In this document: positions 1 to 39,317 of the stretch, one piece after another
Layout: the number at the start of each line of letters is the position of its first letter
Position numbering within the stretch: the stretch's first letter is position 1
Assembly: GCA_016208495.1 (NCBI GenBank)
Contig: JACQXX010000061.1
Coordinates: 1 to 39,317, forward strand
DNA: 39,317 nt
Origin: Acidobacteriota bacterium
Lineage (GTDB): Bacteria; Acidobacteriota; Blastocatellia; Chloracidobacteriales; Chloracidobacteriaceae
Reading direction: 5' to 3'
The notes under the pieces: model-generated
What the model was told of the DNA's origin: nothing
Seen by the model: only the letters and a program-made list of their open reading frames with translations
Databases searched by the model: none
Translations under genes and position numbers: made by a program

Positions 1-81
1 AAATTCCTCCGGCAGTAAGCTTGTCCAATCCAATACCTTGATTGGGTTCTTCTTGATTTCGCTGTATCTTAAGTTTCCCAT
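1..81 (-). CDS. DDE transposase, N-terminal fragment (cut by window edge)
   Basis: This reading frame starts at an ATG (79-81, minus strand) and stays open to the window edge, giving 27 residues that begin MGNLRYSEIKKNPIKVLDW and continue TSLLPEEF. A strong ribosome binding site (AAGGAGG) lies a few bases upstream. The pattern 'KNPIKVLDWTSL..EEF' resembles the start of transposases with an N-terminal helix-turn-helix and a DDE_Tnp_4 domain, where a 'LTSLTxEEF' segment opens the HTH region. The catalytic domain lies outside the window, so activity and the exact IS family cannot be judged. The assignment rests on pattern memory over a short stretch. Confidence 0.6.
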   Translation of the reverse strand, partial: MGNLRYSEIKKNPIKVLDWTSLLPEEF

Positions 82-309
82 CTTTGAGCCTCCTTTTTAA
101 AGAAGGATCAGTATATCATAAATCGTAATAACCTTTATTGCATTTTCTGGAAGACCGAGAAAAGCTTTTTTTAAAAAGGAATAGCTTCAATAAATATTTG
201 GGAAAACCAATTATATTTTTCCTGATCCGTTTATGCTATTTCCGGGAGAAAGTAACAATAGGCACAAGTTAGGCAAATACAAAAAGGACCTGACGAGTGC
301 AGATCCAAC

Positions 310-335
310 CCGCCTGAAGGCGGAACTCTAAACTT
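310..335. repeat. REP-like hairpin repeat, copy 1
   Basis: A 26 bp sequence containing the short palindrome CCGCCT-GAAGGCGG followed by ACTCT and AACTT recurs at 31513-31538 with three differences, all transitions. Both copies lie outside genes. This looks like a small dispersed palindromic (REP-type) repeat. It has no T-tract, so it is not a convincing terminator. Confidence 0.5.
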
Positions 336-341
336 GACCAC

Positions 342-386
342 TCATTTTGGTTCTTCAATCAGTTCCCGTGACCAGAATACAAGTCT
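342..386 (-). pseudogene. Duplicated 3'-terminal fragment of the DinB gene
   Basis: Read on the minus strand this piece encodes LVFWSRELIEEP followed by Lys and a TGA stop. The same twelve residues occur near the C-terminus of the DinB protein at 985-1500. The DNA match covers 349-383 against 1004-1038 with about four differences. Only the last part of the gene is present, so it is a remnant or a repeat duplicate. It sits directly beyond the Uma2 stop codon, so Uma2 is flanked by two direct copies of the DinB 3' end. Confidence 0.65.
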
Positions 387-390
387 CTTA

Positions 391-981
391 TTAATTGAAA
401 AATTCGGTCGTGGGTTCAACCTTCGAATAAACATCCTCAAGTTTCAGTTCACAGTTGATGGCCCCGATGGTGATGACGTCGCCGGCTTCGTGGCTTTCGG
501 AGTAGGTCCAAAATTTGCTGTCAGCCTGCCGGGCGTACTGTTCGACGCGTTGAGCATTTTGCGCCACCAGCACATAAGTCTGTAACGAAGCGATCTTTTG
601 GTACTGCTCAAACTTTCTACCGCGATCATAGGCTTCGGTTGAATCAGAGAGAACTTCGATAATCACCAGCGGGTTGAGCAGGGTGTCTTCTGTGTCGTCA
701 AGAAACTGCTCTGTTCCACACGTGATCACAATGTCTGGATAGGTGTAGAGTCCTGCATTCGGAATTAATATCCGCATGTCGTTGGAATACACGTTACAGG
801 GCCGATCCCGCAACTGTTGATCAAGCCTGGCCACCAGATTTGTTACGATTCGGTTATGATGGCGGCTGGTACCTGCCATCGCAAACATCTCGCCTCGATA
901 AAATTCACTTCTGAACTCAGCCCGACGCTCAATGGCAAGGTATTCGGCTTCGGTCAGTTGGTGTTTGGGGGTTGATGACAT
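391..981 (-). CDS. Uma2-family (DUF820) putative restriction endonuclease-fold protein
   Basis: This 196-residue protein has the hallmarks of the Uma2/DUF820 family, which adopts a PD-(D/E)XK nuclease fold. Visible motifs are an N-terminal 'LTEAEYLAIER' and 'EFYRGEMF', the central 'YPDIVI' supplying the putative catalytic Asp, 'VIIEVLSDSTEAYDRGRKF' supplying the Glu, and the downstream 'FEQYQ' and 'YVLVAQ'. The length is normal for the family. Uma2 genes are very common in cyanobacteria, Chloroflexi and acidobacteria and are usually solitary; their biological role is not established. The start lies only three bases beyond the DinB stop, so the two are probably co-transcribed and translationally coupled. 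The gene lies between two direct copies of the DinB 3' end, which suggests insertion or local duplication. Confidence 0.9.
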   Translation of the reverse strand: MSSTPKHQLTEAEYLAIERRAEFRSEFYRGEMFAMAGTSRHHNRIVTNLVARLDQQLRDRPCNVYSNDMRILIPNAGLYTYPDIVITCGTEQFLDDTEDTLLNPLVIIEVLSDSTEAYDRGRKFEQYQKIASLQTYVLVAQNAQRVEQYARQADSKFWTYSESHEAGDVITIGAINCELKLEDVYSKVEPTTEFFN

Positions 982-984
982 AGT

Positions 985-1500
985 TCAACTTCCGAGGGTG
1001 TCAGGTTCTTCAATCAGTTCGCGTGACCAGAACACCAGATCCGTCACCGCCGGCGTGCCGCCAATCGCTTTGATCCGCGAGGCAATCTGGCCCCGGTGAT
1101 ACCACGAATGCCCAAAAAGCTGCGCCAGGATGTCTTCGACCGTATTCCGGAAGCGTTTGCCGTCCAAACTCTGGTATTCAAAGGTCTTCACCAGGTCGTC
1201 ATCGGTTACTGAGTTCAGGTAATCAGACCACGCCGCGTGCATGGCTTCGAACTGGGCGGGAAGTTCGTCAAGCGTCACGGTTTTGGGGACAACCACGGGC
1301 TTTTCGGCAAGTCCTCCCAGCCGATAGAGCCACAGTCTCCGGGCAAAAACCATGTGCCCCATCAGGTTCAGCGCCTGTTGAAACGCTTCAGCCGAGCGCG
1401 ATGCCGCCGGAACGGTTTCAAGCGAAGCCAGCACGCGGGTGTGGCTGTCCTGTTCATACTCAAACCAGCGGCGAAAGTGGGAAATCAAAATTTCGGTCAT
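985..1500 (-). CDS. DinB-family (DinB/YfiT-like four-helix) protein
   Basis: The 171-residue protein fits the DinB/YfiT superfamily of metal-dependent four-helix-bundle proteins. The diagnostic C-terminal part 'LAQLFGHSWYHRGQIASRI' carries two histidines four residues apart, and an earlier 'LNLMGHMVFARRLWL' supplies the likely third metal ligand. Family members include thiol-dependent transferases such as bacillithiol transferases and many uncharacterised damage-induced proteins, so the reaction here is unknown. It appears cytoplasmic, with no signal peptide. It lies upstream of Uma2 with a 3-base gap. No strong ribosome binding site is visible before the ATG. A fragment identical in protein to its C-terminal region is found at 342-386. 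Confidence 0.85.
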   Translation of the reverse strand: MTEILISHFRRWFEYEQDSHTRVLASLETVPAASRSAEAFQQALNLMGHMVFARRLWLYRLGGLAEKPVVVPKTVTLDELPAQFEAMHAAWSDYLNSVTDDDLVKTFEYQSLDGKRFRNTVEDILAQLFGHSWYHRGQIASRIKAIGGTPAVTDLVFWSRELIEEPDTLGS

Positions 1501-1640
1501 ACATTCGATTTGGAGGATTGGTGTTTGATAACTGTCCGGTGGCTGAATCTACCATGGTTTCCTATTGTCAAGGCAACCCAATCAGGTCTTAGAGACTGTT
1601 TGGAAATTCAGGATTTCAGTCAGCGAGGCTGGCCCCAGGC

Positions 1641-2948
1641 TCATTTCTTTGAGATAAATTCAGTGGTTTTGAGCGCCGCATCTTTGGCACTCGCCACACT
1701 GGCATCAACCAGCAGTCCTTCCGAACCGACCCAATCTCCGGCCAGAAACAATCCTGGAATCTCTGAAACCACTGTTTGGGGGCGATCCCCAAGTCCCAAA
1801 CTGGTTGGCCTTGGGTTGCTATTCGCGACGGTCATTTCTGGCAAAAATCGCTGGTGGACAATCACTTCGCGCCAGCCCGGCTGGACCAGATCCAACACGT
1901 GTTCCAGTTCGGCGCGCACTGTGGCGGATGAATCATTCGCATTGGTTGGAAGGTATTTGGCGACATGGATCAACCCTCCACCAACCGGACCCAGTTTGGC
2001 GGCTGCCGAATGAACCGAAAAATACCAGGGCTGGTCAATCCCCAACGCAAAATTGGTCTTAGGTTTTGGCACCCGGCTTAAAGCCAGATCAAGGCAGGCA
2101 ACTTTGATTGGCGTGATCTGTGCTGCCCAGCGGCCAAAGGCTGATTGATGACTGTCTTCGACCAGATCCAGTGCAACTTTCGGAGGTACTGCCAGAATCA
2201 CGGCGGCTGCCGAAAGCCGTTCACCGTTGACCAGTCGAACCCCACAAACGGTCCCCTGTTCACCACGGATAACAGATTGCACCTGAGCACTGGTGCGAAT
2301 TTCAACTCCGGCCTGGGTCGCCATTTCACACAGGCGGTTGACCATTGATTGCCAGCCGTTGTGCAAATACAAGACGTTTTGTTTTACGCCCTGTTTCATT
2401 TGGGCCAGGGCCACTCCGGCACTGGTTTGCTCTGGAGCATTGGAATAGGTCGAGAGTCGCAGTAGTGCCTTGAGATATTCGCGCATAGTGGCGTGTTTGA
2501 AATGCTGATCAACCCAGGTTTGAATCGAGGTTCCCATCAGCCGTTTGGTGTTGATTCGTTCCAATCCGGCCAGAAATCGAATGGCTTCAAACTTTTCTGG
2601 CAGGCTCAGCATTCCGGTTGTGAACATTGACACCGGGCTGGCTGGAAGTTGAAAAACCTGGTCTTTCAAAATTGCAACTGACCCGGCGTAAGCTGGAATT
2701 CCACCCTCAAGCGGGACGCCAAGTTCAGTCAGAATGCGAAAGGCTGCTCCGCCGAGGCCCACCGCGTGTGGTCCAATATTCAAAGAGAAGCCATGTTTGG
2801 TTTGGGTTTGAGCCAGTCCGCCAGGATGTTGCGACCGTTCGAGCACAATCACTTTTTGATTCTGACGGGCCAAAAAAACGGCGGCGGTCAATCCGGCCAT
2901 GCCTCCGCCAACCACGATGATTGATTGATCTGAATTTGAATGTGTCAC
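1641..2948 (-). CDS. FAD-dependent oxidoreductase (phytoene desaturase / amine oxidase-like)
   Basis: The 435-residue protein opens with a dinucleotide-binding Rossmann motif (IIVVGGGMAGLTAAVFLA), followed by 'VIVLERSQHPGGLAQT', the usual extension in amine-oxidase and phytoene-desaturase-type flavoproteins. The C-terminal 'GLFLAGDWVGSEGLLVDASV' is the second FAD-contacting motif of the same superfamily. The substrate cannot be deduced; carotenoid or other isoprenoid desaturation and amine oxidation are both possible, and no pathway partners are adjacent. The start is a GTG at 2946-2948, with GAGG about eight bases upstream; the ATG codons further in would cut into the FAD motif. The region just upstream of the gene is occupied by a ten-unit heptad array (2974-3046). 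Confidence 0.85.
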   Translation of the reverse strand: MTHSNSDQSIIVVGGGMAGLTAAVFLARQNQKVIVLERSQHPGGLAQTQTKHGFSLNIGPHAVGLGGAAFRILTELGVPLEGGIPAYAGSVAILKDQVFQLPASPVSMFTTGMLSLPEKFEAIRFLAGLERINTKRLMGTSIQTWVDQHFKHATMREYLKALLRLSTYSNAPEQTSAGVALAQMKQGVKQNVLYLHNGWQSMVNRLCEMATQAGVEIRTSAQVQSVIRGEQGTVCGVRLVNGERLSAAAVILAVPPKVALDLVEDSHQSAFGRWAAQITPIKVACLDLALSRVPKPKTNFALGIDQPWYFSVHSAAAKLGPVGGGLIHVAKYLPTNANDSSATVRAELEHVLDLVQPGWREVIVHQRFLPEMTVANSNPRPTSLGLGDRPQTVVSEIPGLFLAGDWVGSEGLLVDASVASAKDAALKTTEFISKK

Positions 2949-2973
2949 AGGGCAACCTCATTTCAATTATTTA

Positions 2974-3046
2974 GGGTTCGGGGTTCGGGGTTCGGGGTTC
3001 GGGGTTCGGGGTTCGGGGTTCGGGGTTCGGGGTTCGGGGTTCGGGG
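2974..3046. repeat. Heptanucleotide tandem array (GGGTTCG)n
   Basis: Ten near-perfect consecutive 7 bp units (GGGTTCG) run from 2974 to 3046, with TTC recurring every seven bases. The array lies between the oxidoreductase start and the terminator of the calcium ATPase. Since 7 is not a multiple of 3, every frame reads the same stop-free seven-residue cycle (GSGFGVR), which makes a spurious open frame here. Related arrays occur inside the NRPS gene and near 37154. Heptanucleotide short tandemly repeated repetitive (STRR) sequences are known in cyanobacteria and are the closest named precedent. Confidence 0.95.
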
Positions 3047-3133
3047 TTTTCGAAGCCAGGCATCAGGCTTTCTTCATTCTTCCCTGGACACGATTGAGCC
3101 ATTCAAAAGGTTACAGCCGGTGAAAAAATTCAG

Positions 3134-3166
3134 AAAAAAAGAGGGACGCCGTTTCCAGCGTCCCTC
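3134..3166 (-). terminator. Rho-independent terminator of the calcium ATPase gene
   Basis: A perfect 9 bp stem (GAGGGACGC at 3141-3149 pairing with GCGTCCCTC at 3158-3166) with an 8-base loop is followed on the minus strand by a run of seven T (3134-3140). It begins about 35 bases past the ATPase stop codon and has the right orientation to end that transcript. No other terminator in the window is as clear. Confidence 0.85.
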
Positions 3167-3200
3167 TTCTTCAGCCTGATTTCTTCAGCCTGACGGTTTC

Positions 3201-6149
3201 TCAAGCAGGTTTTTCCTTTGACCGACGGATAAACCGGATGATCTCACCCACCCACAACACAACCGATGTGGAGCCGATAATGATGGCCCAGTGATCAGCC
3301 CGGAGTGGTGTCGTGTTAAAAACGTCTCCGCCAATTTGGACCATGATGATCTGGCCGATCAAAATTGACCCGGCGATCAAGAGGAATGACCTGTTTTCAG
3401 CCAGGTTGTGAAAAGTCGAGAAGTTATGACCTAAACATTTGGCGTTAAACAGGTTCCAGAATTGAAGAAACACAAACACCGAGAAAAACACCGACAGTTT
3501 GTAGCGGTCGTTGTCAATTGGTCCTCCTTGTTGGAGGTAGATCAGGAAGCCAACCAGAAAGACCAGAAAGAACCCGCCGACGCCAAAAATGGACCTCGCC
3601 ATGGCCGGCGTGACGATAAAAGCGTCCGCTTTGCGGGGAGGCCGGTTCATCACACTTTGATGAGGTGGTTCGGTGGCCAGTGCCAGTGCGGCAAAGGTAT
3701 CCATAATCAGGTTGACCCACAGCATCTGGGTAACCGTGAGCGGCAATTTGACGCCGATGAACGGTCCCAAGAGTGCCACGCCGAGCGCCACGACGTTGAT
3801 CGTCAACTGAAACAGGATGAATCGTTGAATGTTTTCATAGAGCGAGCGTCCCCACATCACGGCATTGACGATACTTCGGAATGAATCGTCAAGCAGGATG
3901 ATATCGCTGGCTTCTTTGGCTACGGCTGTTCCGGCTTTTCCCATCGCCAACCCGACGTTGGCATAGTTGAGCGCCGGAGCGTCATTGGTCCCGTCCCCTG
4001 TTACTGCCACCACATTGCCGTCTTCTTGCAGGAGTTTTACCATCCGCAGTTTGTCAAGTGGACGTGCTCGGGAGAGAACTTTGAGTGTGCGCAGTGATTT
4101 TTTCGCTTCTTCGTCGCTCAATTTACCAAACTCGGGGCCCGTCAGCAGGTGATCATCGGTATCAGTTGAATCCCACAGACCAATCTGGCGGGCAATTTCC
4201 TTGGCGGTTTCTTTGTTGTCGCCGGTGACGATTTTGACACCGATTTGAGCCACCCGGCACGCGGCAATGGCTGGCGGAACTTCGGGACGAATTGGGTCGG
4301 CAATGGCTGCAAATCCCAACCAAACCATATTGCGAGCAACATTTTCGATTTTATCTTCTGGATCTTTTGGCGGAGATTCGAGGTAGGCAAACCCAAGGGT
4401 GCGCATGCCGCGAGCCTGATAATCCTTTAACTCTTTGTGAATAGTGGTTTTTTCAGCTTCAGTCAGCGGTTGCAGCCCCTGAGCGGTCAGCATCTGGCTA
4501 CAACGATCCATTACAATTTCCGGAGCGCCTTTGATATGCAGGATTTGCTTACCGCTAAATGACGTTCCGAGCGTGCCCATGAATTTGCGTTCGGTCGAAA
4601 ATGTCAATTGATGGTCAATTGGAAACTGGGCCCGTTTTTCATTGTAATCAACCCCGGCTTCATCAACCCACAGAAGCAACGCCCCTTCGGTCGGATTCCC
4701 AAGCGCTTTGGGTTTTTCACCTGGTTTTTTGCTCAAATTGGCCGTGGAGTTGACCGAAATTGATTCCGCGATCAGTTTTTCCAAATCAGTGGAAAGTGAA
4801 CTCGACAGGAGTTTGTTTGAAAAGGCGGGGAAGCGCATTTCAAACACGCGCATTTCATTCATGGTGAGCGTTCCGGTCTTATCAGAACAAATCACCGTTG
4901 CGGCACCAATCGTTTCACAGGCGTGCATCCGGCGCACCAGATTATTTTCACGAGTCATCTTCTTCATGCTGTAGGCCAGACTGAGCGTCACGCTCATCGC
5001 CAGACCTTCGGGCACCGCCACCACGATGATGGTCACGGCAATCATGAAGTATTTGATCAGCTCTTTGGTGACGTGGGGTTCAAACCACAGTTTCGGATCC
5101 TGCGGGATGAGATTGGCCCCAAAGGCAATTCCGGCCACCACGGCAAAAAACAAAATTCCGCCGCCAACCGTTTTGGCCCAGCCGCCAATGCCTTCATCTT
5201 CAAGCCATTCCGGAGCTTCGGCTTCGCTGCCGGCCAGTTCCAACCCGTCATAAAAAATCGGCAGCCAAACCTTTGCCAGGGCAATGAGCACCGCCACGAC
5301 CAGGATGCCCATAAATATCCATTGATTTTGGGCCAGTTTCAGATCGCCGGTGATGACCCCGCGTGCGGTCAACGCGGTATAGGTCAGCGCGGCAATGCCA
5401 AACCCAACGACGCCGATGACCTTGCTCAACCCTTCAAGTTGTCTATTGAGTGGGGTTTCTTCACCGGTTTCTTCGGCGGCAGCCCGTGCGGTCTGGCCGA
5501 TTTCGGTGCCGTCACCCACGGCTGCAATTTCGACGATGCCGTGTCCATCCGAAGCAAAAGTCCCGCGCAGGACTTTATCGCGTGGATAGGCGCCTTCGTG
5601 GTGGCTGGTATATTTGACCAGATCTTCAGTCGCGACTTTTGAAGCCGGGACCGATTCCCCAGTCAATCGTGATTCATCAATTTGGAGCGAAACGGCTTCA
5701 ATCAACCGCCCGTCAGCCGGGGTTTCTTCACCGGCTTCGAGCAGGACCAGATCCCCAACCACAATTTCCTTGCGGGGAACGGTTGTGTACGCCCCATCCC
5801 GGATAACCTTGACCGGAACGTCATCGCTGACCTGATTGAGGATGTCAAATTCCTTGTTGGCCTGATATTCATTGAGGAAGGCCAGGACGGTGGCGAGCAA
5901 AATGGCCACCACGATGCCAATGCCTTCCAGGTATTCACCCTCGGCAATTCCAACACCGATGGCGATGACCGCCGCAATGATAAGGATGCGGATCACTGGA
6001 TCATCAAACTTTTCCAAAAAAAGTTTCCACCACGGATCACGCTCAGGTGGAGTCAGTACGTTAATGCCGTGTTTCTGCCGGCTGGCTTCAACCTCGGCAG
6101 AAGTCAGTCCTCGATATCCTGTGCTTCGTGCGGTTGTTGTTTCACTCAT
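3201..6149 (-). CDS. Calcium-translocating P-type ATPase, PMCA-type
   Basis: A P-type ATPase of about 982 residues. The phosphorylation motif ICSDKTGTLTMNEM puts the acceptor Asp near residue 423. Also visible are the actuator TGES loop, the hinge 'TGDGTNDAPALNYANVGLAM', the membrane motif 'VAVPEGLAMSV' and the late helix 'MLWVNLIMDTFAALALATEPP'. PEGL and WVNLIMDT are typical of plasma-membrane-type calcium pumps (P2B), so the probable role is ATP-driven Ca2+ export from the cytoplasm. I chose the ATG at 6147-6149 because AGGAAAA precedes it at good spacing and the protein then opens in the usual way; an upstream start at 6278 would add 43 atypical residues. Unusually, the region between helices 3 and 4 holds about 90 extra residues with an acidic loop and probably two extra hydrophobic segments. 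The gene is divergent from the sensor kinase at 6344. Confidence 0.93.
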   Translation of the reverse strand: MSETTTARSTGYRGLTSAEVEASRQKHGINVLTPPERDPWWKLFLEKFDDPVIRILIIAAVIAIGVGIAEGEYLEGIGIVVAILLATVLAFLNEYQANKEFDILNQVSDDVPVKVIRDGAYTTVPRKEIVVGDLVLLEAGEETPADGRLIEAVSLQIDESRLTGESVPASKVATEDLVKYTSHHEGAYPRDKVLRGTFASDGHGIVEIAAVGDGTEIGQTARAAAEETGEETPLNRQLEGLSKVIGVVGFGIAALTYTALTARGVITGDLKLAQNQWIFMGILVVAVLIALAKVWLPIFYDGLELAGSEAEAPEWLEDEGIGGWAKTVGGGILFFAVVAGIAFGANLIPQDPKLWFEPHVTKELIKYFMIAVTIIVVAVPEGLAMSVTLSLAYSMKKMTRENNLVRRMHACETIGAATVICSDKTGTLTMNEMRVFEMRFPAFSNKLLSSSLSTDLEKLIAESISVNSTANLSKKPGEKPKALGNPTEGALLLWVDEAGVDYNEKRAQFPIDHQLTFSTERKFMGTLGTSFSGKQILHIKGAPEIVMDRCSQMLTAQGLQPLTEAEKTTIHKELKDYQARGMRTLGFAYLESPPKDPEDKIENVARNMVWLGFAAIADPIRPEVPPAIAACRVAQIGVKIVTGDNKETAKEIARQIGLWDSTDTDDHLLTGPEFGKLSDEEAKKSLRTLKVLSRARPLDKLRMVKLLQEDGNVVAVTGDGTNDAPALNYANVGLAMGKAGTAVAKEASDIILLDDSFRSIVNAVMWGRSLYENIQRFILFQLTINVVALGVALLGPFIGVKLPLTVTQMLWVNLIMDTFAALALATEPPHQSVMNRPPRKADAFIVTPAMARSIFGVGGFFLVFLVGFLIYLQQGGPIDNDRYKLSVFFSVFVFLQFWNLFNAKCLGHNFSTFHNLAENRSFLLIAGSILIGQIIMVQIGGDVFNTTPLRADHWAIIIGSTSVVLWVGEIIRFIRRSKEKPA

Positions 6150-6343
6150 AGTTTTCCTAAATGTGGAGCTCAAGATGGTTCGTTCAAGTTGGGTATTGTA
6201 TTGAAATGGGAGGAGATTGCGACCCAGGGTTGCAATTGGGGCCGCAAAACGAACAAACTCTGCCTGTTTTATGCTCAATTTTCCGAGAATTCCTGGCCTG
6301 TTGGTTACCTCTGCTCTTCATTTTTTAAGGAGAATTTTCATTT

Positions 6344-7552
6344 ATGGAATCCGTTGGCACGCCTTCAAAACGGGCTGGAGCTAAACGTAAGTCCAATAAA
6401 ATCAAGCCGTTTGCTGCTTCTGATACAACGTTTATGGAGTTGTTTGAATTAGCACCGGATGCAATTTTGATTGTCAACGATCAGGGCCAAATCGTCCTGG
6501 TCAATTCACAGACGGAAAAACTGTTTGGGTATACTCGTGAAGAACTGGTTGGAAAAACGATTGAATTGCTGGTGGCTGACAGGTATCGCACAAATCACCT
6601 GGGGCACCGGGAACGATATTCAGCCAACCCCCATACCCGCCCGATGGGAAGTGGCCGGGATTTGCTGGCGCGAAGAAAAGATGGAACTGAATTCCCGGTT
6701 GAAATTAGTTTAAGTCCACTCAGAGCCCAAGATGGAATGTATGTGACGAGCATAATACGGGATATTTCAGAACGTAAAGAGGCTGAGCGGCAAATCCATA
6801 AGTTAAATCAAGAGCTTGAGCAGCGGGTGATCGAACGCACCGCTGAGCTGGCCCGCTCAAACGCTGAATTGGAACAGTTTGCTTACATTGCCTCGCATGA
6901 CCTTCAGGAACCATTGCGGATGGTCGCCAGTTATACCCAACTGCTGGCCAAACGGTATCGGGGCAAACTGGATCAAGATGCCGACGAATTTATCAATTTT
7001 GCTGTGGATGGCGCGGTGCGGATGCAAAAGCTCATCAATGACCTGCTGGCCTATTCACGAGTCAAAACACGCGGCAAAGAATTTACCGTAACCAATCTTG
7101 AGGAAGTCCTGGACCGGGTGCTGCTCAGTTTGCGGTTGCTCATTGAGGAAACCGAGGCGGAAATTACCCACGATCCGCTTCCAACCGTGATGGCCGATGC
7201 CTTGCAAATGGGACAGATTTTCCAAAATCTGATTGGGAATGCCCTCAAATTTCATGGCGAAAAGCCGCCCCGAATTCATATTTCCGCCCGTCAGGAAGGG
7301 AAAGAATGGATTTTTTCGTTCCGTGATTGGGGCATCGGGCTTGAACCACAATATGCTGAGAAAATTTTTGTTATTTTTCAACGCCTGCACAATACTGCTG
7401 AATACCCCGGCAGCGGAATCGGCCTGGCAATCTGCAAACGCATTGTCGAGCGCCACTGGGGACGCATCTGGGTGGAGTCAGAGTTTGGAAACGGTTCGAC
7501 CTTCTATTTCACGCTTCCCACTGATCCACAATCAGGGAAGGTGATTGCTTGA
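6344..7552 (+). CDS. PAS-domain sensor histidine kinase (phytochrome-kinase-like transmitter)
   Basis: The 402-residue protein has a PAS domain (about residues 28-145; 'LFELAPDAILIVNDQGQIV', then 'FPVEISLSPL' and a PAC tail 'IIRDISERKEAE'), a coiled-coil linker, a HisKA domain with the phospho-acceptor His at about 185 in 'ASHDLQEPLRM', and a HATPase_c domain ('NLIGNALKFH', 'DWGIGLEPQYAEKIF', 'GSGIGLAICKRIV'). The 'SHDLQEPLR' H-box is typical of bacteriophytochrome-type kinases. There are no membrane segments, so it should sense a cytoplasmic signal. AAGGAG precedes the ATG. The G1 box reads DWGIG rather than DNGIG, which still fits the DxGxG pattern. It is followed by an Rcp1-like receiver, its likely partner. 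Confidence 0.93.
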   Translation: MESVGTPSKRAGAKRKSNKIKPFAASDTTFMELFELAPDAILIVNDQGQIVLVNSQTEKLFGYTREELVGKTIELLVADRYRTNHLGHRERYSANPHTRPMGSGRDLLARRKDGTEFPVEISLSPLRAQDGMYVTSIIRDISERKEAERQIHKLNQELEQRVIERTAELARSNAELEQFAYIASHDLQEPLRMVASYTQLLAKRYRGKLDQDADEFINFAVDGAVRMQKLINDLLAYSRVKTRGKEFTVTNLEEVLDRVLLSLRLLIEETEAEITHDPLPTVMADALQMGQIFQNLIGNALKFHGEKPPRIHISARQEGKEWIFSFRDWGIGLEPQYAEKIFVIFQRLHNTAEYPGSGIGLAICKRIVERHWGRIWVESEFGNGSTFYFTLPTDPQSGKVIA

Positions 7553-7650
7553 AATTGGTAGTTAGAAAGTTATAGAAAAGAAGTAGCCGTTTTCCTTGCC
7601 CTTTTGCTGGCTGTATTTTGAAATCCGGAAGAAATAATAGCCTCAAACCT

Positions 7651-8115
7651 ATGGAGAACAATGAACATATGGAACACAGGGAATTTGGAAGACCAATTGA
7701 AATCCTGCTGGTCGAAGACAACCCAGGAGATGTCCGCCTCACACTCGAAGCCCTCAAGGAAGCCAAAGTCAAAAACACGTTGCGGGTCGCCCGCGATGGA
7801 GTTGAAGCCCTGGCCCTGCTCCGCCAGGAAGGACAATTTGCGAATGCCTGTATTCCTGACTTGATTTTGCTGGATCTCAATCTCCCCAAAAAAGACGGAC
7901 GAGAAGTCCTGGCGGAAATCAAAAAGGATAATCGGTTGCGAAGCATTCCGGTCGTGGTGTTAACCACCTCAGACGCCGAGCAGGATATTTTGAGAAGCTA
8001 TGACCTTCACGCCAATTGTTATGTCACAAAACCAGTTGACCTTGATCAATTTATTCAGGTCGTTGAATCAATTGAAGGGTTTTGGCTCAGTATTGTGAAA
8101 TTGCCGTCATTGTAA
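7651..8115 (+). CDS. Rcp1-like single-domain response regulator
   Basis: This stand-alone receiver of about 154 residues carries '[20 protein letters not shown]' (acidic pocket), the phospho-acceptor Asp in '[14 protein letters not shown]' (about residue 75 from this start), the conserved Thr in 'VVVLTTSD' and the Lys in 'CYVTKPVD'. The opening 'VEDNPGD' and the extended C-terminal helix are typical of Rcp1-type regulators paired with phytochrome-like kinases. With no output domain it probably acts as a phosphate shuttle or through protein contacts. The start is uncertain: ATG at 7651, ATG at 7669 (GGAG 12 bases upstream) and an upstream TTG at 7618 are all in frame. The next gene begins 12 bases after the stop. 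Confidence 0.92.
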
Positions 8116-8127
8116 AGGGAGCGGTTT

Positions 8128-9957
8128 GTGAAGATTGAAACCATTCAGGTTTTATTGATCGAAGATCACCCAGGTGACGCGCGACTGGTTCGTGAAATGC
8201 TGGCCGAGGCCAAAGACATTGTGTTTAGTGTTACCTCTGTCCGGCTGCTTTCCGAAGGTGTCACGATCCTGAAGCAGACAAAGGTGGATGTGGTTTTGCT
8301 TGACCTTTCGTTGCCGGATAGCAACGGCCTGGCGACGTTTGAAAGTATTCAGGATCAATTCCCTGAAACGCCGATGGTCTTGCTGACCGGATTTGAAGAT
8401 GTTTCGGTGGCTATTCATGCGTTGAATCTCGGAGCCCAGGATTATCTGGTCAAAGGGCAGGTGGATGGCAGTTTGCTGGAGCGGTCCCTCCGGTATGCCA
8501 TTGAACGTAAACGTGTTGAGGAAGCTTTAAAGCGGAGCGAGCGCCGCCTTCGATCAATGGTCGAGAATTTGCCCGCAGGCGCTGTGTATCGTGACGGCGA
8601 CTCAATTTTCTTTAACAAAGCGGTTGAAAAAATCACCGGCTATCAGCCATCGGAAATCACCACGATTTCAGACTGGTTTTCCTTGCTCTATGGTACTGAA
8701 GGCAACCGGTTTTTTGCTGAATATGAAGCGGATCGGGCGACTCAGTTTGCCGATTCCCGGATCCAGGCGATTATGCGCAAGGATGGACAGGTTCGGTTTG
8801 TTGAGTTTGCCGGTTACAGCTATGAGCAGGGTGAGGTCTGGCTGTTATATGACATTACCGAACGGCTGCAAGCCGAACAGCTTATCCGTGAACAGGCCAC
8901 CCTGTTGAATCAGTCACAGGATGCCATTTGGGTGCTTGACCGGGAGAATCGGGTTCAGTTTTGGAATCAAGGTGCTGAGCAGTTGTTTGAATGGAAAGCG
9001 GCGGAAGTGATGGGAAAGCCATTGGAAGCTGTTTTTCATGATTGCTGCCAGACCGAGCTGGTCGTTATCCAGAAGGAAATTGCGGAAAAAGGTGGCTGGC
9101 GTGGTGAATTGCATATGGCAACCAAGTCAGGAAGGGAACTGATTGTCGAAAGTCGCTGGACAGTTTCCTACGACAGTCAAGGCCGGCCCCAATCCAAACT
9201 CACGGTCAATACCGACATTTCCGACAAAAAGCGGCTTGAGAACGAATTTATGCGGGCGACCCAGCTTTCGTTAATTGGCGAGCTGGCTGCGGGCCTCGCC
9301 CACGAAATCAAGAACCCACTGGCTGGGATTCAAGGTGCGGTGGATATTTTGATTCGGCGGCGGTCACAAGGGGATCCGGAACGGACGGCGCTTGAAGCCG
9401 TTCGCCGCGAAGTCGGTCGAATTGATGGAACGGTTCGTGAATTGCTCAATCGGGCCCGGCCTCGGGCACTGACCCAGACCCCAACCTTGCTCAATGAAAT
9501 AGTCCGTCACGCCGTGGTTCTCTCCAGACATCAAGCAACCGTGGGACCAAATGCCGACCGTCGGATTTCAGTTGACCTGGAATTGCCAACCGATCCAATC
9601 GTTGCCTCAATTGATACCGCCCAAATGGAGGATGCAATTCTCAACCTGATCCTGAATGCGCTGGATGCGGTTGGTGATCGTGGGCAAATTACCGTTCGGC
9701 TCAAGCTGGTAAAACCTGATTCCCCAAACCATCCACTCGAAGCGGTGATCGAAGTCGAAGACAATGGTCGGGGAATTGCCGAACAGGATTTGGCCAAGAT
9801 TTTTCACCCGTTTTACACCACTTCTCCTCGTGGAACTGGCCTGGGTCTCCCCGCCGTCCGCCGGATTGCCCGCGCCCACGGTGGTCAGGTTGATGTGAAA
9901 TCAGAAATTGCCAAAGGCTCGACGTTTACGTTGCGCATCCCACTTGGCCAGAAGTGA
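8128..9957 (+). CDS. Receiver-PAS-PAS hybrid sensor histidine kinase
   Basis: The 609-residue protein has an N-terminal receiver (about 7-123; Asp59 in 'VDVVLLDLSLPDSNG', 'MVLLTGFED', 'YLVKGQ'), two PAS domains (about 140-250 and 255-370, the second opening 'LLNQSQDAIWVLDRENRVQ'), and a kinase core with His392 in 'ELAAGLAHEIKNPLAGIQG', an N box 'LILNALDAV', 'EDNGRGIAEQDLAKIF' and 'GTGLGLPAVRRI'. The H-box is of the NtrB/AtoS type. The front receiver would let it take phosphate from, or be inhibited by, the upstream kinase, making the three genes a likely local phosphorelay. The start is GTG with AAGGGAG ahead of it. No membrane segments are visible. The stop codon TGA (9955-9957) is itself part of the first unit of an 8 bp repeat array. 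Confidence 0.92.
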   Translation: MKIETIQVLLIEDHPGDARLVREMLAEAKDIVFSVTSVRLLSEGVTILKQTKVDVVLLDLSLPDSNGLATFESIQDQFPETPMVLLTGFEDVSVAIHALNLGAQDYLVKGQVDGSLLERSLRYAIERKRVEEALKRSERRLRSMVENLPAGAVYRDGDSIFFNKAVEKITGYQPSEITTISDWFSLLYGTEGNRFFAEYEADRATQFADSRIQAIMRKDGQVRFVEFAGYSYEQGEVWLLYDITERLQAEQLIREQATLLNQSQDAIWVLDRENRVQFWNQGAEQLFEWKAAEVMGKPLEAVFHDCCQTELVVIQKEIAEKGGWRGELHMATKSGRELIVESRWTVSYDSQGRPQSKLTVNTDISDKKRLENEFMRATQLSLIGELAAGLAHEIKNPLAGIQGAVDILIRRRSQGDPERTALEAVRREVGRIDGTVRELLNRARPRALTQTPTLLNEIVRHAVVLSRHQATVGPNADRRISVDLELPTDPIVASIDTAQMEDAILNLILNALDAVGDRGQITVRLKLVKPDSPNHPLEAVIEVEDNGRGIAEQDLAKIFHPFYTTSPRGTGLGLPAVRRIARAHGGQVDVKSEIAKGSTFTLRIPLGQK

Positions 9958-10072
9958 CAAGGTGACAAGGTGACAGGGTGACAAGATGACAAGGTGACAG
10001 GGTGACAGGGTGACAAGGTGACAAGGTGACAAGGTGACAGGGTGACAGGGTGACAGGGTGACAGGTGACAGG
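9954..10072. repeat. Octanucleotide tandem array (GTGACARG)n overlapping a stop codon
   Basis: About fifteen units of GTGACAAG or GTGACAGG run head to tail; one unit (10058-10064) has lost a base and another starts with A. The first unit supplies the TGA stop of the preceding kinase gene. The mix of AAG and AGG units indicates past amplification and point change. Spacing and identity are wrong for CRISPR. Confidence 0.95.
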
Positions 10073-10100
10073 GTGAAGTTTTCTCACTCTTCTGGATTGA

Positions 10101-10136
10101 CTACTCGCTACTCGCTATTTCGCTATTTCGCTCATC
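10101..10136. repeat. Short CTACTCG/CTATTTCG repeat overlapping the 3' end of the sensor gene
   Basis: Two 7 bp units (CTACTCG) and two 8 bp units (CTATTTCG) lie head to tail. The array covers the stop codon and last codons of the large sensor kinase, so its C-terminal residues are repeat-encoded. The stretch starting TGGATTGACTA at 10092 closely matches the one at 21652, so the two sites belong to one dispersed repeat family. Confidence 0.8.
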
Positions 10137-13100
10137 AGGCGTGGAAGCACAAAATGGAAGGTGCTGCCCTGACCCGGACCAGCCGATTCGGCCCAGATTC
10201 GGCCCTGGTGGGCTTCGATATAGGCTTTCGCGATTGAAAGCCCCAGTCCCGTCCCGCGGGCTGAAAACTCATACTGGCCGGAAGTGTGCGAAGTCGCGTC
10301 CCGGCTTGTATAAAAGCGGTCAAAAATTCGTTGAATTTCGCTGTGCTCAATTCCAATGCCGGTGTCTTTGATACTGAACTGAACTTCAGCGTCTGTCGCG
10401 GTGACCTGAATGTGGATCACGTTGCCGTCATAGGTAAACTTTATGGCATTCTGAATCAGGCTCAGTAACACAATTTTGAGTTTTTCCCGATCTGCGGTGA
10501 CCTCACACCTGGAATCTCCGGTCAGGTGAAGTGTTTGGTGACGTTTTTCAACAAAGGAAGCCAGATCTTCGATGGAATCCTGGGTAAGTTGAGCCAGATC
10601 AACCAGTTCCAGTTTGAGCGCCAGGATTCCCTCATTCACTTTCAACATTTGCAGGATATCGTCAAAGCTCGTTGTCAGCCGCGAGACCATTCGCTGGCAC
10701 GACGCCAGCGAACGCTTTTGAGCCGTTGTCAGCGGCCCCAGTGTGCCTTCGGCCAGGGCTTCGTTATAGCCTTTGAGCACGGTGAGCGGCGTTCGCATCT
10801 CGTGGGACGTCACCATCATAAAATTGTTTTTCATCTGGTTGAGTTCCTGGAGCCGGCGGGTGACTTCGAGTTCATTTTGATAGAGCCGTTCCAGTTCGAG
10901 CACTGATTTGGTGATCGTTTCGTTTTTCTCCTCCAGTTCAAGATTTTTGGTTTCAAGTTCGCCGTGGAGCGCCGCGTTTTCAATTGCCACGGCTGCCTGA
11001 TGGGCCAGGGATTCCAGGATTTCAACATCGGTTTCAGAAAAAAGCGGGCGACCTTCGCGATGGCGAACCAGCACCACGCCTCCGATTCGCCCTGACCTCA
11101 TTACAATCGGCACGCCAATGAACCCGCGCACTTCATACCGTTTCACAAGTTCCGGGTAGGCAATTTGATCTGAAGTTTGGGCATCGTGGATGATGGCGGG
11201 CTTTCCTTGAAGCACAATTTGGCCGGTGACACCTTCGCCAAGCGGGAATGAAACCGGCTGACTGTCCCACTTTCCGTTGGTCCAGACCCGGCTAAAGACG
11301 ATGTGTGAATTCTGAACCAGCCCAATGCCGCAAGGATCACCATCCACCAGGCGGGCGCCTTCGGTGGCAAGTTGTTGGAGCACGTAATCAATTTCCAGTT
11401 CGGAATTGATGGTGCGCGTGCTTTGTAGCAACCGGCGCAGGTAAGCAATGCGTTCTTCCTGACGGCGTTTGACCACGCGAATCCGCCACGCATAACCCAC
11501 ATAAATACTTCCGCCCAACAGCCCGAGATAGATCAAAAGTGCCCACCACGTGCGCCAGGGAGCGGGTTTGATTCGAAATGACAGTTGCAGCGGCGCCGTG
11601 ACATTTCCGGCATAATCGCGGGCGATGACCTGAAAGGTATATCGTCCGGCGGGCAGATTGGTGTATTCGCGGGTGGCTTTGGCGGTCCAGGGAGTTGGTG
11701 CATTGTCAAAGCCGACAAGCTGGGTTTGATAGCGGGTGTCTGATTCCCGAAAATAGCTCAGGAGCGCAAACTCAAACAGGAGATTGTTTTCATTGTAGCT
11801 CAACTCTGGCTGATGATCCTGATCGCCTTTTGACAGAGCTTGACGGTTTAGAATATGAGTTGGCGCCGGTTCACTGTTGATTAGAAGTTGTTCAAGGTAC
11901 AAAGGTTTCGGAGTCCGATCAGAAATTTCAGTGACCGGGTTAAAAACAGCGGCCCCGCGAACGGTTCCGACCCAAACCTGTCCGGCTGCATCCATAAACG
12001 AAGCACCGCTATTGCACTCATTTCCTGGAAGCCCGTCCTCACTGGTAAACGTGTAGGTTTCAAACTGCGATGGATTTTCCGAGGTTGGTTGGCGGGGGAT
12101 CAATCGGCAGATTCCTTTATTCGTAAAAAGGTAAATACGTTTTTGAGTATCTGCCTGAATTTGATACACCACATTGTTGGGAAGCGCTGGAAGGGTTGTA
12201 TCCGAAAGTCCAAACCAGGAGCGATCTGGCCAGTCAAGGCAGGTCCGGGTCACCCCACCGCCATCGGTGCCAACCCACAGCCAGCGCTTCCCATCCGGTG
12301 CCGGAACCACCAGCGTGCAATAGACATTGTTGTTCGGCAAGCCCTGGGTTTGATCAATGACTTCAAACTGTTCATTGACCAATCGAACCAGTCCGCCACC
12401 GGCGGTTCCAATCCAGATTTCAGGAGTACCATCGGGGAGCGTCGTTTGATACAGCGACCGGACAATGTTGAGTGTGGCTTTTGTCTGAAAGGGAACGGTT
12501 ACCCATTTGGAATTCTCCCACCGGGCCAACCCACCAGCCGTTCCGGCCCACAAGGTTCGCTTTCCATCCGGGTACAGAGTTTCAAGCAAACAATAGACGG
12601 TTAAATGTGGCAACCCTGATTCCAACCCCATGGCTGTCCACCGACCATTTTGGAAACAGGCAATCCCTCCCCCACCAGTTCCAGCCCAAAGTTGAGGGTT
12701 TTGATTGGTGTCTTTGGTTTCAAGCAGGCATAAGACGACATTGTGCGGCAGTCCATTTTGGGTGTTGAACACCTCCCACTTTCCTTGATCAAAATGGGCC
12801 AGTCCTCCACCCGACGTTCCAATCCACGCCGAGTCTGATCCACCAGACTTTCCAGGTGAAACCAGGACTGAAAACACATTGTTGTCAGGCAAACCGGATC
12901 GGTCGTCGAGGACCTGCCACTGATTGTTGGTTACCCGGCAGAGTCCGCCGCCATCGGTCCCAATCCACAGGGTGTGAATGCCCTCAGGTGAAACGGTTTC
13001 GAGAAAACACACCACGACATTGCTCGGAAATCCCGAGCGGGTATCAAATGTTTGCCAGGAATTGTCTTTGAGACAGGCGGCCCCGCTCCCAGAAGTTCCA

Positions 13101-14074
13101 ATCCAGAGAGAACGGGTTCCTTCAGGTGAAACTGTCTCCAGCAGGGTTCGAATGGTGTTGGACGGTAACCCATCACTGGTTGTGAAAACACTCCAGTGAT
13201 TCTCCTGAAATCGAGCCAGACCACCGCTGGTTGCCACCCACAGGACTTTTTTCCCCGTTGAATCAGTGGTTTCGACAATTTTGGATACCGTGTTATGGGG
13301 TAATCCAGAGGCGTCATTGACCGTTGTCCAGGTTCCATTGGCTTCGAGCCAGGCCAGCCCACCACTCGTTCCCACGCAAATGGTTTTCTGCCCGGTGCTG
13401 AGGGTAATTTCGGTCAGGGTTAAAATCGTGTTGTGGGGCAATCCGGTTGATTTTGAATGGAAGGTCGGCTGACCGTTTTCAAAAGATACCAGTCCCTCCC
13501 GCGTTCCAGCCCAAATGACTGGTTTTCCATTTCGACTGGTTTCGAGCAAACACCGAACCTGTGAATTTGGCAATCCAGTCCCGGTATCAATTGTCTTCCA
13601 GACGCCGTTGGAAAGTTGAGACAGCCCTCCGGCATTGGTCCCAAACCACAAACTCCCATCCGACGCGGCCAGGACAGCTCGGACGTAGTTTGAGACTGTC
13701 CGATTGGGCATATTGACCAGCGTCCAGGTTCGTCCGTTGTAATAGGCCGCTCCATCCTGTGTTCCCGCCCAGAGATACCCTTTGCGATCAACCGCCAGCG
13801 ACATGATGGAATTTTGCGGCAATCCGTCACGATCTGTGTAGTTATAAAAAACGGGCCGTGGAGAAAATGGTAATCCCAAAAGGCGTGAGCGGCTTTGTTC
13901 AACCGCTGAATTTTGGTCAGGTGACTTTTGATGGGTTGGAAGCGGGGAAATCAGTTGAGTTCGTTTGGTGCCCGGTGGCACACCTCGACCTGACTTTGAC
14001 GAGGATGTCAGGCCAATCCCAGCCATCAAACTGAGCAGCAAAACACAACCGATGGAAACAAGTCGAAGCGGCAT
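10115..14074 (-). CDS. Giant periplasmic two-propeller (Reg_prop/Y_Y_Y) GAF sensor histidine kinase
   Basis: The 1319-residue protein begins with a signal peptide or anchor (residues 1-25). About fourteen Reg_prop blade motifs follow, such as 'LWAGTQDG', 'LWIGTDGGGL' and 'LWVGTDGGGV' (about residues 80-700), enough for two seven-bladed propellers. Next come a Y_Y_Y Ig-like domain ('YTNLPAGRYTFQVIARDYAG'), one membrane helix (about 838-858, 'WWALLIYLGLLGGSIYVGYAW'), a GAF domain (about 885-1030), a coiled coil, and a kinase core with His at about 1092 ('TSHEMRTPLTVL'), 'LIQNAIKFTYDG', 'DTGIGIEHSEIQRIF' and 'GTGLGLSIAKAYIEAHQG'. This is the hybrid two-component layout used for extracellular glycan sensing in Bacteroidetes and widespread in acidobacteria, but here there is no receiver or DNA-binding output. 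The two kinase genes upstream on the opposite strand converge on it. The ligand is unknown and the ribosome binding site is weak. Confidence 0.93.
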   Translation of the reverse strand: MPLRLVSIGCVLLLSLMAGIGLTSSSKSGRGVPPGTKRTQLISPLPTHQKSPDQNSAVEQSRSRLLGLPFSPRPVFYNYTDRDGLPQNSIMSLAVDRKGYLWAGTQDGAAYYNGRTWTLVNMPNRTVSNYVRAVLAASDGSLWFGTNAGGLSQLSNGVWKTIDTGTGLPNSQVRCLLETSRNGKPVIWAGTREGLVSFENGQPTFHSKSTGLPHNTILTLTEITLSTGQKTICVGTSGGLAWLEANGTWTTVNDASGLPHNTVSKIVETTDSTGKKVLWVATSGGLARFQENHWSVFTTSDGLPSNTIRTLLETVSPEGTRSLWIGTSGSGAACLKDNSWQTFDTRSGFPSNVVVCFLETVSPEGIHTLWIGTDGGGLCRVTNNQWQVLDDRSGLPDNNVFSVLVSPGKSGGSDSAWIGTSGGGLAHFDQGKWEVFNTQNGLPHNVVLCLLETKDTNQNPQLWAGTGGGGIACFQNGRWTAMGLESGLPHLTVYCLLETLYPDGKRTLWAGTAGGLARWENSKWVTVPFQTKATLNIVRSLYQTTLPDGTPEIWIGTAGGGLVRLVNEQFEVIDQTQGLPNNNVYCTLVVPAPDGKRWLWVGTDGGGVTRTCLDWPDRSWFGLSDTTLPALPNNVVYQIQADTQKRIYLFTNKGICRLIPRQPTSENPSQFETYTFTSEDGLPGNECNSGASFMDAAGQVWVGTVRGAAVFNPVTEISDRTPKPLYLEQLLINSEPAPTHILNRQALSKGDQDHQPELSYNENNLLFEFALLSYFRESDTRYQTQLVGFDNAPTPWTAKATREYTNLPAGRYTFQVIARDYAGNVTAPLQLSFRIKPAPWRTWWALLIYLGLLGGSIYVGYAWRIRVVKRRQEERIAYLRRLLQSTRTINSELEIDYVLQQLATEGARLVDGDPCGIGLVQNSHIVFSRVWTNGKWDSQPVSFPLGEGVTGQIVLQGKPAIIHDAQTSDQIAYPELVKRYEVRGFIGVPIVMRSGRIGGVVLVRHREGRPLFSETDVEILESLAHQAAVAIENAALHGELETKNLELEEKNETITKSVLELERLYQNELEVTRRLQELNQMKNNFMMVTSHEMRTPLTVLKGYNEALAEGTLGPLTTAQKRSLASCQRMVSRLTTSFDDILQMLKVNEGILALKLELVDLAQLTQDSIEDLASFVEKRHQTLHLTGDSRCEVTADREKLKIVLLSLIQNAIKFTYDGNVIHIQVTATDAEVQFSIKDTGIGIEHSEIQRIFDRFYTSRDATSHTSGQYEFSARGTGLGLSIAKAYIEAHQGRIWAESAGPGQGSTFHFVLPRLMSEIAK

Positions 14075-14184
14075 GGCACAGAGGTGGGACAGGTTTGGAC
14101 TTGGGCCGGCAGGGGGAAGCCACGAAATCTGATTATGAATGAGAAGTGGGGAATTATGAAAGAATGAAACGGTTCAGCAATTAA

Positions 14185-14496
14185 CTCCGTTGCGGAAAGG
14201 TCGGGCTCCGCCCGGATGGGCGACGGAAAGTAGCCGGTGGTTTGCCGCTTTGGGCATACCACCGGATCCGTGCCCATCCCGCTCGCGCCCGGATGGGCGC
14301 TGGAAGGGATCGATGGCAAGATTCCAGTGAAAATTCCGGAGTCTTTGGGGGATTGATCCAGCGCCCATCCGGGCGCAAACTATTCGCGGCTTGCCTTCTT
14401 CCGGTGGGTGCGCCTCAAAGCAGGCTGCCCACCAGCTACTTTCCATCGCCCTGCGGGCGGGGGTTGTCAAGTTCAAGTGACCTTTCCGCAACGGAG
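14185..14496. mobile_element. MITE-like palindromic element, copy 1 (312 bp)
   Basis: The element is bounded by perfect 18 bp terminal inverted repeats (CTCCGTTGCGGAAAGGTC at 14185-14202 and its reverse complement at 14479-14496). Immediate flanks are CAGCAATTAA (14175-14184) and CAGCGATTAA (14497-14506), a 10 bp direct repeat with one difference that looks like a target-site duplication. Inside is a second perfect 19 bp inverted repeat (14285-14303 with 14358-14376), so the whole could fold into nested hairpins. No transposase is encoded. A shorter relative with the same ends is at 21486-21636. It fills most of the gap between the sensor kinase and the next gene. Confidence 0.75.
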
Positions 14497-14552
14497 CAGC
14501 GATTAAGCTTTCACTTGCCCACTAACATGATTCTGACTAAAGGGGCTCTACA

Positions 14553-15050
14553 ATGAGGTTTTCTCATCAGGCACGGAAATTTCTCGCCGGAATGATCCTG
14601 GTTGGAATGTGCGGCTGGTCAACTGTTCCAGCTCTTTCCCAAACAAACTCCGCAAAGCCACAAAAGATCAAAAAGAAAAAGGCTGTTTCGCCAGACGAAT
14701 ATTCTGATTCCGAAACAGACCGTGCTTTTCAACTTGAAAAAGATGCTGATTTGGTGGTGGGGTTAGAAGGGCACTGGATTTGGGTAATTCAGCCAGGAAA
14801 ACCACCTAAAAAGGCAATGAATGAAGAGTACCTCATTGCCGCCTTGCCATTTCTGGATTTGAAAAAGAAAGATCTGGTTGTGGTTGTTTTTGGGAAACTA
14901 TTCAACGGCCAATACCTTAGAGTTGAAAGAGGTGATGTTATGGACCAATTAGAGAAAGCTTTTCTGGAGAATGGCTTCAAAAAAATTGTCTTTCAACAGG
15001 GAACGGCTACGGGAAGGCCAATCTTGCGGGAAACCGAGCGGAAGCCATGA
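14553..15050 (+). CDS. Secreted protein of unknown function
   Basis: I do not recognise this 165-residue protein. It begins with a clear signal peptide (basic start, hydrophobic 'FLAGMILVGMCGW', likely cleavage after 'VPALS' near residue 29). A lysine-rich stretch (residues about 35-44) and an acidic segment follow. The mature part has alternating hydrophobic strands, for example 'DLVVGLEGHWIWVIQPG' and 'DLVVVVFGKLFNGQYL', and ends near 'FKKIVFQQGTATGRP', so a small alpha/beta periplasmic domain is likely. AAAGGGG precedes the ATG. It lies just downstream of the MITE-like element, which may influence its expression. It is followed by a thioesterase with a 75-base gap. Confidence 0.75.
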   Translation: MRFSHQARKFLAGMILVGMCGWSTVPALSQTNSAKPQKIKKKKAVSPDEYSDSETDRAFQLEKDADLVVGLEGHWIWVIQPGKPPKKAMNEEYLIAALPFLDLKKKDLVVVVFGKLFNGQYLRVERGDVMDQLEKAFLENGFKKIVFQQGTATGRPILRETERKP

Positions 15051-15125
15051 AAATTTCCTTTCTTTCTGGCAAGATGCGAAAACTTTCAAAACCTGCAAAC
15101 CTACTTCTAAAGGAATCAACACCGC

Positions 15126-15563
15126 ATGACCGCTCCATTTCGCAAAAGTTTTCTGGCTGGCTGGGGAGACATGGACTTTAACGCTCATATGCGCAACACC
15201 TCGTATCTTGACCGTTCGGGCGACGTCCGAATGATGTACTTTCAGGAACACGGTTTTCCGATGAGCGAATTTGCCCGGTTGCGGATTGGCCCGGTGATTC
15301 TGCGTGATGAAATTGAATACTTCCGTGAACTTCATCTCCTTGATCCGTTTGAAGTTACCCTGACACTCTCGGCCCTGACATCAGATGCGTCGCGATTTCG
15401 GCTCCGGAATGAGTTTTTTCGTCAAGATGGAAAAATGTGCGCTCGGGTCACCAGCCACGGCGGGTGGCTGGATCTCGCAACCCGGAAATTGACCATTCCG
15501 CCAGCCGAATTGATTGAAGCTATTCGGGCGATTGCCCGCAGTGAAGATTTTGCCGAAATCTAG
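15126..15563 (+). CDS. Hotdog-fold acyl-CoA thioesterase (4HBT family)
   Basis: The 145-residue protein carries the 4HBT signature 'WGDMDFNAHMRNTSYLD' close to its N-terminus, as in 4-hydroxybenzoyl-CoA thioesterase and YbgC-type enzymes, where the Asp of this motif is catalytic. The later 'RDEIEYFRELHLLDPFEVTL' and 'GGWLDLATRKLTIPP' match the typical central and final strands. Length is normal. The probable reaction is hydrolysis of an acyl-CoA in the cytoplasm; the chain specificity cannot be read. AAAGGAATC precedes the ATG. It may be co-transcribed with its neighbours on the plus strand, although the gaps of 75 and 131 bases allow separate promoters. Confidence 0.88.
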   Translation: MTAPFRKSFLAGWGDMDFNAHMRNTSYLDRSGDVRMMYFQEHGFPMSEFARLRIGPVILRDEIEYFRELHLLDPFEVTLTLSALTSDASRFRLRNEFFRQDGKMCARVTSHGGWLDLATRKLTIPPAELIEAIRAIARSEDFAEI

Positions 15564-15694
15564 TACTTGCTGTTCTTTTAGCCCATTGAACCCCAGGCTC
15601 GAAACGATTTTCTGGAAAATTATAAATTACTGTGTTATAGGATTGTGCTATCCGTGATGCAACTCCGCACACCTTCACTTTTTGAGGAAATCCT

Positions 15695-16087
15695 ATGCCA
15701 CATTTTTTCCAGGTAACTCCGCGTGTTCCAGTAACGGACCTTCGGCGCACCATTGATTTTTATACCCAAATCCTTGGTTTTACTGAAGATGTTGTCTGGC
15801 CTGAAGATCAACCCACCTTCTGCATTCTCGCTCGCGATACCGTCAGTCTTGGCTTTTTTGTGCCGGATGGCTGCCGCACGGACGCCAAACAAGGCACATG
15901 TGATTTGTATATCGAAGTTGACGGCGCGCGGGAACTCCACATCGAACTCAAAGACAAACTCACGATTGAATGGGGGCCAGAGGTCTATTCCTATGGTCGC
16001 CGGGAATTTGCTTTCCGGGATCCAGACGGTTACCTGATTATCTTGACCGAAGAAACCGACGACCCCCCAACGTGTCAGGTGGACTGA
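15695..16087 (+). CDS. VOC (glyoxalase/bleomycin-resistance) superfamily protein
   Basis: This 130-residue protein has the paired beta-alpha-beta-beta-beta modules of the vicinal oxygen chelate fold: 'TPRVPVTDLRRTIDFYTQIL' opens the first, and 'FAFRDPDGYLIILTEE' closes the second with the usual DPDGY turn and a Glu that often binds metal. Family roles include glyoxalase, extradiol dioxygenase and antibiotic binding. Sequence alone does not separate these, and several metal ligands are not obvious, so it may be a binding protein rather than an enzyme. GAGGAAATCC precedes the ATG. It is the last plus-strand gene before an esterase on the minus strand. Confidence 0.85.
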   Translation: MPHFFQVTPRVPVTDLRRTIDFYTQILGFTEDVVWPEDQPTFCILARDTVSLGFFVPDGCRTDAKQGTCDLYIEVDGARELHIELKDKLTIEWGPEVYSYGRREFAFRDPDGYLIILTEETDDPPTCQVD

Positions 16088-16119
16088 AAACCAGGGCTGG
16101 AGGGCTTGGGGCAACGAAA

Positions 16120-16183
16120 GGGATGAGGGATGAAGGATGAGGGATGAAAGAAACCCAGTTCTTCAGCCCTCAGTCTTCAGCCC
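16120..16183. repeat. Heptad repeats (GGGATGA)n and (GGGCTGAAGACTGA)
   Basis: Four 7 bp units GGGATGA (one as AGGATGA) occupy 16120-16147. Shortly after, read on the minus strand, heptads GGGCTGA, AGACTGA, GGGCTGA and AGAACTG occupy 16156-16183. The second family recurs around 3165-3195 and at 20508-20545. The arrays fill the convergent gap between the VOC gene and the esterase gene. Confidence 0.8.
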
Positions 16184-16202
16184 AATGTTTTCAGTCCTAT
16201 CT

Positions 16203-17228
16203 TCAAACCAGTGGGAAGTTAAACGACTGGGCCGATATCCGTTTACCAAGGAAAAATTGAAGCGGAATGTGTGTTCTGAGCGCCCACGATTTTTCATTGT
16301 GGAGTGCGTTGGGGAAAGCAAAATAGAGCAAATCTGAGCCAAACACATAACCCCGCCTGACCAGAAGAGTGGTGAGGCTGCGGGAAACTTCATAGTTATC
16401 ACCTGGCCACCCACTATCAATATAGAGCTGGATCTTTCGTTTTTCTTCGGTGGCAACCCGCTCCATAAAGTTATCTTTGTACCCAAACGTGCTGGACAAA
16501 CAGGCGGCTTTTCCAAACACATGTGGGTACTCCCAGCCAAGAAAAAACGAAACTACTCCACCCAGGGATGATCCCATGACAACAGTGTTTTCCGGTCCGG
16601 CCAGGGTTCGACACTGGATGTCAATCGCCGGTTTAAGCGTTTCAACCAGGAATTTTCCATAGGCTTCATAGCCGGGTTGGGTGTATTCCTCCATGCGGTC
16701 ATTTGGGGAAATACCAACAATGATGCACTTATTGATGGCATTCATGGCATCAAGCAGCATCATGGTCTCCGCCATTTCCCAGGTCTGGCCAATAAACGCC
16801 TCTTCGGGAAAAAACAAGTTGTGTCCATCATGCATATACAGGACTGAAAAGCGCTTAATCGAGTTTTCGTCATATCCAGGGGGCACATAAAATCGAACTC
16901 GATGGGCTTTACTCCCGGTGCCAATCACCGCCGGCTCGGAAATCCGTCCGTGCCAGGGAGCAAAAAAGTGAGGATAGATTTCCTTGCGTTTATTGGGAAC
17001 AATCGCCAGATAGTTGCTCCCTTGTGCCCAGGTGACTTCCGAGCCTTTTAGAATACAGGGCTTGAAGTAAAAATAGGGCCGATCCGTTGTAATTTCAAAC
17101 TCAACTCGATTGTTTCCGCGTGGCTGTTCAGCCGGATAAATATTCCGATCCCAGTCCATGTCGGTACGAAGTACCATTCGACCGGATTCTAAGGGATAGT
17201 GAACCACAATGATCATTTTGGCAGGCAT
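16203..17228 (-). CDS. Alpha/beta-hydrolase putative esterase (esterase D / enterochelin-esterase-like)
   Basis: The 341-residue protein has an N-terminal beta-rich region that could be a carbohydrate- or starch-binding-like (CBM48-type) module (about 1-100) followed by a putative esterase domain. Within that, 'RVRFYVPPGYDENS' and 'FSVLYMHDGHNLFFPEEAF' are typical of the enterochelin esterase/esterase D group. 'VVMGSSLGGVVSFFLG' carries the nucleophile Ser at about 221; 'DSGWPGDNYE' and 'ALHNEKSW' supply candidate Asp and His. No signal peptide is obvious, so it is probably cytoplasmic. The substrate is unknown; no siderophore esterase role is claimed, although an NRPS lies 4.5 kb away. The start codon has only a weak AAAGG site. 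Confidence 0.85.
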   Translation of the reverse strand: MPAKMIIVVHYPLESGRMVLRTDMDWDRNIYPAEQPRGNNRVEFEITTDRPYFYFKPCILKGSEVTWAQGSNYLAIVPNKRKEIYPHFFAPWHGRISEPAVIGTGSKAHRVRFYVPPGYDENSIKRFSVLYMHDGHNLFFPEEAFIGQTWEMAETMMLLDAMNAINKCIIVGISPNDRMEEYTQPGYEAYGKFLVETLKPAIDIQCRTLAGPENTVVMGSSLGGVVSFFLGWEYPHVFGKAACLSSTFGYKDNFMERVATEEKRKIQLYIDSGWPGDNYEVSRSLTTLLVRRGYVFGSDLLYFAFPNALHNEKSWALRTHIPLQFFLGKRISAQSFNFPLV

Positions 17229-17253
17229 AAAAACCTTTGGAATGAAGAATGAG

Positions 17254-17385
17254 ATTAGTGGTTAGTGATTAGTGGTTAGTGGTTAGTGATTAGTGCTTGG
17301 TACTTGGTGCTTTGTAACCAATTCTTTCTAAGAACCAAGAACCAAAAACCAAGAACTAACCACTAACCACTAACTACTAACCACC
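17254..17385. repeat. Heptad-phased inverted repeat element (TTAGTGG/CTTGGTA type)
   Basis: The left arm (17254-17316) consists of nine unbroken heptads: six of RTTAGTG, then CTTGGTA, CTTGGTG and CTTTGTA. The right arm (17332-17385) consists of seven heptads (GAACCAA twice, AAACCAA, GAACTAA, CCACTAA twice, CTACTAA) plus CCACC. The arms are imperfect reverse complements in mirrored order, separated by about 15 bases. The element fills the gap between the acetate kinase stop and the esterase start and could form a long hairpin in the transcript. Confidence 0.9.
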
Positions 17386-17389
17386 TTCT

Positions 17390-18625
17390 TCATTTGGCTG
17401 TAATGCATCGCACTGTATCACGGGCGATCAATAGTTCTTCGTTGGTTGGAATGACATAGGCCGCAAGTCGCGCATTTTCCGATGAAATCCGACCTTCGGC
17501 ACCGCCAATGATTGTGGCATTCAGTTTGGGATCAAGCGTGAGGCCGACAAAATCCAGCCCGGTGCAAATGCGGTTGCGGATATCCGCCGAATTTTCCCCA
17601 ATCCCTCCGGTAAAGACAATTGCATCAGCGCCTCCCATCGCAACCAGATAGCTTCCGATGTATTTCCGAACTCGATAACAGAAGATCTCAATTGCCAGCC
17701 GGGCCCGGCGATCATTGTTTTCGCGTTCTTCGTCCAGCAATTCCCGCATATCATTGGTGAGCCCAGAAATCCCAAGCAGGCCGGAATGGCGATTGAGAAC
17801 GGCGTCAACTTCGCTGACCGAAAGTCCTTCTTTAGCTGATAAGAATTCAATAATGGCCGGGTCGAGGTCCCCAGAGCGGGTTCCCATCACCAAACCTTCG
17901 AGCGGTGTAAACCCCATTGAAGTATCCACCGATTTGCCTTCGTGGATGGCGGTGATCGAACAGCCATTGCCCAAATGAAGCGCCACGATATTGACCTGTT
18001 CGCGTTCAATCCCGAGCAATTGCCGATACCGATAAGCCACAAACCGGCAGGAGGTTCCGTGAAATCCATAGCGCCGAATTCGATGCCGCCGGTAAAATTG
18101 ATAGGGAACTGCATACAGATAGGCATAATCCGGGAGCGTTTGATGAAATGCCGTGTCAAACACCGCCACCTGCGGAATTCCTTTTCCCAGTACATCCCGA
18201 ACGGCGGCAATCCCCTTGAGATTGGCCGGGTTATGCAGCGGTGCCAGTTCAATGCACTCCTCTATTTTTCGAAGCACGTCATCGGAAATTCTGACAGATT
18301 CATGAAAATAGTCACCGCCGTGAACCACTCGATTTCCAACCGCGTGGACATCACCTAAAGTTGAAATATCAGGAATCGCAGCTTCTTCAGAGCACAACCA
18401 GCGCAAGATCCATTCAACGGCGGTTTTATGGTTTCTGACCGGGAGTGTTTGACGTTCACTTTCCCGGCCAGTGACCCGAGTGGTAATGATTGCTTCGCCG
18501 CCGATGCGTTCGATGACACCCTGGGCCAGCTTTCGATCCTGATTAGCGGCAATCAAATCCAGATCAGTTTCAATCAATTGAAACTTGACAGATGAGCTGC
18601 CGCAGTTCAAAACCAAAATATTCAT
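17390..18625 (-). CDS. ackA: Acetate kinase
   Basis: The protein of about 411 residues interconverts acetyl phosphate plus ADP with acetate plus ATP. Signatures are the N-terminal '[19 protein letters not shown]', '[11 protein letters not shown]', 'HNPANLKGI', '[20 protein letters not shown]', '[14 protein letters not shown]', '[19 protein letters not shown]' and '[13 protein letters not shown]', in the normal order and length. I chose the ATG at 18623-18625 because it yields the canonical start; an upstream ATG at 18682 would add 19 unlikely residues. One oddity is that the usual YGFHGTSH motif reads YGFHGTSC, replacing the second histidine by Cys at about 193, while the first histidine (about 189) is kept. 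No phosphotransacetylase gene is nearby. The HAD gene is divergent, 108 bases away. Confidence 0.95.
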
Positions 18626-18733
18626 GGTGAAATATCCTGAAAATAAAGTGGGGGCGGTCAGACGTGGTGTAATCCCAAACATATCAGGAAAAATTGCAGG
18701 TGGCGAGTCGCACCTTTACCGATACGCAAGCCT

Positions 18734-19366
18734 ATGATCTCAATCTCAACCGTCATCTTTGATTATGGAAATGTTCTTTGCCAGCCACAACCATCTGAAA
18801 TGATTCAGGAAATGGCAAATTTGTGCGACATTCCCACCCTACAGTTCCAGGCTGGCTATTACCAGTTTCGACACCAATACGACCTTGGATTCCTTGATGG
18901 AAGCGGATACTGGCAGGCTTTTGGTTCGGTAGCCGGATTTCAAATCTCAGAATCAACCGTGGAAAAACTGATTGCGCTTGATAATCGAAGCTGGGCGGAA
19001 CCGAACTTTCTCATGCTTGACTGGGTTGCCCGGCTGCAAAACGTCGGGATTCAAACCGCGATTCTGTCAAATATGCCGGTTGATATGCGGTGTGAGCTTT
19101 CCAGTCTGTGTCACTGGCTGCCGAAATTTGAGGTTGAGGTCTATTCGTGTGAGTTGGGAATTGCCAAACCAGACCCGGCCATTTTTGAACTGTGTATAAA
19201 CCATCTGGAGGTTGTTCCCGAAGAAGCCCTGTTTGTGGATGATCGCCTGGAAAACATCAAGGCCGCGCAGGCACTGGGCCTGCACAGCCTTATTTTTGAA
19301 TCAGTTGAACTGCTGGAGGTGGAACTGGCAGGTCGGTTTCACTTACCGCCAGTCTTTTCAAAATAA
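18734..19366 (+). CDS. HAD-superfamily (subfamily IA) hydrolase
   Basis: The 210-residue protein shows the four HAD motifs: 'VIFDYGNVL' near residue 10 with the nucleophile Asp, 'TAILSNMP' (motif II Ser), 'GIAKPDPAIFELC' (motif III Lys) and 'ALFVDDRLENIKAA' (motif IV acidic pair). The second Asp of the usual DxD is Gly here, as is normal in the YihX-like group, whose members dephosphorylate sugar phosphates. The helical cap between motifs I and II (about 20-90) fits subfamily IA. The substrate is not deducible. It is transcribed away from acetate kinase and converges on the aspartyl protease gene, whose stop is 14 bases away. Confidence 0.88.
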   Translation: MISISTVIFDYGNVLCQPQPSEMIQEMANLCDIPTLQFQAGYYQFRHQYDLGFLDGSGYWQAFGSVAGFQISESTVEKLIALDNRSWAEPNFLMLDWVARLQNVGIQTAILSNMPVDMRCELSSLCHWLPKFEVEVYSCELGIAKPDPAIFELCINHLEVVPEEALFVDDRLENIKAAQALGLHSLIFESVELLEVELAGRFHLPPVFSK

Positions 19367-19380
19367 GGAGCTAGCCTGAC

Positions 19381-20358
19381 TCAATCTTCGATTTCTGCCG
19401 CTGGTGCAAACTCAATGAGTCGGCTCCGAGGGTCGAAACTGACTCGAAAGGGTCGCAGGGCATCGCGTCCAAAGAGGACGGGTGTATCTCCGGGAACATT
19501 TTCCAGAAGATCGGTTGGAATTCTTTCAAGAACCATTGAATCAAGCCAGATGGTGGCAGGCTGAATTCGATGGACCACAAAACTACCTCCGTTGATGTCG
19601 TTTAAGGTCGAAGTTTTTCGCCCAGGTGTCACCGTGATGCCAAGTCGGTTGGCGGCTGTGGATGATACGGCCAATCCAAACCGTCCACCAGTATCAAGCA
19701 AAGCCGTGACTTTCCCATTGAGTTGAACAAAAGGCCGGCGACCCTGTGGGTCTGATACCCAGCGCACAATGGCGCCTTCAACTGGAGGTTGACGATTTCG
19801 CAACGTGTCTGAAACTGGATCAAGGGCACTGATGCGACGATTGGGGAAATCCAGAACGAACCCCAGCGGTTGAAATGCCTCGGTTGGATCCAAAATCCCA
19901 TCAATCCCGGTGGGCAGCGAGGTGGTTACGGCTACCCGGCCACGATTGGGAAGCGGGTTGTCAATTCCCCCAATCGCCAGCCGTTGAAGAATGGCTTCTT
20001 CTGTTCGCATGGGCCCCGAATTTCCTGGGCCTTGAAGCACCAGTGTTTTCCCGGTCGCCTGAACTCTCGCCTGACCCGCCACCGATCTGGAAATCAAGGT
20101 CAACCCGGCACCCGTGTCAATCAAGAAAATAAAAGGCCCACGATCATTAACCCAGGTTTTGATTTGGAGACCCCGGCTGTCATCTTCGCGAAATTCAACC
20201 GGGGCAGGAAAAGGAATGGCGCGGGTGACTGATCTGGTTGAAGCCCGGCCAGGTGTTTCAGCCAGGGCTGACGGCTGTTCGGCGGGAAACTGCACCAGGG
20301 TCAAAAGTACCGTTACCAACCCGGACAAAAGCAAGGTACTTTTCAGTGAATGTTTCAT
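19381..20358 (-). CDS. Exported retropepsin-like aspartyl protease
   Basis: The 325-residue protein has a signal peptide (residues 1-33, ending 'PSALAE') and two pepsin-like half-sites in one chain: 'FIFLIDTGAGLTLIS' with Asp at about 81 and 'VTALLDTGGRFGLAV' with Asp at about 222. The motif hDTG followed by a small residue is typical of bacterial retropepsin-like proteases (aspartyl_protease_2 type). With both lobes in one polypeptide the active site could form within a monomer. It is predicted to act in the periplasm or be anchored in the envelope; substrates are unknown. Upstream of the start lie four GTAGTCA heptads (20373-20400). It converges with the HAD gene. Confidence 0.85.
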   Translation of the reverse strand: MKHSLKSTLLLSGLVTVLLTLVQFPAEQPSALAETPGRASTRSVTRAIPFPAPVEFREDDSRGLQIKTWVNDRGPFIFLIDTGAGLTLISRSVAGQARVQATGKTLVLQGPGNSGPMRTEEAILQRLAIGGIDNPLPNRGRVAVTTSLPTGIDGILDPTEAFQPLGFVLDFPNRRISALDPVSDTLRNRQPPVEGAIVRWVSDPQGRRPFVQLNGKVTALLDTGGRFGLAVSSTAANRLGITVTPGRKTSTLNDINGGSFVVHRIQPATIWLDSMVLERIPTDLLENVPGDTPVLFGRDALRPFRVSFDPRSRLIEFAPAAEIED

Positions 20359-20372
20359 AGTAATATCAGTTC

Positions 20373-20400
20373 GTAGTCAGTAGTCAGTAGTCAGTAGTTC
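20373..20400. repeat. Heptad array (GTAGTCA)n
   Basis: Three perfect GTAGTCA units and one GTAGTTC unit follow each other just upstream of the protease start codon. This is a short member of the heptad class seen across the window. Confidence 0.85.
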
Positions 20401-20507
20401 GCTAAGTTTATTTGATTGAACTGTTTGACTGTTTTCTAATACAAATATCCCATTGCAAATTGATATAAAACCCCAAGGAAGTTTGAATCAAAATTGATGG
20501 GGCTGAG

Positions 20508-20545
20508 GGCTGAAGACATCAGGCTTCAGCCCGATGTCTTCAGCC
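20508..20545. repeat. 13 bp hairpin of the GGCTGAAGACATC heptad family
   Basis: GGCTGAAGACATC (20508-20520) pairs perfectly with GATGTCTTCAGCC (20533-20545) around a 12-base loop that itself contains a further family unit. It lies directly beyond the stop of the glycine-zipper gene and could act as its 3' hairpin, but no T-tract follows on the minus strand. Confidence 0.75.
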
Positions 20546-20551
20546 TGGTGT

Positions 20552-21106
20552 TTAGTTCCGTTTGCGAAGGCCATACGTGTAAAGGGCTGAACCTCCACCG
20601 CCGGCCAGGGCCCCAATGGCCGCACCTTTCTTGCCGCCCGCCAGCCCGCCAATGGCCGCACCGACGCCTGTTCCGATACCAACCGTCAAAATGTCACGGT
20701 GGCGATTCCAGAACGAAGGTTTCTTTTGCGGAGCTTCTGAATAGGTGTAGTAAGTCCGTTGAGGACTCGATGAAGATACACGGCGTGTCCGGGTGGTGGA
20801 TCTCCGCGTCACGGGCTGTGGCTCTTCAACATATTGAACCGGAGCGACTTGAGTGCCTTGCACCGGCACCAGTTGATAGGTCATTCCGGGTTGAAGTTGA
20901 TCCGGCATAATAATCTGAGGCTGCATCGGATCTACCGGTTGGGGTAATGGTTGAGGTTGAGCCGCTGGTGCTGTTACGGTTTGGGTTGGCGCCGGCGCTG
21001 GTGTGGTCGGAGTATTTGAACGAGTTGTGAATGCCCCGACGGCACCCCCAAACATCGTCAGTGCTAAACCGGCTGCGAGCAGTTTGCCTTTATCGCTTGT
21101 AAACAT
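20552..21106 (-). CDS. YMGG-type glycine-zipper envelope protein
   Basis: This 184-residue protein starts with a hydrophobic segment (about 9-26, 'LLAAGLALTMFGGAVGAFT') that may be a signal anchor. A long Pro/Thr/Gln-rich linker (30-100) and a basic Arg/Ser-rich patch (about 100-115) follow. The C-terminal glycine-zipper 'IGTGVGAAIGGLAGGKKGAA' continues into 'IGALAGGGGSALYTYG'. Such zippers form tightly packed membrane hairpins in outer-membrane or envelope proteins (YMGG and Rick_17kDa types). The same overall layout is frequent in acidobacteria. The function is unknown; an envelope-associated role is likely. A long, structured, gene-free region lies upstream of it. Confidence 0.8.
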   Translation of the reverse strand: MFTSDKGKLLAAGLALTMFGGAVGAFTTRSNTPTTPAPAPTQTVTAPAAQPQPLPQPVDPMQPQIIMPDQLQPGMTYQLVPVQGTQVAPVQYVEEPQPVTRRSTTRTRRVSSSSPQRTYYTYSEAPQKKPSFWNRHRDILTVGIGTGVGAAIGGLAGGKKGAAIGALAGGGGSALYTYGLRKRN

Positions 21107-21174
21107 ATTGGATTCTCCTATTCGGTGTTGAAAAATATGTTAGAGACATCCCGTGTTAAATTGAGTAAATGTAT

Positions 21175-21242
21175 ATTCCACAGATGGTTAACTGTTCTTT
21201 CATTGGAAAGAGCAGTTAGGGTCCAGGTTAATTCTGTGGAAT
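21175..21242. other. Nested hairpin (68 bp) upstream of the glycine-zipper gene
   Basis: The outer stem pairs ATTCCACAGA (21175-21184) perfectly with TCTGTGGAAT (21233-21242). An inner stem pairs TTAACTGTTCTTT-type bases (21188-21200) with AAAGAGCAGTTA (21207-21218), with one mismatch. The structure lies 69 bases before the glycine-zipper start and could be a 5' leader structure, an operator or an independent small RNA. There is nothing beyond the folding potential to choose between these. Confidence 0.55.
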
Positions 21243-21430
21243 GTGTTTGATGGAATACTCTACAACAAGCAGTGTGCCAAACTTGCTACCGGATAAATAA
21301 TAGCTACTGAATTGTGGTGTAAATCCAGTGCATGAAACTGAAATGTCAGTTTTCCTGGGGAATTTTAGAGAAGAAAGGAAAGCAACTTACACGATATGGT
21401 GTAGCCAGTGGCCCATATCCGTAGAAAAGT

Positions 21431-21458
21431 GAGTGGTGAGTAGCGAGTAGCGAGTAGT
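21431..21458. repeat. Heptad array (GAGTAGC)n, left arm
   Basis: Four heptads GAGTGGT, GAGTAGC, GAGTAGC and GAGTAGT run without gaps. They are the reverse complement of the array at 21658-21696. The second MITE-like element lies between them, so the set forms one larger inverted structure. Confidence 0.85.
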
Positions 21459-21485
21459 CAGACAAAATTCTTTTCGCTGCTCATT

Positions 21486-21636
21486 CTCTGTTGCGGAAAG
21501 GTCGGATTTCGCCCGGATGGGCGGCGGAAAATAGCCGGTGGGCAGCCTGCTTTGAGGGCACCCACCGGAACGGAGACGGTGAAATGTTTGCGCCCGGGTG
21601 GAACTGTCAAGCTCAAACAACCTTTCTGGAACAGAG
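21486..21636. mobile_element. MITE-like palindromic element, copy 2 (151 bp)
   Basis: The ends CTCTGTTGCGGAAAGGT (21486-21502) and ACCTTTCTGGAACAGAG (21620-21636) are inverted repeats with two mismatches, and the left end matches that of the 14185-14496 element with one difference. The first 70 bases continue to resemble copy 1 (GCCCGGATGGGCG and TAGCCGGTGG blocks). Flanks are GCTGCTCATT (21476-21485) and GCTGCTCGTT (21637-21646), a 10 bp direct repeat with one difference. It is shorter than copy 1 and encodes nothing. Confidence 0.7.
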
Positions 21637-21657
21637 GCTGCTCGTTGTTTTGGATTG

Positions 21658-21696
21658 ACTATTCGCTACTCACTACTCGCTACTCCGGCGCTACTC
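21658..21696. repeat. Heptad array (GCTACTC)n, right arm, overlapping the NRPS stop
   Basis: Heptads ACTATTC, GCTACTC, ACTACTC and GCTACTC are followed by a 5-base interruption and CTACTC, which contains the TAG stop (21691-21693) of the NRPS on the minus strand. Read in the gene's direction, the first GAGTAG is the Glu codon plus the stop. The array is inverted relative to 21431-21458. Confidence 0.85.
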
Positions 21697-24600
21697 ATCT
21701 TCAAGCAGAGCGCGGATTTCCTCGGGTGAAAGGTGCTGGATTTCGGCCAGGAGTTCAGCCGCTTCGTCACTATCAGTTTGGGAAAGCTGATAGTCGGCGA
21801 TGGCTGAAGTCATGCTATCAATGGTTGGGGCGTCAAACAGGATTCGAAGCGGGAGTTCAACCCCAAACTGTTCGCGGATTTGAGAGGCGAGCCGGGTCAG
21901 AAGCAACGAATGCCCACCCAGTTCAAAGAAATTGTCATACACGCCGATTTGCTCGATTTTGAGGAGTTTGCTCCAGAGTTCGACCAGTTCTTCCTCAATC
22001 GGAGTCCGTGGGGCAACATAGTTCCCGGCCTGGACTGGACGCGAGACGCTTTGACCGAGGAGCGCGCGCTGGTCAATCTTGCCGCTGACGGTGAGCGGCA
22101 GGCTATCGAGCGGAGTAATCACCGCCGGGAGCATGTATTCCGGTAACCGCTCTTTTAAATAGGCCGTTAGCGCGGGCATGACGGCATCACCAGGTATGGT
22201 TTGATCAAGCACGACAAACGACACCAGGCGTGCTTCGCCAGTCGAAGACGTATCGGCCAGAACGACTGCTTTCACCACACCTTGCACGTTCTGCATCACG
22301 GCTTCGATTTCACCTAATTCAATGCGGAAGCCACGGATTTTCACCTGATTGTCGAGTCGCCCGAGAAACTCCAGCGTGCCGTCTTCAAGCCAGCGACCAA
22401 GGTCGCCAGTGCGATATAAAGACAGGGTTCGGGGCTCTAAAACCAGGGTTCGGGGTTCAGGGTTCAGGGTTTGGGGACTCCCTTTTGAGAGATTCAATAA
22501 ATCTTGAGCTTCTTTGCCATGAGCTTGATCAGATCCTTCTAATTCAGGAATCTTCAACCCTGAACCCTGAACCCTGAACCCTGATTGAAACCGTTCCTCT
22601 GTCAGTCCGGGTCGGTTAAGATAGCCACGGGCAACCCCCACCCCGCCAATGCAAATTTCACCTGGAATACCCGCCGGGAGCGGTTGCTGGGCGTGATCAA
22701 GGACATAAACCTGAACATTGTCAATGGGGCGGCCAATCGGCGGTTTTCGATTGGTTGGTGTGCAATGGTGGATCGTCGCGCAAACCGATGTTTCCGTTGG
22801 GCCATAGGCGTTCAAAAAACGCCGGTTCCGTCCCCATCGGTGCACGATATCCACCGAACAGGCTTCGCCAGCGGTGACCAGCGTGTGCAGGTGTGGCAAT
22901 TCGGCATCGGGCAAAACCGCCAGTACCGAAGGCGGCAGCGTGACGGTCGAGATATGCTCGCGGTGGAGAAGGTCAATCAATTCGGGGCCAGGCCGCAGAT
23001 CTTCTTTTGACGCCAGAACCAGCGTGGCTCCAGCCAGCAAAGTGGTAAACACTTCAGAGACCGAAGCGTCAAAACTCAGCGAAGCAAATTGAAGGACTCG
23101 TGATTTCCCGGTAATGCCAAACGCTTTGATCTGCGCCAGCGCCAGATTGGTCAAGCCACGATGCGGGATTAAGACCCCTTTCGGCAAACCGGTTGATCCA
23201 GAGGTATAAATCACATAGGCCAGGTTTTCCGGATCTGGCGTGGGGGATTGGAAAAATACCGATGGTGGGAAAAACTGACTGTCGAGCGCAATCACGGTCG
23301 GAATCTGGTCTGGAAGGCGGTCACGCATCTGGGTGGTGGTCAAAATTGATTTGAGCCCGGCATCTTGAATCATCCAGGACAGCCGTTCCTTGGGATACGC
23401 TGGGTCAAGCGGAACGTAAGCTGCACCCGCTTTCAAAATCCCGAGCATCCCCACCACCATTTCAAACGAACGGTCCAGACACAAGCCGACCAGAGATTCA
23501 ATTCCAACTCCGAGTGACGCCAGGTGTGAAGCGACCTGCGTGGCTCGCTGATTTAATTCGCGATAGGATACAGCTTTTCCCTGGAAAGTAACTGCCGTGG
23601 CAAACGGCGTGCGTTTCACCTGTTGTTCAAACAGGATATGGACTGGAACATTCAATGGAAAATCAGTGTGGGTTGCATTCCAGTCAATCGTGACTTGTTT
23701 GAATTCCGCCTCTGACAACAACGGGATTTCGGTTATCGGGATATCGGGATTTGTTGTGACGGTTTCAAGAATAATCTCCAAAATCTGCGCAAAACGTTGA
23801 ATGGTGGTGCTTTCAAACAATTCCCGGTTGTATTCCCAGGTGGATGTGATGCCATCCGCCGTTTCTCGGAAAAAGACGGTCAAATCCAGGTTTGACGTTC
23901 CTCGATCAATGGCCAGATTGATTTCCAACGGGCTCATTCTCAAGGTTTCGGCTTCTGTCGGAGTTTCAGGTCGGCGTGGATGACGAAGCGCTGATTCAAA
24001 TGAAAACATCACCTGCAACAATGGGGTGCGGCGTAAATCGCGCTCTGGTTGGAGTTCTTCAATCAGTTTTTCAAAAGGAAGGTCCTGATGGGCAAACGCC
24101 CCAAGCGCGGTGGTCCGAGTCTGACTGAGCAGGTCGGCAAAGGTAGGACGGTGAGTCAGTTTAGTGCGCAACACCAGAGTGTTCACAAAAAAGCCGATGA
24201 GTTTTTCAACTTCAAGGTGATTGCGATTGGTGACCGGAATTCCAACCAGCAGGTCTTCCTGGCCTGACAGGCGTGACAGCAGTACGTTGTACGCCGCAAA
24301 CAGGGTCATAAACGGCGTCACACCGTTAGCGTGGCTGAGGGCTTTTAATTTTTCGGTCGAAGTCCTTGAAAACGTGTGGCTTTCGCGCATTCCCCGATAT
24401 GCCCAGACTTCAGGCCGTGGTGAGTCAGTCGGCAGTTCCAGTACTGCCGGGGCCCCGGTGAGCTGGTCTTTCCAATACTTCAAATGTGCTTTGAGGACAT
24501 CACCTTGCAGCCAGTTCCGTTGCCAAACGGCAAAATCGGCGTACTGAATCGGAAGTGGCCGCAACGGAGAAGGCTCACCCTTTGAAAAGGCCCGGTAGAG

Positions 24601-27600
24601 GACCGCCAGTTCACGACCAAAAATTTCCAGCGACCAGCCGTCGGAAATAATGTGATGAACCGCGAAAAAGAGAATCCAGGATTCCGGTGCAAGCTGGATA
24701 AGTGCCACTCGCAAGAGCGGCCCCGTGGTCAATTGAAAGGGTTTACGGCCTTCTCGGGCGAGGAATTCTTCAATTCGAGCACGGCGTTCTTCAGGGGAAC
24801 TTGCGTCCTGAACGTTGATGACCTCGATTTGGAACCGGAGCGTTCGATGAATAACCTGGATTGGCTGTCCATTGACGGTTTCAAATGACGTCCGCAGCAC
24901 TTCATGGCGCTCAATAATTTCCACAAAACACCGTTCCAGAACCGCGAGGTCCAGCTTGCCATGCAGTCGAACCCCGCCCGCCAGCGGTTCGCTGGGTTCA
25001 AGCTGTTCCATAAACCAGGTGCGAAGCTGCGAAAATGAAAGCGGTAACGGATGTTCCCTGGATACAGCCACCAGTGGCGGCGGCGGGGCACTGGCTGCGG
25101 ATCCGCCAGAAGCTCCCTGAAGTTGTTGACGGGTAATCCAGCTTGCCTGTTGCGCCACGGTTGGAGCTTCAAAGATCAGGCTCAGCGGCAGATCAAGTTG
25201 AAATGTTTCGCGGAGTCGGGATGCCAGTTGAGTTGCAAGCAGCGAATGACCGCCCAGAGCAAAAAAATTGGAATGGCGGTGAACCGTGGGCAGATGCAGG
25301 ACTTGAGACCAGAGATCAGCCACCATTTCCTCAACTGGGGTCTGCGGGACCGCCTGGGATTCCTGATCGTCGGCTCGAAGAATTCGCTCTGGCGCGGGGA
25401 GGGCCCGACGATCAATCTTTCCGCTTGGTGAAATCGGCAGCGCTTCAAGGACCACAAATACTGTCGGCACCATAAACTCAGGCAACCGGTGCCTCAAAAA
25501 ATCTGCTATTTCAACCTGTTGCTGGGTTGAAATCCCAGGTTGAAATCCCAGGGAAAGCGATCCCGTGGATGGTCTGGCTGGCTGGTTGAGCACGACATAA
25601 GCCGTCAGTTGTTTACCAGTTTGGGCATCATCGCGAGCCACCACAACCGATTCCTTGACCAGTGGATGATGATTGAGGACGGCTTCGATTTCTCCAAGCT
25701 CGATTCGATGCCCACGAAGTTTCACCTGATCGTCAATGCGCCCAAGAAATTCAATCTGCCCGTCGGCCCGATAGCGGGCGAGGTCACCGGTTTTGTACAG
25801 GGTTCGGGGTTCAGGGTTCGGGGTTCGGGGTTTAGAAAGTGTGCTGCCATGGGTCAGCGGTACTTTCAAATCCTGTCCTAAATTTGCTGATTCTGAGGCT
25901 GTCGTTTGTCCCAACGTGTCAGAGTCTGAATCCCTGAACCCTGAACCCTGAACCCTGAACCCTGGTTTCTCAACCCTGAACTCTGGTTTCTCAACCCTGA
26001 ACCCTGGTTTCTCAACCCTGAACCCTGGTTTAAACCGCTCCGCTGTCAATTCTGGTTGATTGAGATACCCACGTGCCAGGCTGACTCCACCAATCCAGAG
26101 TTCGCCAGGAACATCAACCGGGACCGGCTGCCCGTGTTGATCAAGCAGGAAAATTTGGATGTTGGCCACCGGACGGCCAATGGTTGGGTGATGGTCAGTT
26201 GGTTCGCAATCGGTAAATGTGGCGCAAACAGTGGCCTCAGTCGGACCATAGGCATTGATGAATCTCCGACCTGGACGGGTCCACTTTTGAACCAGTTCTG
26301 CGGTGCAGGATTCACCAGCAGTAATCAGAGTGCGGAGCGCCGGGTATTCGCCCTCCGGCAAAGCGGCAGCGGCTGACGGTGGTAAGGTGGCGACATTGAT
26401 TTGGTGATGCGTGAGGAACTGAGCCAGTTCCGCTCCTGGCATCAAGTCAACCCGAGTCCCCAGATACAGCGTTGAGCCGCCCACCAGCGTCGCAAAAATC
26501 TCGAACACTGAGGCATCAAAACTCAAAGACGAAAATTGGACCACCCGTGAACCAGGGGCAAACCCCATGTCCTGGATTTGAGCCAGTGCCAGATTGCACA
26601 ACCCTTGATGTTGAAGCAGCGTGCCTTTGGGCGTGCCAGTTGACCCCGAGGTATAAATCACATAAGCCAGATGGTGGGAGGTGGCTTCAACTGGAAAAGG
26701 CCGGTGTGAAAGCGTGGGCAATGGCTGGTCCAGGTAAACCACCTGGCTTCCGTACCGGGGAAGGCGGGACAACAGAACAGATTGGGTCACAAGGACCGGA
26801 ACCTGTGAATCCGCAAGCATAAATGCCAGCCGTTCTTTTGGATATGACGGATCAAGCGGAACAAAAGCGCCTCCGGCTTTCAAGATACCGAGCATTCCCA
26901 CCAGCATTTCAATTGATCGGTTCACACACAGACCGACCAGGGTTTCTGGTTTGACGCCAAGCAATTGCAGGTAGAACGCAAGTTGATCAGCCCGGTAATT
27001 GAGTTCGCGATAGGTAACGGACTGGTCCTGGAAGACAACCGCCACCGCCTCTGGTGTTTTCCGAACCTGTTGCTCAAACAGGTGATGGATGCACTTTTCA
27101 TCAGGGAATGGACGGGACGTCGGGTTCCATTCAACCAGGATTTTATGTCGTTCAGCTTCGGATAAGGGTGACCAGTGGTTGAGGGTTTGATCTGGTGATT
27201 GAGTCAGATTTTCAAGCAGGGCGATCATTTGTCCGACCAGACCGGAAACAAACTCACCTGGAAAAATGGCTTCATCATACACCGCCAGAAAATGAAGTTC
27301 TCTCCCCGGCGCCGCCACAAAGGTTAGTGGATAATTGGTGGTGCCACGCGCCTTTACTTTTTCAAGGGAGATGGTGGTGGGGCGTTCCTGGCCGGTTGTC
27401 AGGTTTGGCGGTGAAGGGTAGTTTTCAAAAATAAAAAGTGTGTCAAACAGGGCCGTTCCAGGTGGAATTTCGCTCCATCCCTGAATGTGCACCAGGGGAG
27501 TGGATTCAAACTGTCGCATTTCAGCCTGTTGAACCTGGAGTTTGGCCAGCCACTCCATGACAGGTACGTCTGCAGGAACCGTCGCCCGGAGTGGCAAGGT

Positions 27601-28506
27601 GTTGATAAACAAGCCAAGCATCGCATCAGATCCAGCCAGTTCGGGAGGGCGGCCTGAAACTGTGACGCCAAACACCACATCTTCAGCCGTGGTGTGGACA
27701 CTCATCAATTTGGTCCAGGCGCCCAAAACCAGGGTGTTGAGTGTGATTTGGTGTTCCCGTGCCAGCATTGCCAGTTGCTCGCTGGTGGCTTCATCCAGGT
27801 TGAACTCGTACCGCGCAGGCTGGGAGGCGGTGTTGTTCGTGTCTTGAAAGGCACTCAAATACGTCGGGGCTGAAAATCCCTGGAGGTACTGTCTCCAATA
27901 CTGTTCAGCCTGCTCGACTGACTGTTCTTTCAACCAGCCAATATAATCTCGATAGGGACGCACCGGAGGCAGGGTTGGCACCCGATTCTGCCGGATGGCT
28001 TCATAGGCGGCAAATACCTCGCGCAACACGATGGGCACTCCCCATCCATCAAGGAGCAAATGGTGGTGGCACCAGATGAATTGAAATTCTGACTCGCCGC
28101 ACTGGATCAATGCCAGGGACATCAACGGCGCCTGCGTCAGTTCAAACCCCTGTGTTCGTTGTTGGGTAAGGAATTCATCAAATTGTGCTTCTTGATCGGT
28201 TTGGGTCAGATTCCGCCAGTCGTGAAACTCAAATGGGACTTTGACATCCAATTGAACCACCTGTAATGGTTCGTCCAATCCCTCCCAAACAAAGGCCGTT
28301 CGCAAAATCGAATGGCGCTCAACCAGGATGTGCCAGGCTCGCTCAAAAGCGACTGCATCAAGGGTCCCCTTGATGGTACAGGCCATTTGCTCGATATACA
28401 GACCCGCGCCGGGGGTGAGCAGTGAGTGAAACAACATCCCCTGCTGCAAAGGAGACAGTGGGTAAATATCTTCAATTTGCGTGGATGGAAGTTCTTCAAA
28501 TGCCAT
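21691..28506 (-). CDS. Dimodular non-ribosomal peptide synthetase (C-A-PCP-C-A-PCP)
   Basis: The 2271-residue enzyme reads C1 (His motif 'HHHLLLDGWG', about 145-154), A1 (about 480-1010, 'YTSGSTGTPKG'), PCP1 (Ser about 1088, 'LGGHSLLATQL'), C2 ('HHIISDGWS', about 1284), A2 ('YTSGSTGLPKG', about 1768) and PCP2 (Ser about 2200). Catalytic motifs are intact. By hand alignment to the PheA pocket the codes are D-A-F-T-I-A-A-V-C-K (close to Phe codes) and D-A-S-T-V-A-A-V-C-K (a published Tyr type), suggesting an aromatic dipeptide unit. A leading C domain implies an upstream acyl or peptidyl donor, and no thioesterase or reductase follows PCP2, so release is unexplained. No MbtH or phosphopantetheinyl transferase gene is in the window. 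Both A domains carry an in-frame heptad-repeat insertion between motifs A6 and A7. Confidence 0.95.
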   Translation of the reverse strand: MAFEELPSTQIEDIYPLSPLQQGMLFHSLLTPGAGLYIEQMACTIKGTLDAVAFERAWHILVERHSILRTAFVWEGLDEPLQVVQLDVKVPFEFHDWRNLTQTDQEAQFDEFLTQQRTQGFELTQAPLMSLALIQCGESEFQFIWCHHHLLLDGWGVPIVLREVFAAYEAIRQNRVPTLPPVRPYRDYIGWLKEQSVEQAEQYWRQYLQGFSAPTYLSAFQDTNNTASQPARYEFNLDEATSEQLAMLAREHQITLNTLVLGAWTKLMSVHTTAEDVVFGVTVSGRPPELAGSDAMLGLFINTLPLRATVPADVPVMEWLAKLQVQQAEMRQFESTPLVHIQGWSEIPPGTALFDTLFIFENYPSPPNLTTGQERPTTISLEKVKARGTTNYPLTFVAAPGRELHFLAVYDEAIFPGEFVSGLVGQMIALLENLTQSPDQTLNHWSPLSEAERHKILVEWNPTSRPFPDEKCIHHLFEQQVRKTPEAVAVVFQDQSVTYRELNYRADQLAFYLQLLGVKPETLVGLCVNRSIEMLVGMLGILKAGGAFVPLDPSYPKERLAFMLADSQVPVLVTQSVLLSRLPRYGSQVVYLDQPLPTLSHRPFPVEATSHHLAYVIYTSGSTGTPKGTLLQHQGLCNLALAQIQDMGFAPGSRVVQFSSLSFDASVFEIFATLVGGSTLYLGTRVDLMPGAELAQFLTHHQINVATLPPSAAAALPEGEYPALRTLITAGESCTAELVQKWTRPGRRFINAYGPTEATVCATFTDCEPTDHHPTIGRPVANIQIFLLDQHGQPVPVDVPGELWIGGVSLARGYLNQPELTAERFKPGFRVEKPGFRVEKPEFRVEKPGFRVQGSGFRDSDSDTLGQTTASESANLGQDLKVPLTHGSTLSKPRTPNPEPRTLYKTGDLARYRADGQIEFLGRIDDQVKLRGHRIELGEIEAVLNHHPLVKESVVVARDDAQTGKQLTAYVVLNQPARPSTGSLSLGFQPGISTQQQVEIADFLRHRLPEFMVPTVFVVLEALPISPSGKIDRRALPAPERILRADDQESQAVPQTPVEEMVADLWSQVLHLPTVHRHSNFFALGGHSLLATQLASRLRETFQLDLPLSLIFEAPTVAQQASWITRQQLQGASGGSAASAPPPPLVAVSREHPLPLSFSQLRTWFMEQLEPSEPLAGGVRLHGKLDLAVLERCFVEIIERHEVLRTSFETVNGQPIQVIHRTLRFQIEVINVQDASSPEERRARIEEFLAREGRKPFQLTTGPLLRVALIQLAPESWILFFAVHHIISDGWSLEIFGRELAVLYRAFSKGEPSPLRPLPIQYADFAVWQRNWLQGDVLKAHLKYWKDQLTGAPAVLELPTDSPRPEVWAYRGMRESHTFSRTSTEKLKALSHANGVTPFMTLFAAYNVLLSRLSGQEDLLVGIPVTNRNHLEVEKLIGFFVNTLVLRTKLTHRPTFADLLSQTRTTALGAFAHQDLPFEKLIEELQPERDLRRTPLLQVMFSFESALRHPRRPETPTEAETLRMSPLEINLAIDRGTSNLDLTVFFRETADGITSTWEYNRELFESTTIQRFAQILEIILETVTTNPDIPITEIPLLSEAEFKQVTIDWNATHTDFPLNVPVHILFEQQVKRTPFATAVTFQGKAVSYRELNQRATQVASHLASLGVGIESLVGLCLDRSFEMVVGMLGILKAGAAYVPLDPAYPKERLSWMIQDAGLKSILTTTQMRDRLPDQIPTVIALDSQFFPPSVFFQSPTPDPENLAYVIYTSGSTGLPKGVLIPHRGLTNLALAQIKAFGITGKSRVLQFASLSFDASVSEVFTTLLAGATLVLASKEDLRPGPELIDLLHREHISTVTLPPSVLAVLPDAELPHLHTLVTAGEACSVDIVHRWGRNRRFLNAYGPTETSVCATIHHCTPTNRKPPIGRPIDNVQVYVLDHAQQPLPAGIPGEICIGGVGVARGYLNRPGLTEERFQSGFRVQGSGLKIPELEGSDQAHGKEAQDLLNLSKGSPQTLNPEPRTLVLEPRTLSLYRTGDLGRWLEDGTLEFLGRLDNQVKIRGFRIELGEIEAVMQNVQGVVKAVVLADTSSTGEARLVSFVVLDQTIPGDAVMPALTAYLKERLPEYMLPAVITPLDSLPLTVSGKIDQRALLGQSVSRPVQAGNYVAPRTPIEEELVELWSKLLKIEQIGVYDNFFELGGHSLLLTRLASQIREQFGVELPLRILFDAPTIDSMTSAIADYQLSQTDSDEAAELLAEIQHLSPEEIRALLEDE
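22425..22582. repeat. Heptad-phased inverted element inside adenylation domain 2
   Basis: The left arm is eight in-phase heptads starting GGGTTCG at 22425 and ending at 22480 (including GGGCTCT, AAAACCA and GGGTTTG variants). The right arm is CAACCCT plus three GAACCCT (22555-22582), the reverse complement type. About 74 bases of non-repeat DNA lie between. It is translated in frame as an extra loop of about 53 residues (about 1975-2027), from 'FRVQGSGLK' to 'TLNPEPRTL', directly before the YRTGDL core motif. Confidence 0.9.
25800..26029. repeat. Heptad-phased inverted element inside adenylation domain 1
   Basis: The left arm is five heptads (GGGTTCG, GGGTTCA, GGGTTCG twice, GGGTTTA; 25800-25834). 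The right arm is fourteen uninterrupted heptads of CCCTGAA, CCCTGGT and TTCTCAA types (25932-26029). The spacer is 97 bases. In the coding direction it gives four tandem GFRVEKP-like heptapeptides, a polar spacer and 'PRTPNPEPRTL', about 76 extra residues (about 827-902) before YKTGDL. Confidence 0.92.
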
Positions 28507-28610
28507 TGCCGTTTCAATTCTGGACGTGAGAGTGGGATGGTATGCATCCTGAGGATGAGGTTCCGGAGCATAGTATGCTCACCACGGTGACTGCAATGTA
28601 TTATCGGGCT

Positions 28611-28702
28611 GGGTTCCAGGTTCCGAGTTCCGGGTTTTCGAGCTTTGGTCTTTTTCGTCCTTTTCGTTCTTTTCGCCTTTTCAACCCCGGAACCTGGAAC
28701 CG
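28611..28702. repeat. Inverted GGTTCCA/GGTTCCG heptad element
   Basis: Left heptads GGTTCCA, GGTTCCG, AGTTCCG and GGTTTTC (28612-28639) are mirrored by AACCCCGGAACCTGGAACC (28683-28701). The spacer is rich in TTTTCGTC-like units. It sits in the divergent gap between the NRPS and the TIG/NHL gene and has the same arm-spacer-inverted-arm layout as the elements inside the NRPS. Confidence 0.8.
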
Positions 28703-28793
28703 ACTTTTCCTCCACTCACCGCATCAATTCTGTCACACGTGATTTTTTTCTTGCACTTCAGGTTCAGGCATCAATACTGTGCTAAAAAATATG

Positions 28794-28854
28794 GCGGCTT
28801 GACGCCGCTGTCCCACGTCAAAACCGCGGAAAATCTAAAGCGGCGTCAAGCCGC
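28794..28854. repeat. REP-like hairpin upstream of the TIG/NHL gene
   Basis: GCGGCTTGACGCCGCT (28794-28809) and AGCGGCGTCAAGCCGC (28839-28854) form a perfect 16 bp stem around a 29-base loop. Each arm contains its own short GCGGC/GCCGC symmetry. It lies 24 bases before the start codon of the next gene, so it is probably part of its leader or a dispersed palindromic repeat. Confidence 0.75.
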
Positions 28855-28878
28855 TGCACTCCAAAATCTGAGGTAGGT

Positions 28879-31326
28879 ATGAAAAAAGCGCCGAGACTGG
28901 GATTTTTTATGGTTGGACTGCTCGCTCTCAGTGCAGGTCTGGGGCTGACGTTTCCGGTTCTCACCGGTCAGACGGCTGGCCAGAAAGCAAGTGTCGGAGT
29001 GGTTGCCCGCCAGGGAGCGCCGGTTTTGTCATCAATTTCTCCTGCCCAGACCGCAAAAGGGACAGTTCCGAGTAAAATCAAAATAAAGGGCTCAGGGTTT
29101 GTTTCCGGTTCGATAGTGAAATTTAACTCAACTCAGATTACCGCCGCCAAATTCAAAGACGCTTCGAAGATGGTCATAAAAGGCGCGCCGAGTGAGCTTT
29201 TCCAATCAGATGTAACTTATAAAGTCACGGTGACGAATCCGGATGGGAAGGTCTCAAACAGCATTGATTTTGTCGTGGGTGCCGGATCGCCAACCTCAAC
29301 CGCCACTGCAATTGAAATCGTTGACCCAGAAACGCTGGTCGTCAACACGCCCAATGATCTCACCCCAAACACGATTGCGCTCACCGTGAATGTGCTTGAT
29401 CAGAGCGGAAATCCGATTCCAAACCCTCCGATTACGTACCGAAGTTTGAACCCTGATATTGCTTCGATTAGTGCGACTGGAGTGATCACCGGAATTGCCG
29501 AAGGTGCGGCAACCATTGAATTAACCTCGGGGAATGTTGTCAAACAAGTTTCCTGTGCCGTCAACCAGGTTACCAGTACCGTTTCCGGCGTTTTTGGCGA
29601 GGCTGACCTGGAAATCCAGGGAAGCACCCGACGTAATTTTGCTTCCGATTTCCAAAAACACACCATCAAGGCGGGTCAGACGGGACAGGCTCTCTCAAAT
29701 TTTGTCGGCAAGGCCGATACCCCGGGAAATAATGATGGCTCGGCATCGGGAGTGTTGTTGAACGGACCGCTTGGACTCGCAGTTGGTCAGGCTTTGTATG
29801 TTGCCGATATCAACAATCAGGCCATTCGACGATTGGACCCACAATCGGGAAACACTGAAACCCTGATAACCCTGGCTGATGTCAAACGAGTTGCCAGCGT
29901 GACAAACTGGGGACCACGCGATATTTCGGTGGATTCAAATGAAGATCTCTACATTACCGATGCCGTCAACCATGTTATCTGGCAAGCCGATATCAACAAC
30001 AAACCTGCAACGCTGAAAGTACTGGCCGGAACGATTGGCCAACCGGGTTCAAAAGATGGCACCGGCACCGCCGCACAGTTTACGACTCCACAACGCATTG
30101 ATCTTGAAAACAATGTGTTAAGTGTGACGGAAGACAGCAATCTGGTGCGACAGATTGCGCTTCCCAGCGGCGAAGTCAAATCAATTTCCTCCACTTCGGG
30201 CCGAGCCGAAGATACTTTGGTGAGTCATCGGCAATCTCAACGCCCTAAAGCCATTGCCGCTGATTCAGCCGGAAACTTGTATGTTGTGATCGGAGAACGG
30301 GTTCGTGTGTTGAGCATCACTCGTGACCAGGTGACAATTGGAGATTTAGCTCCACCAGGCACTTTTCGCAATCCAGTTGCCGTGGCAACGCTCGAAGATA
30401 GCGTGTTTGTGCTTGATGCCGAACGGGGCTCAATTATTCAGGTGACGATTGGAACACCGACCATTTCGAGTATTTCCCCAAACCCCATTCCTGCTGGCCA
30501 GGTGACGGAGCTAACTGTGAAGGGAACAAATTTTATTGTCCCGACCTTTATCACAATTGGCAGGAATCCGTTTGTTTTGGCCAGAGTGGTCAGTTCCTCT
30601 GAACTACGGGTCACGGTTCCTCCGATCCCGTTTGGCGGTGAATTTCCGTTCTTGATTCACAATCGTGGGGGAGAAGCTCTGACCACCATTACGGTTACTG
30701 GTGATCCGCCACCTGCAACCGTTGACCTGTCATCATTTCCAACCAGTCGAACCATCAATGCGGGTCAATCTGCCTTCTACACCATCGGCCTGCGAACGAG
30801 TGACGATGTCGGTCCGGTGACCCTGTCAGTTGACGGGCTACCTGCTGGGGCTGAAGCGCAAATTGCCCCCAACCCCACCTCAGCAAGTGAAAGCCTGATG
30901 CGGGTTACCACTTCAAGTCGAATTGTGCCAGGAACGTATGTTCTGACCATCACTGGGAAAGTCGCCAATGGCGGAAGCGGATCAACCACCGTCGCGCTCA
31001 ATATCCAAACCGTCACGACTCAATCCGTGACTCTGACTGCCAATCCAACCACTCAAACTGCGGTCAGAGGTGTCGCCGCTGTCTATCGAATTGCCATCAA
31101 TCGGATCAATTTTCCTGATTCAGTTGAACTAAAAGCCGCTCTGGTCAACAGCAATGTGACCGGGTTGAATTTGCAACTGGTGCCTCAGCAAACCACAACT
31201 GATTCCGCGATCTTAACGGCGGTCGCTTTGTTGAGCGTTCCCAATGGAACCTACACGATTCGAATTACAGGAACGGCCACTGGAGTGACCATCCAGCCGA
31301 TTGATGTGACGCTGGTGGTGAATTGA
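28879..31326 (+). CDS. Exported TIG/Big/NHL-repeat surface protein
   Basis: The 815-residue protein starts with a signal peptide (basic start, hydrophobic 'LGFFMVGLLALSAGLGLTF'). An IPT/TIG domain (about 49-135, 'APVLSSISPAQTAKGT') is followed by a Big_2-like domain (about 145-230, 'GVITGIAEGAATIELTSG'). Next come NHL-type propeller repeats (about 270-530, 'GPLGLAVGQALYVADINNQA' and 'LYITDAVNHVIWQADI'), a second IPT/TIG domain (about 535-620, 'PTISSISPNPIPAGQ') and two further Ig-like modules to the end. It has no C-terminal membrane anchor or sorting motif that I recognise. Such proteins are common on acidobacterial surfaces; the ligand is unknown. GAGGT precedes the ATG. It is divergent from the NRPS. 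Confidence 0.85.
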   Translation: MKKAPRLGFFMVGLLALSAGLGLTFPVLTGQTAGQKASVGVVARQGAPVLSSISPAQTAKGTVPSKIKIKGSGFVSGSIVKFNSTQITAAKFKDASKMVIKGAPSELFQSDVTYKVTVTNPDGKVSNSIDFVVGAGSPTSTATAIEIVDPETLVVNTPNDLTPNTIALTVNVLDQSGNPIPNPPITYRSLNPDIASISATGVITGIAEGAATIELTSGNVVKQVSCAVNQVTSTVSGVFGEADLEIQGSTRRNFASDFQKHTIKAGQTGQALSNFVGKADTPGNNDGSASGVLLNGPLGLAVGQALYVADINNQAIRRLDPQSGNTETLITLADVKRVASVTNWGPRDISVDSNEDLYITDAVNHVIWQADINNKPATLKVLAGTIGQPGSKDGTGTAAQFTTPQRIDLENNVLSVTEDSNLVRQIALPSGEVKSISSTSGRAEDTLVSHRQSQRPKAIAADSAGNLYVVIGERVRVLSITRDQVTIGDLAPPGTFRNPVAVATLEDSVFVLDAERGSIIQVTIGTPTISSISPNPIPAGQVTELTVKGTNFIVPTFITIGRNPFVLARVVSSSELRVTVPPIPFGGEFPFLIHNRGGEALTTITVTGDPPPATVDLSSFPTSRTINAGQSAFYTIGLRTSDDVGPVTLSVDGLPAGAEAQIAPNPTSASESLMRVTTSSRIVPGTYVLTITGKVANGGSGSTTVALNIQTVTTQSVTLTANPTTQTAVRGVAAVYRIAINRINFPDSVELKAALVNSNVTGLNLQLVPQQTTTDSAILTAVALLSVPNGTYTIRITGTATGVTIQPIDVTLVVN

Positions 31327-31634
31327 TGTAATAGCGAGTTGTCGGTAATGCGAACGAAGGGTTGAAATCAGGACTTCGAGATCAGCAATTTACAGAAATC
31401 AATTTGATCAACTGAAATTTGCGCCTTTGATAAACCCTTTGTTTGGAAATTGGGATCAAGTTCAGAGAGGCGGGTTTGGTATCCTCAGTTTGGTCTGGAC
31501 GGATACTTGGGGCCGCCTAAAGGCGGGACTCTGAACTTTTTCCAGGTTTTTGAATTGGTTTAAGATTCCAGTGAAACCACTTTGGAGAGTTCAAATTAAG
31601 AAAACATTAAAACTAGGAATTGCTATCTTTGGAA
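31327..31634. other. Convergent intergenic region with a REP-like repeat
   Basis: No convincing gene is present. The only recognisable element is the second copy of the 26 bp hairpin repeat at 31513-31538 (CCGCCTAAAGGCGG core, also at 310-335). A weak frame from about 31550 has a hydrophobic stretch but starts with TTG and runs into the 3' end of the opposite-strand gene. No T-tract hairpin was found for either converging gene. Confidence 0.5.
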
Positions 31635-32111
31635 TTATTGGGGTTGGGAAGGAAGTGGTTTTCGCTGGTACACCGTTGCCGACTGGCCGACTAACCGGTC
31701 CTCGCCTTCAGTCAGAACCAGTAAGCCACTGACGGTTTCAAAGGGTAAATTGACCAGGTTGACGCCACCCATCAATTCCTGCCCGATGTTTGGGTTTGGG
31801 GTTTCGTCCAAAATCACCTGATGACTTTCAGCTTCTACCGCATACACTTTGCCATTGTGGTCAACCCACACGCCCAACAGCAGCATTTGCCCGCCTGGGA
31901 TTTGCTGAGCCTTGATTGCATCCGCGATTTTATGGGCTGCAGCTTGATACTCATTTGTCGAAATCACGCTGCCTGAGGCCGTAGTTATCATTTTCAAGCT
32001 CGCGTCGGGGTGGGTCAGAATGTAAATGCCGACCGATAAGGCAATCAGGTCACCTACCACAAAATAAACCGCGAGTGAAATCAACTTCTTTTTCGATACA
32101 TTGATGTGCAT
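31635..32111 (-). CDS. Single-pass membrane protein of unknown function
   Basis: I do not recognise this 158-residue protein. It has a short basic N-terminus, one membrane helix (about 10-33, 'LISLAVYFVVGDLIALSVGI') and an extracytoplasmic domain of about 120 residues with 'GGQMLLLGVWVDHNGKVYAV' and a polar, Gln-rich end. AGGAGG lies four to five bases before the ATG. It is the last gene of the minus-strand pilin cluster, about 56 bases beyond the restored 3' end of the beta-helix gene, so co-transcription is likely. An accessory role in the pilus or in export of the beta-helix protein is a guess from position only. Confidence 0.7.
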   Translation of the reverse strand: MHINVSKKKLISLAVYFVVGDLIALSVGIYILTHPDASLKMITTASGSVISTNEYQAAAHKIADAIKAQQIPGGQMLLLGVWVDHNGKVYAVEAESHQVILDETPNPNIGQELMGGVNLVNLPFETVSGLLVLTEGEDRLVGQSATVYQRKPLPSQPQ

Positions 32112-32167
32112 TTCCCCTCCTCGTCATTTGGAGTGCGGCAGCTTGATGCCACTTTTCTGTGGTGTTT

Positions 32168-32415
32168 TTATTTGACCACAAATGAGCTACTGACAGCTTC
32201 GCCGGAATTGGAGGCCGCATCGCGAGCAATGACCTTCACCCGGGCAACTTTGGTTTTTGGAAACGAAGTGGGAACGGTCCAGGCGAATTGTTGTTGATTC
32301 CCAGGCAATCCAGTCACCACCGTTGTCGAGAAGGTCGTGCCATCGGTGGCGTAGAGCACGTCGTGCGACGTCACCGCGATGTTGTCGGCTGAGGTCCAGG
32401 AAATGGTCACATTCG
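32168..32415 (-). pseudogene. Out-of-frame 3' tail of the beta-helix/Ig protein gene
   Basis: In a different frame from the gene at 32187-34862, this stretch encodes a clean Ig-like module: 'NVTISWTSADNIAVTSHDVL', then 'TGLPGNQQQFAWTVPTSFPK', then 'VKVIARDAASNSGEAVSSSF', ending VVK and a stop at 32168. It parallels the preceding in-frame module ('VEVIWQSSDNVGVTGHWVKL', 'AAGLPGTATSFTLQI'), whereas the in-frame tail is arginine- and histidine-rich junk. The frame break is near 32411-32418. Confidence 0.75.
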
Positions 32416-34862
32416 GGGTTGCCGGCGGCATCGGTGGCCGAAACCGTGAGTTGCGCCTGGGAATAGGCATCGTTTTCAGCAATCTGGAGGGTGAAACTGG
32501 TGGCGGTTCCAGGCAAACCAGCGGCGAGGGTTTCTTCAAACGGAGTGCCGTTCCGAGTGCCGTTAAGTTTAACCCAGTGACCAGTAACTCCAACATTGTC
32601 AGAAGATTGCCAGATGACCTCAACCTGGGCATTGGGACGGGATTCGACCACCAGTCCTTGAGCTGGGGAAGTAACGGAGACCATTGGTTTGACGGTATCC
32701 GGAGGTGGATCAACATCGGCGGGAGTCACCGCGACGGTTCGGGCAAACTCCGAGGTCTGGTTGTTGACGGTGAGGGTAGCGGTGATGTCAGTGATTCCAC
32801 CAGTTTTGTCCGCTGGAATCGTCACCTGAAACGCTCCCGTGCCAATTTGGGCGGACTGGATCAAATTTCCCAGTCCGTAAGCGAGCGGTTCGGTCGCCGG
32901 AGCATTCGGGAGTGCCGGTCGCTGCGAAGCACACAGCTCCATCGTCCCCGACCCTGGCGAAGTTCCTGAAACAACGATACTTCCATCTTTCTGCTTCTTG
33001 GCCGAAGCGAGTCTCACCGATGGCTGGTAATTATTCGGCCCAGCGGATTGGAGTTCAGTAAACTGATTGGGCACCCACCGCCGTTCAAATACCGTCCGGA
33101 AGAACTCAGTCAAGGCAATGCCTGGTCCTCCGACATTGACGAAGGTATTGTTGGAAATGGTGATGTTGTTGGTTTGCTTTTCCCTGTTTTCGGCTGCTGG
33201 GAAGTACAATGGAAATATAAAATAAGCCTTTGAGCAAACGGTAATTCCTCCCCGTGGACAATTCTCAAATCTATTCTGTTGAATGATTGTCTTCGTTCTA
33301 ATATTCGCAACTTGAATCCCCACGGGTGTGTTGATAATTTGATTATTTTGAATAGTTGTCGTTCGAGATGGGTCAGGGTCTTCGGAGTTATCTCCAACTT
33401 TTATTCCACAATAGGGAAAATTCGCAATGATATTGTTTGTAACCGTGTCTCCTTCACCAGCGAAAATACCAATTGACACTTCTCCTTTTTCCTGTCCAGG
33501 CGGAGGTAAAATATCAGGATTTCCTTTTGGAGCAATATCTTCACCGTTTGGTCCAATTCCAATCCGATTATTGCGGATGATGTCTCCACGAGAAGTACCG
33601 CCAAAATTATCAACCCGACCTATCGCACCACCTTCTTGACCTGCGAAGATATTGTTTTCAATGATATTGCCGCCAACTCCGTCATCTGAATCAATATAGG
33701 TTGCTGGGACAAAGAAAGGACCAATTGTGTTTGATTTATAGTCTAATCGCCTAGTCCCGGTTTTGTTAGTCCCAAAATAATTTCGTGTTATTAAATTTCC
33801 CTTAACAGAATTGATTTCACCAGGACCAGATAGAAGTAATGGAAGCCCATATGCACAAATAACATTTTGCTCTATTAAATTAAAGCTCGCTCCTTGGCCC
33901 AATGATATTCCAGGCGTAGTTAGGTTACTTTCAATTAAATCTCCACTTGCAGATAAACCAAGCCAGTTATCTGTAATTTTATTACCTAAAGAAAATTGAT
34001 TTGTATCGCTATTAAAGTGACAAATCTGAGGTCCTCCCCAAGAATTTGCGGAAAATGATTCGTCAGAACCAAAGTTAAATCCACGAATCCAATTTTGACT
34101 GCCATTATAAATACAAATCATTGATTGCAAAAAAATATTACTATTCTGGCCGGGTAATGTCTCAAAGCCTCGTCGGATCCCATCATAAATTTGAATTTCA
34201 GGGCCATTGGGATTTGTTTCTCCGCTAAATTTAGCTTGCGACAGTCCATCTAAAAGAACTTTATTTGTTTGGAGAATGATTGGGTCTTTTAATGTAATCC
34301 GCCAGACCCCAGTCTGGCGATTATAACCTGGGTCAGATGTTGGTAATCTAAAAACGATTCGTCGGTTTCCAGCCACCCGATTTACCTGGGCAACGGCGTC
34401 ACGTAGTGTTCCCGTCCCTGAATCACCTGTATTTGAGACCACAATTTCAGAAAAACTCGCATAATCTGATTCTTCCAGAAATCCGGCAGGTTGGGCTGAT
34501 TGCCTGGGTACTGGATTAATGGTTCGATACATTTTTATCAAAGCCCCAATGGTTTCTCTGAGAATCACATACCGCTCTATTGGGGAGCCAAAAGCTTTGT
34601 TTGCGATAGATAGTTCTTCAAATTCTCTGATTGGATGTTGATCATAATAATTACTCCCTCCAGTTTTTAATATTTTACCAATAAGGCTCAACATTGCATC
34701 TGCCCGTTTGACTTCAGTGGGTGATAGAACTGGCCCTACAAACCTCAATAACTTATGACTGGTATTGAACTGACTTGAACTTGAGTAGGCTTGTAGAGGG
34801 TATTGAACGGTAATGATCAAAACAACCCACATGAAAGAGATATAAAAACGTGCTTTTCTCAT
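32187..34862 (-). CDS. Secreted right-handed beta-helix / Ig-like adhesin candidate, 3' frameshift
   Basis: As read, the gene gives 891 residues: a signal peptide (1-25, 'WVVLIITVQYPLQAYS'), an N-terminal helical part, then a long parallel beta-helix region (about 145-580) with rungs such as 'NNIFAGQEGGAIG', 'NNIIANFPYCGIKVG', 'NNQIINTPVGIQVAN' and 'NNTFVNVGGPGIAL'. Ig-like modules follow (about 620-810). The last 75 or so residues are out of frame; the correct tail continues in another frame to 32168. Its place directly after four pilin-like genes corresponds to that of PilY1 in classical minor-pilin operons, so a pilus-tip adhesin or carbohydrate-binding role is conceivable. DNA coding the beta-helix (about 33170-34860) is clearly more AT-rich than its neighbours. 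Confidence 0.8.
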   Translation of the reverse strand: MRKARFYISFMWVVLIITVQYPLQAYSSSSQFNTSHKLLRFVGPVLSPTEVKRADAMLSLIGKILKTGGSNYYDQHPIREFEELSIANKAFGSPIERYVILRETIGALIKMYRTINPVPRQSAQPAGFLEESDYASFSEIVVSNTGDSGTGTLRDAVAQVNRVAGNRRIVFRLPTSDPGYNRQTGVWRITLKDPIILQTNKVLLDGLSQAKFSGETNPNGPEIQIYDGIRRGFETLPGQNSNIFLQSMICIYNGSQNWIRGFNFGSDESFSANSWGGPQICHFNSDTNQFSLGNKITDNWLGLSASGDLIESNLTTPGISLGQGASFNLIEQNVICAYGLPLLLSGPGEINSVKGNLITRNYFGTNKTGTRRLDYKSNTIGPFFVPATYIDSDDGVGGNIIENNIFAGQEGGAIGRVDNFGGTSRGDIIRNNRIGIGPNGEDIAPKGNPDILPPPGQEKGEVSIGIFAGEGDTVTNNIIANFPYCGIKVGDNSEDPDPSRTTTIQNNQIINTPVGIQVANIRTKTIIQQNRFENCPRGGITVCSKAYFIFPLYFPAAENREKQTNNITISNNTFVNVGGPGIALTEFFRTVFERRWVPNQFTELQSAGPNNYQPSVRLASAKKQKDGSIVVSGTSPGSGTMELCASQRPALPNAPATEPLAYGLGNLIQSAQIGTGAFQVTIPADKTGGITDITATLTVNNQTSEFARTVAVTPADVDPPPDTVKPMVSVTSPAQGLVVESRPNAQVEVIWQSSDNVGVTGHWVKLNGTRNGTPFEETLAAGLPGTATSFTLQIAENDAYSQAQLTVSATDAAGNPECDHFLDLSRQHRGDVARRALRHRWHDLLDNGGDWIAWESTTIRLDRSHFVSKNQSCPGEGHCSRCGLQFRRSCQ

Positions 34863-36044
34863 TTAAAACCTCATGCGACGCGGGATACCTCGAAAGAATC
34901 CTTCTCTGGGAAAGCGAACTTTTGCTTCACGGATCAGCGAGCCTGGGGGAACCCCAAGGTTATCAACTGGTTTATCTCCATCAACCGTTTCACCATAATC
35001 TTCCAAATCAGTGTACTGAGAAGTATCTACTAATGTTGGTTGGGCACAGCCAATATCCACACAAAAAGGTTTAAATGATCCATCCTTAGCTGCGATATTT
35101 AATTCTTCCTGCCCTTGTGCCGGGTTCTGGTTATAGGCATCAGCTACTTCCTGAGCTTCTGCACAATCAGTAAATGTCCCGCCACCTGAGACATTATCGC
35201 CATTGCAATTCACAACATCACACGTTCCATCTGGGTTCCGCTGAACTGACACTGGACAGGGGCCGGGTTTGCCGGGTCGTATCCCCGCTGGTGGATTCCA
35301 AACCGGTGGTTCGATGCCGGGTTTCTCCAACACCAGCACCAGCTCCGCCCGGTACTGGATTGCATTGTCGAAGTTCGGCATCGTCAACGCGCTGATGTCA
35401 TTTTTCTTATCCACCGTTTTGGCATCAAACAGCACTCCCGTCGGCGGATGCCAGATTGAACCGTAGGTATCCAAAAATGCCTGCGGCGACGGCGCTAAAT
35501 CCCTCGATGCAAATGAGATCCGGTACGGAATCACCATCGTGAACGGGATCACGATCTGGTTTGGCCGCCCTCCGACCGTCCGCAACTCAATGGCGTCAAC
35601 GTCCAGTTTGATCATCCCCTGTCCATACACCTTCCGAAATCCTTGCGCCACTTCTTCCGGCGCTCCCTGCACCAGCGTTGCGTAAACCATCTCTATCGGC
35701 TGGTAGTATGGAAACCGGTCGTCTATAAACTGCCGCACCTCCTGTGGTGTCGGCGGGGTCGCTTTGGCGAACTTCTGCTGCCATTCCTCTTCCAGTGCAC
35801 AGGCTGTCCGCACGAAAAATGCTTCCGCCGCCACCTTCAAATCCGGCTGCATCGCGAACGACACCGATTCGGCCTGAATCCGATACCCTTCGTGCGCCGC
35901 CAGCCTGACATTCGCCGCGGTTTCCAGTCCCAGGACGAGCAGCCAGCTCAGGATGAAAAAACAGATCAGGAGCGTGCACGGCACGATGTAGCCCCGATAC
36001 CGCCGGGTTCGCAAGACTGGTTGCCTGGTTGGTCGCTGTTTCAT
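34863..36044 (-). CDS. PilX/GspK-like minor pilin (lacks Glu5)
   Basis: The protein of about 393 residues has a basic leader, then 'RRYRGYIVPCTLLICFFILS' continuing into a hydrophobic stretch, so cleavage after the Gly would leave Tyr1 and no Glu at position 5. Absence of Glu5 is characteristic of the GspK/PilX class that caps pseudopilus or pilus tips. The rest is a large soluble domain with a Pro/Gly-rich segment and several cysteines (about 275-345), which could form disulfides. I chose the ATG at 36042-36044 because GGAG lies nine bases upstream; ATGs at 36050 and 36059 are in frame alternatives. It follows the PilV-like gene and its stop is adjacent to the start of the beta-helix gene. 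Confidence 0.7.
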   Translation of the reverse strand: MKQRPTRQPVLRTRRYRGYIVPCTLLICFFILSWLLVLGLETAANVRLAAHEGYRIQAESVSFAMQPDLKVAAEAFFVRTACALEEEWQQKFAKATPPTPQEVRQFIDDRFPYYQPIEMVYATLVQGAPEEVAQGFRKVYGQGMIKLDVDAIELRTVGGRPNQIVIPFTMVIPYRISFASRDLAPSPQAFLDTYGSIWHPPTGVLFDAKTVDKKNDISALTMPNFDNAIQYRAELVLVLEKPGIEPPVWNPPAGIRPGKPGPCPVSVQRNPDGTCDVVNCNGDNVSGGGTFTDCAEAQEVADAYNQNPAQGQEELNIAAKDGSFKPFCVDIGCAQPTLVDTSQYTDLEDYGETVDGDKPVDNLGVPPGSLIREAKVRFPREGFFRGIPRRMRF

Positions 36045-36092
36045 ACTCATTCTCTCCATTGGAATACAATCAAAGTACTGGTCATTCGGTCG

Positions 36093-36536
36093 CTATTGTG
36101 TCTGGTAGGTGGCCGAGGCAAAGCGTTCCCGCCCTTTTTCGGCCACCAGCTTGACGGTGATGTGCGTCACGTTTCCTGAAATCGGTCTGACGGAGCCGAC
36201 ATACCGATACACCACGACTCCTGGTGATTTGGCCACTGGCTTCCCGGGTTTTTTCACTTCCTCTTTTGGCTCACCGAAGGCAATCAGATTCCCCTCACAA
36301 TCAACCGTGATCTGACCTGACACATCCGCTTTGATCTTTTGGAACGCCAGCCGGGTCGCCACTTGCGTTGCCAGCCGATTGAGCTTGAGAAAGTCTTCCG
36401 TCGCCTGATGTGCCCGCAGTTCGGTGTACATAAAGCTCCCCACCAGCGACACCGTCACCAGCAGCATCCCAATTGCCACCACCAGTTCCAGCAACGTAAA
36501 CCCTGCTTTGCGCGAAGTTCTTTGTTGACGTTTCAT
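36093..36536 (-). CDS. Type IV prepilin-like protein (PilV/GspI-like)
   Basis: The 147-residue protein has the prepilin peptidase signature 'RKAGFTLLELVVAIGMLLV': a short basic leader, Gly before Phe1 and Glu5, followed by the conserved hydrophobic helix. The soluble part carries 'FQKIKADVSGQITVDCEGN' and 'VVVYRYVGSV'. The ATG at 36534-36536 has an excellent GGAG ribosome binding site and gives a leader of 13 residues; an upstream frame extension to 36614 lacks support. It lies in the minor-pilin cluster between the GspH-like and PilX-like genes. Minor pilins prime pilus or pseudopilus assembly in the inner membrane. Confidence 0.82.
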   Translation of the reverse strand: MKRQQRTSRKAGFTLLELVVAIGMLLVTVSLVGSFMYTELRAHQATEDFLKLNRLATQVATRLAFQKIKADVSGQITVDCEGNLIAFGEPKEEVKKPGKPVAKSPGVVVYRYVGSVRPISGNVTHITVKLVAEKGRERFASATYQTQ

Positions 36537-36618
36537 CCGGTTTCTCCTCAACACCCTCCCGCTCACGCGGGTGGGACTGACTTTTTGGTTTGTCCCCAGA
36601 CCCCCAGTGCCCAAGGAT

Positions 36619-37215
36619 TTAATACACCACCGAACTCATCAGCGTGAAGTGTTGATCCCCTGGATATTTCACATACCGCTGGAGTGGACCGTACACCCTG
36701 GGAATCACAATCCCTCGGGCGCGTTTCGTGACTCGATCCTGGACCACGATCATTCCGCCATCCCCACTGAGCAGGCCGCTTTGGGGATCAAACACCACGG
36801 CCTGGTGCGGATTGAACAACGTCACGCCGGCTGGCAACTCTCCCGCTCCAACCTCGGTCACCAGTTCGACGGTCTTGGGCAACCGTAAAGTTGTGAGCAC
36901 CACGGTTCGCGCTTCAGCCTGGTCAACTCCCAGCCGCGCATTGAGCCGGGCTTTCTTCAGTTCGGTGACGATGGTTTCCGCTGCCTTGATTTCATGGTCA
37001 CGCTGGCCTCGTCCATATTGCTGGACAATCCCTAGAATTCCAATGGCAATCGCTCCCAGACTCCCCAGCACAATCACCAACTCCAGCAGACTCAATCCGG
37101 CTTCCCGTCGTCGAGCGTGAAAGAACGGTGCGGGTGCGATCCCTGGTTTCTTCAAACCCTGAACCCCAAACCCCGAACCCCGAACCCTGATTTTATGGTT
37201 TCCATTCGTGAACAT
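36619..37215 (-). CDS. Type IV prepilin-like protein (GspH/FimU-like) with repeat-encoded leader
   Basis: The conserved core is 'RRREAGLSLLELVIVLGSLG': Gly, Leu1 and Glu5 of a class III signal, then a hydrophobic helix and 'QQYGRGQRDHEIKAAETIVT'. The globular part carries 'RTVVLTTLRLPKTVELV' and 'AGVTLFNPHQAVVFDPQSG', as in GspH/FimU-type minor pilins. The start is uncertain. The ATG at 37215 lies inside the preceding gene and makes a 41-residue leader that includes heptad-encoded 'RVRGSGFGVQG'. A TTG at 37153-37155 just after the array would give a more usual leader of 24 residues. Either way the heptad array lies at the gene junction and may supply coding sequence. Confidence 0.78.
   Translation of the reverse strand: MFTNGNHKIRVRGSGFGVQGLKKPGIAPAPFFHARRREAGLSLLELVIVLGSLGAIAIGILGIVQQYGRGQRDHEIKAAETIVTELKKARLNARLGVDQAEARTVVLTTLRLPKTVELVTEVGAGELPAGVTLFNPHQAVVFDPQSGLLSGDGGMIVVQDRVTKRARGIVIPRVYGPLQRYVKYPGDQHFTLMSSVVY
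37154..37188. repeat. Heptad array (GAACCCC/AAACCCC) at a pilin gene junction
   Basis: Five in-phase heptads AAACCCT, GAACCCC, AAACCCC, GAACCCC and GAACCCT, reverse complement of the GGGTTCG type, lie between the stop of the PilW-like gene (37193) and the core of the next prepilin. No inverted partner arm is nearby. Confidence 0.9.
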
Positions 37216-38251
37216 AAGCAGTAAAGTCAAATCCTTCAGTGAGTTTCAGATTTCGGTCAGACAGTTTTCCGTGAACGGCAATCCCGCGCAACGTGGCCAG
37301 ATTGACTGGCAGGGCCACACTTTCTCCCGTGTCCGACACATACCGGAGCGAAAGTTCGATTGAAAGCGGGGAGGAGTAATCGGTTTGCGTCTGCGAGGTA
37401 TCCCCCTGGCTGGTGCACAGCGAGCGTTCCGTCCGCAGAATCTGACCATTGCCAAAGTCATAGTGAATGATCGTAGTGACCGGGACGGCGGACATGGCGG
37501 CGGTCACGGTCGAACCCAGTGAGGCAAATCCATCACAGGCGGCATTGGCCGTGCCGGTCAGGACCACTGTCCGGTCCGGAATCAAAATCGTTCCGGCCAC
37601 CTGACCCAATCCACCGCCGCCGGTCCCACCACCAGGACGGTCTGGGATTCGAGTCTCCCGTCCAGGACCTGAACCCGAGTCGCCTGGGTCGGGAACGCTG
37701 ATCGGACTGCCGCCCGCAATGATGAGTTCCGACGGGGTTGGATTTCGGGGAGCTTCCGTCAGTCGAAACAGGGTTGGGGGTTGGCCACCACCGGAAATCA
37801 AAACCACCGTGCCAGCCAGTAACCCCTTCCACACATCGGGGTCAATCCCATTTAAAATCACGGTTGAGCCCGAGACTTGAACCACGCGACCAGTGGTGGC
37901 CAGATTGGTGCCGATCACCATCAACGATTGATTGTCAGTGGAAAGATACACCGCCGGACGACCGACCGACCCCTCCTTGACCACCAGCCGCTCCTCGGGT
38001 TTGCTCATCAATCCGGCGGTTTCAATGTCGTTTTTGAGGGTGGCCGTCAAGCCGTACGTCAGTTCCTGGAGTCGTTTTTGGGTGGCGACCCGCACCCGGT
38101 ATTTTTGATAGACGGTGATGCCGGTGACCAGCACCCCAACAAAGAGGGACAGCAAGAACAAGGTGACGAGCAGTTCCAGCAAGCTCAGTCCATGTTCTCT
38201 ATGGGGAGTGGCATTTGAAAACGGCTTTTGGCGCGGCATACGAAATAGCAT
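37193..38251 (-). CDS. Type IV prepilin-like protein (PilW/GspJ-like)
   Basis: The protein of about 350 residues has a basic leader and 'HREHGLSLLELLVTLFLLSL', with Gly, Leu1 and Glu5 of a prepilin signal. 'ELTYGLTATLKNDIETAGLM' right after the helix is typical of PilW-type minor pilins, which are also long. The middle has a Gly/Pro-rich low-complexity linker (about 190-220). The ATG at 38249-38251 and a second at 38239 are both possible; AGGA lies 11 bases before the second. It is the first gene of the minor-pilin cluster and should define its promoter, in the 38252-38855 gap, but I found no convincing promoter motif. Confidence 0.82.
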   Translation of the reverse strand: MLFRMPRQKPFSNATPHREHGLSLLELLVTLFLLSLFVGVLVTGITVYQKYRVRVATQKRLQELTYGLTATLKNDIETAGLMSKPEERLVVKEGSVGRPAVYLSTDNQSLMVIGTNLATTGRVVQVSGSTVILNGIDPDVWKGLLAGTVVLISGGGQPPTLFRLTEAPRNPTPSELIIAGGSPISVPDPGDSGSGPGRETRIPDRPGGGTGGGGLGQVAGTILIPDRTVVLTGTANAACDGFASLGSTVTAAMSAVPVTTIIHYDFGNGQILRTERSLCTSQGDTSQTQTDYSSPLSIELSLRYVSDTGESVALPVNLATLRGIAVHGKLSDRNLKLTEGFDFTAYVHEWKP

Positions 38252-38855
38252 CCTGCAAATAATTTGAACTACACATCAGTAGAGCAATCCTTGTGCCAAA
38301 GTATAGGGACATTGCCATCACTGGAACCAAATCAGATGAGTGATTTCACCAGAAACTCCGGCCAGGTCAGAAAACGGATGTCCCGTTTTCCAGTTCTCCA
38401 TCACTCAGAGGCCGGTTTGGATCAACCATTCATCATAAGTGATTGAGAGACAATCATTTCAATCAACAAGCAAACCCGGTTTCAGGATTTGATCCCAACT
38501 CGGATATGATAGCTTGAGAGAACACGAACCACTTTTTGATTTGACGGGAGATTGAGCGTGGGTGGCCCCCACACGATGCCGGATATTGTGCCTGGATTCG
38601 TCCAAAAGTGCAACCGGGTTTTCAGCTTTTCAAGGCCGCCCTGATCGCGACCCAGTGGATTTAATTGAACCAGGCGAATTGGTTTAAATTCATTTCGAAA
38701 TTAAATGACTTAACTCCATCAATGCTTTAAGCGCCTTGTCAAAAATGTCCAGACATTTCAACCACGGAAAATACGGAAAACATAGAAAGTATCAAGCACT
38801 TACCAAATCCAATATCTCGGGAAACTTATGACAAGGTGCTTATACCATTTTGGAA
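38252..38855. other. Gene-free region between the pilin operon and an IS630 element
   Basis: No gene is visible on either strand. It presumably contains the pilin operon promoter. Near its right end AAGCGCCTTGTCA (38729-38741) and TGACAAGGTGCTT (38829-38841) form a 13 bp inverted repeat with one mismatch around 87 bases, possibly a small non-autonomous element or the end of the IS630 copy. The left arm is close to an AT-rich patch. Nothing else stands out. Confidence 0.5.
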
Positions 38856-39317
38856 TCAAATCATCGTATTAGTCGCATTAATTGCATTAATCGCATTTCT
38901 CATATACGGGAAAAATGTCAACGATCTCAGTTTTTCGGCAACACAAGACCGAACCAAAGCAACCAGGCTGTCTGACAAATGACACAGATCCTCAAATAGT
39001 TCGCCCGCCAGTTCAAACTTGAAGGCTTCCCACACCCGCTCCATCGAATTCACTTCCGGAGTATACGGCGGTGTAAACACAAACCGCATCTGGGTTGGAC
39101 GCACCATCTGTTGTGCGTGATGAACCGATGCGGTGTCCAGGACTAAAATATTGAGTGAGTTCGGGAATTCCGCCGCTAGATAATCCAGAAACAGTTGAAA
39201 ACAAATCGTATCCAGGCTCGGCAACTCCAGAAAAAAGGTCCTTCCCGTCGCCACTTCCACCGCTCCATACAGATAGGTGTTCTCAAACCCATGTTGATAT
39301 CTGATCGTCGGTTTGAC
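38856..39317 (-). CDS. IS630-family transposase, C-terminal part (cut by window edge)
   Basis: The frame is open from the window end (39317) to a stop at 38856, about 153 residues. It begins 'VKPTIRYQHGFENTYLYGAV' and contains the DDE_3 signatures 'ILVLDTASVHHAQ' with the second catalytic Asp and 'FTPPYTPEVNSMERVWEAFK' with the catalytic Glu; 'FFLELPSLDTICFQLFLD' is also typical of IS630 transposases. The first catalytic Asp lies beyond the window. The last residues, NAINAINATN, come from a 9 bp repeat (GCATTAATT type), so the 3' end may be altered. Whether the copy is intact cannot be told. Confidence 0.9.
   Translation of the reverse strand, partial: VKPTIRYQHGFENTYLYGAVEVATGRTFFLELPSLDTICFQLFLDYLAAEFPNSLNILVLDTASVHHAQQMVRPTQMRFVFTPPYTPEVNSMERVWEAFKFELAGELFEDLCHLSDSLVALVRSCVAEKLRSLTFFPYMRNAINAINATNTMI

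Follow-up and report, generated by a model that had tools for sequence, protein, structure and literature searches.

How can an NRPS carry a long inverted array of 7-bp repeats inside an adenylation (A) domain and still be read through it? The question is raised by the window, the whole stretch of 39,317 nucleotides of an Acidobacteriota bacterium analysed here (the genome is called the source genome below). The original prediction placed such an array between motifs A6 and A7 of the first A domain of an NRPS gene, held that it added about 76 residues that no A domain needs, and offered two readings, a phase-variable NRPS or a repeat element that the protein tolerates. The features on which the following analysis rests are collected in Table 1; motif names (A1-A10) are used as we assume them to apply to these A domains.

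Table 1. Repeat elements of the window and the NRPS gene that contains two of them; arms of the NRPS elements are named in the coding direction.
Feature	Position	Strand	Basis
NRPS gene, 2271 aa, C-A-PCP-C-A-PCP	21691..28506	-	open frame and Pfam domains
Heptad element filling the A6-A7 loop of A domain 1, 78 residues	25798..26031	-	motif borders
G-rich arm of the A domain 1 element, ~14 heptads = 4.8 copies of a 21-bp (3-heptad) unit	25932..26031	-	
Spacer of the A domain 1 element, ~99 bp	25833..25931	-	genome search
C-rich arm of the A domain 1 element, 4.7 heptads	25800..25832	-	repeat and inverted-repeat finding
Second heptad element, A6-A7 loop of A domain 2, 57 residues	22417..22587	-	repeats and motif borders
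G-rich arm of the A domain 2 element	22556..22584	-	array calls
C-rich arm of the A domain 2 element	22446..22471	-	array calls
Inverted heptad pair outside the NRPS gene, TTAGTGG / ACTAACC	17255..17381	.	array calls

The inverted heptad structure in A domain 1 is real, its arrays and inverted arms having been found again by Tandem Repeats Finder and by a repeat search. Tandem Repeats Finder reported GGGTTCG at 25800-25832 (4.7 copies, 92% matches) and a 7-mer at 25926-26027 (14.4 copies, 67% matches); the stretch 25932-26031 is better described as a higher-order repeat of three heptads, with 91% matches over its 4.8 copies. The inverted arms, at 25798-25833 and 25929-25964, are 36 nt each and 89% complementary with 95 nt between them, and the mRNA hairpin predicted for the element has a z of -6.1. 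As predicted, the element lies in frame between A6 and A7: it is flanked by LTAERF (26032-26049) and LYKTGDL (25780-25800), and the frame of 2271 aa stays open throughout.

The estimate of about 76 added residues holds for the element, which encodes 78, but overstates the net gain, which is about 65 because a 13-residue linker is replaced. That no A domain needs these residues fits the 10-13 residues found at this place in 11/11 motif-found A domains in stretches of four related genomes. When A domain 1 was aligned with A domains of solved structure, the best alignment shown, with linear gramicidin synthase, matched residues 2-356 and 430/432-571 and left about 75 residues (357-431) without a counterpart. 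Pfam recognized the usual NRPS domains only in the window protein (Condensation, AMP-binding, PP-binding and AMP-binding_C, two stretches each) and no auxiliary catalytic domain in the insert, which is repeat-encoded, and Rfam gave no RNA family match in the window at the gathering score. An AlphaFold2 model of A domain 1, built from 8 sequences, was poor (mean pLDDT 64), with pLDDT below 50 for residues 326-440 and neither helix nor strand in residues 356-438; it is consistent with, and lends weak support to, the element being a disordered loop, though such a model proves little.

The original prediction left unmentioned that A domain 2 of the same gene has an element as well, with a predicted mRNA hairpin of z = -6.3. 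Over 160 bp this second element is 88% identical in DNA to the loop of another NRPS (C118:63661-63820), and the similarity begins directly after ARGYL and ends directly before YRTGDL, identity per 60-column row being 85-92% inside and 45-75% outside. Since a comparison of just the spacers gives 87% identity over 82 bp (z 25), against 53% and 57% for the DNA flanking the two loops, we conclude that one heptad element was copied between divergent A domains. Among the matches listed, the A domain 2 spacer recurred in the source genome in only two other NRPS loops, and the A domain 1 spacer (99-bp query, 25834-25932) found only itself. A comparison of 28 spacer pairs from 8 loops yielded 10 with z > 3 against mononucleotide shuffles (the A domain 2/C118 pair at 25, one at 7.2 and eight at 3.3-5.8), some of them resting on very short stretches; none involved the A domain 1 spacer. 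The copied loop gave a pN/pS of 0.43 (33 codons, 13 differences), a value from a single comparable loop that would lie below strict neutrality.

To see how widely such loops occur, PF00501 domains were listed in the source genome (24) and in a genome of a sister genus (40), and five cut domains and one more were excluded. Arrays sit in the A6-A7 loop of 10/11 NRPS A domains of the source genome, the remaining one having the canonical 13 residues, and of 11/22 in the sister genus (C24:5007 included), where the other 11 comprise two long loops in which no array was called (C72:192868 and C67:9) and nine short loops. In other AMP-binding enzymes the A6-A7 loop held an array in 0/13 cases (source genome) and 0/12 (sister genus), counts made after rechecking five enzymes whose A7 motif had been missed or misread. 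Sequence, length and unit vary among the array-bearing loops, those of the ten source-genome domains measuring 29-88 residues from the GYL motif to A7. The repeats are unlikely to be an artefact of assembly, because equivalent elements occur on four source-genome contigs and also in the sister genus. At one sister-genus locus (L034:294-410) the A6-A7 loop is filled by a different inverted repeat, CGCAGAG / CTCTGCG, which the array caller missed. Arrays within 500 nt downstream of two other AMP-binding domains (C180 and C9) lie outside the protein, after the stop codon; these genes are acyl-CoA-ligase-like (L129, G001:C180:9618; L130, G001:C9:44096), and their inverted arrays start 11 and 7 nt past the stop codon, as if some elements occupied terminator positions.

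The A6-A7 loop is one of three places where NRPS frames hold arrays. When 70 arrays were mapped in these frames, all but 2 lay directly before A3, before A7 or about 77-97 residues past A7; the exceptions were an array in C118 that follows the last carrier domain and an array in C67 that precedes A5. The sites a2-a3 and a8-a9, known from interrupted A domains, both hold in-frame arrays, in A domains other than the two of the window. We take all three loops, a2-a3, a6-a7 and a8-a9, to lie on the surface of the A domain. Array density in NRPS frames was 29 in 43.8 kb in the source genome and 40 in 70.9 kb in the sister genus, a count that required longer open frames than the map and therefore has one array fewer. 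An in-frame CTCAGTC array outside any A domain was seen in a linker of a 3391-aa sister-genus protein (L127:2127-2152), followed downstream by what is presumably the start of a ketosynthase. For comparison, most inter-motif regions of 7,329 NRPS domains vary in length by a standard deviation below 10 aa (PMC10212144).

The arrays within NRPS frames carry the mark of the reading frame. In source-genome loops, where the C-rich unit xGAACC is read with xGA as a codon, T occupies x in 0/10 cases (9 C, 1 G); in the other phases of the loops T stands there in 10/15, and in non-coding arrays in 87/129 (Fisher p = 0.001 and 3e-5, respectively). The zero is forced by the open frame, and the telling point is that T is common in the other phases. 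The unit is stop-free in the coding orientation in 26/29 NRPS arrays of the source genome and 37/40 of the sister genus, compared with expected shares of 0.52 and 0.60 worked out from the strand counts of sampled arrays; for CTCAGTC-family arrays the figure is 21/21. From this bias, and from TGA occurring only outside the read phase, it follows that the arrays are either translated or, at a minimum, maintained in a readable state. The second reading of the original prediction, a protein-tolerated repeat element, is thus well supported by arrays at the same place in 10/11 and 11/22 NRPS A domains, all in open frame, and further by TGA missing only in the read phase and by the missing counterpart in the solved A domain.

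The elements belong to a large population of arrays. Among periods of 4-24, exact arrays of at least 3 copies were commonest at period 7 in the source genome, with 51 in 400 kb; the sister genus had 64 period-7 arrays in 200 kb and a genome of the same class 2 in 100 kb. Another genus of the same family gave 1 exact hit in 100 kb, probably a homopolymer or masked run; the hit is doubtful, all periods of 4-24 having scored in that sample, in which a tolerant array caller found 0 period-7 arrays. First-order Markov shuffles, one per sampled sequence, contained 0 exact period-7 arrays of at least 3 copies. Set against the 51 in 400 kb, and with the hairpin score given above, this places the A domain 1 element beyond chance. 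The tolerant caller found 108 arrays of 6-10 bp in the source genome (400 kb) and 92 in the sister genus (200 kb); arrays of 8 bp were the second commonest class in the source-genome sample (29/108), and some sister-genus arrays have units of 9 bp. By exact arrays the two genomes have 16 and 15 unit families. The probe GGGTTCA x3 + GGG was present in 5/297 genomes of the phylum, the source genome included, with 1134 hits in the source genome, 709 in the sister genus and 39, 5 and 4 in three others, and it had 1 hit in a further genome outside this sample.

Outside NRPS genes, the arrays are largely kept out of proteins. In the same samples, ORFs of at least 150 aa cover 84% (source genome) and 89% (sister genus) of the DNA, and arrays deep inside such ORFs amount to 1/108 and 1/92, the NRPS genes being the exception. 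The sister-genus case is a 6-bp, proline-rich one. The sole deep-ORF array of the source sample is a C-rich arm in an ORF of 1180 aa (L053:9100-9132). Being 7-bp, dispersed and mostly extragenic, the population has the features of bacterial heptanucleotide tandem repeats (long simple sequence repeats, STRR type).

Arrays that lie within 300 bp of each other often form inverted pairs. The sister genus had 26 same-unit inverted, 0 direct and 9 different-unit neighbours, the source genome 12, 10 and 17, and the window 3, 0 and 1; label shuffles gave mean inverted counts of 3.4, 2.1 and 0.45, respectively. Same-unit inverted neighbours thus exceed the shuffles, and in the source genome direct same-unit neighbours are about as frequent as inverted ones. 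The G-rich arm came first in 40/41 inverted pairs (13/14 unit families), an order that is identical on the opposite strand. Two arrays of one unit, close together on opposite strands and with the G-rich arm leading, reproduce the convergent inverted heptad pair of the Xanthomonas type. A general hairpin bias does not readily account for this polarity: ordinary inverted repeats were 36:26 (G-first:C-first) in the source genome and 13:8 in the sister genus, compared with 131:1 and 186:7 for array-overlapping inverted repeats, whose counts are not independent. Contrary to this control, however, the same-class genome with few arrays gave 19:2 for ordinary inverted repeats; another comparison genome gave 4:2, and its additional 9953 'even' hits are probably masked runs. 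In a few pairs (L068:1993, L060:16560) the variant units of one arm mirror those of the other, but most pairs have no variants or differ. Four TTAGTGG-family elements (L045:18941, L051:13518, L053:9991 and L055:18266) have a common spacer, AAATCAATACTTTCGAAGAA, on either strand, and members of this family may thus have spread as whole copies; in the window, the TTAGTGG element does not contain the spacer AAATCAATACTTTCGAAGAA.

One natural A-core swap was seen, between C118:50180 and C28:107216 of the source genome. From about A2 to the A6-A7 loop, which forms its right edge, 12/13 blocks of 25 residues are 76-100% identical in amino acids, the 13th, at the a2-a3 loop, being 56% identical; blocks outside are 20-76% identical. 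The pN/pS of this pair, 0.14, is consistent with purifying selection on both A-core copies. The a2-a3 heptads differ in unit between the two sisters, so the array sequence changes more rapidly than the sequence on either side of it, without loss of period or frame. In a scan for more breakpoints the threshold was too low for counting, and only the best-scoring rows were used.

Collectively, these results lead us to think it probable that lineage-specific repeats, filtered by reading frame, are tolerated in permissive A-domain loops and spread by gene conversion. The short tandem arrays, chiefly of 7 bp with some of 8 and 9 bp, make up a large population specific to this lineage; they would arise and change by local expansion, presumably through replication slippage within arms, and many of them form inverted pairs in which a repeated unit is followed by a spacer and by repeats of its reverse complement. 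Selection would clear arrays from almost all genes; NRPS A domains would be exempt because three surface loops (a2-a3, a6-a7 and a8-a9) accept extra residues. Arrays readable without a stop would be kept there as long, probably unstructured loops that would be neutral or nearly so, and a loop, once present, could be copied from A domain to A domain via gene conversion or recombination. Against this explanation, plain tolerance does not fully account for the near-absence of arrays in other proteins, slippage alone does not predict the G-rich-first rule (40/41), the pN/pS of the copied loop appears lower than strictly neutral, and the source genome has about as many direct same-unit neighbours (10) as inverted ones (12), beside 17 of different unit.

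Phase variation, whereby gain or loss of a 7-bp unit would shift the frame and switch the NRPS on or off, is very unlikely. Its unit length is indeed not a multiple of three, and TGA in the unread phases of the C-rich arm (10/15) means that a one-unit change would stop translation, but an ON/OFF switch should leave some domains OFF, and 0/33 NRPS A domains (11 + 22) are out of frame at the A6-A7 loop, so that this reading of the original prediction found no support. Moreover, the 9-bp units of some sister-genus arrays cannot shift the frame, and the long arm of A domain 1 proceeds in frame-keeping 21-bp steps, a weak point because a 21-bp period is also seen outside the NRPS gene, in the array at 17255. 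We also think it improbable that the loop is functional, as a peptide, mRNA hairpin or G-quadruplex acting, for example, in ribosome pausing while the A domain folds or in inter-module docking. The very stable mRNA hairpins predicted for both window elements, the presence in 10/11 A domains of one genome and the pN/pS of 0.43 would agree with a function, but sequence, unit and length (29-88 residues) vary among domains, and a called array is missing from the loop in 1/11 domains of the source genome and 11/22 of the sister genus.

Somewhat more credible, though still unlikely, is that near-identical a2-a3 and a6-a7 arrays serve as recombination handles for exchange of the pocket segment and are kept because swapping pays. 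A-core swapping is known to drive NRPS evolution (PMC8097286), the one natural swap seen here has its right edge at the A6-A7 loop, and other similarity islands among the best-scoring rows of the breakpoint scan centre on that loop. However, only one swap is clear, its partner C28:107216 lacks an A6-A7 element, so that a shared repeat is not visible at the breakpoint today, no array was called at its left edge, the boundaries of published A-core swaps are diverse (PMC8097286), and arrays also occur in a8-a9, which does not bound the pocket. A long shot, in our judgement, is that the arrays are actively written where DNA is broken or gapped, both 3' ends being extended by G-rich repeats of one unit with telomere-like polarity, and that the loops bordering the substrate pocket of A domains take up the products in frame and use them as crossover points for specificity segments; extension of both 3' ends would give convergent, G-rich-first arms with a common unit, whatever the unit. 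Scarcely credible is transposase-driven insertion of a MITE-like mobile element whose termini are heptads. The inverted arms match and the TTAGTGG family outside NRPS genes has a spacer common to four copies, but the 41 pairs span 14 unit families, and among the matches listed the A domain 1 spacer is unique and that of A domain 2 is found in two other NRPS loops, which speaks against a dispersed element with a fixed spacer; among these matches neither window element showed the conserved sequence at many sites that characterizes MITE and REP-RAYT elements. IS200-like/RAYT transposases (PF01797), the family searched, are present but improbable as mobiliser, their counts across 39 genomes, source genome included, being ordinary (9 and 11 in the two genomes vs 0-14 in others).

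Degenerate heptads on both arms of a hairpin are also found in P6b of the cyanobacterial tRNA-Leu intron; P6b, unlike the present elements, is the stem of an RNA intron and non-coding. Also comparable are the GGGNATC heptad repeats described from Xanthomonas and Nostoc, which form convergent inverted pairs (70 and 75 cases in two Xanthomonas genomes) and are intragenic in 11% and 7% (PMC4692102). The arrays studied here resemble them as G-rich, dispersed, mostly intergenic 7-bp tandem arrays with inverted pairs, but differ from that system of one unit type in having many unit families per genome, 8- and 9-bp units and an in-frame hotspot within NRPS A domains. The TAACTGA heptad repeats of Beggiatoaceae, Cyanobacteria and Bacteroidetes, of which the main genome has 169 direct sets and a single indirect repeat, lie in some ORFs in a stop-free orientation, as here, mostly at protein ends or in hypothetical proteins and once in an RNA polymerase beta-prime-like protein; they too consist of one unit, unlike the many found here (PMC4679880). 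In interrupted A domains extra sequence is tolerated at a2-a3 and a8-a9, as here, but those inserts are catalytic (methylation, oxidation, ketoreduction), whereas ours are repeat-encoded and use a third site, a6-a7 (PMC11355689); the phrase 'a6 and a7' is absent from that paper. The A-core swap found here is like those described in PMC8097286, and differs from them in that its right edge falls at a loop bearing repeats in 10/11 domains. Inverted heptad arrays (PMC4692102) and two of the three loops as insertion sites (PMC11355689) are therefore known in kind; the combination, the many unit families and the a6-a7 hotspot were not found in the literature searched, and no paper on repeats in A-domain loops was found among open-licence PMC papers.

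These results show that bacterial repeats of a mostly non-coding class can become part of large enzymes time and again, with the frame preserved and in the same three loops, and can be copied between domains. A natural experiment has in this way mapped the permissive loops of A domains, a6-a7 included, which is of use to NRPS engineering, and the two genomes lend themselves to studying the origin of inverted heptad arrays and the reason for the leading position of the G-rich arm.

Further arrays of the window lie outside the A domains. An inverted pair GAGTAGC / ACTACTC (21438-21457 and 21658-21685, about 200 bp apart) is located just downstream of the NRPS gene. Between two ORFs, 10.7 perfect copies of GGGTTCG occupy 2974-3048, and an inverse array was not called nearby. 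Where a histidine kinase gene (8128-9957) ends, an 8-bp unit, GTGACAAG, is repeated 15.5 times (9954-10076).
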